Source: Microscillaceae bacterium
GTDB taxonomy: Bacteria; Bacteroidota; Bacteroidia; Cytophagales; Microscillaceae
Direction of reading: 5' to 3'
Assembly (NCBI GenBank): GCA_025054775.1
Contig: JANWZA010000035.1
Coordinates: 1-55,018 of the forward strand
Length of the DNA: 55,018 nt
Numbering within the stretch: the first letter of the stretch is position 1; each line of letters begins with the position of its first letter. Shown here piece by piece: positions 1 to 55,018 of this stretch. A model generated the notes under the pieces. That model worked only from the letters and a program-made list of their open reading frames with translations. It searched no databases and had not been told where the DNA came from. A program made the position numbers and the translations under genes.

Positions 1-399
1 GAAATTCAGCAACTCCTACAACAACTGCCTACTGAAAGTTATGTAGAAATTCCTTTTGAAGCCGATTTAGCCAACTTGTACCAACTTTTTGATATTTTTT
101 TGCATACACCCATCAATGCTACTTTAGAAGCCTTTGGGCAAACCTATGTAGAAGCCCTTGCTGCGGGTATTCCGTCTATTTTTACACTCTCAGGTGTAGC
201 CCCTGAATTTATAGTGCATGAGCAGAATGCGCTTGTGGTAGAATATCAAAGTAGTCAAGCTATTTACGAAGCTATTGAAAAGCTATTGCAGAATGAACTT
301 TTACGAAAAAAAATCGTAAAGCAAGGGCAAAAAGATGTGCAAAATCTGTTTCCCTTACACACAATGATTCAAAAACTAGAAAAACTTTACTGCCAATGA
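1..399 (+). CDS. Glycosyltransferase family 4, C-terminal part (truncated by window edge)
   Basis: The frame is open from base 1, so this is the C-terminal 132 residues of a longer protein. The segment EAFGQTYVEALAAGIPSI, followed by a conserved Glu in GVAPEFI, HEQNALVV and a helical tail, is the nucleotide-sugar binding end of a GT-B retaining glycosyltransferase (GT4): the E-x7-E region and the Asn-Gly/Ala-Leu-Val motif. It presumably transfers a sugar from a nucleotide donor in surface polysaccharide synthesis. Its TGA overlaps the ATG of the next glycosyltransferase (ATGA), so the two are probably translationally coupled. The donor and acceptor sugars cannot be told. Confidence 0.85.
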   Translation, partial: EIQQLLQQLPTESYVEIPFEADLANLYQLFDIFLHTPINATLEAFGQTYVEALAAGIPSIFTLSGVAPEFIVHEQNALVVEYQSSQAIYEAIEKLLQNELLRKKIVKQGQKDVQNLFPLHTMIQKLEKLYCQ

Positions 400-1421
400 G
401 TTCGAGGCGTATGGAAATTTCAAATAAACAAGAAGATGAACAAAACGCTATCAAAGAGAAATGTTTATTTTTTAGTATTATTGTCCCTACTTACAACAGA
501 GCAAACTTTATTGAAAAAACGCTTCGCTCCGTACTAAATCAAAAATATCAAAACTTCGAAATTATTGTGGTTGATGATGGTAGTAAAGACAATACACGTG
601 AAATTGTAACAAACATTAAAAGCGATAAAATACGCTATTTTTGGAAAGAGAATGGAGAACGCGGCGCAGCACGAAACTATGGTATGAAATATGCCCGTGG
701 AGACTATATCACTTTTTTAGACTCCGACGATTTGCTGTACCCCAATTACTTATCCAATGCCACAGAAAGTATACAAAAATACGGAATGCCTAAATTCTTT
801 CACCTCGGTTATGAAATCACAGATATTAACTTACGACGTCAGATAAAAGTAAATAACCTGAAAAACGATGATAAAAAATTTTTGATTGTAGGCAATCCGC
901 TGAGCTGCATAGGGGTATTTATGCACAAGTCTATTATCCAAGACTTTCAGTTTAGAGAAGACCGTCGATTAGCAGGTTCAGAAGATTGGGAATTGTGGTT
1001 AAGAATAGTAGCCACACACGGCATTAAAGTAGATAACCGCATCTCAGCAGCACTTATCAATCACGAAGAGAGAAGTGTACTTAATTATCAAGAAGATGCA
1101 CTCATAGAACGCAAAACCTTAGCTCTGGATTATGCTTTTCAAGATGCCAGAGTGCAAGAAATCTATGGTAAAGATCGTAAACGTATGGAAGCATATTTTG
1201 AGTCATATGTAGCTTTACATTTGGTACTCTCTAATAAAAATAAGTTAGGATTAAAGCATTTATGGAAATGTTTTAGACTTACTCCACAAGCTATTTTCCA
1301 TCGTAGAACCTTAGCTATATTCAAGCATCTTTTTTTTAATGTATTGAGAATTAGGCTAAAACTTTTATATTTACTTTTAATTTTATCTCATTGTGATATT
1401 AGCACTTGCGGAGTTTATTAG
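396..1421 (+). CDS. Glycosyltransferase family 2
   Basis: This 341-residue GT-A inverting glycosyltransferase has the N-terminal nucleotide-binding core FSIIVPTYNRANFIEKTL (about residues 26-43), VVDDGS (58-63) and the metal-binding FLDSDD (107-112). SEDWELWLR further on is the usual acceptor-side acidic motif. A basic and hydrophobic C-terminus (about 300-335) may associate with the membrane. The start overlaps the stop of the upstream GT4 gene by four bases; an internal Met at residue 6 is a possible alternative start. With the neighbouring GT4 and asparagine synthetase genes it looks like the end of a polysaccharide or glycan locus. The substrate is not predictable. Confidence 0.85.
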   Translation: MSSRRMEISNKQEDEQNAIKEKCLFFSIIVPTYNRANFIEKTLRSVLNQKYQNFEIIVVDDGSKDNTREIVTNIKSDKIRYFWKENGERGAARNYGMKYARGDYITFLDSDDLLYPNYLSNATESIQKYGMPKFFHLGYEITDINLRRQIKVNNLKNDDKKFLIVGNPLSCIGVFMHKSIIQDFQFREDRRLAGSEDWELWLRIVATHGIKVDNRISAALINHEERSVLNYQEDALIERKTLALDYAFQDARVQEIYGKDRKRMEAYFESYVALHLVLSNKNKLGLKHLWKCFRLTPQAIFHRRTLAIFKHLFFNVLRIRLKLLYLLLILSHCDISTCGVY

Positions 1422-1594
1422 TACAAACATACTCCTGTGTATAACCTAATGCTTATTTCTATGAAAGAGCAGAAAAAGAGAAAAATATCTTTAAGATGAA
1501 AAACACAGAGAGAGCCTCAGAAAGGGAATTTGAGATATAACTCCGTAAAAGAAAAAATATTAAACAAAACTAAAAGAAAACTTAATTACAGACT

Positions 1595-3466
1595 ATGTGT
1601 GGTATAGCAGGTTTTTTTTCTATAAAACAGCAATTGAACGAAACAGACCTCAAAAAAATGACCAACGCCATAGCTCATCGAGGCTATGATGCCGAAGGAT
1701 TTTTTTTTGATGGTTTGTGCGGCCTTGGACACCAACGATTAAGTATCCTAGACTTATCTACCAAAGCCAACCAACCCATGACTTCACAAAACGAAAGATA
1801 TGTCATTACCTACAATGGTGAAGTTTATAACTATCAGGAAATTGCCCCAAGCCTGAATATAGCTTTGAGAACTACCTCAGACACAGAAGTTATTTTAGAA
1901 GCCTTTGCTCAACGCAATATTCATTCCGTTCATCAACTTAACGGCATGTTTGCTTATGCTATTTATGATAAATTTAAGCAAGAACTCTATCTTTTTCGCG
2001 ATCGTATTGGTATCAAACCTCTTTTTTATTATTGGGACGGAGAAACTTTTGCGTTTGCCTCCGAACTGAAGTCCATCATAACTTTGCCTAATGTTTCCCA
2101 AAAAATCAATTTTGAGGCTATTCATCATTTTTTACATTTAGGCTATATTCCTGCACCTAAAACTATTTACCAAAATATCTATAAGCTCCCTGCAGGTAGC
2201 TGGATTAAAATCAGTAAAAAAGAATTCATCTTAGAAAAATACTGGCACATTCAAGAAAAAATATATGACCTTGCTACTCAAGAGAAGCTGAACAACCTAA
2301 TAAAAGAGCCAGAAGCAAAACAACAATTAGAAAAATTATTACATTCTGCTGTGAGAATGCAACTAATCAGCGATGTACCTTTGGGTATTTTCTTGAGTGG
2401 AGGCATTGACTCAAGCATTATCACGGCAATTGCTTCACAGAATAGTAGTCAAAAAATCAATACCTTTTCTATTGGTTTCAAAGAACATAAATATAATGAA
2501 GCAGACCATGCCCGTGCAGTAGCCAAGTACATAGGTACTAACCATGAGGAGTTTGTAGTCTCAGTAAAGGAAGCTTTAGAACTTATACCCCAACTCCTTA
2601 ATATTTATGACGAACCTTTTGCAGACTCGTCTGCTATTCCTACCTATATGGTCTCCAAGTTAGCACGAAAACACGTAAAAGTGATACTTTCAGGCGATGG
2701 TGGTGATGAATTGTTTCTAGGATATGGTATGTACCAATGGGCAGAGCGGCTAGCAAATCCTTTCTTGAAAAACGTACGTAAACCCCTAGCAGGGTTATTT
2801 AGCCCTTTCAAAGTTATTAAGTATCAAAAGGCAAGAGCTATTTTGAATTATCCTAACAAACAGGATATTCATAGCCATATCTTCTCGCAAGAGCAGTTAT
2901 TTTTTAGTAAAAGAGAACTAGACGAAATACTAATCGTTCCTGAAGGTGAAGAAAATTATCAGCCTTTTCGCTATGTTGGTCTCAAATGCCAGCGTCCTTT
3001 GCAAAACATGGAAAAACAAGCCCTCTTTGATTTGGAATATTACCTACCTGACGATCTTTTGGTGAAAGTAGATAGAGCCACCATGCAGCACGCCTTAGAG
3101 GCGCGTGTGCCCTTACTTGACCATAGATTAGTGGAATTTGCTATTAACTTACACCCTGAACTTCGTTATCATAACGGTGAAACCAAGTACTTGCTCAAAA
3201 AAGTACTTTATCAATATGTTCCTGAAAATTTATTCAAACGACCAAAGCAGGGATTTGCTATCCCATTAATGCAGTGGTTGCAAAAAGATTTATTATTTTT
3301 GTTAGAAGATTACTTGTCAAAAAGCATAGTCCAAAAGTATAACATTGTAAAATACGAAGTAGTAGAAAACTTAAAAAAACGCTTTCTTAAAGGGGAAGCA
3401 TATTACTACAATCGCCTTTGGGCTTTAATTATATTACACCAATTTTTACAAAAAAGTATCCCCTAA
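1595..3466 (+). CDS. asnB: Asparagine synthetase, glutamine-hydrolysing (AsnB type)
   Basis: 623 residues, the normal size for this family. It begins MCGIAGFF, so Cys2 becomes the N-terminal nucleophile of the class II glutamine amidotransferase domain; RGYDAEG and NGEVYNY are also typical of that domain. The synthetase half carries the ATP pyrophosphatase P-loop SGGIDSS (about residues 267-273) and ends with VDRATMQHALEARVPLLD. The reaction is aspartate + glutamine + ATP to asparagine, glutamate, AMP and PPi. Members placed next to glycosyltransferases often amidate sugar acids in exopolysaccharides, so a role in glycan modification rather than bulk asparagine synthesis is possible here. A 173-bp gap separates it from the GT2 gene. 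Confidence 0.93.
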   Translation: MCGIAGFFSIKQQLNETDLKKMTNAIAHRGYDAEGFFFDGLCGLGHQRLSILDLSTKANQPMTSQNERYVITYNGEVYNYQEIAPSLNIALRTTSDTEVILEAFAQRNIHSVHQLNGMFAYAIYDKFKQELYLFRDRIGIKPLFYYWDGETFAFASELKSIITLPNVSQKINFEAIHHFLHLGYIPAPKTIYQNIYKLPAGSWIKISKKEFILEKYWHIQEKIYDLATQEKLNNLIKEPEAKQQLEKLLHSAVRMQLISDVPLGIFLSGGIDSSIITAIASQNSSQKINTFSIGFKEHKYNEADHARAVAKYIGTNHEEFVVSVKEALELIPQLLNIYDEPFADSSAIPTYMVSKLARKHVKVILSGDGGDELFLGYGMYQWAERLANPFLKNVRKPLAGLFSPFKVIKYQKARAILNYPNKQDIHSHIFSQEQLFFSKRELDEILIVPEGEENYQPFRYVGLKCQRPLQNMEKQALFDLEYYLPDDLLVKVDRATMQHALEARVPLLDHRLVEFAINLHPELRYHNGETKYLLKKVLYQYVPENLFKRPKQGFAIPLMQWLQKDLLFLLEDYLSKSIVQKYNIVKYEVVENLKKRFLKGEAYYYNRLWALIILHQFLQKSIP

Positions 3467-3689
3467 AAACAAGATAGGGGGTAAGATGTAGAGAGAGTAG
3501 TTGCAAATGTATGGTAGATTGCTTTATATTCAAAAACAGAAAATTAGTTTGTAGTCAATTTCTAATAAAATTTTTAGCTATTTTTACAGCTTCTTACAAG
3601 CTATTCCACTTTAACTACCCGAAATTTTACGAAATACTTAAAAAACATCAGCACCCGTAACCCTAATCCAGCTTAAGGCGGCACTTTGC
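3467..3689. other. Convergent intergenic region with weak hairpins
   Basis: This gap lies between asnB (plus) and the RmlD-like gene (minus). A short stem, CCCCTA/TAGGGG, spans the asnB stop (3460-3480). An imperfect stem TTAAGGC/GCCTAA followed by a T-run lies at 3673-3698 and could end asnB transcription. Neither is strong, and no gene is visible. Confidence 0.3.
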
Positions 3690-4628
3690 CTAATTTTTAT
3701 GACTGAATAACCTACTTGAGGTAATTGAGGTAATTTGCTTTTGAAGCAAGGCAATTCCTTCTTTGAAACTATGTGGCTGATAGCCAAGCAATTGCTGAGC
3801 TTTTCGAATATCTAATCCTGTACGCAATGGGCGCACTGCAGGTTGTTTGAATTGACTACTATCAGTACGAATGATAAGACTTTTGTCTAAATTAAAAAAA
3901 TCAGCAGTAGCAATAGCCATATTGTAAGGAGTAAGTAAATCCTTTCCTGCAATATTAAAAATTCCTTTGGCACGTTGCTTAGCAATGAGCCAACACCCCA
4001 TGGCTAAGTCTTCAGCTAAGGTAGGAGTTCGCCACTGGTCATCTACCACATGAATCGTTTTACCTTCTTCTAGTGATTTTTTTACCCAAAGGATGATGTT
4101 AGTTCGGCTCATGGCTTCTACAATACCATACACAAGCACCGTTCTCACAATAGCCCAATCGGTATGGCAGTTTTGCACTAATTTTTCAGATAGGAGTTTA
4201 CTTTCTCCATAAAAACTTAAAGGATTAGGTTCAGCCTCTTCGGTGTAAAGTCCTGTTTTGCCGTCAAAAATAAAATCGGTAGAAAGATGTATGAAATGAG
4301 TTTGATACTTTTCTGCATATTTGAGCAAGTATTCTACTGCCGTAACATTGAATAGAAGGCAACGTTCGCGTTGCATTTCACAATCATCTACTTGCGTCAT
4401 AGCGGCAGTATGTATAATTGTGTTAGGTTGATATTGTTCAAATACTTGGGCGATTTGTGTCTCTTGTGTAACGTCTAGGGTATGGTAAAGAGCATTGTTA
4501 GGAAATGAATAAAGCCTATTTTCACCTTTAGCAGTAGCAATAAGCTGAACGTTTGGCTGTTGGGCAAGCAAATGTACTAATTTCTGCCCTAATAAGCCGT
4601 TTGCTCCTGTAACTAAAACCTTTAGCAT
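3690..4628 (-). CDS. RmlD-like dTDP-4-dehydrorhamnose reductase / extended SDR
   Basis: 312 residues from ATG 4628, which opens directly on the Rossmann fold MLKVLVTGANGLLGQKL. A longer frame back to a TTG at 4649 only adds unrelated residues and overlaps the upstream stop. TAAMTQVDDCE, the STDFIFDG segment and the catalytic YGESK (Tyr-x3-Lys) fit RmlD, which reduces dTDP-4-dehydro-L-rhamnose with NAD(P)H. RmlA, RmlB and RmlC are not in the window, so the rhamnose assignment is by family only; other nucleotide-sugar or unknown SDR substrates are possible. It follows the DUF3127 gene on the same strand with about 17 bases between them, so they may be co-transcribed. Confidence 0.75.
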   Translation of the reverse strand: MLKVLVTGANGLLGQKLVHLLAQQPNVQLIATAKGENRLYSFPNNALYHTLDVTQETQIAQVFEQYQPNTIIHTAAMTQVDDCEMQRERCLLFNVTAVEYLLKYAEKYQTHFIHLSTDFIFDGKTGLYTEEAEPNPLSFYGESKLLSEKLVQNCHTDWAIVRTVLVYGIVEAMSRTNIILWVKKSLEEGKTIHVVDDQWRTPTLAEDLAMGCWLIAKQRAKGIFNIAGKDLLTPYNMAIATADFFNLDKSLIIRTDSSQFKQPAVRPLRTGLDIRKAQQLLGYQPHSFKEGIALLQKQITSITSSRLFSHKN

Positions 4629-4645
4629 ACATCTAAAAAAAGATA

Positions 4646-5035
4646 TCAAAAGGGGAGATTGTTCACAGAGTCATCATCTTGTATTTGTGAGAATTCGTCA
4701 GGAATAGGGGTTTTTTGTATCCCTTGGTCTGTTGTTACGTTTGGACTGTACTCATCTGTGTCACTGCTTTTTTCTATTTTCCATGCACGTGCATCGGTAA
4801 ACCACTTTCCATTCCATTCTCTTGATTCTATATTGAAAGCTACTTTGAGCATATCTCCTATGCGGTACTTGCTCAAGGTATCAATTTTATCCCCCCAGAC
4901 ATTAAAGCAAACTTTCTTAGGATATTGCTCTTGGGTTTCTATCACAAATTCTTGTTTACGCCATATGCCGTTGCGGCCTTGCCCAGTCTGTTCGGGCAAA
5001 ATTTGTATCAATTTTCCAGAAAGTTCCAAGTTCAT
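4646..5035 (-). CDS. DUF3127 OB-fold-like protein
   Basis: 129 residues from ATG 5035 (MNLELSGKLIQILPEQTG). The longer frame to 5089 runs through the promoter region and is not credible. The pattern WRKQEFVIETQEQYPKKVCF, then NVWGDKID, SREWNGKWFTDARAW, is the Bacteroidota DUF3127 family, a predicted OB-fold related in layout to single-strand DNA-binding proteins. The tail is acidic and ends DDDSVNNLPF, reminiscent of the SSB C-terminal interaction tip. A nucleic-acid binding role is inferred, not shown. It is divergent from siaC across a short shared promoter region. Confidence 0.8.
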   Translation of the reverse strand: MNLELSGKLIQILPEQTGQGRNGIWRKQEFVIETQEQYPKKVCFNVWGDKIDTLSKYRIGDMLKVAFNIESREWNGKWFTDARAWKIEKSSDTDEYSPNVTTDQGIQKTPIPDEFSQIQDDDSVNNLPF

Positions 5036-5050
5036 AAAATTTATTAAATG

Positions 5051-5086
5051 TTTGTATACAAAGGTATAAAAAAAAGTGTAATTTTG
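5051..5086. promoter_or_regulatory. Divergent promoter region, DUF3127 / siaC
   Basis: Two Bacteroidota -7 boxes lie back to back: TAATTTTG on the plus strand (5079-5086; TTTG at 5051-5054, spacer 24) pointing to siaC, and TACCTTTG on the minus strand (complement of 5059-5066) pointing to the DUF3127 gene. The -33 elements are weak. The boxes are only about 12 bases apart, so the two promoters probably compete. Confidence 0.45.
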
Positions 5087-5130
5087 CATAGATTTTTAGA
5101 CAAACAATTCAACCTCTAATTTTTAATCAT

Positions 5131-5520
5131 ATGAGTGACATTTATGTTGAAGAAACTCAAACTACCCCAGAAGTCAATTTTGATTTTAGGAGAGGTATTT
5201 TTGAAATTAAAGGAGTTTCTATCCCAGAGGACACAGAGCATTTTTATAGTTCTATATTAGAAAAATTAGAGGATTATGCACGCAACTTACCTACGGATAA
5301 AACTCAAATGAACTTCAAGTTTATTTATATCAACACGAGCACCTCGGCAGTAGTAGCAAAGATAATCAAACTCCTAGAGAGCATCAATAGCGTAAGCCAC
5401 CCTGTTACGGTACGCTGGTACTACGAAGAGGGTGACGAAGACATGCGGGATTTAGGTTATGATTTTAGCACTTTTACAAACCTTAACTTCATACTTATTC
5501 CTTGTCAAGAGATTTTATAG
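5131..5520 (+). CDS. siaC: SiaC-type regulatory phosphoprotein (DUF1987)
   Basis: 129 residues matching the SiaC/DUF1987 pattern: a strand with TPEVNFDFRRGIFEIKG, then SIPEDTEHFYSSILEKLEDY, then FIYINTSTSAVVAKII. In Pseudomonas, SiaC is phosphorylated on a Ser/Thr by the kinase SiaB and dephosphorylated by the PP2C phosphatase SiaA, and the unphosphorylated form activates the diguanylate cyclase SiaD. Here no siaB or siaD is adjacent; a SpoIIE/PP2C phosphatase gene lies 45 kb away. The candidate phosphosite is in the STSTS-like stretch NTSTSA. It stands alone, transcribed away from the DUF3127 gene. Confidence 0.8.
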   Translation: MSDIYVEETQTTPEVNFDFRRGIFEIKGVSIPEDTEHFYSSILEKLEDYARNLPTDKTQMNFKFIYINTSTSAVVAKIIKLLESINSVSHPVTVRWYYEEGDEDMRDLGYDFSTFTNLNFILIPCQEIL

Positions 5521-5685
5521 TAGCTATTCAAATATGCAAAGCAACTAAGAAAGATACTAGGTTGTATAAAAATTGAATAGTATGAAATGTATAATTATGT
5601 AATTCTAAAACTGAATTGAATGGATAGTTTGATTTCTGAATGTAAAATTACACGTATCATACATTTTGAGTTGCTACCAAAAAGT

Positions 5686-5898
5686 TTATTTGCGTTTTTT
5701 GTAGAATATTGCCAAAAATTGTGTCATAAAGCCTGTGAACAATATTATAGGTCCGAGAGTTAGCCCTAAAAAACCAAAACCAAAGGGTTCTTTATCAAGA
5801 GACATGATAATAAAGCCTGTCAAAATAAGGGCTATACCTGCAAGCATGATTAGATAGTTTTGTTTATCAAAAACAAGCTTATTTTTCTGTTCAGTCAT
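5686..5898 (-). CDS. DUF3098 small membrane protein
   Basis: 70 residues with two membrane helices: NYLIMLAGIALILTGFIIM (about 14-32) and LGLTLGPIILFTGFMTQF (about 44-61). The NY-x2-M-x-GI ... GFxxM signature followed by a second helix with GP and GF is that of DUF3098. In many Bacteroidota this family sits between ftsX and uppP in a cell-envelope context; here it is isolated, which is unusual. The function is unknown. Confidence 0.75.
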   Translation of the reverse strand: MTEQKNKLVFDKQNYLIMLAGIALILTGFIIMSLDKEPFGFGFLGLTLGPIILFTGFMTQFLAIFYKKRK

Positions 5899-6399
5899 CT
5901 TTCTTATCTAATGATTTAGTCATTTATTTTTATTTTCACTCTCACTGAAAAAGTACTTTTCAGCAGAATGTTTTTTGCAAAAATACTATTTTTGTTTGAA
6001 AAGTATAAAAAAGGTATAAAAGTTATACAACTATTCAGTTTAGTGATATCCTTAAACAGATAGGTAAGCAAATTCGTAGATTATACTTGGTTGAAAAGCT
6101 AAAAAAATTGAAAAAATTGAAAAGACAAGTCTTATAGATTTACTGAGCGAAACTCCAAAGCATTAAGCAAGTACCTATAAGTCTGCCTTTTATCTTTTTA
6201 GCCAAGGGCGAAAAGAACAAAAAGAGCAATCAAAAAGAAAACAGAAACATTTTTACAAAAACTTAATCAATCCTGATAATCAACAATTCAGGAGCTAGGA
6301 TTTTCTGTTCTTATGCAAATCTATGACTAAGTAGAAAGCTAAGGAAATAATCTCAGGCATAAGAGCGGATAAAAATTATGAAATACTTAATTTTTGTAT
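5899..6399. other. Intergenic region, no gene seen
   Basis: The 500 bases contain a palindrome, CTGAAAA-AGTAC-TTTTCAG (5945-5963), and on the minus strand a -7-like TATTTTTG (complement of 5978-5985) that could serve the DUF3098 gene. The rest is A/T-rich, with many stops in all frames. Confidence 0.35.
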
Positions 6400-9300
6400 C
6401 TACTCTCCAATCATTACAAAAGCTCCCCAATAATATGGATTAGGGAACTGCTCACGAATTTTACGTTGGGCATTCAAAAAAGCTAATTTTCGGTTACCTG
6501 TCTTTACTTCTTCTTCATAAAAGCTATTCATAAGTTGTTGTGTAGCAGCATCATCAACTTTCCACAAACTCATAATAATATTTTGCGCGCCTGCGATTTT
6601 CAGAGCCCGCTGAATACCGTATACTCCTTCTCCATTTTGCACCTCACCTAAGCCTGTTTCACAGGCTGAAGCTGAAACGACTTCTGTACGTTCTAGGGAT
6701 AAATTTGCAATTTCATAGGCTGTAAGCACACCATCCTCGCCTTCGGGTTTTTTCTCCAAAAGAGCATAGTCATTCACGCCTGCTAACACCAGCCCAGAGC
6801 GAAGCATGGGGTCTATGGCTTCTTCCTCTTCTTCTAATCCTGCTCCTTTGTTTGCCTCATCCTTATTTTCTTGGGGAATAAAAAATCCATGGGTGGCAAT
6901 ATGTAAAATAGTAGGACTTTGTACATTTTTTACTGCTTCTTCGGTAGCTTGTTCTCTTGTTCTAATTTCTACCATATAGCCATTTAATTTAAGTAACTCT
7001 TTTATTCTTTGTACTTCAATTTCTGTACCTTGCAATTGAGCGAAAGGTTCTAAGGTAAGCCAAGCACTACGTTGGTTATCCATATTGATAGTATTTTTAG
7101 CAGCGGTTAGGCTCTTGTTTATCAGATAGGTAGGATTGCCCACTAGAAAAGCAGTTCTGTTGTTTTTCTCTGTAGTTTTTCGCTCTTCTAAAATGTCTTT
7201 AATATTAGTAACCGTTGTAACTTCTAACTCATCTAACAAATAGCTTTGGGTTTCTGGGTTACGAAGTGTTGATAGATTGATTTGATTATACACACCATCA
7301 GGAGCAAAATAAATCTTTTTCACGTTAGGGATTTTCTCTTTGATAGGTTGCCAAAACATATTGTATGAATATTTATCGTTAGTTTGAAAGCGAATTGTTT
7401 TCTTATAGTTAGAGAGATAACGCTTTTCTAATTGTCCACCATTGTTCAAAATTACTACTTCGGGATAGTTGAGTGTTTGGGGTGTAATGATAAATGCGGC
7501 ATATTGTACTGAGTCTTTAATTGGGTTGAGGCGTATCATAGTGATAGCTGCTTCATTATCCTTCAACTTAGCTTGAATATCCTTCCAAGAGGGTATTTTA
7601 GGGTTGTAAGCGGCATTAAAGTCTTCGGATTGAAGTGAGATTTCTTTCTCTAAATTATTCACTAAGTTAGTTAAGCTATCTAAATTGACGCCTTTGGCTT
7701 TAAGTTCGGCTTCTGATTGGCTGTAGAGTTTAGCAATCAATTCACGTTGGGCTTGCCAAGTTTTATATTTACTGATAAGTGCCTCGTTCCCACTGGCTAA
7801 AATACGCTTACGTACTTTGCTTGTAGCACTCAAAACGATAGCCTTGGTAGAAATCTCCAAATCGTAGGCATCTCCTAGTATGCTCAAAAATTCTTTGGGC
7901 AATCCTTCTTTTTGGGTACGAGAAATACTATTGATAGCAAATATGATAAAATTATCCAAAAAGTTTTTGTTTTTATTAAAAAACTTGATTTTCTCCTTTT
8001 CACTCAAAGCGGGGAAGGTGTTTTGGATTTGGTTCATGATATTTTTTATCAAATCTTTGTAGTAATTTTTGGCATCTTCATATTTTTTCATGTTTTCGTA
8101 TAGGAGAGCCATGTTATTGAGCGAGGAGGCAAAATCGGGGTGATTTTCACCGAGGGTAGTTTTGAATATTTGTAAAGCCTCTTTAAAAATTGGTTCGGCT
8201 TGGGTGAGTTGGTTCATATCCACATAAAGCGAGCCTAAATTGTTAAGGGAGGCGGCATAGGCGGGGTGTTTTTGTCCAAAAACTTTTTTTCTAATTTCAA
8301 TAGCTTGTTTAAGCAAGGGTTCGGCTTCGGTAAAACGCTTTACACTTCGGTAGAATCCCGCTAGGTTATCTAAGGAAGAGGCGTAATCAGGGTCATTTTC
8401 ACCAAAAGCCTCCTTACGAATAGCTAAGGCTTCTTTGAGTTGTTTTTCAATTTCTATGGGTTTGTTCATCTTTCGGTACAGAGCCGCTAGGTTGTCTAGT
8501 GCGGTAGCATATGAAGGGTGCTTTATTCCTACTGTATTTTTACGAATGTCTAAGGCTTGCTTGAAAAGCTTTTCAGCATCAGGATATTGCCCCATGCTTA
8601 CATAAAGCGTAGCCAAGTTGTTAACAATGGTAGCATAGGTAGGGTTTTTATCTGTATTTTTACTGCTTTCATAAATTTTCATTGCTTGGAGATAGTGTCG
8701 CTCTGCATCAGGGTATCGCCCTGCTTTTTTGTAGAGAACACCAAGTTCGTTTAAGATTTCAGGATAAACCTTCTCTTTTTCTAATTTATTTTTTTGGATA
8801 AGAGAGAGAGCTTCTTTGTAAATTGCTTCAGCTTCATCAAATCGACTTAATGTAGTATAAAGATATCCTAAACTACCTAAAACATTCACATACAAGGAAC
8901 TATTTTCATTTTTGTTTTCTTTGATAGATTGCAAGGCTTGTTTGTAAAGGTCTTCGGCTTCGGTATAAAGCCCTTCATTTTGGTAAATGGTAGCTAAATT
9001 TTTTAATGAGTTGACATAGATAGGGTTTTCATTGGTTTGGTTGGCTTTGTAAATCTCTAATGCTTGTTGATACATCTTTTTTGCTTCGTAGATTTTTGCA
9101 CTTTGGTAAAGTACGCCTGCTAGCATGTTTAGGTAATCGGCATAATCTAACCTTCGGGCAGGGTTTTTTGCTAGAAGTGTGGTAATTTGCCGGAGTAGTC
9201 TTTCGGCTTCGGACAAGTTTCTACGGTTACGATAAGTGATTGCCAAATTAGAGAGAGAACGCAAAAAATCAGGATGCTCCTCTCCCAAAATTTCTTTTCT

Positions 9301-10635
9301 AATTTCTACGGCTTGTTGTAAAAGGGATTCGGCATCTTTCCATCGGTTTTGGTTAATATAGAGTTCAGCTAAATTGTTAAGGGTTTTAGCATATTCCTTA
9401 CCTTTAGCATCTAGTTCTTTGGTAATTTTTAGGGCTTCTAAGTATTTAGGTTCAGCCTTGGCAAAATCTTTATTAGAAGCATAGGTGTCAGCTAAATTAT
9501 TCAAAATATTAGCATAGCTGCTCTTATCACCACTTTTTTGGCGAATGGCTAAAACTTCATTAAACAAAGTTTCAGCTTTGCTATACTCACCTTTTCCAAA
9601 ATAAATTTTGGCTAGGGTAGTAGTAACTTGTCCATACTCTTGGCTTTGTATAGCTGTTGGGTTGGCTTTGTAAAGGTTGAGAGCGTTCTGTAAAAGCGGC
9701 TCTGCCTTGTCATATTGTTGCATTTCCTCGTACAAATCCCCTAAATCAGCTAAGGAGCTAGCTGTTTCCAAGGAGTTATCCGCAGTTAGGTTCTTACGAA
9801 GTTCTAAGGCTTCGTTATAGTATTTTTCTGCTTTAGCAAAATTACGGTTCAGCTGATATAAGTTTCCTGTTACACTTAGCCAATGGGCATATTCCAAAGT
9901 ATTATTGCGTTGGTTTTGTTGGCTTATTTGGATAGCCTCTTCAAACAAAGGTAATGCTTCGGTATACTTTCCTTGGTTGTAATAAATAGAGGCCAGATTG
10001 CCCAAAGAGCGGCTATAATCGGTACTTTTTGCCCCAAGTTGTCTTCGCATTTCTACGGCTTGCTTAAAAAGCGTATCTACGCCTTTCTCTCGTTTTGTAA
10101 TGACTAGTAGTTCGCCCCAATCATTCAAAGACTGAGCATAATCTCGGAAGGCTTTGCTGTACTCGTCTTGTTTATTTTCGGCTTCGGCTTTATCTAATAA
10201 TTTCTTACGAAGTAAGCGAGCTTCGGTCATTTTACGTTCTGCTTCGGCATATTTCTGTTGGCTTAAATCTACTTTTGCCCACCAGTGCAGGTTAGTAGCG
10301 AATGCCAAACTTTCCTTTCCTGGTACTTTCTCATAGGCTTTTTGGGCCTTACGGAAGGTGGTATCAGCACGCAAAAAGTTATTGGTGAAGTATAGATAGC
10401 GTGCTAAGTTATGGTAAAATTTACCATAATTTTCTGTATCATCCCCTATTTCATCTAACACGAAAGGAATAATTTTTTCGGCATATTCAATAGCTTTGAC
10501 ATAGTCGCGCTGCTTTTCAGCTTGTTGCATTTTGTCAAAATTTTCATTGAATATGGGATTTTGAGCATAAATTTTTACAGTAGATAAGTATAAAAAACTT
10601 ATCAAACCCACATGAAGTAGATACTTTTTTAGCAT
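6400..10635 (-). CDS. Exported TPR-CHAT protein (caspase-like peptidase domain)
   Basis: 1411 residues from ATG 10635. This start gives a signal peptide, MLKKYLLHVGLISFLYLSTV ending at IYAQ; the frame extending to TTG 10710 overlaps the promoter. About 20 tetratricopeptide repeats of the kinesin-light-chain 42-residue type follow (repeated Y-x3-LNNLA-x-LY, EAEPLLKQAL-x-IRK; roughly 60-880). Next comes a helical linker (about 880-1080) and a C-terminal CHAT domain. The presumed catalytic His1249 lies in ILHIATHGFF and Cys1325 in SASACETGLGE; both are present, so the peptidase looks intact. CHAT proteins cleave partner proteins in plant-type and bacterial defence or signalling pathways. The signal peptide suggests action in the envelope. 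No obvious substrate gene is next to it. Confidence 0.88.
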   Translation of the reverse strand: MLKKYLLHVGLISFLYLSTVKIYAQNPIFNENFDKMQQAEKQRDYVKAIEYAEKIIPFVLDEIGDDTENYGKFYHNLARYLYFTNNFLRADTTFRKAQKAYEKVPGKESLAFATNLHWWAKVDLSQQKYAEAERKMTEARLLRKKLLDKAEAENKQDEYSKAFRDYAQSLNDWGELLVITKREKGVDTLFKQAVEMRRQLGAKSTDYSRSLGNLASIYYNQGKYTEALPLFEEAIQISQQNQRNNTLEYAHWLSVTGNLYQLNRNFAKAEKYYNEALELRKNLTADNSLETASSLADLGDLYEEMQQYDKAEPLLQNALNLYKANPTAIQSQEYGQVTTTLAKIYFGKGEYSKAETLFNEVLAIRQKSGDKSSYANILNNLADTYASNKDFAKAEPKYLEALKITKELDAKGKEYAKTLNNLAELYINQNRWKDAESLLQQAVEIRKEILGEEHPDFLRSLSNLAITYRNRRNLSEAERLLRQITTLLAKNPARRLDYADYLNMLAGVLYQSAKIYEAKKMYQQALEIYKANQTNENPIYVNSLKNLATIYQNEGLYTEAEDLYKQALQSIKENKNENSSLYVNVLGSLGYLYTTLSRFDEAEAIYKEALSLIQKNKLEKEKVYPEILNELGVLYKKAGRYPDAERHYLQAMKIYESSKNTDKNPTYATIVNNLATLYVSMGQYPDAEKLFKQALDIRKNTVGIKHPSYATALDNLAALYRKMNKPIEIEKQLKEALAIRKEAFGENDPDYASSLDNLAGFYRSVKRFTEAEPLLKQAIEIRKKVFGQKHPAYAASLNNLGSLYVDMNQLTQAEPIFKEALQIFKTTLGENHPDFASSLNNMALLYENMKKYEDAKNYYKDLIKNIMNQIQNTFPALSEKEKIKFFNKNKNFLDNFIIFAINSISRTQKEGLPKEFLSILGDAYDLEISTKAIVLSATSKVRKRILASGNEALISKYKTWQAQRELIAKLYSQSEAELKAKGVNLDSLTNLVNNLEKEISLQSEDFNAAYNPKIPSWKDIQAKLKDNEAAITMIRLNPIKDSVQYAAFIITPQTLNYPEVVILNNGGQLEKRYLSNYKKTIRFQTNDKYSYNMFWQPIKEKIPNVKKIYFAPDGVYNQINLSTLRNPETQSYLLDELEVTTVTNIKDILEERKTTEKNNRTAFLVGNPTYLINKSLTAAKNTINMDNQRSAWLTLEPFAQLQGTEIEVQRIKELLKLNGYMVEIRTREQATEEAVKNVQSPTILHIATHGFFIPQENKDEANKGAGLEEEEEAIDPMLRSGLVLAGVNDYALLEKKPEGEDGVLTAYEIANLSLERTEVVSASACETGLGEVQNGEGVYGIQRALKIAGAQNIIMSLWKVDDAATQQLMNSFYEEEVKTGNRKLAFLNAQRKIREQFPNPYYWGAFVMIGE

Positions 10636-10681
10636 AATATTTTGGGATAAGTTAGTAGCTTTGAGATAAATATCCGAATTG

Positions 10682-10711
10682 TAAAGATACGAAATAAAAG
10701 ACCATAGCAAA
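10682..10711 (-). promoter_or_regulatory. Bacteroidota-type promoter of the TPR-CHAT gene
   Basis: On the minus strand, TTTG (10711-10708) and TATCTTTA (10689-10682) are 18 bases apart, close to the TTG-N17-23-TAnnTTTG consensus. Initiation would fall near 10675, inside the longer open frame. This excludes the TTG at 10710 as the start and supports ATG 10635. Confidence 0.5.
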
Positions 10712-11113
10712 TCAAAGTTGAGGTAGTTCTTAATAAATGTACCGATTCATAAAAACAACTTTCATTTTTACTACGTCTTTTTTGTGGGTTTGGTGGTGAA
10801 AAAGCTAATTATTTCTTTGTTTTTTTGTTAAGTAAGCCCTTTTTGTAAAAAGTTTTTATACTCAACCAACAGAGGTTTTGATTTTTTAGAAATCGGAACT
10901 GACTGAAAATCCAAATTTTATATTTGGAAAATTTACAAAATCACTTTTTGTTTAGTATAATTTTCCTCAATAATTCATAATTAAAACACCCTTTGTCAAT
11001 TTTGGCAAGCGTAGTTAGTTATCTTTTTCAAATTGCAGGGTGTATTTTCTAACTAATACGTGAGGTAAAAAACCACGGTTATTTAGCTACAAGGAGGGAT
11101 TTTAATAATAGGC
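10712..11113. other. Intergenic region, no gene seen
   Basis: About 400 bases between the HAD gene and the TPR-CHAT promoter. It holds a small hairpin, TCCAAAT-TTTAT-ATTTGGA (10910-10928), flanked by A and T runs, which could terminate the HAD operon on the minus strand. Nothing else was recognised. Confidence 0.35.
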
Positions 11114-11848
11114 TTAATGGCTTATGCTATCAGCTTGTAACGACTTATTTATGAGTGAGTTAGGAATAATCTCTTGTTCTCTTGAAGTAAAAAATTGGGT
11201 TTCAATTTGGTTACGTTCTTTCCAATAAGTTTGATAATGTTCATCAAAGTTCAAGCGTGAGCTAAGTGTTTTTTCATATATGTTTTGTAAACTTATAAGC
11301 ATTTCACATATTTCTCGAACTGCATAATTTCCGCCTTCGCAAGCCGAAATATAATCGCAAAGTTGGTGTTGTACTACAAATTGCTCAAAAAGTGGACTTG
11401 CTTTTCTGTGAATAAGAAATCGTAAGCCGCAAAGTTCTGCCATAGGAAGGTCAATGGCATCATCAAAAAAACAAGCAGTTTGTCGTGGCTCAAGTTGGTA
11501 AGTTTGGCAGAAATGCAAGAGAGCAAGTTTTTTATCTATGATTTTGCTATAAACAGCATGAAAGTGTTCTCTTAAAGCCAATTGGAATGCAGTCTCATTA
11601 CCTGCTCCCGTGATAATAGCTATTTTAATTTGTTGGGTTGTTTGTAACCATTTGGCAAAACGTAATAAATTTGTTCCTGCTGAGTCAGCTTCGGAGTAAG
11701 GACTTCCTTTGTCAGTGGTTTTTTGTCCATTATTAAATACTCCGTCCCAGTCTAAAATAAGGGCTTGTATGTGCTTAAATTGCTCTGCCATCCGATGGGG
11801 AGGGAGCAGGAATCTTGCCCCTAAATTTTCAAAAATGGAAGATTGCAT
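11114..11848 (-). CDS. HAD-superfamily phosphatase, KdsC-like
   Basis: 244 residues. HAD motif I is ALILDWDGVF with Asp33 and Asp35, motif II is Thr80 in AIITGAG, the catalytic Lys lies in IIDKKLALL (about 106-107), and motif III is ACFFDDAIDLPM (Asp129/130/133). This order, without a large cap, is the KdsC/HAD-IIIA type, which hydrolyses sugar or small-molecule phosphates. The C-terminal 60 residues are longer than KdsC and hydrophilic. A second possible start is the Met at residue 20. It is the last gene of a tight operon, 8 bases after the 43-residue peptide gene and behind the RsbW-like gene. The substrate is unknown. Confidence 0.75.
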   Translation of the reverse strand: MQSSIFENLGARFLLPPHRMAEQFKHIQALILDWDGVFNNGQKTTDKGSPYSEADSAGTNLLRFAKWLQTTQQIKIAIITGAGNETAFQLALREHFHAVYSKIIDKKLALLHFCQTYQLEPRQTACFFDDAIDLPMAELCGLRFLIHRKASPLFEQFVVQHQLCDYISACEGGNYAVREICEMLISLQNIYEKTLSSRLNFDEHYQTYWKERNQIETQFFTSREQEIIPNSLINKSLQADSISH

Positions 11849-11856
11849 GGTTAATC

Positions 11857-11988
11857 TTATTTTTTACAATTTGCACATCCTTTGCAACAAGTACTTTGTG
11901 AGGCGGTAGAGGCAAATTGTTTGTAAAAGTATTTAAGTAAGAAGCTACAGGCCCAACCAATAGAAAGAATTGTTAAAAGAAGTTGCAT
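11857..11988 (-). CDS. 43-residue Cys-rich single-pass membrane peptide
   Basis: ATG at 11988-11986, TAA at 11859-11857, 43 codons. The N-terminal half is one hydrophobic helix (MQLLLTILSIGWACSFLLKY). The C-terminal half is short and polar and ends with the metal-type motif TCCKGCANCKK. Small membrane proteins with this Cys-x2-Cys tail resemble the FeoB-associated Cys-rich family, but no feoB is present. The gene starts 8 bases after the RsbW-like stop and ends 8 bases before the HAD ATG, which strongly supports translation as part of an operon. It may bind iron or another metal, or be a redox peptide. Confidence 0.65.
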   Translation of the reverse strand: MQLLLTILSIGWACSFLLKYFYKQFASTASQSTCCKGCANCKK

Positions 11989-11996
11989 ACATTTAT

Positions 11997-12413
11997 TTAA
12001 GAGGCTTCAGTGGGTTGAACATAGAAAATAAGTTCTACAAGGCTACCGTTTTTGTGAAAACGCACTTCATCAGCTAATTGACGCATAATAAAGATACCTC
12101 GTCCGCCTAATTTTTCTACGTTCTCGGGAGCAGTAGGGTCGGGAATATTGTTATAGTCAAAACCTTCGCCTTCATCTTCTACCCAAAAGCGAATAAAATT
12201 ATCGTGAAGCTCCATAGAGAGGTTGACTGTTTTGTTGTGGTCCTCTTTGTTGCCATGCTTTATAGCATTATTCACTGACTCGGTAACGGCAATCATAATA
12301 TTGCCATAAATATCATCGTCTATTTCGTGTCTTTCTTTTGCATGGTCAATGAAACTTTCTACGATGCGAATGTTTTGCATCATAGAAGGTATCTGGATTT
12401 TGATAGCATTCAT
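11997..12413 (-). CDS. RsbW-like anti-sigma / serine-protein kinase (HATPase_c_2)
   Basis: 138 residues from ATG 12413 (MNAIKIQIPSMM); the upstream frame to 12458 is not needed. It shows the GHKL ATPase boxes of the RsbW/SpoIIAB family: N box AVTESVNNAIKHGN, G1 VEDEGEGFD and G2 GGRGIFIM. Such kinases phosphorylate STAS-domain antagonists and sequester a sigma factor or another partner. No sigma factor or STAS gene is adjacent; a STAS-like gene lies at 26.7 kb and a SpoIIE-type phosphatase at 50 kb. It is the first gene of the operon with the Cys-rich peptide and the HAD phosphatase. Confidence 0.85.
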   Translation of the reverse strand: MNAIKIQIPSMMQNIRIVESFIDHAKERHEIDDDIYGNIMIAVTESVNNAIKHGNKEDHNKTVNLSMELHDNFIRFWVEDEGEGFDYNNIPDPTAPENVEKLGGRGIFIMRQLADEVRFHKNGSLVELIFYVQPTEAS

Positions 12414-12477
12414 TATGGAGAATAAGTTTTTTAAGACATTCGCTAAATTTTTTCGCAAATTTAATTTTTTTCATTGA

Positions 12478-12511
12478 AAACCTATAAGGTTTACCAATAC
12501 CTTATAGGTTT
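12478..12511 (-). terminator. Hairpin after fbaA
   Basis: A perfect 13-base inverted repeat (AAACCTATAAGGT / ACCTTATAGGTTT) with an 8-base loop sits 20 bases beyond the fbaA stop and before the RsbW-like start. The stem is strong but the T-run after it is short, so it may be a terminator or an attenuator. Confidence 0.6.
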
Positions 12512-12531
12512 ATATAATGAAATATCAATTT

Positions 12532-13614
12532 TTAGGCTAATGTTCCCACGTTATTTAAGTCAGCGAAAGCCTGTTTTAGGCGTTCTTTGAAAGATTCTTC
12601 TCCTTTACGAAGCCATACACGTGGGTCGTAATATTTTTTATTGGGAGCGTCTTCCCCTTCGGGGTTTCCGATTTGCCCTTGCAAGTAGGCGCGTTTGCTT
12701 GCTTCATATTGACGAACTCCATCCCAAAATGCCCATTGTAAATCTGTATCAATATTCATTTTAACTACTCCATAGCTAATAGCTTCTCTAATTTCCTCTA
12801 CTGAAGAGCCTGAGCCTCCGTGGAATACAAATTTGATAGGATTATGCCCTGTACCAAATTTTTGTTGCACGTATTCTTGTGAATTTTTGAGAATAATAGG
12901 GGTAAGCTTCACGTTGCCTGGTTTATAGACACCGTGTACATTGCCGAAAGCGGCTGCAATCATAAACCTATCACTTACTTTTTTTAACTCTTCATAGGCA
13001 TAGGCTACGTGCTCGGGCTGGGTGTAAAGTTTAGCATTCTCTATACCTGTATTATCTACCCCGTCTTCTTCACCCCCTGTTACGCCGAGTTCTATTTCTA
13101 AGGTCATATCCATTTTGCTCATGCGGTCAAGGTAACGTTTACAAATTTCAATGTTTTCATGAAGGGGCTCTTCTGAGAGGTCAAGCATATGCGAACTGAA
13201 TAAAGGTCTTCCGTATACTTTGTAAAAATCCTCTCCTGCTTTAAGCAAGCCATCAACCCAAGGGAGTAGTTTTTTAGCCGCGTGGTCGGTATGTACCATA
13301 ACTACCGCACCATACTCTTCGGCTAATAAATGAATGTGCCTTGCTCCTGAAATAGCACCTAAAATACAGGCTTGGTATTTATCATTTTTTAGCCCCTTGC
13401 CTGCAAAAAATTGCGCTCCACCATTAGAAAATTGAATAATAACAGGGGATTTAATTTCAGCCGCTGTTTCTAATGTTGCATTTACTGAGTTAGTACCTAC
13501 TACATTAACTGCGGGCAAAGCAAAGCCTTTGGCTTGAGCAAAATTTAATAACTCATCTACTTGGCTTCCTGTAACTACACCTGGCTTAAAACTAACTTGT
13601 TGAAATGTTTCCAT
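12532..13614 (-). CDS. fbaA: Class II fructose-1,6-bisphosphate aldolase
   Basis: 360 residues, the size of the E. coli FbaA subclass (359). Zn-binding and active-site segments are present: VMVHTDHAAKKLLPW, ELGVTGGEEDGVDN, AAFGNVHGVYKPGNVKL, VFHGGSGSS and MNIDTDLQWA. It reversibly splits fructose-1,6-bisphosphate into glyceraldehyde-3-phosphate and dihydroxyacetone phosphate in glycolysis and gluconeogenesis, in the cytosol. It has its own promoter and a following hairpin, so it is probably monocistronic. Confidence 0.96.
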   Translation of the reverse strand: METFQQVSFKPGVVTGSQVDELLNFAQAKGFALPAVNVVGTNSVNATLETAAEIKSPVIIQFSNGGAQFFAGKGLKNDKYQACILGAISGARHIHLLAEEYGAVVMVHTDHAAKKLLPWVDGLLKAGEDFYKVYGRPLFSSHMLDLSEEPLHENIEICKRYLDRMSKMDMTLEIELGVTGGEEDGVDNTGIENAKLYTQPEHVAYAYEELKKVSDRFMIAAAFGNVHGVYKPGNVKLTPIILKNSQEYVQQKFGTGHNPIKFVFHGGSGSSVEEIREAISYGVVKMNIDTDLQWAFWDGVRQYEASKRAYLQGQIGNPEGEDAPNKKYYDPRVWLRKGEESFKERLKQAFADLNNVGTLA

Positions 13615-13676
13615 ATTTTTGTTAGCCTATTTATGTAAGAAAATTGACACATATGACACATAGTAGTATAATGTCT

Positions 13677-13708
13677 CAAAAATATAAATTCAAATACAAA
13701 TTACCAAA
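13677..13708 (-). promoter_or_regulatory. Bacteroidota-type promoter of fbaA
   Basis: On the minus strand, TTTG (13708-13705), a 20-base spacer and TATTTTTG (13684-13677) match the phylum consensus closely. The predicted initiation is about 55 bases upstream of the fbaA ATG. Confidence 0.55.
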
Positions 13709-13818
13709 TTTTGGTCAATATTCATAAATGGTTATAGTTTTTTTCTCACTTGCAGAGTTTATCCTCTTTTTCTTACTCTTTCTTTACATATTCGCTTAAA
13801 ATGTAGTAACATAATCTC

Positions 13819-14598
13819 CTACTTTTGGCTGTTTTTGGATAAATTATATCCTATAGATAGTACTACAAAATGATTGGAGATGTTTATATTATCGGTTTTA
13901 GTATCATCATTAGTAAAACTATTAGCATACTGAAAAAGGTCAGTAAAGCCACGTGCATATCGCAGCCCTAATGAAATTTTTGGTGAAAATTGATAATTGA
14001 TACCCGTATTTAATCCAAAGTCAAATTTTTGGAGATATTTGTTTTGATTTTCGCCTTCGCGGTTGTCGGGTGTACCAAAGATAGAGTTATCTCTTTGTAA
14101 TTTTCCTTGTTCGTTAATACGCTGAATATCGGCATACATAAGTCCACTTATGTAAAAGCCTAGGTAAACTTCCAGGCCCTTGTAGTAAAAAGTAGGGTTA
14201 ATAGGACAGAGGTCTAGGTAATAAGTTCTGAATTGAGAAGTGTAAGTTTCACTGCTTGAATTATCTAAAAGCGAAACATTAGCTCCCCGTTGGGTAATAA
14301 AAAGTTCATGTTTTAGCCTAAAATTATCATTAATTCGTGTATTCAAGAAACTTCCTAATTGGAAACCTGACTGCCAACGCGTGGCTTTTTCAGCGAAAAT
14401 GAAATTCTTGTCTTTGCCGTAAAGGTTGCTTAAAAGATAGCTCACTTGTAAGCCTATTGTAAGGCGTTTCTGTAAGGCAAATTGTTGTTCAAACTCTTGC
14501 TCAAAGCGCAAGCTATCGGTTTGGGCTACAAGTGTTTGTAAAGGCAAAGATATTAGCCTGCAAAGAAGTAGATATAAAAAAGATTTGCGTATGTTCAT
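13819..14598 (-). CDS. Outer-membrane beta-barrel protein
   Basis: 259 residues with an N-terminal signal sequence (hydrophobic to about residue 25, ending LVAQ). After that come alternating polar/aromatic strands (GLQVSYLLSNLYG, FRTYYLDLCPINPTFYY, ISLGLRYARGF) and a last strand, HFVVLSIGYNLS, typical of PorT-like/OMP_b-brl barrels of Bacteroidota. It lies 27 bases after the TolC-family gene on the same strand, so it appears to be a fourth product of the efflux operon. A role as a metal-responsive outer-membrane protein is inferred from position only. Confidence 0.7.
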   Translation of the reverse strand: MNIRKSFLYLLLCRLISLPLQTLVAQTDSLRFEQEFEQQFALQKRLTIGLQVSYLLSNLYGKDKNFIFAEKATRWQSGFQLGSFLNTRINDNFRLKHELFITQRGANVSLLDNSSSETYTSQFRTYYLDLCPINPTFYYKGLEVYLGFYISGLMYADIQRINEQGKLQRDNSIFGTPDNREGENQNKYLQKFDFGLNTGINYQFSPKISLGLRYARGFTDLFQYANSFTNDDTKTDNINISNHFVVLSIGYNLSKNSQK

Positions 14599-14625
14599 AG
14601 TGTTTAAATGTTTTTAGATACCATG

Positions 14626-15921
14626 CTAAAAGTTAATATCCCAAATTCCTACGGCACGCTCTAATTCTACCAAAGCGGCGGCATAATCATAAAGGGCTTG
14701 GTAATACGATTTTTGTACGTCGTTGTAAGTGCGTTGTGCATTCAGGACTTCTAAAAGTGAAGTTTCACCACGTTGATAGCTGTAAATTTTACCATCAAGC
14801 ACGGCTTTGGCTTCGGTAAGCAATCCATTTTTGAATTGTTGTACTTGCTTTTGCAGAGCTAGATAATTGAAATAAGCCTGCATAATTTGGTTTTGAATTT
14901 CTAATTCAATTTGGCGGTATTGAGCCTCTGCTTGTTGCACAAGATAATAAGCTGCTTTGAGTTCACCAGGCTTATTATTAGAAATTTTAATTGGAATAGC
15001 TACTCCTGCACTTATTTGATTAAAACTAGGGGTGGGTGCTATCACGTTCCTGACATATGAGGCATAGGTACTACCGATAGATATTCCCAAATCAATTGTA
15101 CGATTAGCCTTGGCTAAGTTGAGTACACTTTGCGAAAGGTTTTTATTTTGTAAAGCGGCTAACAAATCAGCACGATTGTTTTGAGCCGTAGTGATAAGTT
15201 CATTAAGTTGAAAGTTACGGTCAAAGGTATTAAAGTCACCTTGTGGAATAAGCAGGACATCGGTTTGCTTTGAGCCTATAAACAAGGCAAGGTTAGCTAA
15301 GGTCATTTTCCACTCTGCCTCTGATTGAAAAACATCGTTAAGCACTACTCTTGCCTCTACTCGGCTTTGCAGTGCATCAATTTGAGTAATTGCTCCTAAC
15401 TTGAAACGTGTACTATCACTGCTTGCTAATTTTTGAAGAGTTTGATAGGAGTTGAGTTGTACGTCAAAGATTAGTTTATTACGGAGGGCTTGCAGATAGA
15501 CAAGAGTAGCATCGGCACGTAGGTTTCTGAAATAATCTTGCAGGAGCAGTTTTTTGAGTTCGTATTCACTTTTAGCTACTTCCATGCGGGCTTTTCGTTT
15601 GCCTCCGAGTTCCCAGGTCCAATCTATGCCTGTGCTGAACCCATAGCCCATATTCATGCGTTTTTGCCCATTATCAAACCATCCAAAACTTAAATTAGGG
15701 TCTGGGAAAATGCTCGCACTGATGATGCTTGCTTCGGCGATGTTCAAATTAAATTTCTCAGCTGCATAGCCAAAGTTCTTTTGCCCAACCAAGCTAATAA
15801 AATTAGCATACCGAATAGGTTGTTTGTTGAAAGTAGTATCTATTTGTGCTATAATTTGCCTGTTAGGTAAGCACCCAAAGATTATAGAAAAAGAGATAAG
15901 AAAAGCTACATACTTTTTCAT
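14626..15921 (-). CDS. TolC-family outer-membrane efflux protein (CzcC/CusC-like)
   Basis: 431 residues with a signal sequence (KKYVAFLISFSIIFGCLPNR). The Cys at residue 17 could be a lipid attachment site. Two homologous coiled-coil halves follow: repeated ELKKLLLQDYFRNLRADATL and the final YQRGETSLLEVLNAQRTYND, which is the TolC-family hairpin signature. It forms the outer-membrane exit duct for the RND pump encoded just upstream (28-base gap). Confidence 0.88.
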   Translation of the reverse strand: MKKYVAFLISFSIIFGCLPNRQIIAQIDTTFNKQPIRYANFISLVGQKNFGYAAEKFNLNIAEASIISASIFPDPNLSFGWFDNGQKRMNMGYGFSTGIDWTWELGGKRKARMEVAKSEYELKKLLLQDYFRNLRADATLVYLQALRNKLIFDVQLNSYQTLQKLASSDSTRFKLGAITQIDALQSRVEARVVLNDVFQSEAEWKMTLANLALFIGSKQTDVLLIPQGDFNTFDRNFQLNELITTAQNNRADLLAALQNKNLSQSVLNLAKANRTIDLGISIGSTYASYVRNVIAPTPSFNQISAGVAIPIKISNNKPGELKAAYYLVQQAEAQYRQIELEIQNQIMQAYFNYLALQKQVQQFKNGLLTEAKAVLDGKIYSYQRGETSLLEVLNAQRTYNDVQKSYYQALYDYAAALVELERAVGIWDINF

Positions 15922-15949
15922 GAGATTTCTTTTACTTTGTAAGTATTTT

Positions 15950-18900
15950 TTAGGTTGATTGTGTTAATTGTGGGTTTACGTAATCATCATCTTTTCCCCA
16001 CTTTTTCTCTACCATGTAGTAAAGAGCGGGTAAAACGAACAATGTAAGTATAGTAGAAAAGAATAGACCATACACAATTACGGTAGCCAGAGGTCGTTGC
16101 ACGTCGCTACCAATACCTGTGGCAAGTGAAGCGGGCAACAAACCTAGAATAGCTACGGTAGCTGTCATGAGTACGGGGCGAAAACGATCCTCTGCACCAA
16201 CGATTACAGCTTGCAACAAATCCATGCCTTCACGTCGCAATTGGTTGAAATGAGCAATCATAATTACTCCGTTTTGAATAGCTACTCCGAACAGAGCAAT
16301 AAACCCTACGGCAGAAGAGACATTTAAGGTCATACCACGAACATTAAGAGCTAACATTCCCCCAAAAAGGGCTAAGGGTACGATGCCCATGAGCAATCCT
16401 GCTTGGTGAAATTTCCCGAAAGCAGCGTATAGTAGGATGAACATAATCCCAAGTGCTAAGGGTACTATCACAGAGAGGCGAGCATAGGCTCGGTTTTGGT
16501 TTTCAAACTGCCCTCCCCATTTGATTTGATATTTTTCGTGGTCATACTTTACTTGTTTTTCAATTTTTCTTTGTGCCTCGCTCAAAAGTGAGGCAAGGTC
16601 GCGGTTACGAATATTTAGCTTAACAGTAAGGTGTCGTTTATTCATTTCACGTGTAATAGTACTCTCTCCTGTGCTTAAACGCACATCAGCCACTTGTGAG
16701 AGTGGAATTTTAGCTCCTGTACCTGATGTGAGCATAAGATTAGCAATTTTCTCAGGGGTGTTACGGCTCTCCTCATTGTAACGGCAAATAATATCATAAA
16801 CCTTATTACCAATAAAGATTTGCGAAATTGCCTTTCCACCGATGGCTACCTCAATCAATTCAGCAACATCAGAGACATTTAAGCCGTACTGAGCAATTCT
16901 ATCTCTATCAGCATGAATTTGGAGCTGGGGTAGTGGTGGTTCTTGGTCAATAGCTAGATCTACAGCCCCGGGAACGGTTTTGAGAACTTTTAGTACTTGC
17001 TCAGCGATGCGGCGTGTTTCTTTGAAATCATCCCCATACACCTTTACTACTAATTCGCTATGCGCTCCTGCAATTTTATCCATTACTCCATCAATCATAG
17101 GTTGCGAAAAACCTACAATGAAACCGGGTATAGTTTCGTATTCTTTGGCTAAATCTTCGATTAGGTCGTATTTGGTGCGTCCGCGTTTCCATTCTTTGTA
17201 GGGCTTTAGTCCAATAGAAACTTCAAAGTGCGAAGGTGTCCAGGGGTCTGTGCCGTCGTCATTACGTCCTGCCTGTACCATAATGTAGGTAACTTCTTCG
17301 TACTTCATAGTTCTTTTACGAAGTGTATCGCTTAATTCACGTGATTTTTGCACTGAGATTCCAGGGGGAAGTTGCACTTGCAACCAAATAGAGCCCTCAT
17401 CCAAGGGAGGCAGAAAGTCTTTACCCACCCAAACAGTAAGTGTTATTGCAGAAGCTAGAACAAATGCAATTGGGAGGAATACTATTTGTGGTTTTTGCAT
17501 TATTTTCTCTATCCTACGGTGATAGGCTTGTCTCAACCACTCTAACCATCGGTTATGATAAATTTTTTGTGGCTTACGATACAATACGTAGGCTAATCCG
17601 GGAATGAGCAAGAGTGCTACCAGTAAGGCTCCAAAAAGAGCATACCCTACGGTAAACGCCATAGGTGTAAACAATTTCTTTTCTACACGCTCAAAGGCAA
17701 AAAGGGGTAAATAGGCTGTAATAATAATAATGGTTGCAAAGAATATGGGATTAGCTACCTCTAAAGCTTGCTTGGTTATGGTTTTTTCACCTAATTCTAA
17801 TTCAGGATTTTCTTCACGTTTTTTCAAAATAGTTTCTAACATCACAATTGCCCCATCTACAATAATTCCAAAGTCAATTGCTCCCAAAGAGAGCAAATTA
17901 GCAGGAATGTTAGTTAAATTCATGAGAATGAAGGCAATCAAAAGAGCCAAAGGAATAGTAATAGCTACTAACAAGGCTCCTCGCCAACTGCCTAAAAATA
18001 CAATCAAAACCACTACCACCAAGCCCATTCCCTCTAATAAGGTGTGCGAAACGGTATCAAGTGTAGTATGCACGAGTTCAGTTCGGTCAAGGAAAGCGTG
18101 TATTCGCACTCCTTCAGGCAGGATATCATTATTTAGTTCATCTACAGCTTTGTGTATGCCTTCCAGTACTACGGAGGGGTTTTGCCCTTTCAAAAGAAGG
18201 ACAATTCCTTCTATACTTTCAGAGTAATTACGTTTACGGTCTGTATAGCCCAAAATTCCTTTTCGCTCTACGTTACCATATTTTAATTTGCCAATATCGC
18301 TCAAAAAAATAGGTACTCCTTTTTCAGTCTTTACTACGATATGCCCTAAATCATCTAGATTTTTAATCAATCCAATTCCACGGATTACATAACCTAAATC
18401 ACCCCTTGGCAATACGCTTCCCCCTGCATTTACATTATTTTTTTCAATAGTTTCAATAACATTGCTCAATGAAAGGTTATATTGTTCTAACTTGCGCGGG
18501 TCAAGTTCTACTTGAAACTGTGTCGTAATTCCTCCAAAGTTAGTAACATCAGCTACCCCTGAGACTTGTTTAATTTTAGGAATAACTACAAACTTCTGCA
18601 AATCAGTCAATTCGCGTAGGTCGTGGCTATTGCTTTCTATAATGTAGCGGTAGATTTCACCAATAGGTGAGGTAAGCGGGTCTAAACCAGGCGCAGCACC
18701 ATATGGTAATTCTACCTCATTTAGGCGTTCTTGTATTCTCATTCTTGCCCAATAATCATCTACTCCGTCTTTGAAAACGATTGTAATCATGGATAAGCCG
18801 AAAGTACTTTTACTTCGCATCACATGCATACCTGGCAAGCCATTCAAAGCACGCTCAATAGGTATGGTAATTTGTTGCTCTACCTCTTCAGCGGCTAAAC

Positions 18901-19060
18901 CAGGGACTTGCGTTACTACCTGCGAAGTAACATCGGCAATGTCAGGGTAGGCTTCAATAGAAAGTTGTTGCCAAGAGTAATAGCCAAACAAACTCATAAG
19001 CACAAAAAGTGCAGCCATTACCCAGCGTTTTTGTATGGAAGTATTGATTAATTTGTTCAT
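15950..19060 (-). CDS. czcA: CzcA/CusA-family heavy-metal RND transporter
   Basis: 1036 residues. The N-terminal helix is followed by the periplasmic porter loop, a block of helices, a second loop and a second block of helices: the standard 12-TM RND layout. TM4 reads GAIDFGIIVDGAIVMLE, with two Asp and a Glu in the spacing that marks divalent-cation (Co/Zn/Cd, CzcA-type) pumps rather than Cu/Ag CusA. It uses the proton gradient to export metal through the adaptor and TolC partner. It starts 21 bases after the adaptor gene. Metal specificity is inferred from the TM4 motif. Confidence 0.9.
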   Translation of the reverse strand: MNKLINTSIQKRWVMAALFVLMSLFGYYSWQQLSIEAYPDIADVTSQVVTQVPGLAAEEVEQQITIPIERALNGLPGMHVMRSKSTFGLSMITIVFKDGVDDYWARMRIQERLNEVELPYGAAPGLDPLTSPIGEIYRYIIESNSHDLRELTDLQKFVVIPKIKQVSGVADVTNFGGITTQFQVELDPRKLEQYNLSLSNVIETIEKNNVNAGGSVLPRGDLGYVIRGIGLIKNLDDLGHIVVKTEKGVPIFLSDIGKLKYGNVERKGILGYTDRKRNYSESIEGIVLLLKGQNPSVVLEGIHKAVDELNNDILPEGVRIHAFLDRTELVHTTLDTVSHTLLEGMGLVVVVLIVFLGSWRGALLVAITIPLALLIAFILMNLTNIPANLLSLGAIDFGIIVDGAIVMLETILKKREENPELELGEKTITKQALEVANPIFFATIIIITAYLPLFAFERVEKKLFTPMAFTVGYALFGALLVALLLIPGLAYVLYRKPQKIYHNRWLEWLRQAYHRRIEKIMQKPQIVFLPIAFVLASAITLTVWVGKDFLPPLDEGSIWLQVQLPPGISVQKSRELSDTLRKRTMKYEEVTYIMVQAGRNDDGTDPWTPSHFEVSIGLKPYKEWKRGRTKYDLIEDLAKEYETIPGFIVGFSQPMIDGVMDKIAGAHSELVVKVYGDDFKETRRIAEQVLKVLKTVPGAVDLAIDQEPPLPQLQIHADRDRIAQYGLNVSDVAELIEVAIGGKAISQIFIGNKVYDIICRYNEESRNTPEKIANLMLTSGTGAKIPLSQVADVRLSTGESTITREMNKRHLTVKLNIRNRDLASLLSEAQRKIEKQVKYDHEKYQIKWGGQFENQNRAYARLSVIVPLALGIMFILLYAAFGKFHQAGLLMGIVPLALFGGMLALNVRGMTLNVSSAVGFIALFGVAIQNGVIMIAHFNQLRREGMDLLQAVIVGAEDRFRPVLMTATVAILGLLPASLATGIGSDVQRPLATVIVYGLFFSTILTLFVLPALYYMVEKKWGKDDDYVNPQLTQST

Positions 19061-19081
19061 AGATAGCTATAACTTTTGAAT

Positions 19082-20200
19082 TTATTTTGCTTCAAGCAAG
19101 TAAATTCCACCTTCGCTTACAATCACTTCGTCGGCTTTTAGCCCTGAACGTACAATCGCTTTTCCATCAAAAGTTCCTTCGGTTTCAATTTTTCGGCGTT
19201 GGTATTGGTCTTTTCCTACTTGCACAAATACAAATTGATTATCATTCATTTGTAAAATAGCTTTAGATGGGATAAGAATAGCAGGTGAGGGTGTATCAAT
19301 AAATCGTACAGTAACATACATACCCGGCTTGAGGATACGTTCAGAGTTATCACATTCTATCAGCAATTGCACACTTCGCGTACTTTCGTCTACCATTTCA
19401 TTTAAGTGATAGATTTTCCCTTTAATAACCTTATCGGGAAAGGCGGCAACTTTTACTTCTACCTCATCTAATTGATGAATATAACGAATATCTTTTTCTT
19501 TAATTTGACCTGCTATCCAAACCTTGGAGAGCTCAGCGACGATAGCTATGGGCCCAGAGTCAGCCTTGAGGTATTGCCCGATAACAATTTTATTATCTAC
19601 AATTTCACCTCTAATTGGAGAACGCACCACTAGTGGTTGCCCTAATATTACTTGTGAGGGTTCTACATTAAAAATGCGCAAGGCAGCAGCAGCATTCTCT
19701 AAGGCAGTTTTCTTAGTAGAAAAATTAGTTTCAGCTTCCTCTAGCTCGCGCTGTACCCCTACGCCGTTCTTAAATAAATCTTGCTGACGCTTCAAGTTTT
19801 GCTCTGCTAAGCGGAATTCTTGCTTAGCATCAAAATATTCTTTTTGGGCATTAAAGTAATCAGGGGAACTAATTTCAAAAATAGGAGAATTTGGTTCTAC
19901 TTTTTGTCCTAAACGTACAAAGGATTTAAGCACACGCCCTGCAAAAGGAGGAGCAATTTCTGCATAATGGTTAGGAATAGATTTCACTGTGCCTGCCGTA
20001 GTAAATTCCACACGAAAATCTTGTAATACTACCTTTTCAAGTTTAATGCGAGGCTTGATATTGGAATTAGCAGTAAGCGATATAACTTCCCCTTTGACTA
20101 TGTAGTTACCATTTCCCTCAGAGTCTATTGATTTTTCACCACAAGCCGTAAGAAAGAAGCAAATAACCAAAAGAAGGAGAGATAACTTATTATTTTTCAT
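19082..20200 (-). CDS. czcB: RND periplasmic adaptor lipoprotein (CzcB/CusB-like)
   Basis: 372 residues from ATG 20200, giving the lipoprotein signal MKNNKLSLLLLVICFFLTAC with a lipobox Cys at residue 20. The longer frame to 20341 crosses both the promoter and the elbB terminator and is rejected. Membrane-fusion features are AEIAPPFAGRVLKSFVRLGQKV (lipoyl half), an alpha-hairpin around EYFDAKQEFRLAEQNLKRQQ, and the second lipoyl half GEIVDNKIVIGQYLK, then barrel strands with LKPGMYVTVRF. It links the CzcA-like pump to the outer-membrane duct. It is the first gene of the four-gene efflux operon. Confidence 0.9.
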   Translation of the reverse strand: MKNNKLSLLLLVICFFLTACGEKSIDSEGNGNYIVKGEVISLTANSNIKPRIKLEKVVLQDFRVEFTTAGTVKSIPNHYAEIAPPFAGRVLKSFVRLGQKVEPNSPIFEISSPDYFNAQKEYFDAKQEFRLAEQNLKRQQDLFKNGVGVQRELEEAETNFSTKKTALENAAAALRIFNVEPSQVILGQPLVVRSPIRGEIVDNKIVIGQYLKADSGPIAIVAELSKVWIAGQIKEKDIRYIHQLDEVEVKVAAFPDKVIKGKIYHLNEMVDESTRSVQLLIECDNSERILKPGMYVTVRFIDTPSPAILIPSKAILQMNDNQFVFVQVGKDQYQRRKIETEGTFDGKAIVRSGLKADEVIVSEGGIYLLEAK

Positions 20201-20235
20201 TGTTCTTGAAAGTAGGTTATATGAAAAATGCGGTG

Positions 20236-20243
20236 CAAAGTTA
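20236..20243 (-). promoter_or_regulatory. -7 box of the efflux operon
   Basis: TAACTTTG on the minus strand fits TAnnTTTG, about 30 bases upstream of ATG 20200. No clear TTG -33 element is seen at the right distance. Only the -7 half is supported. Confidence 0.35.
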
Positions 20244-20303
20244 GCCGATTTTATCTTGAATTTTTGCTGAAAGACTATTAAAAAATTATTAGAAATTTGT
20301 CCA

Positions 20304-20344
20304 AATAAAAAAAGTGTACGCAAACCTTCTGTTTGGTACACTTT
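20304..20344 (-). terminator. Rho-independent terminator after elbB-like gene
   Basis: Read on the minus strand: AAAGTGTAC, an inner CAAAC/GTTTG stem, GTACACTTT, then a T-rich run TTTTATTT. It starts about 28 bases after the stop and is the clearest intrinsic terminator in the window. It isolates the ElbB-like gene from the efflux operon. Confidence 0.8.
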
Positions 20345-20372
20345 GCAAGCATTTGTTTATCAATATGTTAGT

Positions 20373-21086
20373 TTATACCAATTCGATTTGACTACGGCAG
20401 AGCTGTAACAATTTTATTACCGTATTTTCTACCCCTAAAAATACTTCAAGGATAGAGGCTTCCATCATGTAACAAGGTGAAGTTACGATAAGATTTTCAG
20501 CATCTAAGGCAAACTCTCCCACGTTACAGGCTACGGCTTCGGCCCCTGTTTCACTTATGCCTAAATTAACGCTTTCAATATCGTAAGGGGAGGCCGCTTG
20601 GGTAGTACCTACGGTTATTTTTACTTTTACACCTGTGCCTTCCAAAGCTTTTGCCACTACGGTAGGAGCCATACACACTGCGGCAATAGGTTTACGATTT
20701 TGGTGCATAGCTCTGATAAAATTAGCTACTTCAGGCAAAATAGCCCCTTTTGCCCCTTCAAATGCCCATTTAGTAAAATTTTTTGCTGTACCAAACCCCC
20801 CAGGCATAAATAAAGCATCAAATTCAGAGGGGGATACCTCGCTTAAAGATTTGATTTTACCACGTGCAATACGTGCGGCTTCTACTAATACATTACGCTT
20901 TTCGGGCATCTCTTCACCTGTAAGGTGGTTGATAACGTGATGTTGCTCAATATTAGGAGCAACACATTGTGCCTCTGCTCCATGCTTCTCTAAGGCTAAC
21001 AAAGCAAAAACACTTTCTTGAATCTCAGCACCATCATATACGCCTGCCCCTGACAGTAAGACAGCTACTTTGGGTTTCTGTTCCAT
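20373..21086 (-). CDS. elbB: ElbB-like glyoxalase / DJ-1-PfpI superfamily protein
   Basis: 237 residues. VAVLLSGAGVYDGAEIQE at the N-terminus, LFMPGGFGTAKN and the nucleophile elbow AAVCMAPTVVAKAL (Cys) are the signature of ElbB (isoprenoid biosynthesis protein/glyoxalase) in the DJ-1/PfpI fold. The E. coli enzyme shows weak glyoxalase III activity and its physiological role is uncertain. It is a single-gene unit bounded by its own terminator. Confidence 0.9.
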   Translation of the reverse strand: MEQKPKVAVLLSGAGVYDGAEIQESVFALLALEKHGAEAQCVAPNIEQHHVINHLTGEEMPEKRNVLVEAARIARGKIKSLSEVSPSEFDALFMPGGFGTAKNFTKWAFEGAKGAILPEVANFIRAMHQNRKPIAAVCMAPTVVAKALEGTGVKVKITVGTTQAASPYDIESVNLGISETGAEAVACNVGEFALDAENLIVTSPCYMMEASILEVFLGVENTVIKLLQLCRSQIELV

Positions 21087-21310
21087 AATTTTTTTATGTG
21101 TTTGTTCAATGTAAAAAATTCTGTGTGCAAATTAAATAAAGTTTTTGATTTATTTCGTAATTTTCCTAATTCCTAGATCGCCTTTTTGGCTAATACCTTA
21201 CCTTTCTCTTGAATTAAAAAAAATTTATTCAGAAATGCTGTAAAACACCAAATGCATGATGTCGTGAAAGTAGTTAAAATTTTTTTTTATTTAGGAAAAA
21301 TTAGAAATTA

Positions 21311-22129
21311 TTATTTTGCTAAAATTCGGTCTAAGTAGGCTTGATAAGTGGCAAAAGTAGCTAAATTATTATGTTCACCTTCTTGAATGGTATAAAATTT
21401 TGCTTTTTTTCCTGCTCGTTCTGCTAATTTTTTACCTAATATGTAAGGTACGGTTTCGTCTTGTGTGCCATGCAAAATATAAACAGGGCATTTCACTTCT
21501 GCAATATACTCGTCAGATGGTAGAGAAAAACGTAGCAAAAGTTCAGTTGGTATTAACTTGGTGTAAGTGTTTATCAAGTCTTTCATATTATTGTAGGGAG
21601 TTTCTAAAATAAGTTTAGCCGTTTCATTTTTAGAAGCAAGGTAAGTAGCTACGCCTGTACCAATAGACCTTCCATAAATGATAATAGGTACTTTCTTATT
21701 TTTATACTGCTTTTTTATGAAATCATAACAAAGTTGGGCATCAGAAAATAAATTTTCTTGGCTTAAACTTCCTGTGCTTTTGCCATAAGTTCTATAATCG
21801 TGAATAAACACATCAAAACCTCGTCTGCAAAAATCTTGAGCCATACTACCCCAACGCGCCAAATTACCCGCATTGCCATGAAAAAACAACACTACTCCCT
21901 TAGAATTAGGCACCTTGAACCATAAATTATTCAGTACAGCCTCATTATCAGAGCTTTGTAAATTCACTTCTTGATATAGGTAAGGAAATCGAAACTTAAA
22001 GTTAGCATCTAACTTCTTAGGTAAGAATAAAAAGCATTCTTGAAAAAAATAAAAAAACAGGCAGAACACGAAATATAAAGTGAAGGGTAAACCTGTTATT
22101 ACTGCTATCCAAAATTTTTTTATTCTCAT
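21311..22129 (-). CDS. Membrane-anchored alpha/beta hydrolase (ABHD13/Bem46-like)
   Basis: 272 residues. An N-terminal membrane anchor (about 7-33, WIAVITGLPFTLYFVFCLFF) is followed by an alpha/beta-hydrolase core. FFHGNAGNL forms the oxyanion region and the nucleophile Ser is in YGRSIGTGVA. The acid is probably Asp in LHGTQDETVP and the base His in QEGEHNNL. This arrangement is that of Bem46/ABHD13-type serine hydrolases. The substrate is unknown. It is a single gene with no obvious partner. Confidence 0.85.
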   Translation of the reverse strand: MRIKKFWIAVITGLPFTLYFVFCLFFYFFQECFLFLPKKLDANFKFRFPYLYQEVNLQSSDNEAVLNNLWFKVPNSKGVVLFFHGNAGNLARWGSMAQDFCRRGFDVFIHDYRTYGKSTGSLSQENLFSDAQLCYDFIKKQYKNKKVPIIIYGRSIGTGVATYLASKNETAKLILETPYNNMKDLINTYTKLIPTELLLRFSLPSDEYIAEVKCPVYILHGTQDETVPYILGKKLAERAGKKAKFYTIQEGEHNNLATFATYQAYLDRILAK

Positions 22130-22520
22130 AAGTATCTTTGAGCAAATTCTAAACTAAGGCATAAAATATATTTTTGTATATAACTTGGAACTATTGTATG
22201 AAAAATACGATGTAAAAATAAAAAAGTGAAGAACTAATAAAAATAAAATTTTGTAGAGTTAGCTATAAACTTGGAATTTGAAGAAACAAATTTTGGAAAG
22301 CAGATAATCCACAGCTGAAACAAGACAATCGTTACTAATTAGTAGGTTTGGTATTTTTTCAATACAATTCAAGGCAAAATAAGTTGAAAGTGTAGGTATC
22401 TCAAGAATTGCTTGAAAAATACATTGATTTTCTGATTAGACATAGAAGCCTTGAAAAGAGCAAGAAAGAGGCAATCCTGAAAATTAGAGTTTGATAGTTA
22501 AACTAAAACCTAAAAAAAGT
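22130..22520. other. Intergenic region, possible short coding remnant
   Basis: About 390 bases upstream of the nhaA leader. Only one stretch looks protein-like: codons 22396-22494 (plus) read VSQELLEKYIDFLIRHRSLE and continue to a TGA. They follow a TAG and have no start, so this may be a gene remnant. The rest is featureless AT-rich DNA. Confidence 0.25.
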
Positions 22521-22521
22521 G

Positions 22522-22592
22522 TATTTTTGCATGCCTCTCTTACGCAAGAGGCTTTATGCAAAGATTTGTAATATTACTTTGATGTATCTTTG
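22522..22592 (+). promoter_or_regulatory. nhaA promoter region with leader hairpin
   Basis: Two -7 boxes are seen: TATTTTTG (22522-22529) and TATCTTTG (22585-22592, with TTTG at 22565-22568, spacer 16). Between them is a hairpin, GCCTCT/AGAGGC (22533-22538 and 22547-22552), with an outer TGCAT/ATGCA. Transcripts from the first box would carry the hairpin in their leader, and those from the second would not. Any regulatory role is inference. Confidence 0.4.
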
Positions 22593-22668
22593 TGAGCGTA
22601 TGTTTGCTTTATCTCTTAACGTATCTTATATAAGAAGCATAGTTTTAATTACTTAAATTACTTTTTTT

Positions 22669-24078
22669 ATGGCTACTACTGAACTAAAAACAAATAAAAA
22701 GCAAAATCTTGTTCATACTTCGCAATATATTGCTATACAAGTACTAAAAAATAGTGGCTTATTATTGCTAATAGCTGCTATCATTTCTCTTATTCTAAAT
22801 AATACGCCTCTACACCACGATATAGAGCATTTTTGGGAAAGCCAGATTACACTTGGCTTTGGGGAGAAATACAAAGTAACTTTTACAGTACATTACTTTG
22901 TAAACGAAATGCTAATGACCTTATTTTTTGTATTAGTAGGTCTAGAGATAAAGCGTGAATTAGTAGAAGGTGAGCTATCTTCTTTTCGGAAGGCTCTATT
23001 ACCTGTAGTAGCGGCTTTGGGAGGTATGGTAGTTCCTGCTTTATTTTATGCCACTTTCAACTATGGAGGCATATACAGCAAAGGCTGGGGAATTCCAATG
23101 GCTACCGATATTGCTTTTGCTCTCACCATTATTTCCATTTTAGAAGATAAAGTACCATCAAGTTTGAAAATTTTTTTAACTGCCCTCGCCATAGTAGATG
23201 ACCTCGGGGCAATTATCGTAATTGCTCTTTTTTATTCTAATAGTGTACAAATGACAGCTCTTTTAGAGAGTTTAAGTGTATGGATGGGGATTGTGTTAAT
23301 GGGCTGGTATGGAGTACGTGCCTTGTGGTTATATGCGGTAATGGGCTTTATAATGTGGATACTATTCCTGCCCTCTGGCATACATCCAACTATTGCAGGT
23401 GTGCTATTTGCTTTTGCTATCCCCATGTCTACCAAAGAGCAAACTGAACATTTTGAGGAGAAAGTAAGAGAATTAAATAATTTAGTACAAAAACTACTCA
23501 CTTGGGATAAAAATAAAAACAAGAAAGACAAAAGTATTAAAAACCAAATGTTAGAAAGAGTGCAAGCCGTTAGCACCTACATAGAATCACCACTGCAAAA
23601 TATGATAAACCAACTGCATGGGGTATCAGGTTTTGTTGTAATGCCTTTGTTCGCCTTCGCAAATGCAGGTATCTATTTGGGCAACTTCTCTTTTACTAGC
23701 TTATTCACACCACTTTCTTTAGGCATTATTACAGGATTGCTCATAGGAAAAGCTATAGGAATTTTTGGAGTTTCTTGGCTATTTGTCAAAATAAAAATTG
23801 CAGATTTCCCTACAAACACAACCGCTATGCAATTTCTCGGAATGGCTTTTTTGGCTGGTATCGGCTTTACTATGTCTATTTTCATGTCCGATCTTTCGTT
23901 CAAAGATGCGGTTACTAATGATATAGCCAAAGCCGCTATATTCGTAGCCTCTACCCTATCAGGAATAGTTGGACTATCTATCCTAAAAATCACTTGCAAA
24001 ACTGAACAGAAGCTAGACAATGAAGACGTTGAAATTATTTCAACCACAGAGGAGATACAAGAAGTCTATGTAAAATAA
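22669..24078 (+). CDS. nhaA: Na+/H+ antiporter NhaA
   Basis: 469 residues of a multi-helix inner-membrane protein. Family hallmarks are FFVLVGLEIKRELVEGELS, MATDIAFAL (E. coli Asp133 region), and the ion-binding pair in ALAIVDDLGAIIVIALFY (Asp163/164). It exchanges sodium for protons for pH and salt homeostasis. It is longer than E. coli NhaA (388) because of a charged cytoplasmic insertion of about 60 residues (around 265-320, rich in Lys and Glu) and a C-terminal acidic tail, both common in Bacteroidota NhaA. It is preceded by a long leader. Confidence 0.95.
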   Translation: MATTELKTNKKQNLVHTSQYIAIQVLKNSGLLLLIAAIISLILNNTPLHHDIEHFWESQITLGFGEKYKVTFTVHYFVNEMLMTLFFVLVGLEIKRELVEGELSSFRKALLPVVAALGGMVVPALFYATFNYGGIYSKGWGIPMATDIAFALTIISILEDKVPSSLKIFLTALAIVDDLGAIIVIALFYSNSVQMTALLESLSVWMGIVLMGWYGVRALWLYAVMGFIMWILFLPSGIHPTIAGVLFAFAIPMSTKEQTEHFEEKVRELNNLVQKLLTWDKNKNKKDKSIKNQMLERVQAVSTYIESPLQNMINQLHGVSGFVVMPLFAFANAGIYLGNFSFTSLFTPLSLGIITGLLIGKAIGIFGVSWLFVKIKIADFPTNTTAMQFLGMAFLAGIGFTMSIFMSDLSFKDAVTNDIAKAAIFVASTLSGIVGLSILKITCKTEQKLDNEDVEIISTTEEIQEVYVK

Positions 24079-24175
24079 ATCTTCTCCTTACCCTACAATT
24101 TGTATTTTCAAAACAAAGCGTGCATATTTGCAAACAAACTTTTTTAGAATTACCCAATAAAATCAACTTTCTCTT

Positions 24176-25744
24176 ATGACTACCAAGCATTTAGTAGATA
24201 AACACACTATTGAAATATTACAAACCTTACAACTAAAAGCCCAGAACCCTGCTTATTACACAGGTCTAGTAAGTGGAAGTATTGAGGCTCGGGAACTAAA
24301 AGATATTTTTTCCCCTATTGACGGACAATTTTTAGCAAGTGTGGCTTTTGCTGATGAAAAAGAATACGAATACGTTATTACCACAGCACAAAAGGCTTTC
24401 CCTATTTGGCAACAGATACCCGCCCCCAAACGCGGTGAAATTGTAAGGCAAATTGGCAATAAATTACGCCTCTACAAAGAACCCTTAGGCAAATTAGTAA
24501 CATTAGAAATGGGCAAAATCCTTCAAGAAGGTTTAGGTGAAGTGCAAGAAATGATTGATATCTGCGACTTTGCCGTAGGCCTTTCAAGGCAACTCTATGG
24601 GCTAACCATGCACTCCGAACGTCCCGAACACCGAATGTACGAGCAATATCACCCCTTGGGAATTGTGGGAATTATCTCTGCTTTCAATTTTCCCGTAGCA
24701 GTTTGGTCTTGGAATGCCATGATCGCCGCAGTGTGTGGGAACGTATGCGTTTGGAAGCCTTCTGAAAAAACCCCACTTACAGCTATCGCTACACAGCATA
24801 TTGTAAACGAAGTTTTGCAAGAAAATCACCTACCCGAAGGAATTTTCAACCTTATTATTGGAGATAAAAAAATCGGAGAACGCATGGCAAAAGACGAGCG
24901 TATTCCACTTATCTCTGCCACCGGCTCTACCGCCATGGGTAAGCAAGTAGCTCAAAATGTAGCAGCACGCCTAGGAAAAACAATTTTAGAACTCGGTGGA
25001 AATAATGCCATCATCATTACTCCTAATGCTAACCTTGAAATGGCTGTGCGAGCTACCGTATTCGGAGCAGTAGGTACTTGTGGGCAACGCTGTACTACCA
25101 CACGACGCCTCATCGTGCATAAAGACGTGTACGAAACAATAAAAGAAAAATTAGTGAAAATCTACCAAAATTTACCTATTGGTAATCCATTACACAGCCA
25201 AACTTTGGTAGGTCCCTTAGTAGATAAGCAAGCCTTAGAAAACTTCAAAAAAGCCCTTATAGACGTACAAGCCGAAGGTGGAAAACTCTTGGTAGGTGGT
25301 GAAGTTCTTACAGACAATGAATATGCCAAAGGATGTTACGTAACTCCTGCTATCGTAGAGGCAAAAAATCATTACCCAACTGTTCAAAAAGAAACCTTTG
25401 CACCTATTCTTTACCTTATTCAATACGAAGGCGAGGTGGCTAATGCCGTACAAATTCAAAATGACGTAAAACAGGGGCTCTCCTCTGCAATATTTACTAC
25501 AAATTTGCTAGAAGCCGAATACTTTTTGAGCCACCGCGGTTCAGACTGCGGCATAGCTAATGTCAATATCGGCACATCAGGAGCAGAAATAGGAGGCGCC
25601 TTCGGCGGAGAAAAAGAAACAGGTGGCGGACGTGAGTCAGGCTCCGACGCCTGGAAAGCCTACATGCGAAGACAAACCAATACTATCAACTACAGTACTC
25701 AACTACCTCTAGCACAAGGTATCCGATTTGAAATAAATCTGTAA
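24176..25744 (+). CDS. ALDH7-family aldehyde dehydrogenase (aminoadipate semialdehyde type)
   Basis: 522 residues. Catalytic Cys is in GTCGQRCTTTRRL and the general base Glu in ILELGGNNAII. The family-specific C-terminus GGGRESGSDAWKAYMRR matches ALDH7 (antiquitin/AmaB), which oxidises alpha-aminoadipic semialdehyde in lysine breakdown with NAD. The other enzymes of that pathway are not in the window, so a general aldehyde-detoxifying role is equally open. A RidA gene follows after 66 bases on the same strand. RidA-type enamine deaminases help where reactive imines form, which suits an amino-acid catabolic setting. Confidence 0.88.
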   Translation: MTTKHLVDKHTIEILQTLQLKAQNPAYYTGLVSGSIEARELKDIFSPIDGQFLASVAFADEKEYEYVITTAQKAFPIWQQIPAPKRGEIVRQIGNKLRLYKEPLGKLVTLEMGKILQEGLGEVQEMIDICDFAVGLSRQLYGLTMHSERPEHRMYEQYHPLGIVGIISAFNFPVAVWSWNAMIAAVCGNVCVWKPSEKTPLTAIATQHIVNEVLQENHLPEGIFNLIIGDKKIGERMAKDERIPLISATGSTAMGKQVAQNVAARLGKTILELGGNNAIIITPNANLEMAVRATVFGAVGTCGQRCTTTRRLIVHKDVYETIKEKLVKIYQNLPIGNPLHSQTLVGPLVDKQALENFKKALIDVQAEGGKLLVGGEVLTDNEYAKGCYVTPAIVEAKNHYPTVQKETFAPILYLIQYEGEVANAVQIQNDVKQGLSSAIFTTNLLEAEYFLSHRGSDCGIANVNIGTSGAEIGGAFGGEKETGGGRESGSDAWKAYMRRQTNTINYSTQLPLAQGIRFEINL

Positions 25745-25810
25745 AAAAATCAAAACAAAAAAGAAATTTAACCATAAAATCGTGTAAAAACCATACAAAA
25801 CCGAAAACAT

Positions 25811-26188
25811 ATGCCCAATACTATCATTTTTACAGAACAAGCACCTGCCCCCATCGGACCTTACAGCCAAGCAGTTTTGGTAGGAAATACATTGTACATT
25901 TCAGGACAAATTGCTCTGAAAAATAATGTATTGATAACCGAAAACATTGAAATTGAAACGCACCAAGTTATGCAAAACATTGAGGCTATTTTGAAACAAG
26001 CCCAATTTACTTGGCAAGATGTAGTAAAATGTACTATCTTTGTTAAAGACTTAAATAACTTTGCAGCTATTAACCAAATTTACGGAAGTTATTTTCCACA
26101 AAATCCACCTGCTCGTGAAACCGTTGAGGTGAGCCGATTACCCAAAGACGTAAATGTAGAAATCTCTTGTATTGCTGTAAAACTCTAA
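25811..26188 (+). CDS. ridA: RidA-family 2-iminobutanoate/2-iminopropanoate deaminase
   Basis: 125 residues, the normal RidA size. APAPIGPYSQAVLVGNTLYI, SGQIAL and the substrate-binding Arg with PARETVEVSRLP and final Glu in VEISCIAV are conserved. It hydrolyses reactive enamines/imines released by PLP enzymes. It lies in a run of plus-strand genes with ALDH7 upstream and DUF4286 17 bases downstream. Confidence 0.93.
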   Translation: MPNTIIFTEQAPAPIGPYSQAVLVGNTLYISGQIALKNNVLITENIEIETHQVMQNIEAILKQAQFTWQDVVKCTIFVKDLNNFAAINQIYGSYFPQNPPARETVEVSRLPKDVNVEISCIAVKL

Positions 26189-26204
26189 ACCCTCTTTATG
26201 AACA

Positions 26205-26513
26205 ATGATTGTCTATAATGTAACTCTCAACGTAGATGAGAAAATTCACCAAGAATGGCTACAATGGATGCGCGAAGTCCACATCCCCGAAGTATTAGCT
26301 ACAGGACTCTTTATTGAACATAAATTCCTGCGGCTACTTTCACACGAAGCAGAAAATACAGGCTTTACCTACGCAGTACAATATTTTCTGCCTGATTTAC
26401 CCACTTACGAAACCTATCGCTTGCACTATGCACCTGCTTTGCAAGCCCAAACAACTGCTAAGTTTGGAGACAAAGTAGTAGCTTTTAGAACAATTTTAGA
26501 AACAGTTGAATAA
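26205..26513 (+). CDS. DUF4286 family protein
   Basis: 102 residues with the Bacteroidota DUF4286 pattern: MIVYNVTLNVDEKIHQEWLQWM, then VHIPEVLATG and TYAVQYFLPDLPTYETY. It is a small single domain of the dimeric alpha+beta-barrel type, with no known activity. It begins 16 bases after ridA, so the two are probably one transcript. Confidence 0.8.
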   Translation: MIVYNVTLNVDEKIHQEWLQWMREVHIPEVLATGLFIEHKFLRLLSHEAENTGFTYAVQYFLPDLPTYETYRLHYAPALQAQTTAKFGDKVVAFRTILETVE

Positions 26514-26747
26514 CAAACTTATACTTTTTCTTTTAGCCCAAATACAAACAAAACATTTGAATAACGTGGCCCCGCCTCTATCTTACTAAAATACAACTAA
26601 CAGATAAAGATAATACAAAAAGAAAAAATTTTTACACAATTACAATTAAAAAAGAACCCTAAAAAACGTCTTTTTTAGCTTCTTGTTCGTATCTTTATCG
26701 TTGTAAAAATATTCAAAATTCTAAACTCTCTAATTTAAGCTCACGCT

Positions 26748-27173
26748 ATGGCACAAGAACTAAAAAATACGTTGGGTAAAACTTTTCTTAAATTATCCTT
26801 TCAATCCGATACTCAATTGGTATATGCCCAATGGGTTAACAAAGCCAGCCTTGCAGAATTAAAAAAAGGGATTTTCCTGATTACCGAATTTATACAACAA
26901 AACCAAGCCAAATATTTGATAGATGATAGACAACGATTTGAAAGCCCTTTCATAGAATTAAATGACTGGTGGGTTTTGGAGTGGTATCCACAAATCCAGG
27001 CTCTTGGCTTGCATACAATTGCTATAGTCGCTCCCGAAAATCTTTTAGGAAAACTTTCCATAAAGGATTTGAACCATAAAATTATAGAACTACGCCCTCA
27101 AATTGAAATTTTTGCTTCTTTTTTACAAGCCTATCAATGGATCACTCAACAGCAGTATGCTATAGCCAAATAA
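26748..27173 (+). CDS. STAS/SpoIIAA-like protein, function unknown
   Basis: 141 residues. Segments such as YLIDDRQRFESPFIELNDWW and LGLHTIAIVAPENLLGKLS fit the alternating beta-alpha layout of STAS/SpoIIAA-like domains, but the similarity is structural in feel rather than a clear sequence match. No conserved phosphorylated Ser in the expected DSSG position is visible. A -7-like TATCTTTA (26690-26697) precedes it, and an A/T hairpin (CTAAAAAA-CGTC-TTTTTTAG, 26659-26678) lies upstream. If STAS-like, it would be a candidate partner for the RsbW-like kinase or SpoIIE phosphatase of the window. Confidence 0.45.
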   Translation: MAQELKNTLGKTFLKLSFQSDTQLVYAQWVNKASLAELKKGIFLITEFIQQNQAKYLIDDRQRFESPFIELNDWWVLEWYPQIQALGLHTIAIVAPENLLGKLSIKDLNHKIIELRPQIEIFASFLQAYQWITQQQYAIAK

Positions 27174-27220
27174 AATCATACTAAAAAGGTAAAACTTTCA
27201 GGCTTTATTTCTTAAAAATC

Positions 27221-27256
27221 AATAGCTTTGCAGACTTTATTTAGTGCAAAGCTATT
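27221..27256. promoter_or_regulatory. 12-bp palindrome upstream of 3-hydroxyacyl-CoA dehydrogenase
   Basis: A perfect inverted repeat, AATAGCTTTGCA (27221-27232) and TGCAAAGCTATT (27245-27256), with a 12-base loop. The plus-strand arm contains a -7 box, TAGCTTTG (27223-27230), so the palindrome overlaps the likely promoter. It could be an operator or a hairpin at the start of the transcript; it is not followed by a T-run, so a terminator is less likely. Confidence 0.5.
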
Positions 27257-27307
27257 TGATAATAACTTATCACCTAAAATTTACCTTTTATTCCTTTGTT
27301 TACCACT

Positions 27308-28204
27308 ATGAAAAATATAGCTATTATCGGTTCTGGAACTATGGGCAATGGCATTGCTCACGTATTCGCTCAAAATGACTTTCAAGTAAGCCTGTGTGAT
27401 ATATCTCCCGAGGCACTCTCCAAAGCCCTCGCTACAATAGAAAAAAATTTAGACCGACAAATCCAAAAAGCAACTATTTCAGAGGAAACCAAGCAAAAAG
27501 CTTTGCAAAACATCAACACGTATACTCTTATTGCCGAAGCCGTACATAATGCTGACCTCGTTATAGAAGCTGTATCAGAGAACATTCAAGTAAAACTAGA
27601 AGTATTCAAAGATATTGACCACTTCGCCCCCGAGCATACTATCTTAGCCTCTAATACTTCTTCTATTTCTATCACTAAAATAGCTGCTAATACCCGCCGA
27701 CCTGACAAAGTAATCGGTATGCACTTCTTCAATCCCGTCCCTATTATGAAATTAGTTGAGGTAATCAAAGGCTATGCGACCTCTGAGGAAACGACGCAAA
27801 AAATCAAAGAAATTTCTGAAAAAATAGGAAAAATTGCCGTAGAAGTAAACGACTATCCCGGTTTTGTTGCTAACCGCATCCTTATGCCCATGCTCAACGA
27901 AGCATTTTATACACTTTACGAAGGTGTGGCTGGCGTAGAGGAAATTGATACAATCATGAAATTAGGTATGGCGCACCCTATGGGGCCTCTGCAATTAGCC
28001 GATTTCATAGGTTTGGATATTTGTTTAGATATTTTGAGAGTAATGCACACTGGTTTGGGCAACCCCAAATATGCTCCTTGCCCACTCTTGGTCAATATGG
28101 TAGAAGCAGGACACAAGGGAGTTAAGTCAGGTATTGGTTTTTATGATTATTCACACGGAGGCAAAAATCTTGTAGTATCCCCACGATTTGCTAAAAATAA
28201 ATAG
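27308..28204 (+). CDS. hbd: 3-hydroxybutyryl-/3-hydroxyacyl-CoA dehydrogenase
   Basis: 298 residues from ATG 27308; the frame also extends four codons to a TTG at 27296, which is ignored. The dinucleotide fold IAIIGSGTMGNGIAHVFAQ opens the protein, HFFNPVPIMKLVEVI holds the catalytic His and NP pair, and PGFVANRILMPMLNEA starts the C-terminal domain. It converts 3-hydroxyacyl-CoA to 3-oxoacyl-CoA with NAD(P) in fatty-acid oxidation or butyrate-type metabolism. A palindrome over the promoter suggests it has its own regulation. Confidence 0.94.
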   Translation: MKNIAIIGSGTMGNGIAHVFAQNDFQVSLCDISPEALSKALATIEKNLDRQIQKATISEETKQKALQNINTYTLIAEAVHNADLVIEAVSENIQVKLEVFKDIDHFAPEHTILASNTSSISITKIAANTRRPDKVIGMHFFNPVPIMKLVEVIKGYATSEETTQKIKEISEKIGKIAVEVNDYPGFVANRILMPMLNEAFYTLYEGVAGVEEIDTIMKLGMAHPMGPLQLADFIGLDICLDILRVMHTGLGNPKYAPCPLLVNMVEAGHKGVKSGIGFYDYSHGGKNLVVSPRFAKNK

Positions 28205-28260
28205 TTTGCTCATATTTTCAAAATATTATCAATCCTAATTTTTAGTGGGCGTTCCTCCTC

Positions 28261-28379
28261 CCTTTTTTCGCTTTGCTCAAAGGGCTTCGGAGGAACTTTG
28301 CAGGGCTTCGCTAACGCTTCGGTGCTTCGCACTAGGCCCTGCACGCTTGCTCTTTCAATCCCTAACGCATTTGAAAGTA
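28261..28379 (-). repeat. Interspersed intergenic element, copy A
   Basis: Read on the minus strand, the element contains, in order, TACTTT, GGATTGAAAGAGCAA, a 20-base variable segment, AGCACCGAAGC, TAGCGAAGCCCT, GCAAA, CCCTTTGAG and GAAAAAAGG. The same blocks in the same order and spacing occur at 40976-41102. Copy A can fold: GCAGGGC in the variable segment pairs with GCCCTGC downstream, enclosing GTGC-GAA-GCAC. Confidence 0.7.
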
Positions 28380-28620
28380 TCAAAAAAATCAAAAGCTCTG
28401 GCATTGTTAAAATAGTATAGATAAATGATCTTAAACTTTACAAAATTTTGTTGACTTGCATTTTGGACATCGTTCCCATAGTTTCAGGGTTTTACTAATT
28501 TTTTTGCAAAAAAAAATCTATACAAAATTAACAATACTCTGTTTTTTTATCTTCCGATTTATTAGTTTACAGCCTAACCTTGCAAGCCTAACGGCTAGCT
28601 CCTAACTATGCTTTGAATTT

Positions 28621-28658
28621 TCCTTTTGCTTTGGAGTATCAGCAAAAAAGCAAAAGGA
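28621..28658. terminator. 12-bp inverted repeat, possible terminator
   Basis: TCCTTTTGCTTT (28621-28632) and AAAGCAAAAGGA (28647-28658) are perfectly complementary around a 14-base loop, followed by GAGTTTTTGC. It is over 400 bases beyond hbd, so it may terminate a read-through transcript or belong to a second repeat type. Confidence 0.4.
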
Positions 28659-28849
28659 GAGTTTTTGCTTATACCTTGGTACTTTTCACCTTTCTTTTTA
28701 TTTTCTTATCTTTGCCATAAAAACAAAGTATCAAAAAATAACCTCAAACCGTAGCATAAACTTACTTTACTAAACTGCAACAAAGAAAAATATAATTTTT
28801 TTATCAAAACCAAAGATTATTATTTTTAAGATAATACCTATTTTTTTCT

Positions 28850-30850
28850 ATGAAAACAAAAACAACTGAAATGTACTTTAACCGAAAAAATTACACTGAC
28901 GAGCAACTTTTTTATATCTATAAAGCACTCATCAAACCCCGCCTTATTGAAGAGCGTATGCTCATTTTGTTAAGGCAAGGTAAAATTTCTAAATGGTTTT
29001 CAGGCATGGGGCAGGAAGCCATTGCGGTAGGAAGCACATTAGCCCTTGAACCTACGGACTACATCTTACCCTTGCACCGAAATTTAGGAGTTTTTACTAC
29101 CCGTGGTATTCCCTTAGATAGACTTTTTGCTCAATTTCAGGGGAAAAAATCAGGCTATACCAAAGGGCGCGACCGATCCTTTCACTTCGGAAGTAAAGAG
29201 CATCACATCGTAGGTATGATTTCGCACTTAGGACCGCAACTAGCCGTAGCTTGTGGTATCGCTTTAGCCGAAAAATTGAATAGAACCAAAGGGGTTGCCT
29301 TAGCTTACACTGGTGATGGAGGTACTAGCGAAGGCGATTTTCACGAAGCCCTTAACGTAGCCTCAGTTTGGGATCTGCCTGTTATCTTCTTGATTGAAAA
29401 TAATCAATATGGACTTTCTACCCCTACCTCAGAACAATACCGCTGTAAGCATCTGGTAGACAAAGGCATTGGCTATGGCATGGAAGCCGTACAAATTGAT
29501 GGAAACAACGTGTTAGAGGTGTATAGTACCGTCTTACATTATGCTACCGAAATGCGATACCACCCACGCCCAGTTCTCATTGAAGCAATTACCTTCCGCA
29601 TGCGAGGACACGAGGAAGCCTCAGGCACAAAGTACGTTCCACAACATCTATTTGATGAGTGGGCTTTGAAGGATCCTATCGCTAATTATGAAAAATATTT
29701 GATTGATAACCAAATTATTTCGCAAAAAATGGCACTAGACGTGCAAGAGATTTTTAGAAAAGAAATTAACGATGCCTTTGAAAAAGCCTATAACGAAGAC
29801 TTTATCGTACCTAATACCGAAGAAGAATTAGCCGATGTGTATGCACCTTATCACCCTAAATATATCGCTCCAAATTTTCAGAATGTCGCTGAAAAACGCA
29901 TGATCGATGCCATTTCTGACGGCTTACGGCAAGCCATGATAAAATTTCCTAATCTAGTACTTATGGGACAGGATATTGCCGAGTATGGAGGAGCATTCAA
30001 AATTACCAAAGGTTTTGTAGAAGAGTTTGGCAAAGAACGTGTACGAAATACGCCTTTGTGTGAGTCAGCTATTATAGGAGCAGGGTTAGGTCTATCAGTT
30101 AAAGGTTGGAAATCAGTAATTGAAATGCAATTTGCTGATTTCGTGAGTATGGGTTTTAATCAAATCGTAAATAATTTGGCTAAAATTCACTGGCGCTGGG
30201 GGCAGAATGCTGACGTAGTAATACGCATGCCCACAGGAGCAGGCACTTCTGCAGGTCCCTTTCACTCACAATCCAATGAAGCATGGTTCTTCCATACCCC
30301 AGGCTTAAAAATCGTATACCCCTCCACACCATATTATGCCAAAGGGCTACTTTGTGCCGCTATTGAAGATCCTAACCCTGTTATGTACTTTGAACATAAA
30401 TTTTTGTATCGTTCTACCCTAGAAAACATACCCAACGAATATTATACCTTACCCATAGGCAAAGCCCGCTACGTAACGCAAGGCAATGAAATTACAATTA
30501 TTACTTACGGCTTAGCAGTACACTGGGCAAAAGAAGCCTTAGACGAACTCAACTACCACGAAGCCGATCTGATTGACCTTTGTACTCTCTTACCTTGGGA
30601 TACGCATACTGTGGCTGAAAGCGTAAAAAAAACAGGAAAAGTACTGGTATGCCACGAAGATACCCTTACAGGAGGAATTGCAGCCGAAATATCTGCCTGG
30701 ATCGCAGAGCATCTTTTCCAATATCTAGATGCACCTATCATGCGAGAGGCTTCGCTAGATACCCCCGTACCTTTCGCCAGTACTTTGGAGCAGAATTTTT
30801 TACCTAAAAAACGTATCAAAGAAAAAATACAAAAATTGATAGCATTCTAA
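28850..30850 (+). CDS. 2-oxoacid (2-oxoisovalerate) dehydrogenase E1, fused alpha-beta subunits
   Basis: 666 residues, equal to an E1-alpha (about 1-330) joined to an E1-beta (about 345-666). The alpha part has GMGQEAIAVG, the HRNLGVFTTRG region and the thiamine-diphosphate motif GDGGTSEGDFHEALNVAS with ENNQYGLSTP. The beta part has VLMGQDIAEYGGAFKIT and GGIAAEISAWIAEHLF. It decarboxylates branched-chain 2-oxoacids (or a related 2-oxoacid) and passes the acyl group to E2. E2 and E3 genes are not in the window. Single-chain E1 is usual in Bacteroidota. Confidence 0.92.
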   Translation: MKTKTTEMYFNRKNYTDEQLFYIYKALIKPRLIEERMLILLRQGKISKWFSGMGQEAIAVGSTLALEPTDYILPLHRNLGVFTTRGIPLDRLFAQFQGKKSGYTKGRDRSFHFGSKEHHIVGMISHLGPQLAVACGIALAEKLNRTKGVALAYTGDGGTSEGDFHEALNVASVWDLPVIFLIENNQYGLSTPTSEQYRCKHLVDKGIGYGMEAVQIDGNNVLEVYSTVLHYATEMRYHPRPVLIEAITFRMRGHEEASGTKYVPQHLFDEWALKDPIANYEKYLIDNQIISQKMALDVQEIFRKEINDAFEKAYNEDFIVPNTEEELADVYAPYHPKYIAPNFQNVAEKRMIDAISDGLRQAMIKFPNLVLMGQDIAEYGGAFKITKGFVEEFGKERVRNTPLCESAIIGAGLGLSVKGWKSVIEMQFADFVSMGFNQIVNNLAKIHWRWGQNADVVIRMPTGAGTSAGPFHSQSNEAWFFHTPGLKIVYPSTPYYAKGLLCAAIEDPNPVMYFEHKFLYRSTLENIPNEYYTLPIGKARYVTQGNEITIITYGLAVHWAKEALDELNYHEADLIDLCTLLPWDTHTVAESVKKTGKVLVCHEDTLTGGIAAEISAWIAEHLFQYLDAPIMREASLDTPVPFASTLEQNFLPKKRIKEKIQKLIAF

Positions 30851-30949
30851 AATTATGATTTAGGTTATGTTGGCAAAATGTTACTACACACTTCAGAACA
30901 TAACCTTTCTACTATTTCTATTCAGCGTAGCTATGCTACCATAAAACAC

Positions 30950-30983
30950 TTGAAAAGAAAAATATTGTTTTTTACTACTTTTG
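30950..30983 (+). promoter_or_regulatory. Bacteroidota-type promoter of rpe
   Basis: TTG (30950-30952), 23 bases, then TACTTTTG (30976-30983), within the accepted spacing range. Initiation would be near 30990, about 100 bases before the rpe ATG. Confidence 0.45.
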
Positions 30984-31087
30984 CATCAAGAAAAGCAAGA
31001 AGCAAGGTAATTGTACGTTCCTTTGTTTGCAAGTAAAAAAAGTAATCTGCAAAAAATTAACCATTTTTATTTATTGTTATCTCTTTC

Positions 31088-31792
31088 ATGCCTCAAAAAA
31101 CTATCATTATTGCACCATCTATTTTAGCCGCCAACTTTGGCAACCTAGCACAAGCCATACAGATGGTGAATGAAAGCCAAGCCGACTGGCTTCATTTAGA
31201 TATAATGGACGGAGTGTTTGTACCTAACATCTCTTTTGGTATGCCCGTATGCCAAGCCATTCAATCCTTAGCAAAAAAACCTTTGGATTACCACCTCATG
31301 ATACAAGCCCCAGAGCGTTATTTGCCTGTTTTCAAGGAGCTAGGAGCTAATAGTATTTCAGTACATTATGAGGCATGTACACACTTGCACAGGCAAATAC
31401 AAACCATCAAAGATTTAGGTTGCAAAGCAGGGGTAGCTATCAATCCACACACGCCTGTAAGTGTTCTAGAAGAAGTAATAGAAATGATAGATTTGGTATG
31501 TTTAATGAGTGTAAATCCAGGCTTTGGAGGGCAAAAGTTTATTCCACAATCTCTGCAAAAGATAGAAAAATTACGTAATTTGATAGAAAAAAATAATGCT
31601 CACGCTCTCATAGAAGTTGATGGTGGGGTAAATGCTAATAATATGCAAAGTATTATAGCAGCAGGAGCTAATGTATTGGTAGCAGGAAATTTCGTGTTTA
31701 ATTCACCCAACCCTTTGCAAACCATAGCAGAAATACGAACTAACACGACACTTGCAAAACGCACAACAAACAACGATAAGCAACACTTATAA
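31088..31792 (+). CDS. rpe: Ribulose-phosphate 3-epimerase
   Basis: 234 residues, (beta/alpha)8 barrel. IAPSILAANFGNLAQAIQ, the catalytic WLHLDIMDGVFVPN, MSVNPGFGGQKFIPQSLQK and EVDGGVNANN are all in place. It interconverts ribulose-5-phosphate and xylulose-5-phosphate in the pentose phosphate pathway. A non-conserved polar tail of about 15 residues follows the last barrel helix. Nothing suggests an operon with the genes downstream. Confidence 0.96.
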   Translation: MPQKTIIIAPSILAANFGNLAQAIQMVNESQADWLHLDIMDGVFVPNISFGMPVCQAIQSLAKKPLDYHLMIQAPERYLPVFKELGANSISVHYEACTHLHRQIQTIKDLGCKAGVAINPHTPVSVLEEVIEMIDLVCLMSVNPGFGGQKFIPQSLQKIEKLRNLIEKNNAHALIEVDGGVNANNMQSIIAAGANVLVAGNFVFNSPNPLQTIAEIRTNTTLAKRTTNNDKQHL

Positions 31793-31886
31793 TTTTTTAG
31801 AAACAAATCAGTCTGATTTTTGCATATTAAAAATAAATAATACTTTTGTCATAAGTTTTTGATTCACGCTCCAAACCCTTAATTGT

Positions 31887-32306
31887 ATGCAAGACCGCAA
31901 CGTAAAAGGCTACTTAAAGCAAATAGCTGAAAAACTGAACGGAAATTACACAGAATATACCGAAGATTTAGTAATTATTACTATCCCTTTGGAAGGCAAA
32001 CCTGACAGGTTTCAGAGTGTAAAAGCACTAATTACAGAAAAAGAAGGACAACTGCGACTCATCTTTACCTCTACCGTCTGTCGTATTCACGAATACCCAA
32101 ATATAGATTTTAGGCATTTGTTAGAGGAAAATTACGATTTAATTTATGCCAAAATTTGCATTACCGATGAAGACTATTTAGAGGTAATGTCTTCTATTAA
32201 CTATGATTTATGTACGCTTGATGAGTTATATTATATGATCTTGGAAACTGTAAAAAAAGCCGACGCCTTAGAAGCCGAAGTTACCGAAGGCAAAGATGTT
32301 CACTAA
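31887..32306 (+). CDS. Hypothetical acidic protein, YbjN/secretion-chaperone-like fold
   Basis: 139 residues, acidic, one compact alpha+beta domain with no signal or membrane segment. The succession YTEYTEDLVIITIPL, QLRLIFTSTVCRI and LLEENYDLIYAKICI then EDYLEVMSSI resembles the YbjN / type III chaperone-like fold, in which a helix precedes a five-stranded sheet. No motif is firm. Its last 11 bases overlap the start of the downstream membrane glycosyltransferase, so the two are probably translationally coupled and functionally linked. Confidence 0.5.
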   Translation: MQDRNVKGYLKQIAEKLNGNYTEYTEDLVIITIPLEGKPDRFQSVKALITEKEGQLRLIFTSTVCRIHEYPNIDFRHLLEENYDLIYAKICITDEDYLEVMSSINYDLCTLDELYYMILETVKKADALEAEVTEGKDVH

Positions 32307-34059
32307 CAAATCCCAAAAAAGCTATTCTTACAAACTTATTTTTCTCTTTTTGCTTTTAGTTTGGGTGGTAGGAATAGCTTTTTTGTTGTATGCTCTCTAT
32401 ATTTTATTTGGCTTTTCATACAATGATTTTACTCTTGGATTACTCAAAAAATACAATAAATTAGACAAAATTATCCTCTTCCAAGAGCGATATTTTACTA
32501 TTCTCACTTTCCAAATCACTCGTTTTTTTGTTGTTTTATCACTTCTTTTTTGGTTAATTAGTGTTTATTTTTTAGGCTTTTTAAGCCAATTACTGCAAAA
32601 ATTTATTAGCTACATAGGGCAATATTTCATCAAAATTGCTCAAATCTACCAATCTTTTCTGCAAATAGAAAAGCTAATTTTCTGCTCCTTTTTTGTAACT
32701 ATTTTTTTTATCAATCTGAAAGATGTACTGCTCTTTCCGCTCATGATTGATGAAGTTTTTAACTATGTTTTCCTTAGTTCCAAAGGCCTTTTAGTGTCTG
32801 CAACTTACTATCCAGGTCCTAACAATCACGTTTTTTATACGCTTTGCGTAGCTTTTTTAGATAAGTTTTTGAACCAAACCGAACTAATTTTACGTTTACC
32901 TTCTTTTATTTCTAGCCTGTTTTTACTACTCATCCTGTTCACATGGCAATATGCAAAATATGGCTTTGTGATTGCGTTTTCAACAGTACAAATATTAGCT
33001 TTTTTACCTGCTTTTCGTTTTTATAGCTTCCAAGGGAGAGGTTACATGCTCACCGCTTTATGTGCTTTAACAAGCCTTTTTTGGGTAGAAAAGTACCTTA
33101 TTAGGCCAAATGAAACAACTTTGGAAAGCAAAATTTTGTTTGTCTTTATCAATTTTTTGAGCTTTTACACTATACCAACTTATTTATATTTTAGCGTAAG
33201 TTTATTCACTTTTGGGCTAATTTGGGCAAAAAAAAGTCTGAAAAAGCAATGGATTATTACTTATTTTTTTATTGCAATTTGCACAATAATAGCCTATTTA
33301 CCTATCATTTTTTTGAATGGATTAAATAGTTTAGTAGCCAATTCTTGGGTAAAACCTTTAAGTTGGAACGAGTTTTTGGGTCAAATTCCAAACTATTTAG
33401 TAGAGTTTTCTAATTTCCTTTGGTTAGATAATCAAGGAGCTTATTTCTTGATTTTGCTGTTCATTATTTCTACTTTTTATCTTTACAAAGAATATTTTAC
33501 ATCAAAAAAGCTCCAAGAATATGCTTTTTTTTTACTTTTGATTACAATATTTCTAGTACCTCTACCCCTTATTTTTTTGCAAAAAGTATTGCCTTTTGTA
33601 CGAATTTGGCTTTACTTACAGCCTGTTTTAATACTTATTTTACTGTTCCTTATTCATCATTTTCTAGCAGAAAATACAAGAAAAATCACACTTGGAGGGA
33701 TTATTATGTGGATTTTTATTAGCAATTTTACAGAAATTTTTAAGTTCCACCGACCACTTGAATGGCAGATTATCAGTCAAAAAATAATCACTCAAAAGCC
33801 TCAAAAAATCTTTGTAAATGAAGATACCTACAATGTTTTTCTACGTTATCAAGCCTTAAAACAAGGACAAAATGTTACTTTTCTCTGCGAAAAAATAGAT
33901 ACTTCTTTACACTATGACTACATAATTTTAGAAAAAAAACGTCTCAAAACGATTGCTCAAAGCATACAAAATTATTTAAAGAGAAATTATTTTGTATCTG
34001 AACAGAACCAAGACGTACAAATTTACCTACCAATGAACACAAAAGCAGACCAAAAATAG
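32296..34059 (+). CDS. Integral-membrane glycosyltransferase, GT39/PMT-like
   Basis: 587 residues with about 11-12 hydrophobic helices. After the first helices a loop carries PLMIDEVFNYVF, the Asp-Glu pair typical of the PMT/ArnT GT-C superfamily. A loop reading YYPGPNNHVFY follows, the family place for acceptor-side binding, and a soluble C-terminal domain of about 100 residues (VNEDTYNVFLRYQALKQG). GT-C enzymes transfer sugars from polyprenyl-phosphate donors to lipids or proteins at the membrane. The substrate is unknown. The start overlaps the preceding gene by 11 bases. Confidence 0.75.
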   Translation: MFTNKSQKSYSYKLIFLFLLLVWVVGIAFLLYALYILFGFSYNDFTLGLLKKYNKLDKIILFQERYFTILTFQITRFFVVLSLLFWLISVYFLGFLSQLLQKFISYIGQYFIKIAQIYQSFLQIEKLIFCSFFVTIFFINLKDVLLFPLMIDEVFNYVFLSSKGLLVSATYYPGPNNHVFYTLCVAFLDKFLNQTELILRLPSFISSLFLLLILFTWQYAKYGFVIAFSTVQILAFLPAFRFYSFQGRGYMLTALCALTSLFWVEKYLIRPNETTLESKILFVFINFLSFYTIPTYLYFSVSLFTFGLIWAKKSLKKQWIITYFFIAICTIIAYLPIIFLNGLNSLVANSWVKPLSWNEFLGQIPNYLVEFSNFLWLDNQGAYFLILLFIISTFYLYKEYFTSKKLQEYAFFLLLITIFLVPLPLIFLQKVLPFVRIWLYLQPVLILILLFLIHHFLAENTRKITLGGIIMWIFISNFTEIFKFHRPLEWQIISQKIITQKPQKIFVNEDTYNVFLRYQALKQGQNVTFLCEKIDTSLHYDYIILEKKRLKTIAQSIQNYLKRNYFVSEQNQDVQIYLPMNTKADQK

Positions 34060-34134
34060 ACTATTGAGTTAGAGTTTGAAGTGTATTTGTTACATTACTC
34101 TGTATAGAAGTTTGACTAAAAGCAGCCTTTATTA

Positions 34135-35304
34135 TTAACTTTTTTCTATAGCTTGTAAAATATCTGCCCAAATATCTTCAATATGTTCTAAACCTACTGA
34201 AATCCGAATTAGCCCTTGCGTAATTCCCACTTTTGCTTGCTCCTCTGCACTTAATTTGGAGTGCGTAGTAGTAGCAGGGTGAGTTACAATGGTACGCGTA
34301 TCACCTAAATTAGAGGTAAGTGAAAGCATTCGTAAATTATCCAAAAAACACATAGCACGTTCTCTGCCTCCCTTCAATTCAAAAGTGAGCAAACCACCAC
34401 CGAGTTTCATTTGTTTTTTGGCTAATTCATATTGCGGGTGTGAGGATAAAAACGGATATTTTACACTCAAAACTTCAGGGTGCTGGGCTAACCTTTCAGC
34501 TAAAATGAGGGCATTTTGGCAATGTTTTTCCATGCGTACTGCCAAAGTTTCTAAACTTTTAGAGAGTATCCAGCCATTGAAAGGCGACATGGCAGGTCCT
34601 GTATGCCTTGCCATAAATCGCACTTCTTGAATAAGGTGTTTTTTGCCCAAAACGGCTCCCCCTAGCACCCTACCTTGTCCATCAATAAATTTAGTTGCCG
34701 AATGGGTTACAATATCTGCTCCAAGCAAAGCAGGATTTTGCAAATAGGGCGTAGCAAAACAATTATCTACATTCAAAATAAGCTGATGTTTTTTGGCAAT
34801 TTGAGCTAATTGGGCAATATCTAACACCTCTAACCCTGGATTAGAGGGCGTTTCTACAAAAATCATCTTCGTGTTTGGGCGAATGTACTGATCATAATTG
34901 TTCCAATCAGTATTATCTAAATAAGTATAGGAAATACCCCAACGTGGAAAAATTTGTGTAATAATTTGATGGGTAGAGCCAAATAAGGAACGTGAAGCCA
35001 GTAAATGGTCGCCTGCTCGTAGGAAGGAAGCCATACTCAAAAACATTGCTGCCATACCCGATGCCGTGGCTACACCATCCTCGGTATGCTCTAACAAACA
35101 AAGTTTTTGTACAAATTCATCATTGTTAGGATTAGAAAAGCGCGAGTAAATATTGCCCTCAATCTCGGAAGCAAAGAGTGCACGTGCTTGTTCTGCATCT
35201 TCAAACACAAAACTGGAGGTGGCAAAAATGGGTACAGCGTGTTCGCGTTGTTCACTGCGTAAAGTTTGGGTACGTATGGCATTAGTTTCAAAGTGTTCGT
35301 ACAT
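34135..35304 (-). CDS. metZ: O-succinylhomoserine sulfhydrylase
   Basis: 389 residues of a Cys/Met-metabolism PLP enzyme. IYSRFSNPNNDEF, TASGMAAMFLSMASFLRAGD and the PLP lysine in SATKFIDGQGRVLGG are the MetZ form; SRSLFGSTHQ is typical of MetZ rather than cystathionine gamma-synthase. It makes homocysteine from O-succinylhomoserine and sulfide for methionine synthesis. It is divergent from hisH across 103 bases. No met regulon partner is nearby. Confidence 0.9.
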   Translation of the reverse strand: MYEHFETNAIRTQTLRSEQREHAVPIFATSSFVFEDAEQARALFASEIEGNIYSRFSNPNNDEFVQKLCLLEHTEDGVATASGMAAMFLSMASFLRAGDHLLASRSLFGSTHQIITQIFPRWGISYTYLDNTDWNNYDQYIRPNTKMIFVETPSNPGLEVLDIAQLAQIAKKHQLILNVDNCFATPYLQNPALLGADIVTHSATKFIDGQGRVLGGAVLGKKHLIQEVRFMARHTGPAMSPFNGWILSKSLETLAVRMEKHCQNALILAERLAQHPEVLSVKYPFLSSHPQYELAKKQMKLGGGLLTFELKGGRERAMCFLDNLRMLSLTSNLGDTRTIVTHPATTTHSKLSAEEQAKVGITQGLIRISVGLEHIEDIWADILQAIEKS

Positions 35305-35407
35305 AGCGGTAGAGGTGTTTGAATGTAGGCAATTTTTCGTAAAATTAAACTTTTTTCATTTCTTTGCAAAAACGTTCTCTAAAAATGTTCTCTCAATCTA
35401 TCCAAGT

Positions 35408-36001
35408 GTGAAAGTAGCTATTTTACAATACAATGCAGGTAACGTGCAATCGGTACGCTTTGCTTTGGAACGACTAGGGGTTAGTCCAATAGTAACCTAT
35501 GACCAGCAAACACTGATTTCTGCAGATAAAATTATTTTTCCAGGCGTGGGCGAGGCAAGTACAGCTATGCAATTTTTGAAAGAAAAGCAATTAGATAAGT
35601 TAATTCCTACCTTAAAACAACCTTTTTTGGGCATTTGCTTAGGTATGCAACTCATGTGCAAATTTTCGGAGGAAGGAAAAACAACTTGCTTAGGGATTTT
35701 TGAGGAGACAGTACGATTATTTGACAATAGTCAAAATCTAGCTTGCAAAGTGCCGCACATAGGCTGGAATAATTTACAGAAACTCAAAAGTCCTTTATTC
35801 AAAGGGCTAAGCGAAAACTGCGAAGTCTATTTTGTGCATAGCTATTATGTTCCACTCAATTCCTACACAATTGCCCAAACAGACTACCTTGTACCGTTTA
35901 GTGCTGCTTTGCACAAAAAAAATTTTTTTGCCACACAATTTCATCCTGAAAAAAGTGCTACCGTAGGTGAGAAAATTCTACAAAATTTTCTAGAACTATA
36001 A
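35408..36001 (+). CDS. hisH: Imidazole glycerol phosphate synthase, glutaminase subunit
   Basis: 197 residues from GTG 35408 (VKVAILQYNAGNVQSVRFAL), the normal HisH length. The 85-codon upstream extension has no other support and overlaps metZ, so it is rejected. No ATG exists near the conserved start. The glutaminase triad is present: Cys in FLGICLGMQL, His and Glu in TQFHPEKS. It supplies ammonia to HisF in histidine synthesis. HisF and other his genes are absent from the window, so this copy is orphaned from the pathway cluster here. Confidence 0.9.
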   Translation: MKVAILQYNAGNVQSVRFALERLGVSPIVTYDQQTLISADKIIFPGVGEASTAMQFLKEKQLDKLIPTLKQPFLGICLGMQLMCKFSEEGKTTCLGIFEETVRLFDNSQNLACKVPHIGWNNLQKLKSPLFKGLSENCEVYFVHSYYVPLNSYTIAQTDYLVPFSAALHKKNFFATQFHPEKSATVGEKILQNFLEL

Positions 36002-36086
36002 TCTCGGCAATGTATAGCTATCTATATACATTTATACCTAAAAAACCACTTTACTAATGTGAAAAATTAACTTTTAGTAGTTTTAG
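36002..36086. other. Short inverted repeat after hisH
   Basis: AATGTATA (36009-36016) and TATACATT (36025-36032) form a weak AT-rich stem without a clear T-run. It could mark the hisH transcript end. The gap to dnaB (36002-36534) otherwise holds the remnant described next. Confidence 0.3.
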
Positions 36087-36383
36087 GTTGCATACTTTTC
36101 TTTACTATGGGCAACCATACATAACTTTTGCTTAAAAGAGCAACACAAGCTCATATCTACTGATACAACTACTCTACATTTTCATATCCAAGCTAATGGG
36201 TAAATAAAAATTCAAGATACCCAAAAAATAGCTCCATACATAAGCACGTGGAGACTAGAGAATAATCAAAAATATAGCACCTTAAACAAAAAAGAGGAAA
36301 AAGTTATTCCTATTTGCCTGATAAACAATAAGTTAGAAGTTATAAGCCCAAATAAATACAACTGCAACGTAGAACTTTTTTGA
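36087..36383 (+). pseudogene. Remnant of a secreted protein gene
   Basis: Frame open from 36087 to TGA 36381-36383 except for one in-frame TAA at 36201. It reads like protein: QHKLISTDTTTLHFHIQANG, stop, then DTQKIAPYISTWRLENNQKY and KVIPICLINNKLEVISPN. In another frame just upstream (from about 36076) are LLVVLGCILFFTMG residues of signal-peptide character. There is no intact start. It is probably a decayed small exported protein; the family was not recognised. Confidence 0.35.
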
Positions 36384-36507
36384 ACGAAAGCGATAACTAT
36401 CTTTTAATGATTTTTTTTTTGAAAAAAATATAAGTGAAAATCAAATCATTACAAATTACTTTGCTTGCCAAGTTACAATTCTTACCTAAAACTTATAGGT
36501 TGTTTTG

Positions 36508-36515
36508 TATCTTTG
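36508..36515 (+). promoter_or_regulatory. -7 box of dnaB
   Basis: TATCTTTG fits the -7 consensus 20 bases before ATG 36535. A -33 element is not clear. The box lies within the longer frame that opens at TTG 36505, arguing that translation starts at the ATG. Confidence 0.35.
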
Positions 36516-36534
36516 TGAATATTTTGACCGAACT

Positions 36535-38046
36535 ATGGCAAATACACGCACAAGAAATACGTTTGGACAGGTTTCTAATGCTAATCATTTAGGCAGACTG
36601 CAACCGCAAGCCATCGAATTAGAAGAGAGCATTTTGGGGGCTTTAATGATTGATAAAGAAGCTATTAACTTGGTAGTAGATATGCTCGTTCCCGATGCTT
36701 TTTACAAACCCGCTCACCAAGTCATTTATCAAGCTATCTTTGATTTATTTGCTAATGCCGAACCAATTGATATGTTGAGTGTAACTCAACAACTACGCAA
36801 AACGGGTAAATTAGAATTTGTAGGTAATGCCTCAGTAATTGCACGCCTCACAAGCAACGTACAGTCTTCAGCACATATTCAAGCACATGCACAAATAGTA
36901 TTAGAAAACTACCTCAAACGTCAGCTAATTAGTGTGGCTTCTGAAATTCAAACTAATGCCTTTGAAGACAATATCGATGTTTTTGAACAATTAGACAATG
37001 CCCAACAAAAATTATTTGATATTTCTGAGCAAAATATTCGAAAGAGCTATACCAAAATTTCTAATTTGCTAGAAAAGACTCTGCAAGAGATTGAAGCACG
37101 CCGCCGCCTCAAAGATGGGCTTACAGGAGTACCTACGGGTTTTATCCAATTGGACCGGCTGACCAACGGTTGGCAAAAATCGGATTTGATTATTATCGCT
37201 GCGCGCCCAAGCGTAGGAAAAACTGCCTTTGCCCTTTCTATTGCCCGTAATGCCGCTGTAGACTTCAAAAGACCCGTGGCTTTCTTTTCATTAGAAATGC
37301 CCGAGTTGCAAATTACAGAACGCCTGCTGATTGCTGAAACTGAAATTGAAAGCTATAAAATTAAAAAAGGGCAACTTTCAGAACAAGAAATGCAAATTAT
37401 TAAAGCTAAAAGCTCTATACTCAACAACGCCCCCATCTATATAGACGATACCCCTTCTATTTCCATTCTAGAACTTCGCGCTAAATGCCGTAGGCTTAAA
37501 GCTCAACACAACGTGCAACTAATATTGATTGACTATTTGCAACTTATTCGTGCTGACAATATACGAAATGTAGGCAATCGTGAGCAGGAAATTGCTTATA
37601 TCTCACGCTCACTCAAAGCTATTGCCAAAGAATTGCAAGTACCTGTAATCGCTCTCTCGCAATTAAGCCGAGATGTTGAAAAACGCGGAGGAGATAGACG
37701 CCCCCAACTTTCCGATTTACGAGAATCAGGAAGCATTGAACAAGATGCTGACATAGTCATTTTCTTGTATCGTCCTGAATGCCACGGCATTACTCAAGAT
37801 ATGGAAGGCAACAGTACCCAAGGATATGTAGAACTCGTAGTAGCAAAACATCGAAACGGAGCCCTAGACAATATTCCACTACAATACGTAGCAAAATATC
37901 TCAAATATGTTGAAACTCCCTCAGAAAATACTTTTACTAAACATACATCCCAAGAATTTAACAATAGAGCAAATGAATTAGAAAGTAGAGTGAATACCTT
38001 GCGACCTTCGCAACGATTTAACCAAGAAGACGAGCCTCCATTCTAA
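36535..38046 (+). CDS. dnaB: Replicative DNA helicase DnaB
   Basis: 503 residues from ATG 36535 (MANTRTRNTFGQVSN). The N-terminal primase-interacting domain begins PQAIELEESILGALMIDKEA. The RecA-like core has Walker A AARPSVGKTAFALS, Walker B LILIDYLQLI and the linker/finger motif SRSLKAIAKELQVPVIALSQLSRDVE. It unwinds DNA ahead of the replication fork as a hexamer. The C-terminus has a polar tail of about 50 residues (TLRPSQRFNQEDEPPF). No intein is present. Confidence 0.96.
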   Translation: MANTRTRNTFGQVSNANHLGRLQPQAIELEESILGALMIDKEAINLVVDMLVPDAFYKPAHQVIYQAIFDLFANAEPIDMLSVTQQLRKTGKLEFVGNASVIARLTSNVQSSAHIQAHAQIVLENYLKRQLISVASEIQTNAFEDNIDVFEQLDNAQQKLFDISEQNIRKSYTKISNLLEKTLQEIEARRRLKDGLTGVPTGFIQLDRLTNGWQKSDLIIIAARPSVGKTAFALSIARNAAVDFKRPVAFFSLEMPELQITERLLIAETEIESYKIKKGQLSEQEMQIIKAKSSILNNAPIYIDDTPSISILELRAKCRRLKAQHNVQLILIDYLQLIRADNIRNVGNREQEIAYISRSLKAIAKELQVPVIALSQLSRDVEKRGGDRRPQLSDLRESGSIEQDADIVIFLYRPECHGITQDMEGNSTQGYVELVVAKHRNGALDNIPLQYVAKYLKYVETPSENTFTKHTSQEFNNRANELESRVNTLRPSQRFNQEDEPPF

Positions 38047-38218
38047 ATTAATGGTAAAGATAACTACCAAGTTTACCCCTATTTGCAGGAACTTTCACCT
38101 TGTATGTAAGAAAGTTTAGGTTTTTTTGCTAACTTTGCGTACCTCTTTACAATAAGAAAGAAAACGCTTTTCTATTAAGACATGAATATATCATCTACTT
38201 TCATTTTGTATAGTTTTT

Positions 38219-38929
38219 ATGAAATACAAACGTATTTTACTCAAATTGAGTGGAGAAGCACTGCAAGGCGATAAACAATATGGGATAGACCCTAAAATGC
38301 TCAAACAATATGCCCAAGAAATCAAAGAGATAGTAAACTATGGGATAGAGGTGGCTATTGTTATTGGAGGAGGTAACATTTTTAGAGGAGGACAAGCTGA
38401 AGGAGTAGGGCTGGAACGAGTGCAAGGTGATTACATGGGCATGTTAGCCACACTTATCAATGGTATGGCTCTACAGAGTGCCTTGGAGAGTATCGGTGTC
38501 TACACAAGACTTATGTCTGCTATTAAAGTAGAGCAAATTTGTGAACCTTTTATCCGTAGGCGAGCTATTCGGCATATGGAAAAAGGGCGAGTAGTCATCT
38601 TCGGAGCAGGAACAGGAAACCCTTACTTTACTACAGACTCCGCCGCAAGCTTGCGAGCTATTGAAATCGGGGCAGAAGTAGTACTCAAAGGTACACGGGT
38701 AGATGGTGTTTATACAGCAGACCCAGAAAAGTTCGTAGATGCAGAACGATTTACTAATATCTCTTTTGATCAAGTATACCAAATGGGCCTAAGTATCATG
38801 GATATGACCGCTTTTACGCTTTGCAAAGAAAACAACCTACCTATTATTGTGTTTGATATGAATAAAAAAGGTAACCTATTGCGTATCGTGCAAGGCGAAG
38901 AGGTAGGTACGCTCATTACTATGGATTAA
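38219..38929 (+). CDS. pyrH: UMP kinase
   Basis: 236 residues, standard size. [32 protein letters not shown] and [17 protein letters not shown] are the bacterial hexameric UMP kinase motifs. It phosphorylates UMP to UDP with ATP for pyrimidine nucleotide supply. As often in bacteria it lies just upstream of frr on the same strand, 142 bases away here; rpsB and tsf are not in the window. Confidence 0.96.
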
Positions 38930-39071
38930 AAAACATAGACGCTTTAATTATTTATTAGTACAATTCTTTTCTTTTCTTACTTTGAAATATATTTACTTAA
39001 AGGAATATTCTATTTTCAATCCTATTTCGTTGTAACCTTTACTTTTTACCCAAAACTTTACCTATTGGTTT

Positions 39072-39635
39072 ATGGAAGATGAAATTCAAATGTTTTTAGA
39101 GGAAGCTAAACAACTTATGGAGAAAGCCGTAGTGCATACTAACCAAGAGCTCTTAAAAATTCGTGTAGGGAAGGCGATGCCCTCTATGCTCGACGGAATT
39201 AAAGCCGATTATTACGGTGTAGAAACACCAATTTCGCAAATGGCTTCCATTACTACCCTTGATGCACGCACCTTAGCTGTTAAGCCTTTTGAAAAGAAAT
39301 TTATTGCCGAAATTGAGAAAGCTATTCGTGATAGCGACCTCGGCGTAAATCCACAAAATGATGGAGAAATAATTAGAGTGGTTATCCCTCCTATGACCGA
39401 AGAGCGTCGCAAACAGTTAGTAAAGCAAGTAAAACAAGAGGTAGAAAATGGTAAAATAAGTATTCGTAACATTCGTAAGGATACGAATGAAAGCCTTAGA
39501 AAGCTACAGAAAGAGGGAGCTTCAGAAGATGCAATTAAAGTGGCTGAGGAGAAAGTGCAAAAACTTACAGACAGTTTTATTGCCAAAGCTGACGAATTAT
39601 TGGCTAAAAAAGAAGCCGAACTTATGACAATCTAA
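39072..39635 (+). CDS. frr: Ribosome recycling factor
   Basis: 187 residues, standard size. The first helix ends ELLKIRVGKAMPSMLDGI, then VETPISQMASITTLDARTLA and the C-terminal helices IRNIRKDTNESLRKLQKEG. It splits post-termination ribosomes with EF-G. Ends before a strong intrinsic terminator. Confidence 0.96.
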   Translation: MEDEIQMFLEEAKQLMEKAVVHTNQELLKIRVGKAMPSMLDGIKADYYGVETPISQMASITTLDARTLAVKPFEKKFIAEIEKAIRDSDLGVNPQNDGEIIRVVIPPMTEERRKQLVKQVKQEVENGKISIRNIRKDTNESLRKLQKEGASEDAIKVAEEKVQKLTDSFIAKADELLAKKEAELMTI

Positions 39636-39642
39636 AAAACTT

Positions 39643-39681
39643 GCTTTCCAAATTTCATGAATTTGGAAAGCCCTTTTCTTT
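39643..39681. terminator. Bidirectional intrinsic terminator after frr
   Basis: Perfect 12-base arms, GCTTTCCAAATT (39643-39654) and AATTTGGAAAGC (39660-39671), with a 5-base loop. The plus side is followed by CCTTTTCTTT and the minus side by a six-T run (complement of 39635-39640). It can end frr transcripts and any minus-strand transcript from the 39.9-40.8 kb genes. Confidence 0.8.
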
Positions 39682-39900
39682 AAATTAGAGCAGAAAAATA
39701 GTTAAGCCAACTTGATAGCTTCCTTCTTGGCCTTGATAGCTTCCTTCTTGGCTGGGTTTCCCTTTGTTCAATCAAAATCTTACAACGTTCTGGGTTAGCC
39801 TCTGCAGTGAGACAAATACGCCCTAATTTTTCAGCTTCTAACAAATCTAACTTTTGTTTGAAAAGGTAATTTTGGCCTTATTAAAAAGGCTTTTTAGGGC
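39680..39900 (-). pseudogene. Frameshifted small gene remnant with AKKEAIK repeats
   Basis: Read on the minus strand, the pieces KLDLLEAEKLGRICLTAEAN (then PERCKILIEQ) and GNPAKKEAIKAKKEAIKLA are protein-like but lie in different frames. Adding one A in the A-run at 39763-39765 joins them to the TAA at 39704-39702, and adding one A in the run at 39852-39855 joins on an upstream piece, FNKAKITFSNK. No start codon is found before the neighbouring gene's stop. It may be a decayed gene or an assembly with homopolymer indels. The family is unknown. Confidence 0.4.
39711..39752 (-). repeat. Two perfect 21-bp tandem repeats
   Basis: Two identical 21-base units lie directly next to each other. Their length is a multiple of three, and on the minus strand each encodes AKKEAIK in the frame that ends at TAA 39702. 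This supports a coding origin for the surrounding remnant. Confidence 0.75.
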
Positions 39901-39908
39901 TTAATCGC

Positions 39909-40292
39909 TTATTGCATCTGAGTAGGTTCTGGTTTTTGCTTTTTTTTAAGCCAAAGAGAGCGAATACTAAACCCAAATAAGGCCCCAAAAGCACCTACTA
40001 ATCCTCCTAAAATACTGGTAACCAAGAGCATATATTCGCTATTAGGCAATGAAAAAAGCTTAGCCATTTTACCTGCTAAAAGCCCTTCGTTTTGCAAATT
40101 GAGCAGGAAGGCATAAGCCAACCAAACCAAAGCTACGGCAAAAAAACCTCCGAAGAAAGCCCGCCAGCCATTACTACTCAAAAGCAAAGCCCATACTGCG
40201 GGAACAGCCATGGCTAGCCACCAATCATTCAAAAAGTACTGACTAACTGCCAAACTAATAGCTACTAATAAGAAAAACAACATATGGCTCAA
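39909..40292 (-). CDS. Hypothetical integral membrane protein
   Basis: 127 residues with three to four membrane helices (about 4-18, 22-38, 45-67 and 85-110) and a basic, polar tail KKKQKPEPTQMQ. The last helix is Gly/Ala-rich (TSILGGLVGAFGALFGFSIR). Family not recognised. A second Met at residue 4 is an alternative start. It follows the SixA-like gene on the same strand with a 58-base gap, so co-transcription is possible. Confidence 0.6.
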   Translation of the reverse strand: MSHMLFFLLVAISLAVSQYFLNDWWLAMAVPAVWALLLSSNGWRAFFGGFFAVALVWLAYAFLLNLQNEGLLAGKMAKLFSLPNSEYMLLVTSILGGLVGAFGALFGFSIRSLWLKKKQKPEPTQMQ

Positions 40293-40350
40293 CTATTTTA
40301 TGATAAAAAGAAACTATTTACAAAATAAATAGGGCTTTCAAATTAATTAT

Positions 40351-40848
40351 TTACGATGAAATTTCTGTTGGTCTTCTGTTCCAAACTATTTTAGCAATGC
40401 CTTCATGAATTTGTTGCCAGTCGTCAATAGAAAGTTCTAGTAATACAGTTTCACAGGTGGCAAGTGTGGCATAGCGGCTTGGAATAAAATAATTGACTAA
40501 CTCTGAAATAGCAGGGTTGTGCCCTATGAGGGCTACTCTACTTATATCGTTAGGTATGTTATGTATCAATTCTAATAAATGATTGAGATGTGCTGCATAG
40601 ATAGTAGGCTGGAAAATAATATGCTCTTTGCTAATATCAAGCACATCAGCAATTACTTTTGCTGTTTCAGTAGTACGCTTAGCAGGGCTAACATAAAATT
40701 TCTCTACCAAGATTCTACTATCCTTTAAGGCTTTACCTATCTCTAAGGCTTCACTAATGCCTGTCTTTTTTAGAGGTCTGTCAAAATCAGCTTGAAATGG
40801 TTCAATATCCTTAGCTTTAGCATGGCGAATAACTAAAAGGTATTTCAT
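40351..40848 (-). CDS. sixA: SixA-like histidine phosphatase
   Basis: 165 residues of the histidine-phosphatase (phosphoglycerate-mutase-like) superfamily in its short form. The catalytic RHG-type motif is LLVIRHAKAKD (Arg8-His9) and the second His is in VALIGHNPAISELV. SPAKRTTETAKVI is the usual third motif. SixA dephosphorylates phosphohistidine on signalling proteins such as HPt domains or PTS NPr in E. coli; the substrate here is unknown. Confidence 0.85.
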   Translation of the reverse strand: MKYLLVIRHAKAKDIEPFQADFDRPLKKTGISEALEIGKALKDSRILVEKFYVSPAKRTTETAKVIADVLDISKEHIIFQPTIYAAHLNHLLELIHNIPNDISRVALIGHNPAISELVNYFIPSRYATLATCETVLLELSIDDWQQIHEGIAKIVWNRRPTEISS

Positions 40849-41151
40849 TTACATTGACCTATTATTAGTTTTGACAAAACTTATTAGATTATGTTCTGCA
40901 AAAGTAATAAAAAATTCTGAGTTAGAGTAAACGAATTTATTTAGCTGTTATTTGTTTTAGTCAGAATTTAGGGAGTACTTTTCATTAAATACGTCAAGGA
41001 TTGAAAGAGCAAACCCGAGGAGTTGAGAGCTGAGCACCGAAGCTTAGCGAAGCCCTCTGCAAAAGCCTGCTCCCCTACCCTTTGAGTAATAAGAAAAAAA
41101 GGCAAAAAGAAAGCTCAAAAAACTTAAAACTTGAAAACAAAGACATTCTGC
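40849..41151. other. Intergenic region with interspersed repeat
   Basis: The 303 bases hold copy B of the repeat in the middle and AT-rich sequence either side. No promoter or gene was recognised. Confidence 0.4.
40976..41102 (+). repeat. Interspersed intergenic element, copy B
   Basis: Plus-strand copy with TACTTTTC, AGGATTGAAAGAGCAA, a 20-base variable segment, AGCACCGAAGC, TAGCGAAGCCCT, GCAAA, CCCTTTGAG and GAAAAAAAGG. Copy A at 28261-28379 (minus strand) has the same order and the same 20-base spacing. The variable part differs almost completely. The frame that is open through copy A has three stops here. Confidence 0.7.
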
Positions 41152-42537
41152 TTAAATCTTCACGAATTTCAAATTAGGTTTAGGCATCTGTGGGTTGAGG
41201 TATTGGTTAATAAACAAAGCTGCCCCAATGGCAATACCTTCAGGAATATCAGCAACTAATATAGTAGCTTCATTGTATATTTCTTTCAAGGTATTCAAAA
41301 ATACCTCATTTTTGGCATAGCCTCCATCAACCACGATGTTCTCAGGGAAACGCTTTTTAACAGTAATATCAATAGATGGTTTAAGATACATTACCATATC
41401 AAAGAAAAAGCGATGATAGGCCTCTTCGTAATTTTCAAAGACAGAGAGATTCCAATCCTCGGTAGTCTCCTCTTTTTTGATAGTTCCCTCTTCAGTAAAA
41501 AAATGAGGTTTTAATTTTTTATCCAAGTTGTCCTCTTCGGCTTGTGCTTTTTCAAAGAGGTCAAAATCAAATTTTACGGATTTGAAATAGTCTATAGGCT
41601 TATCAAAATGTTTTGCCATACGTTCAGTTTGGTAGGCGTGTTCATTTCCCAAGAAGAAGCGTGCAGAGCGGATACCTCGCCCTTGAACGGTCATGTAAAG
41701 CAAGCAATCTCGCAGCAGGTCTTCAGGTTTGAGCGGAGCATATTCAAAGGGATTGAGTGTGATGCACCAAGTACCTGTAAATGAGAGTAATAAGAAACTT
41801 TTTTCTAACATATATAAGTAGGTACGAAGCGAGGAAGAGCTATCGTGAATACCCGTTCCGATAGGAATTTGCACACCGTTATATTCCTTATAATCAATTA
41901 CAGGGCTTGTGGCAAAGTCAGGTAAGATGTTAATAATACCCTCATCCTTAATCCATTGGTGGTAGTCGCGTTTTTTGAAGTTCCACATAGCTGTATGGCA
42001 ACCGATGCTAGTATACTCCGTAGTTACTTTTCCTGTAAAGAGGTGTGCCATGTATTGAGGAAAGTGCAAAGTATAGCGAATACGCTCAAAAAGATGAGGT
42101 TTTTTGTATTTAAGCCAATAAATTTGTAAACCTGAATTGAGCATACCTAATGGTGGAGAGCAGGTTTCTAGGGCGAAATCTAGGGGGTTACCATAGGTAG
42201 CATGAAATTGCTCGTGTAAGTCTTTTGGAAATTCTTTGAGATAAGAGTAAAGTGGTGTAACGTCATTGCCCTGCTCGTCAATATGCATGAGCGTAGCTCC
42301 ATAAGTAGTAAAATTTAAGGCTTTAACTTGAAAGCGGCTATCGGCTAAAAGTTCGTTCCAAGTATCTATTGCCCATTGCTTAATAAATTGTAAGTCATCA
42401 GCAGGAAAGCCGTCATCATCTTGTACTTTTTCACAACGTGCTGAATAGATGTGCACAACTTGAAACTGCTCGTCAAAAAGTACTAATTTTTTATTTATGT
42501 TGCCAATATCAAAAACAGCAGTTACGGGTGTTTTCAT
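41152..42537 (-). CDS. FGGY-family carbohydrate kinase
   Basis: 461 residues of the FGGY (glycerol/xylulose/rhamnulo-kinase) sugar kinase family. The N-terminal phosphate loop is VFDIGNINKKLVLFD and LNFTTYGATLMHID follows. The catalytic region is IGTGIHDSSSSL, and LLSFTGTWCITLNPF and IVVDGGYAKNEVFL form the ATP side. The Asp in GIHDSSS is the likely general base. It phosphorylates a sugar or ketose; the substrate is not evident and no isomerase, aldolase or transporter is adjacent, so it is an orphan kinase gene. Confidence 0.82.
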   Translation of the reverse strand: MKTPVTAVFDIGNINKKLVLFDEQFQVVHIYSARCEKVQDDDGFPADDLQFIKQWAIDTWNELLADSRFQVKALNFTTYGATLMHIDEQGNDVTPLYSYLKEFPKDLHEQFHATYGNPLDFALETCSPPLGMLNSGLQIYWLKYKKPHLFERIRYTLHFPQYMAHLFTGKVTTEYTSIGCHTAMWNFKKRDYHQWIKDEGIINILPDFATSPVIDYKEYNGVQIPIGTGIHDSSSSLRTYLYMLEKSFLLLSFTGTWCITLNPFEYAPLKPEDLLRDCLLYMTVQGRGIRSARFFLGNEHAYQTERMAKHFDKPIDYFKSVKFDFDLFEKAQAEEDNLDKKLKPHFFTEEGTIKKEETTEDWNLSVFENYEEAYHRFFFDMVMYLKPSIDITVKKRFPENIVVDGGYAKNEVFLNTLKEIYNEATILVADIPEGIAIGAALFINQYLNPQMPKPNLKFVKI

Positions 42538-42659
42538 ATCAAATTTTGAAAAGTTAAAGGATATACAAAGCTAAAAAGAAAATATAAGTTAGCAAATTTA
42601 TATGTCAATTTAGGGGAATGAACAGGTAATAAATTTTTGAAGTGCATACTTGTTTTGGG

Positions 42660-43433
42660 CTATAATCCAAAAAGTTGAATTGCATTTTGGGTAGTAACTT
42701 GGGCTACTTCTGCTAAACTAACTTTTTGAAAATCAGCAACTTTTTGAGCTATGATAGGCAAATAAGCAGGTTGGTTTCTTTTACCACGATACGGCACAGG
42801 AGCCAAATAAGGGCTATCCGTTTCTAATACCAGCGAAGTAAGCGGTATGTGAGGCAACACCTTATCCAACCCACCATTTTTGAACGTAGCCACCCCTCCG
42901 ATACCCAAATAAAAACCCATTTCTATAATGGTTTGGGCTTGTGCTAAATCGCCTGAAAAGCAATGAAAAACGCCTTTCAGACCTTGAAAAAAGCAAGTCT
43001 GTAGCAAGGCAATCGTTTCGTGAATTGAGTTGCGGCAATGTATTACGATGGGTAAATGATATTCTTTAGCCAAACCTATTTGAAAACGAAAAGCCTCTTT
43101 TTGTTGTTCAAAGAAAGTAGTGTCCCAGTACAAATCTGTACCAATTTCGCCGATAGCACAAAAAGAATTAGGTCTTTGAGCTAACTGCCGAGTGACATGA
43201 GATAGCTCCTGCTCAAAATTAGCTTTAACAGAACAGGGGTGTAAGCCTATCATAGCCCGACAGATGTCAGGATATTGTTCGGCAAGTTGCAAAAGGGCTT
43301 GCGTAGTTTGGCTATCAATGTGCGGAAGTAAAATATGTTTTATATTTTGGGCTTGGGCTTCCTGTAAAATTTGCCCTCTGTCTACCTCAAAGTCAGAGAG
43401 GTAGATATGTGCATGAGTATCAATTAAATCCAT
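42660..43433 (-). CDS. tatD: TatD-family metal-dependent hydrolase
   Basis: 257 residues, a TIM-barrel metallohydrolase. Metal-binding DTHAHIYLSDFE (His-x-His), GEIGTDLYWD, VIHCRNS, FHCFSGDLAQA and LETDSPYLAPVPYRG are all present. The family has 3'-5' DNA exonuclease activity and acts in DNA quality control or oxidative damage repair. It starts 12 bases after the end of the GT61 gene, so they are one transcript. Confidence 0.92.
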   Translation of the reverse strand: MDLIDTHAHIYLSDFEVDRGQILQEAQAQNIKHILLPHIDSQTTQALLQLAEQYPDICRAMIGLHPCSVKANFEQELSHVTRQLAQRPNSFCAIGEIGTDLYWDTTFFEQQKEAFRFQIGLAKEYHLPIVIHCRNSIHETIALLQTCFFQGLKGVFHCFSGDLAQAQTIIEMGFYLGIGGVATFKNGGLDKVLPHIPLTSLVLETDSPYLAPVPYRGKRNQPAYLPIIAQKVADFQKVSLAEVAQVTTQNAIQLFGL

Positions 43434-43445
43434 AGCAGAAAGGAA

Positions 43446-44447
43446 TTAGAGGTGTATAGTTTCTAAATTTTTTTTCAATATTTCAATATCTACCTGAATA
43501 TCACTATTTTGCGTGTCCTTAGCACAACTCTTATTGAGTTGGTAATAATAGTCATGTCCCAAGTCGGAGGCTAATGAAAAGTAGCAATTATTGTGCATAT
43601 CATTTTCAGTTCGCAGTTCTAAAATTTGCCCACCTTGGGGCATAAAAAGCATATTCGTGAGTCCTGCTCCGTGTATACTTATCAAAAATTTCGTTTGCGA
43701 CATAATTTCTATTTGTTTTTCCAGAGAATAATCCTCAAAAAAATGAATTTCATAGCCATAGTTTTGCAATATTTCTATTACCGCTTGCTCGTTCAAAATT
43801 TTACGCTTATGAGCTTTTGCCCTGCTAATATAAACTTTTCGGTGGAGGGTACTTTTTCGGTTTGCTAAAAATTTTTCTCTTAACTTATTGATAACGAAAT
43901 GGTTATAGTTCCCTGTGGGCGCTGTATGGCTCGGCAAAAGTAATTCTTTAATAAAAACTTTTTGGCTAAAAAAGTAAAATTGATAACCCAACCATTGAAG
44001 TGATTGCTGAACGTAGGGATATTTCTCAAATCTTTTAGGCAAAAGTACAGTATAACTTTGAGAGTTTTTCTCCTCAAATTCAACCGCTATTAGGCGAGGC
44101 AGAGCATCGGTAAGCCAGTGAAAATAGCTATGACTCCACTCGTCAGTTATCCATATTGCTTTGGATAGCTGTTTTTCGCTTTTTCGGCTCAAAAAAATGA
44201 ATAAACGTTTAAGTAAAGATTTTTTAGGTAGCTTTTGCAAATGCGTATATTTTAGATAGAAATGCAGTCTTTTTGGATTGAAAATTGTATCTTTTATTAC
44301 AAAAACGCAACTTAACTTCAAAAATACAGTGGCAGGGATTTCCTTTGAAAATTCAATCTCAAAAAGTTTCTCGTCGTTTGGGTGCAAATTTTTGGGTTTG
44401 TTTCTTAAAGAGACATGCGGAGGGCATATAATTTTCACGAGTGCCAT
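43446..44447 (-). CDS. Glycosyltransferase family 61 (DUF563)
   Basis: 333 residues. The DUF563 core WITDEWSHSYFHWLTDALPR is followed by LLPSHTAPTGNYNH, KVYISRAKAHKR, and the C-terminal SIHGAGLTNMLFMPQGGQIL, which is the classical GT61 signature HGAGLTN. GT61 enzymes transfer sugars such as xylose or GlcNAc in many eukaryotes and in bacterial polysaccharides. The substrate is unknown. There is no signal peptide. It is upstream of tatD and transcribed away from the cpsB-like gene. Confidence 0.85.
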   Translation of the reverse strand: MALVKIICPPHVSLRNKPKNLHPNDEKLFEIEFSKEIPATVFLKLSCVFVIKDTIFNPKRLHFYLKYTHLQKLPKKSLLKRLFIFLSRKSEKQLSKAIWITDEWSHSYFHWLTDALPRLIAVEFEEKNSQSYTVLLPKRFEKYPYVQQSLQWLGYQFYFFSQKVFIKELLLPSHTAPTGNYNHFVINKLREKFLANRKSTLHRKVYISRAKAHKRKILNEQAVIEILQNYGYEIHFFEDYSLEKQIEIMSQTKFLISIHGAGLTNMLFMPQGGQILELRTENDMHNNCYFSLASDLGHDYYYQLNKSCAKDTQNSDIQVDIEILKKNLETIHL

Positions 44448-44623
44448 CTCAAAATTACTTAGTTTTTTTTCTGTTTTCTGAAACTTTTATCAAAGTACAA
44501 TAGTAGTGATATTGTTAAATGTAAGATAAACCTAAAAAATGAATATTTGCAAGTTTAAGAAAAAAAAAGTGAAATTTGTTAGATTAAATGTTTTGTTTAC
44601 AGATATAAACCACCTTTAAGATT

Positions 44624-45403
44624 ATGTTTAGCTACCTTTTTAAGAGAAATAAGAGAGAGGATCAACCTCAAGAAAAAAGTATTTCAACCACTTCGTTTAG
44701 TTGGCAAAAAGATGCTTTTATCACCACTGATGTTCATTCGCACCTGCTTCCAGGCATAGATGATGGTTCTAAAACATTGGAAGAATCACTTACTTTAATC
44801 AAAAATTTACAAGCCTTAGGCTACAAAAAAGTAATTACTACGCCCCACGTCATGGGTGATGCTTATCGCAATACCCCTGAAGTTATTTTGGGTAAATTAG
44901 CCGAACTAAGAGCTTATTTAGCTGAAAATCAGACGGATATAGAAATAGAAGCGGCTGCCGAATATTATCTTGATGCTTGGTTTATGGATAAGTTGGCTAA
45001 TAATGAAAAATTGCTTACCTTTGGTAAAAAATACTTACTTTTTGAAACAGGTTTTTTGAATAAACCGCAAATGTTTTTTACTCAAATTTTCAAAATTCAA
45101 TCCGAGGGCTATATTCCCGTTTTTGCTCACCCAGAGCGATATGAATACGTATATGATGATTTTGCACTATTGGAGCAATTAGCAGAGCGTGGCGTGCTAT
45201 TACAAATCAATATCAATTCGCTTACAGGCTATTATGGCAAAATGGCACAAAAAACTGCCGAAAAATTAATTGACCTTAAAATGGTAAGTTTTGTAGGTTC
45301 GGATTGCCACGGGCAACGGCATATAAGAGCTATGCAAGAACTGAAAGCCAAAAAATATTACTATAAGTTAAAAGATTTAGAACTAAAAAACAACCAGCTC
45401 TAA
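44624..45403 (+). CDS. CpsB/YwqE-type PHP protein-tyrosine phosphatase
   Basis: 259 residues. PHP-domain metal motifs: FITTDVHSHLLPGIDDGS, VITTPHVM, VFAHPERYEYV and VGSDCHGQRH. CpsB/YwqE phosphatases remove phosphate from tyrosine on polysaccharide co-polymerase kinases and so control chain length and export of capsule or EPS. The matching kinase is not in the window. The next gene starts six bases after its stop, so they share a transcript. Confidence 0.88.
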   Translation: MFSYLFKRNKREDQPQEKSISTTSFSWQKDAFITTDVHSHLLPGIDDGSKTLEESLTLIKNLQALGYKKVITTPHVMGDAYRNTPEVILGKLAELRAYLAENQTDIEIEAAAEYYLDAWFMDKLANNEKLLTFGKKYLLFETGFLNKPQMFFTQIFKIQSEGYIPVFAHPERYEYVYDDFALLEQLAERGVLLQININSLTGYYGKMAQKTAEKLIDLKMVSFVGSDCHGQRHIRAMQELKAKKYYYKLKDLELKNNQL

Positions 45404-45409
45404 GTACGC

Positions 45410-46390
45410 ATGAAAGTCTTTGTTACAGGCGGAACGGGTTTGGTAGGAAGTTATGTCATTCGCACTTTTTTAGCCAACCAATACGAAGTAATTGCCTTAA
45501 CACGTAGCCCGAAGACAAGTATTTTTTTACAAGATATTGAAAAGCAAGTTACCTGGATACAAGGTGATATCCTAGATATTACCATTTTGGAAAGTGCTAT
45601 CCAAGAGGTAGATTACGTAATCCATGCTGCCGCTGTGGTTTCTTTCTTACCCAAAGATACCAAGTTAATGTATGAAGTCAATGTACAAGGAACGGCTAAT
45701 GTAGTAAACGTTTGCCTTAAATACCAAAAACGCCTCTGTTTTGTAAGTTCTATTGCCGCCTTAGGCAGAACTGAAAATACCGAAATAATTGACGAAACCC
45801 AAAAATGGGAAAATTCTGACCTCAACTCCTATTATGCTCAAACTAAATATTTAGCTGAATTAGAAGTTTGGCGCGGGGAAGCCGAAGGGCTAAATATGGT
45901 AATTATCAATCCCTCTTTGATACTAGGCATAGCTGACTGGAATAGAAGTAGTACACAACTTATTAAATATGCCTACGAACAGCATTGGTTCTACCCTCCT
46001 GGCAGTATTAACTATGTTGATGTGCGCGATGTGGCACAAATCACTTATCTACTGACTATCAGCCATATACGTTCAGAGCGGTTTATTGTCAATGCAGGAA
46101 AAACGACCTATAAGATCCTTTTTCAAGAAATTGCTCAAAGATTAGGACGCAAACCTCCTCGCTATACACTCTCACCTTTTTGGATAAATATTGCTTGGCG
46201 TGTGTTAGCATTGGTATCGTTTTTTACAAGAAAACCCCCTTTGCTCACACGAGAGACAGCTATTTCAGCTCAAAAAAATTATTTTTACCAAAACGAAAAA
46301 ATAAAAAAAGCACTTAACTATCAATTCAAAACACTTACTGAAACTTTAGATTGGGTTTGCAGTGAAATCGAACAAAAAAACCTACCATAA
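45410..46390 (+). CDS. NAD-dependent epimerase/dehydratase (extended SDR)
   Basis: 326 residues. Rossmann TGGTGLVGSYVIRTFL at the N-terminus, DYVIHAAAVVSFLP and the catalytic YYAQTKYLAELE (Tyr-x3-Lys). The C-terminal half has VINPSLILG and NYVDVRDVAQ, as in dihydroflavonol-reductase-like or nucleotide-sugar SDRs. The substrate cannot be fixed. Six-base spacing from the CpsB-like phosphatase gene points to an envelope or polysaccharide role. Confidence 0.85.
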   Translation: MKVFVTGGTGLVGSYVIRTFLANQYEVIALTRSPKTSIFLQDIEKQVTWIQGDILDITILESAIQEVDYVIHAAAVVSFLPKDTKLMYEVNVQGTANVVNVCLKYQKRLCFVSSIAALGRTENTEIIDETQKWENSDLNSYYAQTKYLAELEVWRGEAEGLNMVIINPSLILGIADWNRSSTQLIKYAYEQHWFYPPGSINYVDVRDVAQITYLLTISHIRSERFIVNAGKTTYKILFQEIAQRLGRKPPRYTLSPFWINIAWRVLALVSFFTRKPPLLTRETAISAQKNYFYQNEKIKKALNYQFKTLTETLDWVCSEIEQKNLP

Positions 46391-46537
46391 TTTCAAGATT
46401 TGAAAATAATTTTTAACGTTGAAATAACGAGTATCTATGAACTTTCCTATTTAAGCTTAACACTCTTCTGAGAAAGCCCTTTCCCTTATTTTTTAGGATA
46501 CTTGCAAGCAAAAGAGAGCTTTGTGCCTAATCTTGTG

Positions 46538-46545
46538 TATTTTTG
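46538..46545 (+). promoter_or_regulatory. -7 box of the serine hydrolase gene
   Basis: TATTTTTG lies 37 bases before ATG 46582 and overlaps the TTG (46543) that opens the longest frame. Transcription would start after that TTG, which supports ATG 46582. A -33 TTTG is only 14 bases upstream, too close for the consensus. Confidence 0.4.
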
Positions 46546-46581
46546 CACCAAATATTCGCCGATAGCCGTCATTTAGAGTCT

Positions 46582-47721
46582 ATGAGATTATTTTGCCACT
46601 TTTGTGTTGCTACAATATTGTTATTGCTTATGTGCTATTGCGAACATTCCACTTCCACTGAAACTCAGAAAGCAGAAAGAAAGCTACAAATTATACAAAA
46701 GCAACTCACCGAAATCAAAGCCCAAAAAATCAGCCTCATTTTTACTCACCTCTATAAATTAAATAAGTTTAATGGGAACGTATTAGTTACTTTACGAGGT
46801 AAGGAAATTTACAAAGCCGCCTTGGGGTATGCTCACTTTGAGCAGTTGCAACCACTTAATTTCCAAACTACTTTCAAAATTGCCTCTATTTCCAAGCAGT
46901 TTACGGCAATGGCTGTTATGATATTGTACGAACAAAAGAAACTCAGCTTTGACGATGCCGTTTCATTACATTTGCCCGAATTTCCTTACAAAGAAATTAC
47001 CATAAGACACTTGCTTACACATACCTCAGGATTACCTGAATACTTACATTTTTTGGCAAAAGATAGTCTTTGGAGTTATGCCAAAAATAGCGATATAATT
47101 AACTGGCTTGTGCATGAAGTTCCTCCCTTACAATTTCAAGCAGGTACACAATTTCAATACAACAACACAGGTTATGTAGTATTAGCAGAACTAGTAAGCC
47201 GATTAGCGGAAATGCCTTTTTCGCTCTTTATGAAGCAATATATCTTTGAGCCCCTAGAAATGAAAAACACTTATGTATTAGAATATTTGCAACATCTCCC
47301 CACTGTTAACCGTGCTTGGGGCTACGACCCAACTATGCGAAATATTATAGAGGACTCCCCCTTCCGTTATACACAAGGCGATAGCGGTATCTACTCCTCC
47401 ATTGAAGATTTACAAAAATGGGATAAAGCACTTTATACCCAACAATTAGTTAGTTTTCAAACACTTTTTCAGGCTTATAAGCCCTATACTTTTCCTGACG
47501 GCACTCATAGCCCCTATGGATTTGGTTATTACTTGAAAGATAATTTGCAAACCGTTTATCATTATGGTAATGGGGCAGGTTTTCGTTCTGCAATAATTCG
47601 TAACTTAAAAGAGAAAAATTGCATCATTATTTTGGATAATACCAGCAACCCACGCATAGAGCAATTAGCTGAAATGGTAGAGAATATTTTGCACGATCGA
47701 CCTATTACAGTACCTCAATGA
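46582..47721 (+). CDS. Serine hydrolase lipoprotein, class C beta-lactamase-like
   Basis: 379 residues from ATG 46582. The signal MRLFCHFCVATILLLLMCYC ends in a lipobox, so it is probably a lipoprotein. The beta-lactamase/D-aminopeptidase fold shows the Ser-x-x-Lys nucleophile in KIASISKQFTAMA, the Tyr-x-Asn-type motif in FQYNNTGYVVLAE and a His-x-Gly-like third motif in VYHYGNGAGF. Substrates of this group range from peptidoglycan to esters; the actual one is unknown. Between the N-terminus and the catalytic domain is a coiled-coil of about 25 residues (TETQKAERKLQIIQKQLTEI). Confidence 0.85.
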   Translation: MRLFCHFCVATILLLLMCYCEHSTSTETQKAERKLQIIQKQLTEIKAQKISLIFTHLYKLNKFNGNVLVTLRGKEIYKAALGYAHFEQLQPLNFQTTFKIASISKQFTAMAVMILYEQKKLSFDDAVSLHLPEFPYKEITIRHLLTHTSGLPEYLHFLAKDSLWSYAKNSDIINWLVHEVPPLQFQAGTQFQYNNTGYVVLAELVSRLAEMPFSLFMKQYIFEPLEMKNTYVLEYLQHLPTVNRAWGYDPTMRNIIEDSPFRYTQGDSGIYSSIEDLQKWDKALYTQQLVSFQTLFQAYKPYTFPDGTHSPYGFGYYLKDNLQTVYHYGNGAGFRSAIIRNLKEKNCIIILDNTSNPRIEQLAEMVENILHDRPITVPQ

Positions 47722-47748
47722 ATTAGAGGATTAGGTAGAGAATTTAGT

Positions 47749-47782
47749 AATTTTCTTAATAAGAACGTTTTTAAGAAAAATT
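47749..47782. terminator. Bidirectional AT-rich terminator between convergent genes
   Basis: AATTTTCTTAA (47749-47759) and TTAAGAAAAATT (47771-47782) form a long AT-rich stem around an 11-base loop. It lies between two convergent genes, where shared terminators are common. Confidence 0.5.
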
Positions 47783-47835
47783 AGCTTTGAAGAGCAATAG
47801 TCAAGCTATAATACGAAGTTTCTCGTATTCCCATG

Positions 47836-47857
47836 TCCCTTCTTCAGAAAGAAGGGA
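47836..47857 (-). terminator. GC-richer hairpin overlapping the end of the membrane protein gene
   Basis: TCCCTTCTT (47836-47844) and AAGAAGGGA (47849-47857) are perfectly complementary with a four-base loop. The hairpin covers the last codons and stop of the minus-strand gene. No T-run follows, so it may be a terminator aided by the stem at 47749-47782, or an mRNA-end structure. Confidence 0.4.
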
Positions 47858-48614
47858 TTCCCCAAGAGCTAGTTATTTTCCAAATTTCAATAGCTACCCA
47901 GCCCACAAGTCCCCCGCCGATAGTTAAGCCTAAAGAGATAGCCGCTAAACGCCATACCTCACCATAAGATAGGTCTTTTTCATAAAGTGCCGAAATAGGT
48001 GCGTAAGGGTCTTCAGAAGGGGAAAGAAGAGTGTATTTTCCCTCACGCATTTCAAGTATTCCAACGGCAAAGGCTCTAGTCCCTACGGGAATGGAACGCT
48101 CTTGTACTTTTGAGGCTTGATTTTCAGTAATTTCGTAGCCCTCTTTTTTCAAGTAATTTACTAAATTACGTTTTCCTTCGGTCGTAGCTTCTCCTTTGAA
48201 ACGGGGCATTCTAGTCATAATAAAATGTATGTCTTTGACTATCACTTTTTCTCCTTGTTCATTTTTCAACGCCAAAGGTTCTGGCGAAATGAGTATATTA
48301 TGGTCTGTACCATCAGGATTACTATCGCCTCCTGCAAAAAAGTCAAGGCGCCATTTTACAACAGGTTTCAAAGATAGAGGGGCTAACAATTCCTTACTTT
48401 CGTGTAGCACTAACTCGCCCTCCATTTTGACAAGTTTTCCCAATAAATCAGGAGAGAGCAAACCTATTTTGATAGCCCTATCATACCGCTTGGCACGTTT
48501 GTAGGCTTTTAGAACAGCCTTACTCAAGAATATTCCCGCAGGAAGAGCAACAACTGCAATACAACCCAGTAATACGACAAGTATTTGCAGAAGGATTCCA
48601 AATATGAATTTCAT
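47844..48614 (-). CDS. Two-helix membrane protein, GIDE/MULAN-like domain possible
   Basis: 256 residues. One N-terminal helix (about 4-30, FIFGILLQILVVLLGCIAVV) and one near the C-terminus (about 224-246, RLAAISLGLTIGGGLVGWVA), with a soluble region between. The soluble part has VKMEGELVLHESKELLAPLS, LKPVVKWRLDFF and PVGTRAFAVGILE, loosely like the GIDE domain of membrane E3 ligases (MULAN) and their bacterial relatives, which has an unknown role in bacteria. It is the last gene of a three-gene cluster, 39 bases after the 115-residue protein gene. Confidence 0.55.
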   Translation of the reverse strand: MKFIFGILLQILVVLLGCIAVVALPAGIFLSKAVLKAYKRAKRYDRAIKIGLLSPDLLGKLVKMEGELVLHESKELLAPLSLKPVVKWRLDFFAGGDSNPDGTDHNILISPEPLALKNEQGEKVIVKDIHFIMTRMPRFKGEATTEGKRNLVNYLKKEGYEITENQASKVQERSIPVGTRAFAVGILEMREGKYTLLSPSEDPYAPISALYEKDLSYGEVWRLAAISLGLTIGGGLVGWVAIEIWKITSSWGIPSF

Positions 48615-48653
48615 TAACGTAGCCTTTTTGTATATATGAATTAGTTTGAAAAC

Positions 48654-49001
48654 TTATTTCTGCTCTACTTGCAATTTACCACCATAATAACCATATATTC
48701 TCTCCAAATTCACATTCAACACATCATTTGTAGGAATACTTCTGATATTCACATCCATCTCTTGCAAACCTTTGATATTCAGGTCAAGTCCTCCGTCTTT
48801 ATTGAGAGGTAAAACAATAAATTTGCTATTTTCAGGATATTTCACCTGCTGAAACTGCGTAGCTTGTGTCGTCTGCTTTTGAACCGATTGCAAAATACCC
48901 GCCTGACGCTCCATCATAACTTGATTTTGCACCAAAATACCTATCAAGCAAAGAGCAATGATAGTAAGCATAACATTGAAATAGATTTGTGAGGCTTTCA
49001 T
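48654..49001 (-). CDS. Single-pass membrane protein, unknown
   Basis: 115 residues: one N-terminal helix (about 7-25, YFNVMLTIIALCLIGILVQN), then a Gln-rich coiled region (about 30-55) and a small beta-rich domain (KFIVLPLNKDGGLDLNIKGL and further). It resembles the small Bacteroidota membrane-anchored proteins sometimes found with flotillin or secretion genes, but no family can be named. It lies between the DUF1963 gene (81 bases) and the GIDE-like gene (39 bases), all on the minus strand. Confidence 0.5.
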   Translation of the reverse strand: MKASQIYFNVMLTIIALCLIGILVQNQVMMERQAGILQSVQKQTTQATQFQQVKYPENSKFIVLPLNKDGGLDLNIKGLQEMDVNIRSIPTNDVLNVNLERIYGYYGGKLQVEQK

Positions 49002-49082
49002 AAAATGAAGGTTTAGTGTGAAACTATATTCAAATTGATGTTACCTAATTTTAGCACGTTAAATTGTAGTTTTTTGCAAGAT

Positions 49083-49883
49083 TTACCCGCAATCCCAATT
49101 ATACATAATGTCAGAAAAGTCAGCTTTTTTGAGTTTTTCGCCATTGATGAAAAAATTTGCAATGCCCATATCTCCCCACATAATTCCGTTAGTAGAGCCT
49201 ATTTGTAAAAGAAGTGTGTCAAATCTTTTGAAAATACTCTCTTCAAAACGGGGATCCTCTTGTACAAAAGCGGCATATCCCCCAAGTTTATTCCCCCAGT
49301 TGCTTAAATTGTCTGCAAGCCAGTCAGCAAGTCGGTAGTCATCTTGGTAAATAATATCCTCAAATTCTTGTAATCTATCACCTAAGGCATATTGCAGGTT
49401 CAGGTCTGAACAGCTGGCATATTCTTCTTCTATGGAAAACTCTAATCTATGAGCTTGAAAAGGATTATCAAAGGGGGAGTTTTCAGGTTCAGGGAGTTCG
49501 GGCAAATCTCGTTGAAAATCGTTTTTATCAATTTCGGGAAAGAATAAAACCCTAAATCCTTGTTGTTCGCTGGAATTATCTAAATCCAAGCCATACAAAC
49601 CATCATCAGCAATATAGAATTGCAAAAGTCCTTTGTGGGGCAGATAGTCTAACTGAGGTACTTCCTCAAAATTGATTTGAGCAAGCAAATACAAATACCT
49701 GCCTTTGCTATCTTTAGGATAATCAATTCCTTTGGGTAAAAAAGGCATTCCCGCAAATTTGCTTTGCCATGGGGCTACCTCTTGGTTAGGTCGGTTAATA
49801 ATTTTAATAAACTTTTTACGTGTGCTTTCAAAAATTGGTTGAAAGGGCTGCAATTCAACAGGAAAATTAATTCGGAATTTCAT
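49083..49883 (-). CDS. DUF1963 (YwqG-like) protein
   Basis: 266 residues with the DUF1963 pattern: KFAGMPFLPKGIDYPKDSKG, LYLLAQINFEEVPQLDYLPH, GLLQFYIADDGLYGLD and, near the end, LLQIGSTNGIMWGDMGIANF. B. subtilis YwqG belongs to the same family and its molecular function is unknown; it is often encoded near polymorphic-toxin loci. Here it begins a three-gene cluster of unknowns. No toxin is visible next to it. Confidence 0.85.
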   Translation of the reverse strand: MKFRINFPVELQPFQPIFESTRKKFIKIINRPNQEVAPWQSKFAGMPFLPKGIDYPKDSKGRYLYLLAQINFEEVPQLDYLPHKGLLQFYIADDGLYGLDLDNSSEQQGFRVLFFPEIDKNDFQRDLPELPEPENSPFDNPFQAHRLEFSIEEEYASCSDLNLQYALGDRLQEFEDIIYQDDYRLADWLADNLSNWGNKLGGYAAFVQEDPRFEESIFKRFDTLLLQIGSTNGIMWGDMGIANFFINGEKLKKADFSDIMYNWDCG

Positions 49884-50157
49884 AATTGTAAGTTTTTTTT
49901 GTAAAGATACTCAAAAAAGTAATGAAATAGTAAAAAAACTTTCTTTTCAAGAATTTATATTATTGATTTTACCATACATTTGGCAATTTATTTTGAACTT
50001 TCCTACTTAAACCAATCCGTAACATTAGTATTAGGACTGAATTAAACAGTTTATGTCAAAAGTTAGAGGATTTTAAGAGAAATAGATTTGTAGTAATGAA
50101 TCGGGCAGTTTAAGAAGTCAGTCAAATCATATTTGGATTTCTGATAATTTTACACTT

Positions 50158-51060
50158 TCACCAACTAATTCTTACCCCAAGTACTAACATATCATCGGTT
50201 TGCTCTTGGTTTCCTTTCCATTGATTGATAGTTTGCTCAATAATCTCTTTTTGTTTGGGCATTGGTTCGTTGTGGATACAGTGAAGTAGCTCTTTGAAGC
50301 GCTTGGTTTTGAGAGTTTCATTTTTATCTCCACCGAATTGTGAAGTGTAGCCGTCAGAAAAGAGATAAAAGACATCGCCTTGTTGAAGTTGTATTTCGTG
50401 GTTAGTGAATGGTTTGTGTAAATTAGGGTGATAGCCAATAGGCATCTTGTCAGGTTTGATGTGTATAAATTTTCTCTCACCATCAATGTTTTGGAAAAGG
50501 TAAAGCCCATTATCGGCACCTGCATAATGCAAAACTTTCGTTTCAATACTAAGCCCACATATAGCTATATCCATACCGTCATTTATCTTTCTCTCACCAT
50601 CATTCTGTAAAAATAATTCTACTACTCTTTTGCGTAATTCATCTAATATTTCACTGACTTTTGTAAAATTGCGGAGCAGAACGATTTCATTAAGTTGAGT
50701 AATACCGATAGTACTGAGCAATGCCCCTGGTACACCATGCCCTGTGCAATCGGCAGCGGCTACATAAATCCAATCTCCCACACGTTTTAGCCAATAAAAA
50801 TCCCCACTTACGATGTCCTTAGGTTGATAAAATACAAAACATTCAGGGAGTGTATTTCTGATAAAATCTTCTGAGGGAAGGAGTATCTCTTGGATTTTCA
50901 TGGCATAGGCAATGCTATCCATGATATTGAGATTTTTTTGCTCTATTTCTTTCTTCTGCTCCTCTATCTCATCTCTTTGTTGTAATATCTCCTCATTTTT
51001 TTCTCTTAATTCTATTTTTTGTAGTAGTTCTCGGTTAATGGCTCTACGGTAGATGTTGAG
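50158..51060 (-). CDS. SpoIIE/PP2C-type phosphatase half (frameshifted from membrane sensor half)
   Basis: Frame 51060-50158 (300 residues) has no start of its own until the Met at 50922. It begins LNIYRRAINRELLQKIELRE, a coiled coil, then KEIEQKNLNIMDSIAYAMKI, the usual linker before a SpoIIE phosphatase. Metal-binding Asp motifs are VSGDFYWL, AADCTGHGVPGALLS, DGMDIAICG, SDGYTSQFGG and TDDMLVLGV. It dephosphorylates Ser/Thr on a STAS or SiaC-type partner. Restoring one T in the run at 51061-51064 joins it in frame with the upstream membrane half into one 479-residue protein. Confidence 0.85.
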   Translation of the reverse strand, partial: LNIYRRAINRELLQKIELREKNEEILQQRDEIEEQKKEIEQKNLNIMDSIAYAMKIQEILLPSEDFIRNTLPECFVFYQPKDIVSGDFYWLKRVGDWIYVAAADCTGHGVPGALLSTIGITQLNEIVLLRNFTKVSEILDELRKRVVELFLQNDGERKINDGMDIAICGLSIETKVLHYAGADNGLYLFQNIDGERKFIHIKPDKMPIGYHPNLHKPFTNHEIQLQQGDVFYLFSDGYTSQFGGDKNETLKTKRFKELLHCIHNEPMPKQKEIIEQTINQWKGNQEQTDDMLVLGVRISW

Positions 51061-51596
51061 AAAATCTCTAAAACAACAGAGAAAGCAATTAAAGCAATAA
51101 AGAGTGAGAGAGAAATATCTATAAATCGCTCTTCGCGCGTATTGTAACCGATAATTATAGAAGGGAAGTTGTACTCAATCCCTATAAGTAAGGTTAGGAC
51201 TACAAAAGTTGAAATTGAGAAAAAGAGGTGGTTTCTGTTCCTTGACGTAATTTTGAGAACAGCAAAAATAAACATCAAATAATAGGCAGTACCTCCTTGC
51301 GAACCGCCGTTGATAGTCCAAAACAAAGGCAGAAAAACAAACACAAAAAAACCAAAAGCAAGGATATAATGATACTTGAAGTTTTTGGTAATCAGTGAGT
51401 AGATGTGTATTAATGCACAAACAAAAGCACTAAAAAGTGTGCCATACACCGTAACAATAGGCAGCCCTGCAAAGTAGTTTGTTGCAGAAAAAAACAAGGT
51501 CAGGAACACACCTACGATTGTGATAGCATTCAGTATTCTATGTTCAAGGATAAAAGCCTCACTCGTTCCTAATAAATCTTTTAATTTTAATTGCAT
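51012..51596 (-). CDS. Six-helix membrane sensor half of the SpoIIE phosphatase
   Basis: 194 residues as it stands. Six hydrophobic helices (about 25-47, 48-70, 75-95, 103-120, 124-145, 160-180) form a membrane sensor domain of the type found in Bacteroidota phosphatases and kinases. After Phe179 the frame runs into EPLTENYYKK and a stop, which is out of frame with the conserved coiled coil. The true continuation is the SpoIIE half in the other frame. The two should be read as one gene, either with a real frameshift or with an assembly indel. Confidence 0.75.
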   Translation of the reverse strand: MQLKLKDLLGTSEAFILEHRILNAITIVGVFLTLFFSATNYFAGLPIVTVYGTLFSAFVCALIHIYSLITKNFKYHYILAFGFFVFVFLPLFWTINGGSQGGTAYYLMFIFAVLKITSRNRNHLFFSISTFVVLTLLIGIEYNFPSIIIGYNTREERFIDISLSLFIALIAFSVVLEIFSTSTVEPLTENYYKK

Positions 51597-51716
51597 TCTT
51601 GAATAGTTATTGTACTTGCATACTCTACTTTTTACAAAGTTATTACCAATTTTACAGATTAAGGAACTTGTATGAAAAATAAGTTAAATACCTATAAAAG
51701 CAGTAGAAAACATAGA

Positions 51717-53546
51717 CTAGGAGTGGAAATTATGCCAGTACATTTGTTGATAGATACCATTTTGCTGGGCTAAAAGTTGTGAGTGCGTACCTTTTTCTAC
51801 AATTTCACCATTTTGGAGAACGATAATCTCATCTGCACTTTGGATGGTGCTGAGTCGGTGAGCAATTACTAAAGTAGTGCGGTTTTGCATCAAATTTGCA
51901 AGAGCCTCTTGCACTAATTTTTCAGAGACAGTATCCAAAGCAGAAGTTGCTTCATCCAAAATCAAAATAGATGGATTTTTAAGAATAGCACGAGCAATAG
52001 CAATACGTTGTTGCTGCCCACCTGAGAGTTTCATACCTCTATCACCTACAATAGTTTGGTAACCTTTTTCAGTTTGCATGATAAACTCGTGGGCATGAGC
52101 AATGCGTGCTGCTTGTTCTACTTCGTTGGGAGTAGCTTGGGGCTTAGCAAAGGCAATATTGTTGTAAATAGTATCATTGAACAAAATAGTTTCTTGCCAT
52201 ACTACTCCTATTTTTTCAACAATTGAGTTAATTTGATATTGTTTAATATCTTTTCCATCAATTAAAATTTGCCCTTGCTCGATATCATAAAAGCGAGGAA
52301 TTAGGTAGGCGATAGTTGATTTTCCACTACCCGTTGCCCCTACCAAAGCTACGGTCTTCCCTTTGGGGATAGTGAAACTAACACTTTTCAAAATCCATTT
52401 CTCTTCATACCGAAACCATACATCCTTAAATTCAATGCTATGCTTAAATTCCGTGAGTGGTTGAGCGTGAGGCAAGTCTTGAATTTGACTTGGCGTATCT
52501 ATAATGGCAAACATTCTCTTGGCTGAAACAATACTACGTTGCAGGCTACTAATAGAATTAGAAATATCTTTGGCAGGACGGAGCACTTGGGAAAAGAGTA
52601 CCAAATAAGTAATAAATTCGCTGGCTTGCATAGTAGGTTTTTCTGCTAATACTAAACTTCCCCCGTAAAGCAGAATTAGACTGATAACCAAAATCCCAAA
52701 CACTTCTGAAATAGGAGAAACCAACTCACGCCATCTGCCCATACGTACAACTATACGCGCATATTGCTTTATTTCTTGATTGAATTTTTGCTGAATGTAT
52801 CCTAATGCTCCAAAGCCTTTAATAACTTTCAGGCCACCAAGTGCCTCTTCTAACAAGCTATTAATAGAGCCGATTTTTGCTTGCCCTTTTTCAGCCTGAT
52901 TGCGTAAACGCTTGATAATGAAGTTGATAATTATACCCGAAAGGGGTATCAAAAAGAGAGTGAAGAGGGTAAGTTGTGCAGAAATGTAAAATAAAGCTAC
53001 AAAGTACCCTACTAAAGCTACAGGAGATTTGAGCAAAAGGTGAAAAATATTTTGTATGGTAAATTCTAGCTCGTAACTATCTGTGGTGAAACGTGCCATA
53101 AGGTCACCCTTTCGTTTTTCTGAGAAATAGCCTAAATGTAATGAGGTGATTTGTTGAAACATAACTTGCCGTATGTTGCGAATAATTTTCGCTCGCAGGT
53201 ATTCGGTTATCATAATAGAAGTATATAGGGCAATATTAGCTAAAATAACCGAACTAATAAGGATTAGGCATACAAATTGCAGAGCCTCCCACTTTCCTTG
53301 CTCAGATATGGTGCGTTGGAAATAGTAATCAAATAATGCTAATACATATTTTACATTCCAGTTGAAAGTAGGAAGTGTCGGGTTAGGTGTAAGTGGCTTA
53401 TTACCAAAGAGCAAATCTAAAAGAGGAATAAGCAGAGAAAAATTGAATATAGAAAAAAGTGTGTGCAAAAAAGTAAGCACACCATAAGAAATAAAAAAAA
53501 TGTAAAGTGGCTTGCCGTAGGACAAGATACGAATAAATACTTTCAT
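51717..53546 (-). CDS. ABC exporter, MsbA/multidrug type (TMD-NBD fusion)
   Basis: 609 residues. N-terminal six-helix exporter domain (about 1-330) and C-terminal ATPase with Walker A LVGATGSGKSTIAYL, Q-loop, signature MKLSGGQQQRIAIARAIL, Walker B SILILDEATSALD and H-loop VIAHRLST. It works as a homodimer or half-transporter pair. The MsbA-like order and lack of accessory domains suggest lipid or drug export. The substrate is unknown. The TMD keeps the coupling-helix pattern FSEKRKGDLMARFTTDSYEL. It precedes the receiver genes on the same strand. Confidence 0.93.
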   Translation of the reverse strand: MKVFIRILSYGKPLYIFFISYGVLTFLHTLFSIFNFSLLIPLLDLLFGNKPLTPNPTLPTFNWNVKYVLALFDYYFQRTISEQGKWEALQFVCLILISSVILANIALYTSIMITEYLRAKIIRNIRQVMFQQITSLHLGYFSEKRKGDLMARFTTDSYELEFTIQNIFHLLLKSPVALVGYFVALFYISAQLTLFTLFLIPLSGIIINFIIKRLRNQAEKGQAKIGSINSLLEEALGGLKVIKGFGALGYIQQKFNQEIKQYARIVVRMGRWRELVSPISEVFGILVISLILLYGGSLVLAEKPTMQASEFITYLVLFSQVLRPAKDISNSISSLQRSIVSAKRMFAIIDTPSQIQDLPHAQPLTEFKHSIEFKDVWFRYEEKWILKSVSFTIPKGKTVALVGATGSGKSTIAYLIPRFYDIEQGQILIDGKDIKQYQINSIVEKIGVVWQETILFNDTIYNNIAFAKPQATPNEVEQAARIAHAHEFIMQTEKGYQTIVGDRGMKLSGGQQQRIAIARAILKNPSILILDEATSALDTVSEKLVQEALANLMQNRTTLVIAHRLSTIQSADEIIVLQNGEIVEKGTHSQLLAQQNGIYQQMYWHNFHS

Positions 53547-53575
53547 TGAAAAAATGTAACTTCTAAAAGAGAAGA

Positions 53576-53968
53576 TTAGCTTAAAAATTTAGCTAATTTT
53601 TCTTCATCAATTGGTTTTTTTAGGTAATCTACCACAAAGGGATAAGAAGCGGTTTTAGCCTTTATATCTTTTTCTGCCATATCTGAAATTACCACGATTT
53701 TAGTTCCAGGATATTTGTTTTTGTAATTACTTTGGTAATGTTTCAAAAAAAACTCGCCATCTCCAAGAGGCATGTTCAAATCCAAAGTAATAAGGTGAGG
53801 AAAATCCATGTTTTTATCGCAAATTTCCAGGTATTGTAATCCTGTTTGTCCACTCATCTTTAACTCAATACGTGCTGAGCTCGCAATTTTCTTGAGAATT
53901 TTGAAAGTGATAAAAGCAAAAGTTTTATCATCATCAATGATTAAAATATGTTTTAATTTACTATTCAT
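53576..53968 (-). CDS. Single-domain response regulator (copy 1)
   Basis: 130 residues with a complete receiver fold: acidic triad ILIIDDDKTF (Asp12-14), phospho-acceptor Asp63 in LITLDLNMPLGDG, Ser95 in VVISDM and Lys117-118 before Pro119 in DYLKKPI. There is no output domain. By hand alignment without gaps it matches the next gene (54072-54464) at 68 of 130 positions, about 52%. It ends 30 bases before the ABC exporter gene begins downstream. Confidence 0.92.
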   Translation of the reverse strand: MNSKLKHILIIDDDKTFAFITFKILKKIASSARIELKMSGQTGLQYLEICDKNMDFPHLITLDLNMPLGDGEFFLKHYQSNYKNKYPGTKIVVISDMAEKDIKAKTASYPFVVDYLKKPIDEEKLAKFLS

Positions 53969-54071
53969 CTTTCTAAATTTGGGTTAATGGTTAATATTAT
54001 GGTGCAAAATATGAAACATAGTTATAGTACAAAGTATAAAAATAGTAATAACAATATTAAGAATTGAGCAA

Positions 54072-54464
54072 TTACTTTAACAATCGTGCAAGTTCTTTTT
54101 CATCTGTAGGTTTAGTAAGCACACCTGTAATAAAATCATATGCTTCTATTTTTTTGCTTGACTCCTGCACAGGTAGGGCTGATATAACAATAATCTTTGT
54201 GTTAGGGTAGCGTTTTTGAAATTTATTTTTGTACTGCTCCAAGAAGTCTGTACCATCTCCCAGGGGCATACTCAAGTCTAGAGTAATAATATCGGGGAAG
54301 GTACTAGCTTTATCGCATTCGTCTAAGTATTGCATAGCAGTATGCCCACTCATTTTAAGTTCTATTTTTCGGCTGTCAGTAATTTTTTTAATCAACGTAT
54401 AGGTAATGAAAACAAATGTTTTATCGTCATCTATTACCACTATATGTTTGTTAGAGGCATTCAT
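54072..54464 (-). CDS. Single-domain response regulator (copy 2)
   Basis: 130 residues, paralogue of the preceding receiver. Asp12-14 in VVIDDDKTF, phospho-acceptor Asp63 in IITLDLSMPLGDG, Ser95 in IVISAL and Lys118-Pro119 in LTKPTDE. No histidine kinase is encoded in the window, so the cognate kinase or kinases are elsewhere. The pair probably arose by tandem duplication. Confidence 0.92.
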   Translation of the reverse strand: MNASNKHIVVIDDDKTFVFITYTLIKKITDSRKIELKMSGHTAMQYLDECDKASTFPDIITLDLSMPLGDGTDFLEQYKNKFQKRYPNTKIIVISALPVQESSKKIEAYDFITGVLTKPTDEKELARLLK

Positions 54465-54616
54465 AGTTGTTTGGTAGAAATAAAATCAACAAATGAAACT
54501 TAGTATGAAATAATATCATTTTTGAACGATTTTATTTACTTTCTTTTGCAAATTTAGTTTTTTTGTTTGAAAAAAAAACTTTTTGTTATTTTTTATGTCT
54601 TTTTACTGAGAAAAAG

Positions 54617-55018
54617 CTATTCCCACAAGGGATAGTGTTCTAGTGTAATATTTCTTCCGAAAAAAAACTGAGCAGTTTGCTCAAAAGATTGGGTATAATC
54701 GGAGATATAGAATTTAAGTATAGTATTTTTTCGGGTTTCAACTTGTAGTAAGTTAAGTTCTGTTAATTTTTGTTTTAGGTAGTTAGCTACTAATAAAGAA
54801 CTGTCTAAAATTTCTACCTTGTGTTGATAAAAATCAGCTATTTCTTCTTTTATGAGTGGGTAATGCGTACAAGCCAGTATAAGTGCTTGAATATCAGCTA
54901 AAATTGGATTACTTAGGTATTCCTGTATAACAGCTTTGCTAATATTTTTATTGAAAAATCCTTCTTCAATCATAGGAGCAAGCAAGGGCGTAGCCAAGGA
55001 TTGTAATTCAATATTTTG
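54617..55018 (-). CDS. murI: Glutamate racemase, C-terminal part (truncated by window edge)
   Basis: The frame is open to the window edge (residues NIELQSLATPLLAPM begin the visible part), so the N-terminus is outside. Near residue 45 of the visible part is ILACTHYPLI, the second catalytic Cys segment of MurI (GCTHYPL). VEILDSSLLVANYL and the terminal FFGRNITLEHY follow. It makes D-glutamate for peptidoglycan. The N-terminal catalytic Cys is not in view. Confidence 0.9.
   Translation of the reverse strand, partial: QNIELQSLATPLLAPMIEEGFFNKNISKAVIQEYLSNPILADIQALILACTHYPLIKEEIADFYQHKVEILDSSLLVANYLKQKLTELNLLQVETRKNTILKFYISDYTQSFEQTAQFFFGRNITLEHYPLWE

Follow-up and report, generated by a model that had tools for sequence, protein, structure and literature searches.

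REPs, which carry GTAG or CGTC tags, and REPINs are intergenic, palindromic, of high copy number and divided into sub-families with complementary changes in their stems, according to passages of PMC3733652 and PMC6006769. The former source also mentions CGTC repeats without a dedicated transposase, with Bacteroidetes among their hosts, and the latter describes the RAYT/TnpA_REP subclass 2.6 of Bacteroidetes, whose genes are flanked by atypical repeated secondary structures of which copies occur elsewhere in the genome. MITEs are short, non-coding and dispersed, and have complementary ends. The element reported here, from the same phylum as subclass 2.6, shares these general features with each of the three groups, apart from the tags of the REPs.

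Flavo-1 (RF01705) has to be considered as well, and its entry in the motif table of PMC2864571 is ‘y, n, n’. The type assigned to it by Rfam is sRNA gene. We take the columns of the ‘y, n, n’ entry to be RNA, cis-regulatory and riboswitch. RF01705 is also named in PMC3765529 and PMC7682815, and PMC9723704 reports for F. psychrophilum that Flavo-1 matches lie in sense or antisense of transcribed regions alike, with many outside them, that several structured 5' transcribed regions coincide with such matches, and that matches so indifferent to transcription give no functional clue. Among the titles and passages covered by literature searches on the family we found no account that treats Flavo-1 as a mobile repeat, and among the matches listed for strings of the family in print there was no title on Bacteroidota repeats.

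The window, by which we mean the whole stretch of 55,018 nt that was analysed, belongs to contig C18 of a draft genome of 3.01 Mb. A preliminary description had noted two copies of a sequence element, inverted relative to each other and 12.7 kb apart, with a series of shared blocks in the same order, all of which are present in the sequence. Copy A (28246..28369, + strand, 124 nt; 103.6 bits, E 2.8e-19 with the covariance model R1) is intergenic, its neighbours being a 3-hydroxyacyl-CoA dehydrogenase gene (27296-28204) and a dehydrogenase E1/transketolase-type gene (28850-30850). Copy B (40990..41117, - strand, 128 nt; 82.7 bits, E 1.2e-14) is likewise intergenic; on one side of it lies a histidine-phosphatase-type gene (40351-40848), on the other an FGGY carbohydrate kinase gene (41152-42537). 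The limits of both copies are those of the family alignment, and the ones proposed before were off by about 10-15 bases. A third, decayed copy that had escaped notice lies between listed frames at 6107..6232 (- strand; 41.4 bits, E 1.7e-5). No tRNA was found in the window. For one flanking protein, Cytophagales account for most of the best named relatives (Pontibacter, Rufibacter, Fulvivirga and a Microscillaceae MAG, 66-73% identity), in a search that kept 80 loci and from which the host's own records may be left out.

The element is not restricted to the window. BLASTN with 161 bases around copy A returned 40 genomic places at E<=1e-3 (the query included), the best of the others being 86% identical to the query; copy B ranked 32 with an E-value of 8e-10, so the resemblance between copies A and B is well above chance. 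R1, the covariance model built for the window's family, found 64 places in the same genome at E<=0.001, one of which is counted twice because the overlapping contigs C43 and C50 both start in that copy, and its list up to E 1 has 80 rows, with overlapping reverse-strand rows among them. The genome has about 60 copies rather than two. As contigs C50 (L027 1-200) and C43 (L037 1-200) begin in or just beside the same copy, the assembly breaks at the repeat. In alignment A1, which comprises 35 copies kept from the genomic places, pairwise identity has a median of 75.6% and a maximum of 96.8%, the latter between different loci. Well-preserved copies start with TGGGCG and finish with ACGCA, and the flanks beyond vary from copy to copy, so that the ends are sharp; a typical length is about 125 nt. 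The genomic copies, the covariance model and the fold show that these sequences form a dispersed family of structured repeats, and support the earlier view that conservation is at the level of the nucleic acid. We favour, with a probability of roughly 0.6, the interpretation that the element, of about 125 nt, is a mobile repeat of the REP/MITE-like kind and is non-autonomous.

Against this one has to weigh the possibility that the copies are what remains of an ordinary insertion sequence, since an internally deleted IS1-type relic (at about 28400-28543) adjoins copy A and 18 other genomic places match its right part; a fuller copy of that IS1-type element (L422) has InsA-like and IS1-transposase-like frames. 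An end of this type was, however, seen in just 4 of 57 stretches that were scanned around copies in this genome, the window included, and it is unlike the ends of the element. Moreover, all copies of which both ends are seen are shorter than 180 nt, too short for a transposase gene. An origin as insertion sequence debris is largely refuted by these data and must be rated as very improbable.

The fold that we propose has a closing stem, P1, which joins both ends of the element. In copy A its 5' arm GCGTT (28249..28253, + strand) pairs with AACGC (28364..28368, + strand). The left hairpin P2 follows (28254..28293, + strand) and is the most compensated stem of the family (9 of 13 pairs). The inner stems, as they appear in folds of well-kept copies, are P3 (GGG/CCC and TT/AA), P4 (AGGGC/GCCCT) and the hairpins P5 (GGTGC/GCACC) and P6 (AAGCCC/GGGCTT), the last with a family consensus of AAGCCC-loop-GGGCTT and some compensatory changes. 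Single copies, copy A included, also have alternative folds. The GCAGGGC/GCCCTGC stem that had been suggested for copy A is not a family feature, as both of its arms occur in 3 of the 35 aligned copies and the family structure pairs these bases otherwise. The stretch between GGATTGAAAGAGCAA and AGCACCGAAGC had been described as exactly 20 nt long in copies A and B with nearly all of its sequence different, and this is correct for these two copies (28327..28346, + strand, in copy A, where it covers the right side of the P5 hairpin and the P6 region); it is not a rule of the family, some copies being up to 11 bases longer there.

Automatic folding of the first alignment gave a weak consensus (-4.46 kcal/mol, 18 pairs), and the structure was therefore taken from folds of a single copy, L012. 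Because it was thus chosen from one of the aligned sequences, pair statistics on A1 lean towards it. With this bias in favour, 87.4% of the 1440 cells pair, as compared to 85.1% in shuffles and 32–56% in slid controls, and there are 46 double-change cells (23.6 in shuffles, 12–25 in slid controls). For the same L012-derived structure, 18 pairs are changed on both sides versus 13.3 in shuffles. Of 500 shuffles, 16 reach this number, and one slid control has the same. The count of further pair types (54) is not above that of shuffles (50.9). Two of the five measures on A1 are weak. One pair of the structure, between columns 61 and 136, is not real, as it is A-C in 16 of 35 copies.

A test of P1 that does not depend on this structure used a search pattern which leaves the ends untouched. 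It returned 60 stretches from IMG/VR contigs, which may be proviral or host DNA, and 13 of these had both ends according to a pattern for the ends that permits mixed pairs. The inner P1 pair is complementary in all 13, with GTG/CAC in seven, GTT/AAC in six and no mixed case; the GCGTT arm of copy A thus has covarying counterparts in relatives. One stretch is present twice among the 13, which leaves 12 and a chance of 1 in 924, and two more have common flanks, leaving 11 and a chance of 1 in 462.

Compensatory stem changes would also be found if the copies belonged to a family of structured non-coding RNAs, the view that Rfam takes of Flavo-1, in which each copy is or was transcribed and selection keeps the RNA fold. 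The copies in the genome under study argue against this. Wobble cells show little asymmetry (104 GU versus 83 AC with the false pair excluded, 104 versus 99 with it included) and no clear strand preference. Outside P2, paired columns are barely more conserved than unpaired ones, with change rates of 0.110 and 0.138, respectively. Changes from the consensus run from GC to AT in 365 cases and from AT to GC in 163, a drift towards A+T of the kind that neutral decay would be expected to produce in an AT-rich genome (GC content is 52% in the copies and 36% in the window). The small difference between paired and unpaired columns and the A+T-ward changes together indicate that the likeness of these copies is mostly due to descent rather than to selection on the fold. 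The number of copies per genome, from dozens to more than 100, their dispersal and, in the genome studied here, the lack of a fixed orientation relative to genes also fit poorly with an RNA gene family; further points in its favour come from Flavo-1 and are taken up with it below.

Placement was analysed for 56 copies, namely 55 of the 64 and one at C41:3058 (E 0.0019), with frames of at least 70 codons called by length only. No such frame is overlapped by 41 of the 56. Among the frames that overlap the other 15, two of the three longest overlap upstream of their likely start and the third looks spurious, and the other 12 have 76–93 codons. The copies are thus intergenic as far as tested, and the element is unlikely to be a protein gene. 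Confinement to two copies, chance similarity and membership in a known insertion sequence or protein gene had been named beforehand as outcomes that would speak against a repeat family, and as far as tested none of them applies. Target duplications were not found in the 56 copies, the best z of 2.7 over 1352 left/right combinations being at chance level. The left (5') flank of these 56 copies is a T-tract, with 86, 80, 75 and 77% T at positions -1 to -4, and the right (3') flank is more weakly T-rich (43–57% T at positions 1–6). For the 48 copies with frames on both sides, 17 positions are divergent, 22 co-directional and nine convergent, so gene ends are not preferred.

GC-rich hairpins in AT-rich intergenic DNA, with T-rich flanks, might instead represent a cis-acting signal that the host uses repeatedly, such as a transcription terminator, an mRNA stabiliser or a protein-binding site, and REPs elsewhere have cis-acting side effects (as described in passages of PMC6006769). 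However, divergent placement is at least as frequent as convergent placement (17 versus 9 of 48), and the stronger T-tract is located 5' of the conserved orientation, where terminators need none, with the 3' side T-rich as well. Relatives of the element are missing at orthologous sites in 8 of 20 genomes (see below), and none of 14 same-family genomes has a member of the family at E<=0.001. We regard a role as a repeatedly used host signal as improbable.

The element differs from each of the classes of mobile repeats described above. Unlike REPs and REPINs it has no GTAG or CGTC tag at its ends, is about 125 nt rather than 20–40 nt long and consists of several hairpins closed by a terminal stem, and no RAYT (Y1_Tnp) gene was detected in its genome. 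Unlike MITEs it has a terminal repeat of only about 5 bp, corresponding to the five complementary, covarying bases seen near its ends when tested for terminal inverted repeats; target duplications are lacking and no parent transposon was found. In contrast to the repeats of RAYT subclass 2.6, Flavo-1 is not enriched beside Y1_Tnp genes (1 of 30 loci above the cut-off), in a comparison that took these genes together irrespective of subclass.

Searches for Y1_Tnp, RVT_1 and IS110 genes as possible movers of the element gave no candidate. Y1_Tnp has no match at E<=0.001 in the element's own genome, and it was not found in three of the 22 other genomes searched (G226, G109 and G242). One of 30 fetched Y1_Tnp loci holds Flavo-1 above the Rfam cut-off, and in the 15 loci from genomes with counted copies the single Flavo-1 compares to 0.64 expected, which is chance level. 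A RAYT/Y1 mover is therefore not supported, in view of the missing gene and of the missing enrichment. A copy found by pattern search in G075 (L144) is located next to a Y1_Tnp gene, but this is a single case. Around that gene (L144 1000-2000) there are several short palindromes, of GAAGTCCTTCGGACTTC and CAACCCCTGCGGGGTTG types, which look like its own REP-like repeats. Genes for a reverse transcriptase (RVT_1) or an IS110 enzyme were not detected in the element's own genome. An integron attC site, which the AACGC end had brought to mind, was considered unlikely in view of the attC consensus.

Relatives are patchily distributed. At E<=0.001, R1 has matches in two of 26 related genomes besides its own (three in G015, one in G020); the 14 genomes of the same family gave no match, and the relatives searched included no congener of the host. 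A search pattern made for GC-rich ends matches 37 of 296 genomes of the phylum, the element's own included. Since the reversed pattern, used as a control, also matches 23 genomes, many single pattern matches must be due to chance. Both ends were present in 20 of 30 loci fetched from the pattern matches, and the clear ones are in the window's class. Among 11 loci with GGGCGTG...CACGC-ended elements, four match Flavo-1 on the opposite strand, two of them above the cut-off.

This led to an overlap with an annotated family. When the Flavo-1 model was applied to 12 genomes at E<=0.001, with up to 150 candidates scored per genome, seven genomes of genus g33, which to judge from the Rfam family name is probably Flavobacterium, had 38 to 126 matches each. 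Other genomes under the same threshold and scoring had 42 (G038), 42 (G151, weak ones only), one (G218) and no matches (G015). In the element's own genome the model has none at E<=0.001 (150 of 553 candidates scored); an Rfam search of the window found no match, Flavo-1 included, and the Rfam model gave nothing up to E 1 for eight loci with copies from this genome. R1, in turn, finds the bridging copies L107, L048, L067, L068 and L066 at E-values of 6.5e-11 to 2.8e-5 in a 45-kb search, and of the four Rfam-matching copies it finds L104 (E 0.19) and L091 (E 0.69) weakly and misses two.

Flavo-1 and the window's family both have many dispersed copies, and in both an outer stem is followed, in similar order, by a left hairpin, an inner stem and a variable inner hairpin. 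They differ in that the window's family has the P5 and P6 hairpins and a length of 125 nt, and in that the Rfam model finds none of its copies in the genome studied. The extent of the annotation also differs from that of the element: the Flavo-1 match in the GGGCGTG-ended L104 omits the first ~20 bases, i.e. the 5' closing arm and most of the left hairpin, and in canonical copies the match omits a conserved extension on the right. To the right of many Flavo-1 copies (L366-L405), outside the Rfam match, there is a GGTTTTCAAAAGAA-like stretch, which may extend the unit, and a similar one is found beside the L101 element. Judged by these sequence comparisons, common descent of the window's family and Flavo-1 is likely, and the former looks like a distant, unannotated relative of the Flavo-1 repeats. 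We infer that the Bacteroidia relatives with the same ends and stem order, and those that match Flavo-1, share this descent.

Forty Flavo-1 copies from the top of the score list (13 from G230, 17 from G195 and 10 from G199) have stems that are near-perfectly complementary and switch between Watson-Crick types with very few intermediates. Two fixed columns aside, there are 11 G-U versus one A-C on the Rfam strand, seven of the 11 being from one pair. Template switching between arms in DNA can also keep stems perfect. The perfection of the Flavo-1 stems may thus reflect selection, the picking of copies that score best with a structure model, or DNA template switching. For an RNA family one may cite that near-perfect stems could mean a selected function, the excess of G-U over A-C on the Rfam strand, the sRNA listing of Rfam together with the motif table of PMC2864571, and, from PMC9723704, several structured 5' transcribed regions of F. 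psychrophilum at Flavo-1 matches. The same paper, however, has these matches indifferent to transcription, and when this is combined with the apparent neutral decay of the copies in our genome, we consider a conserved RNA fold to be an unlikely explanation of the family, to which the G-U excess in Flavo-1 still lends some weight.

Mobility, one of the options raised in the preliminary description, is supported indirectly, by near-identical copies at unrelated loci and by presence/absence patterns at orthologous loci of relatives. The elements of L092 and L103, from two genomes, share 95% identity across 99 nt, and for their flanks no alignment was reported; the pairs L092/L100, L101/L103 and L098/L105 have flanks in common. 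The L101 locus is matched by 96 of 199 genomes of genus g33, and 20 of the 30 loci fetched align on both sides. The element is present in 12 of these 20 (the query genome included) and absent from eight. Three of the empty sites (L350, L353 and L359) show a nearly bare junction at an A/T run, and the other five hold unrelated bases or a rearranged flank; in occupied sites, a further 35 or so bases next to the ACGC end are extra too. The tree of the flanks requires five changes and is poorly resolved. As it is compatible with a single origin followed by losses, loss may explain the presence/absence pattern. At the L127 locus, which has a GGAGC-ended Flavo-1, 15 of 30 fetched loci align. The element is held by eight besides the query; two lack it cleanly, one has a truncated version and three have other sequence. 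A Flavo-1-matching copy had no match among plasmids. Two short Microcystis plasmid matches to a copy from the genome studied here were taken as chance.

If the element is indeed a mobile repeat, we envisage that its folded DNA, extruded or single-stranded, would serve as substrate for a trans-acting enzyme, and that this enzyme would copy or move the element next to T-tracts in intergenic DNA without target duplication. The copies would then decay towards the base composition of the host. The present genome may have lost the enzyme, in which case the majority of its copies would be fossils that stem from a GC-rich master. The data can be explained without a function for the host, and two odd intergenic stretches in the window would be accounted for as repeats. 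A more far-reaching and tentative interpretation, which we think possible but rather doubtful, is that there is a Bacteroidia-wide class of mobile multi-hairpin DNA, partly filed as Flavo-1, with a mover other than Y1/RAYT, reverse transcriptase or IS110 that would recognise the whole closed-end fold, and that the window's genome carries a divergent branch invisible to the Rfam model. If the element and its relatives are mobile repeats, a frequent ‘small RNA’ annotation in Bacteroidota (up to 126 matches per genome in the 12 genomes searched) would mark mobile DNA and not an RNA gene, with consequences for genome annotation and for the evolution of intergenic DNA in this phylum, and a mobilising activity would be expected as well.

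A few arrangements of copies are worth recording. On contig C41 (L066), two GC-rich copies (216-392 and 3058-3170) are inverted and enclose 2.7 kb; they end with GTG/CAC as in the Bacteroidia-wide form, unlike most copies of this genome. Two inverted copies are also located near the two ends of an IMG/VR contig of 9169 bases that is classed as viral (L304). To the right of some copies in the genome studied there is a CTTTCTAAAA-like stretch, a possible extension of the unit. In L073, L074 and L075 (contigs C57, C13 and C53), the bases to the right of the ACGC-side end are common to the three copies and unlike those of the others, which would fit duplication of a longer unit.
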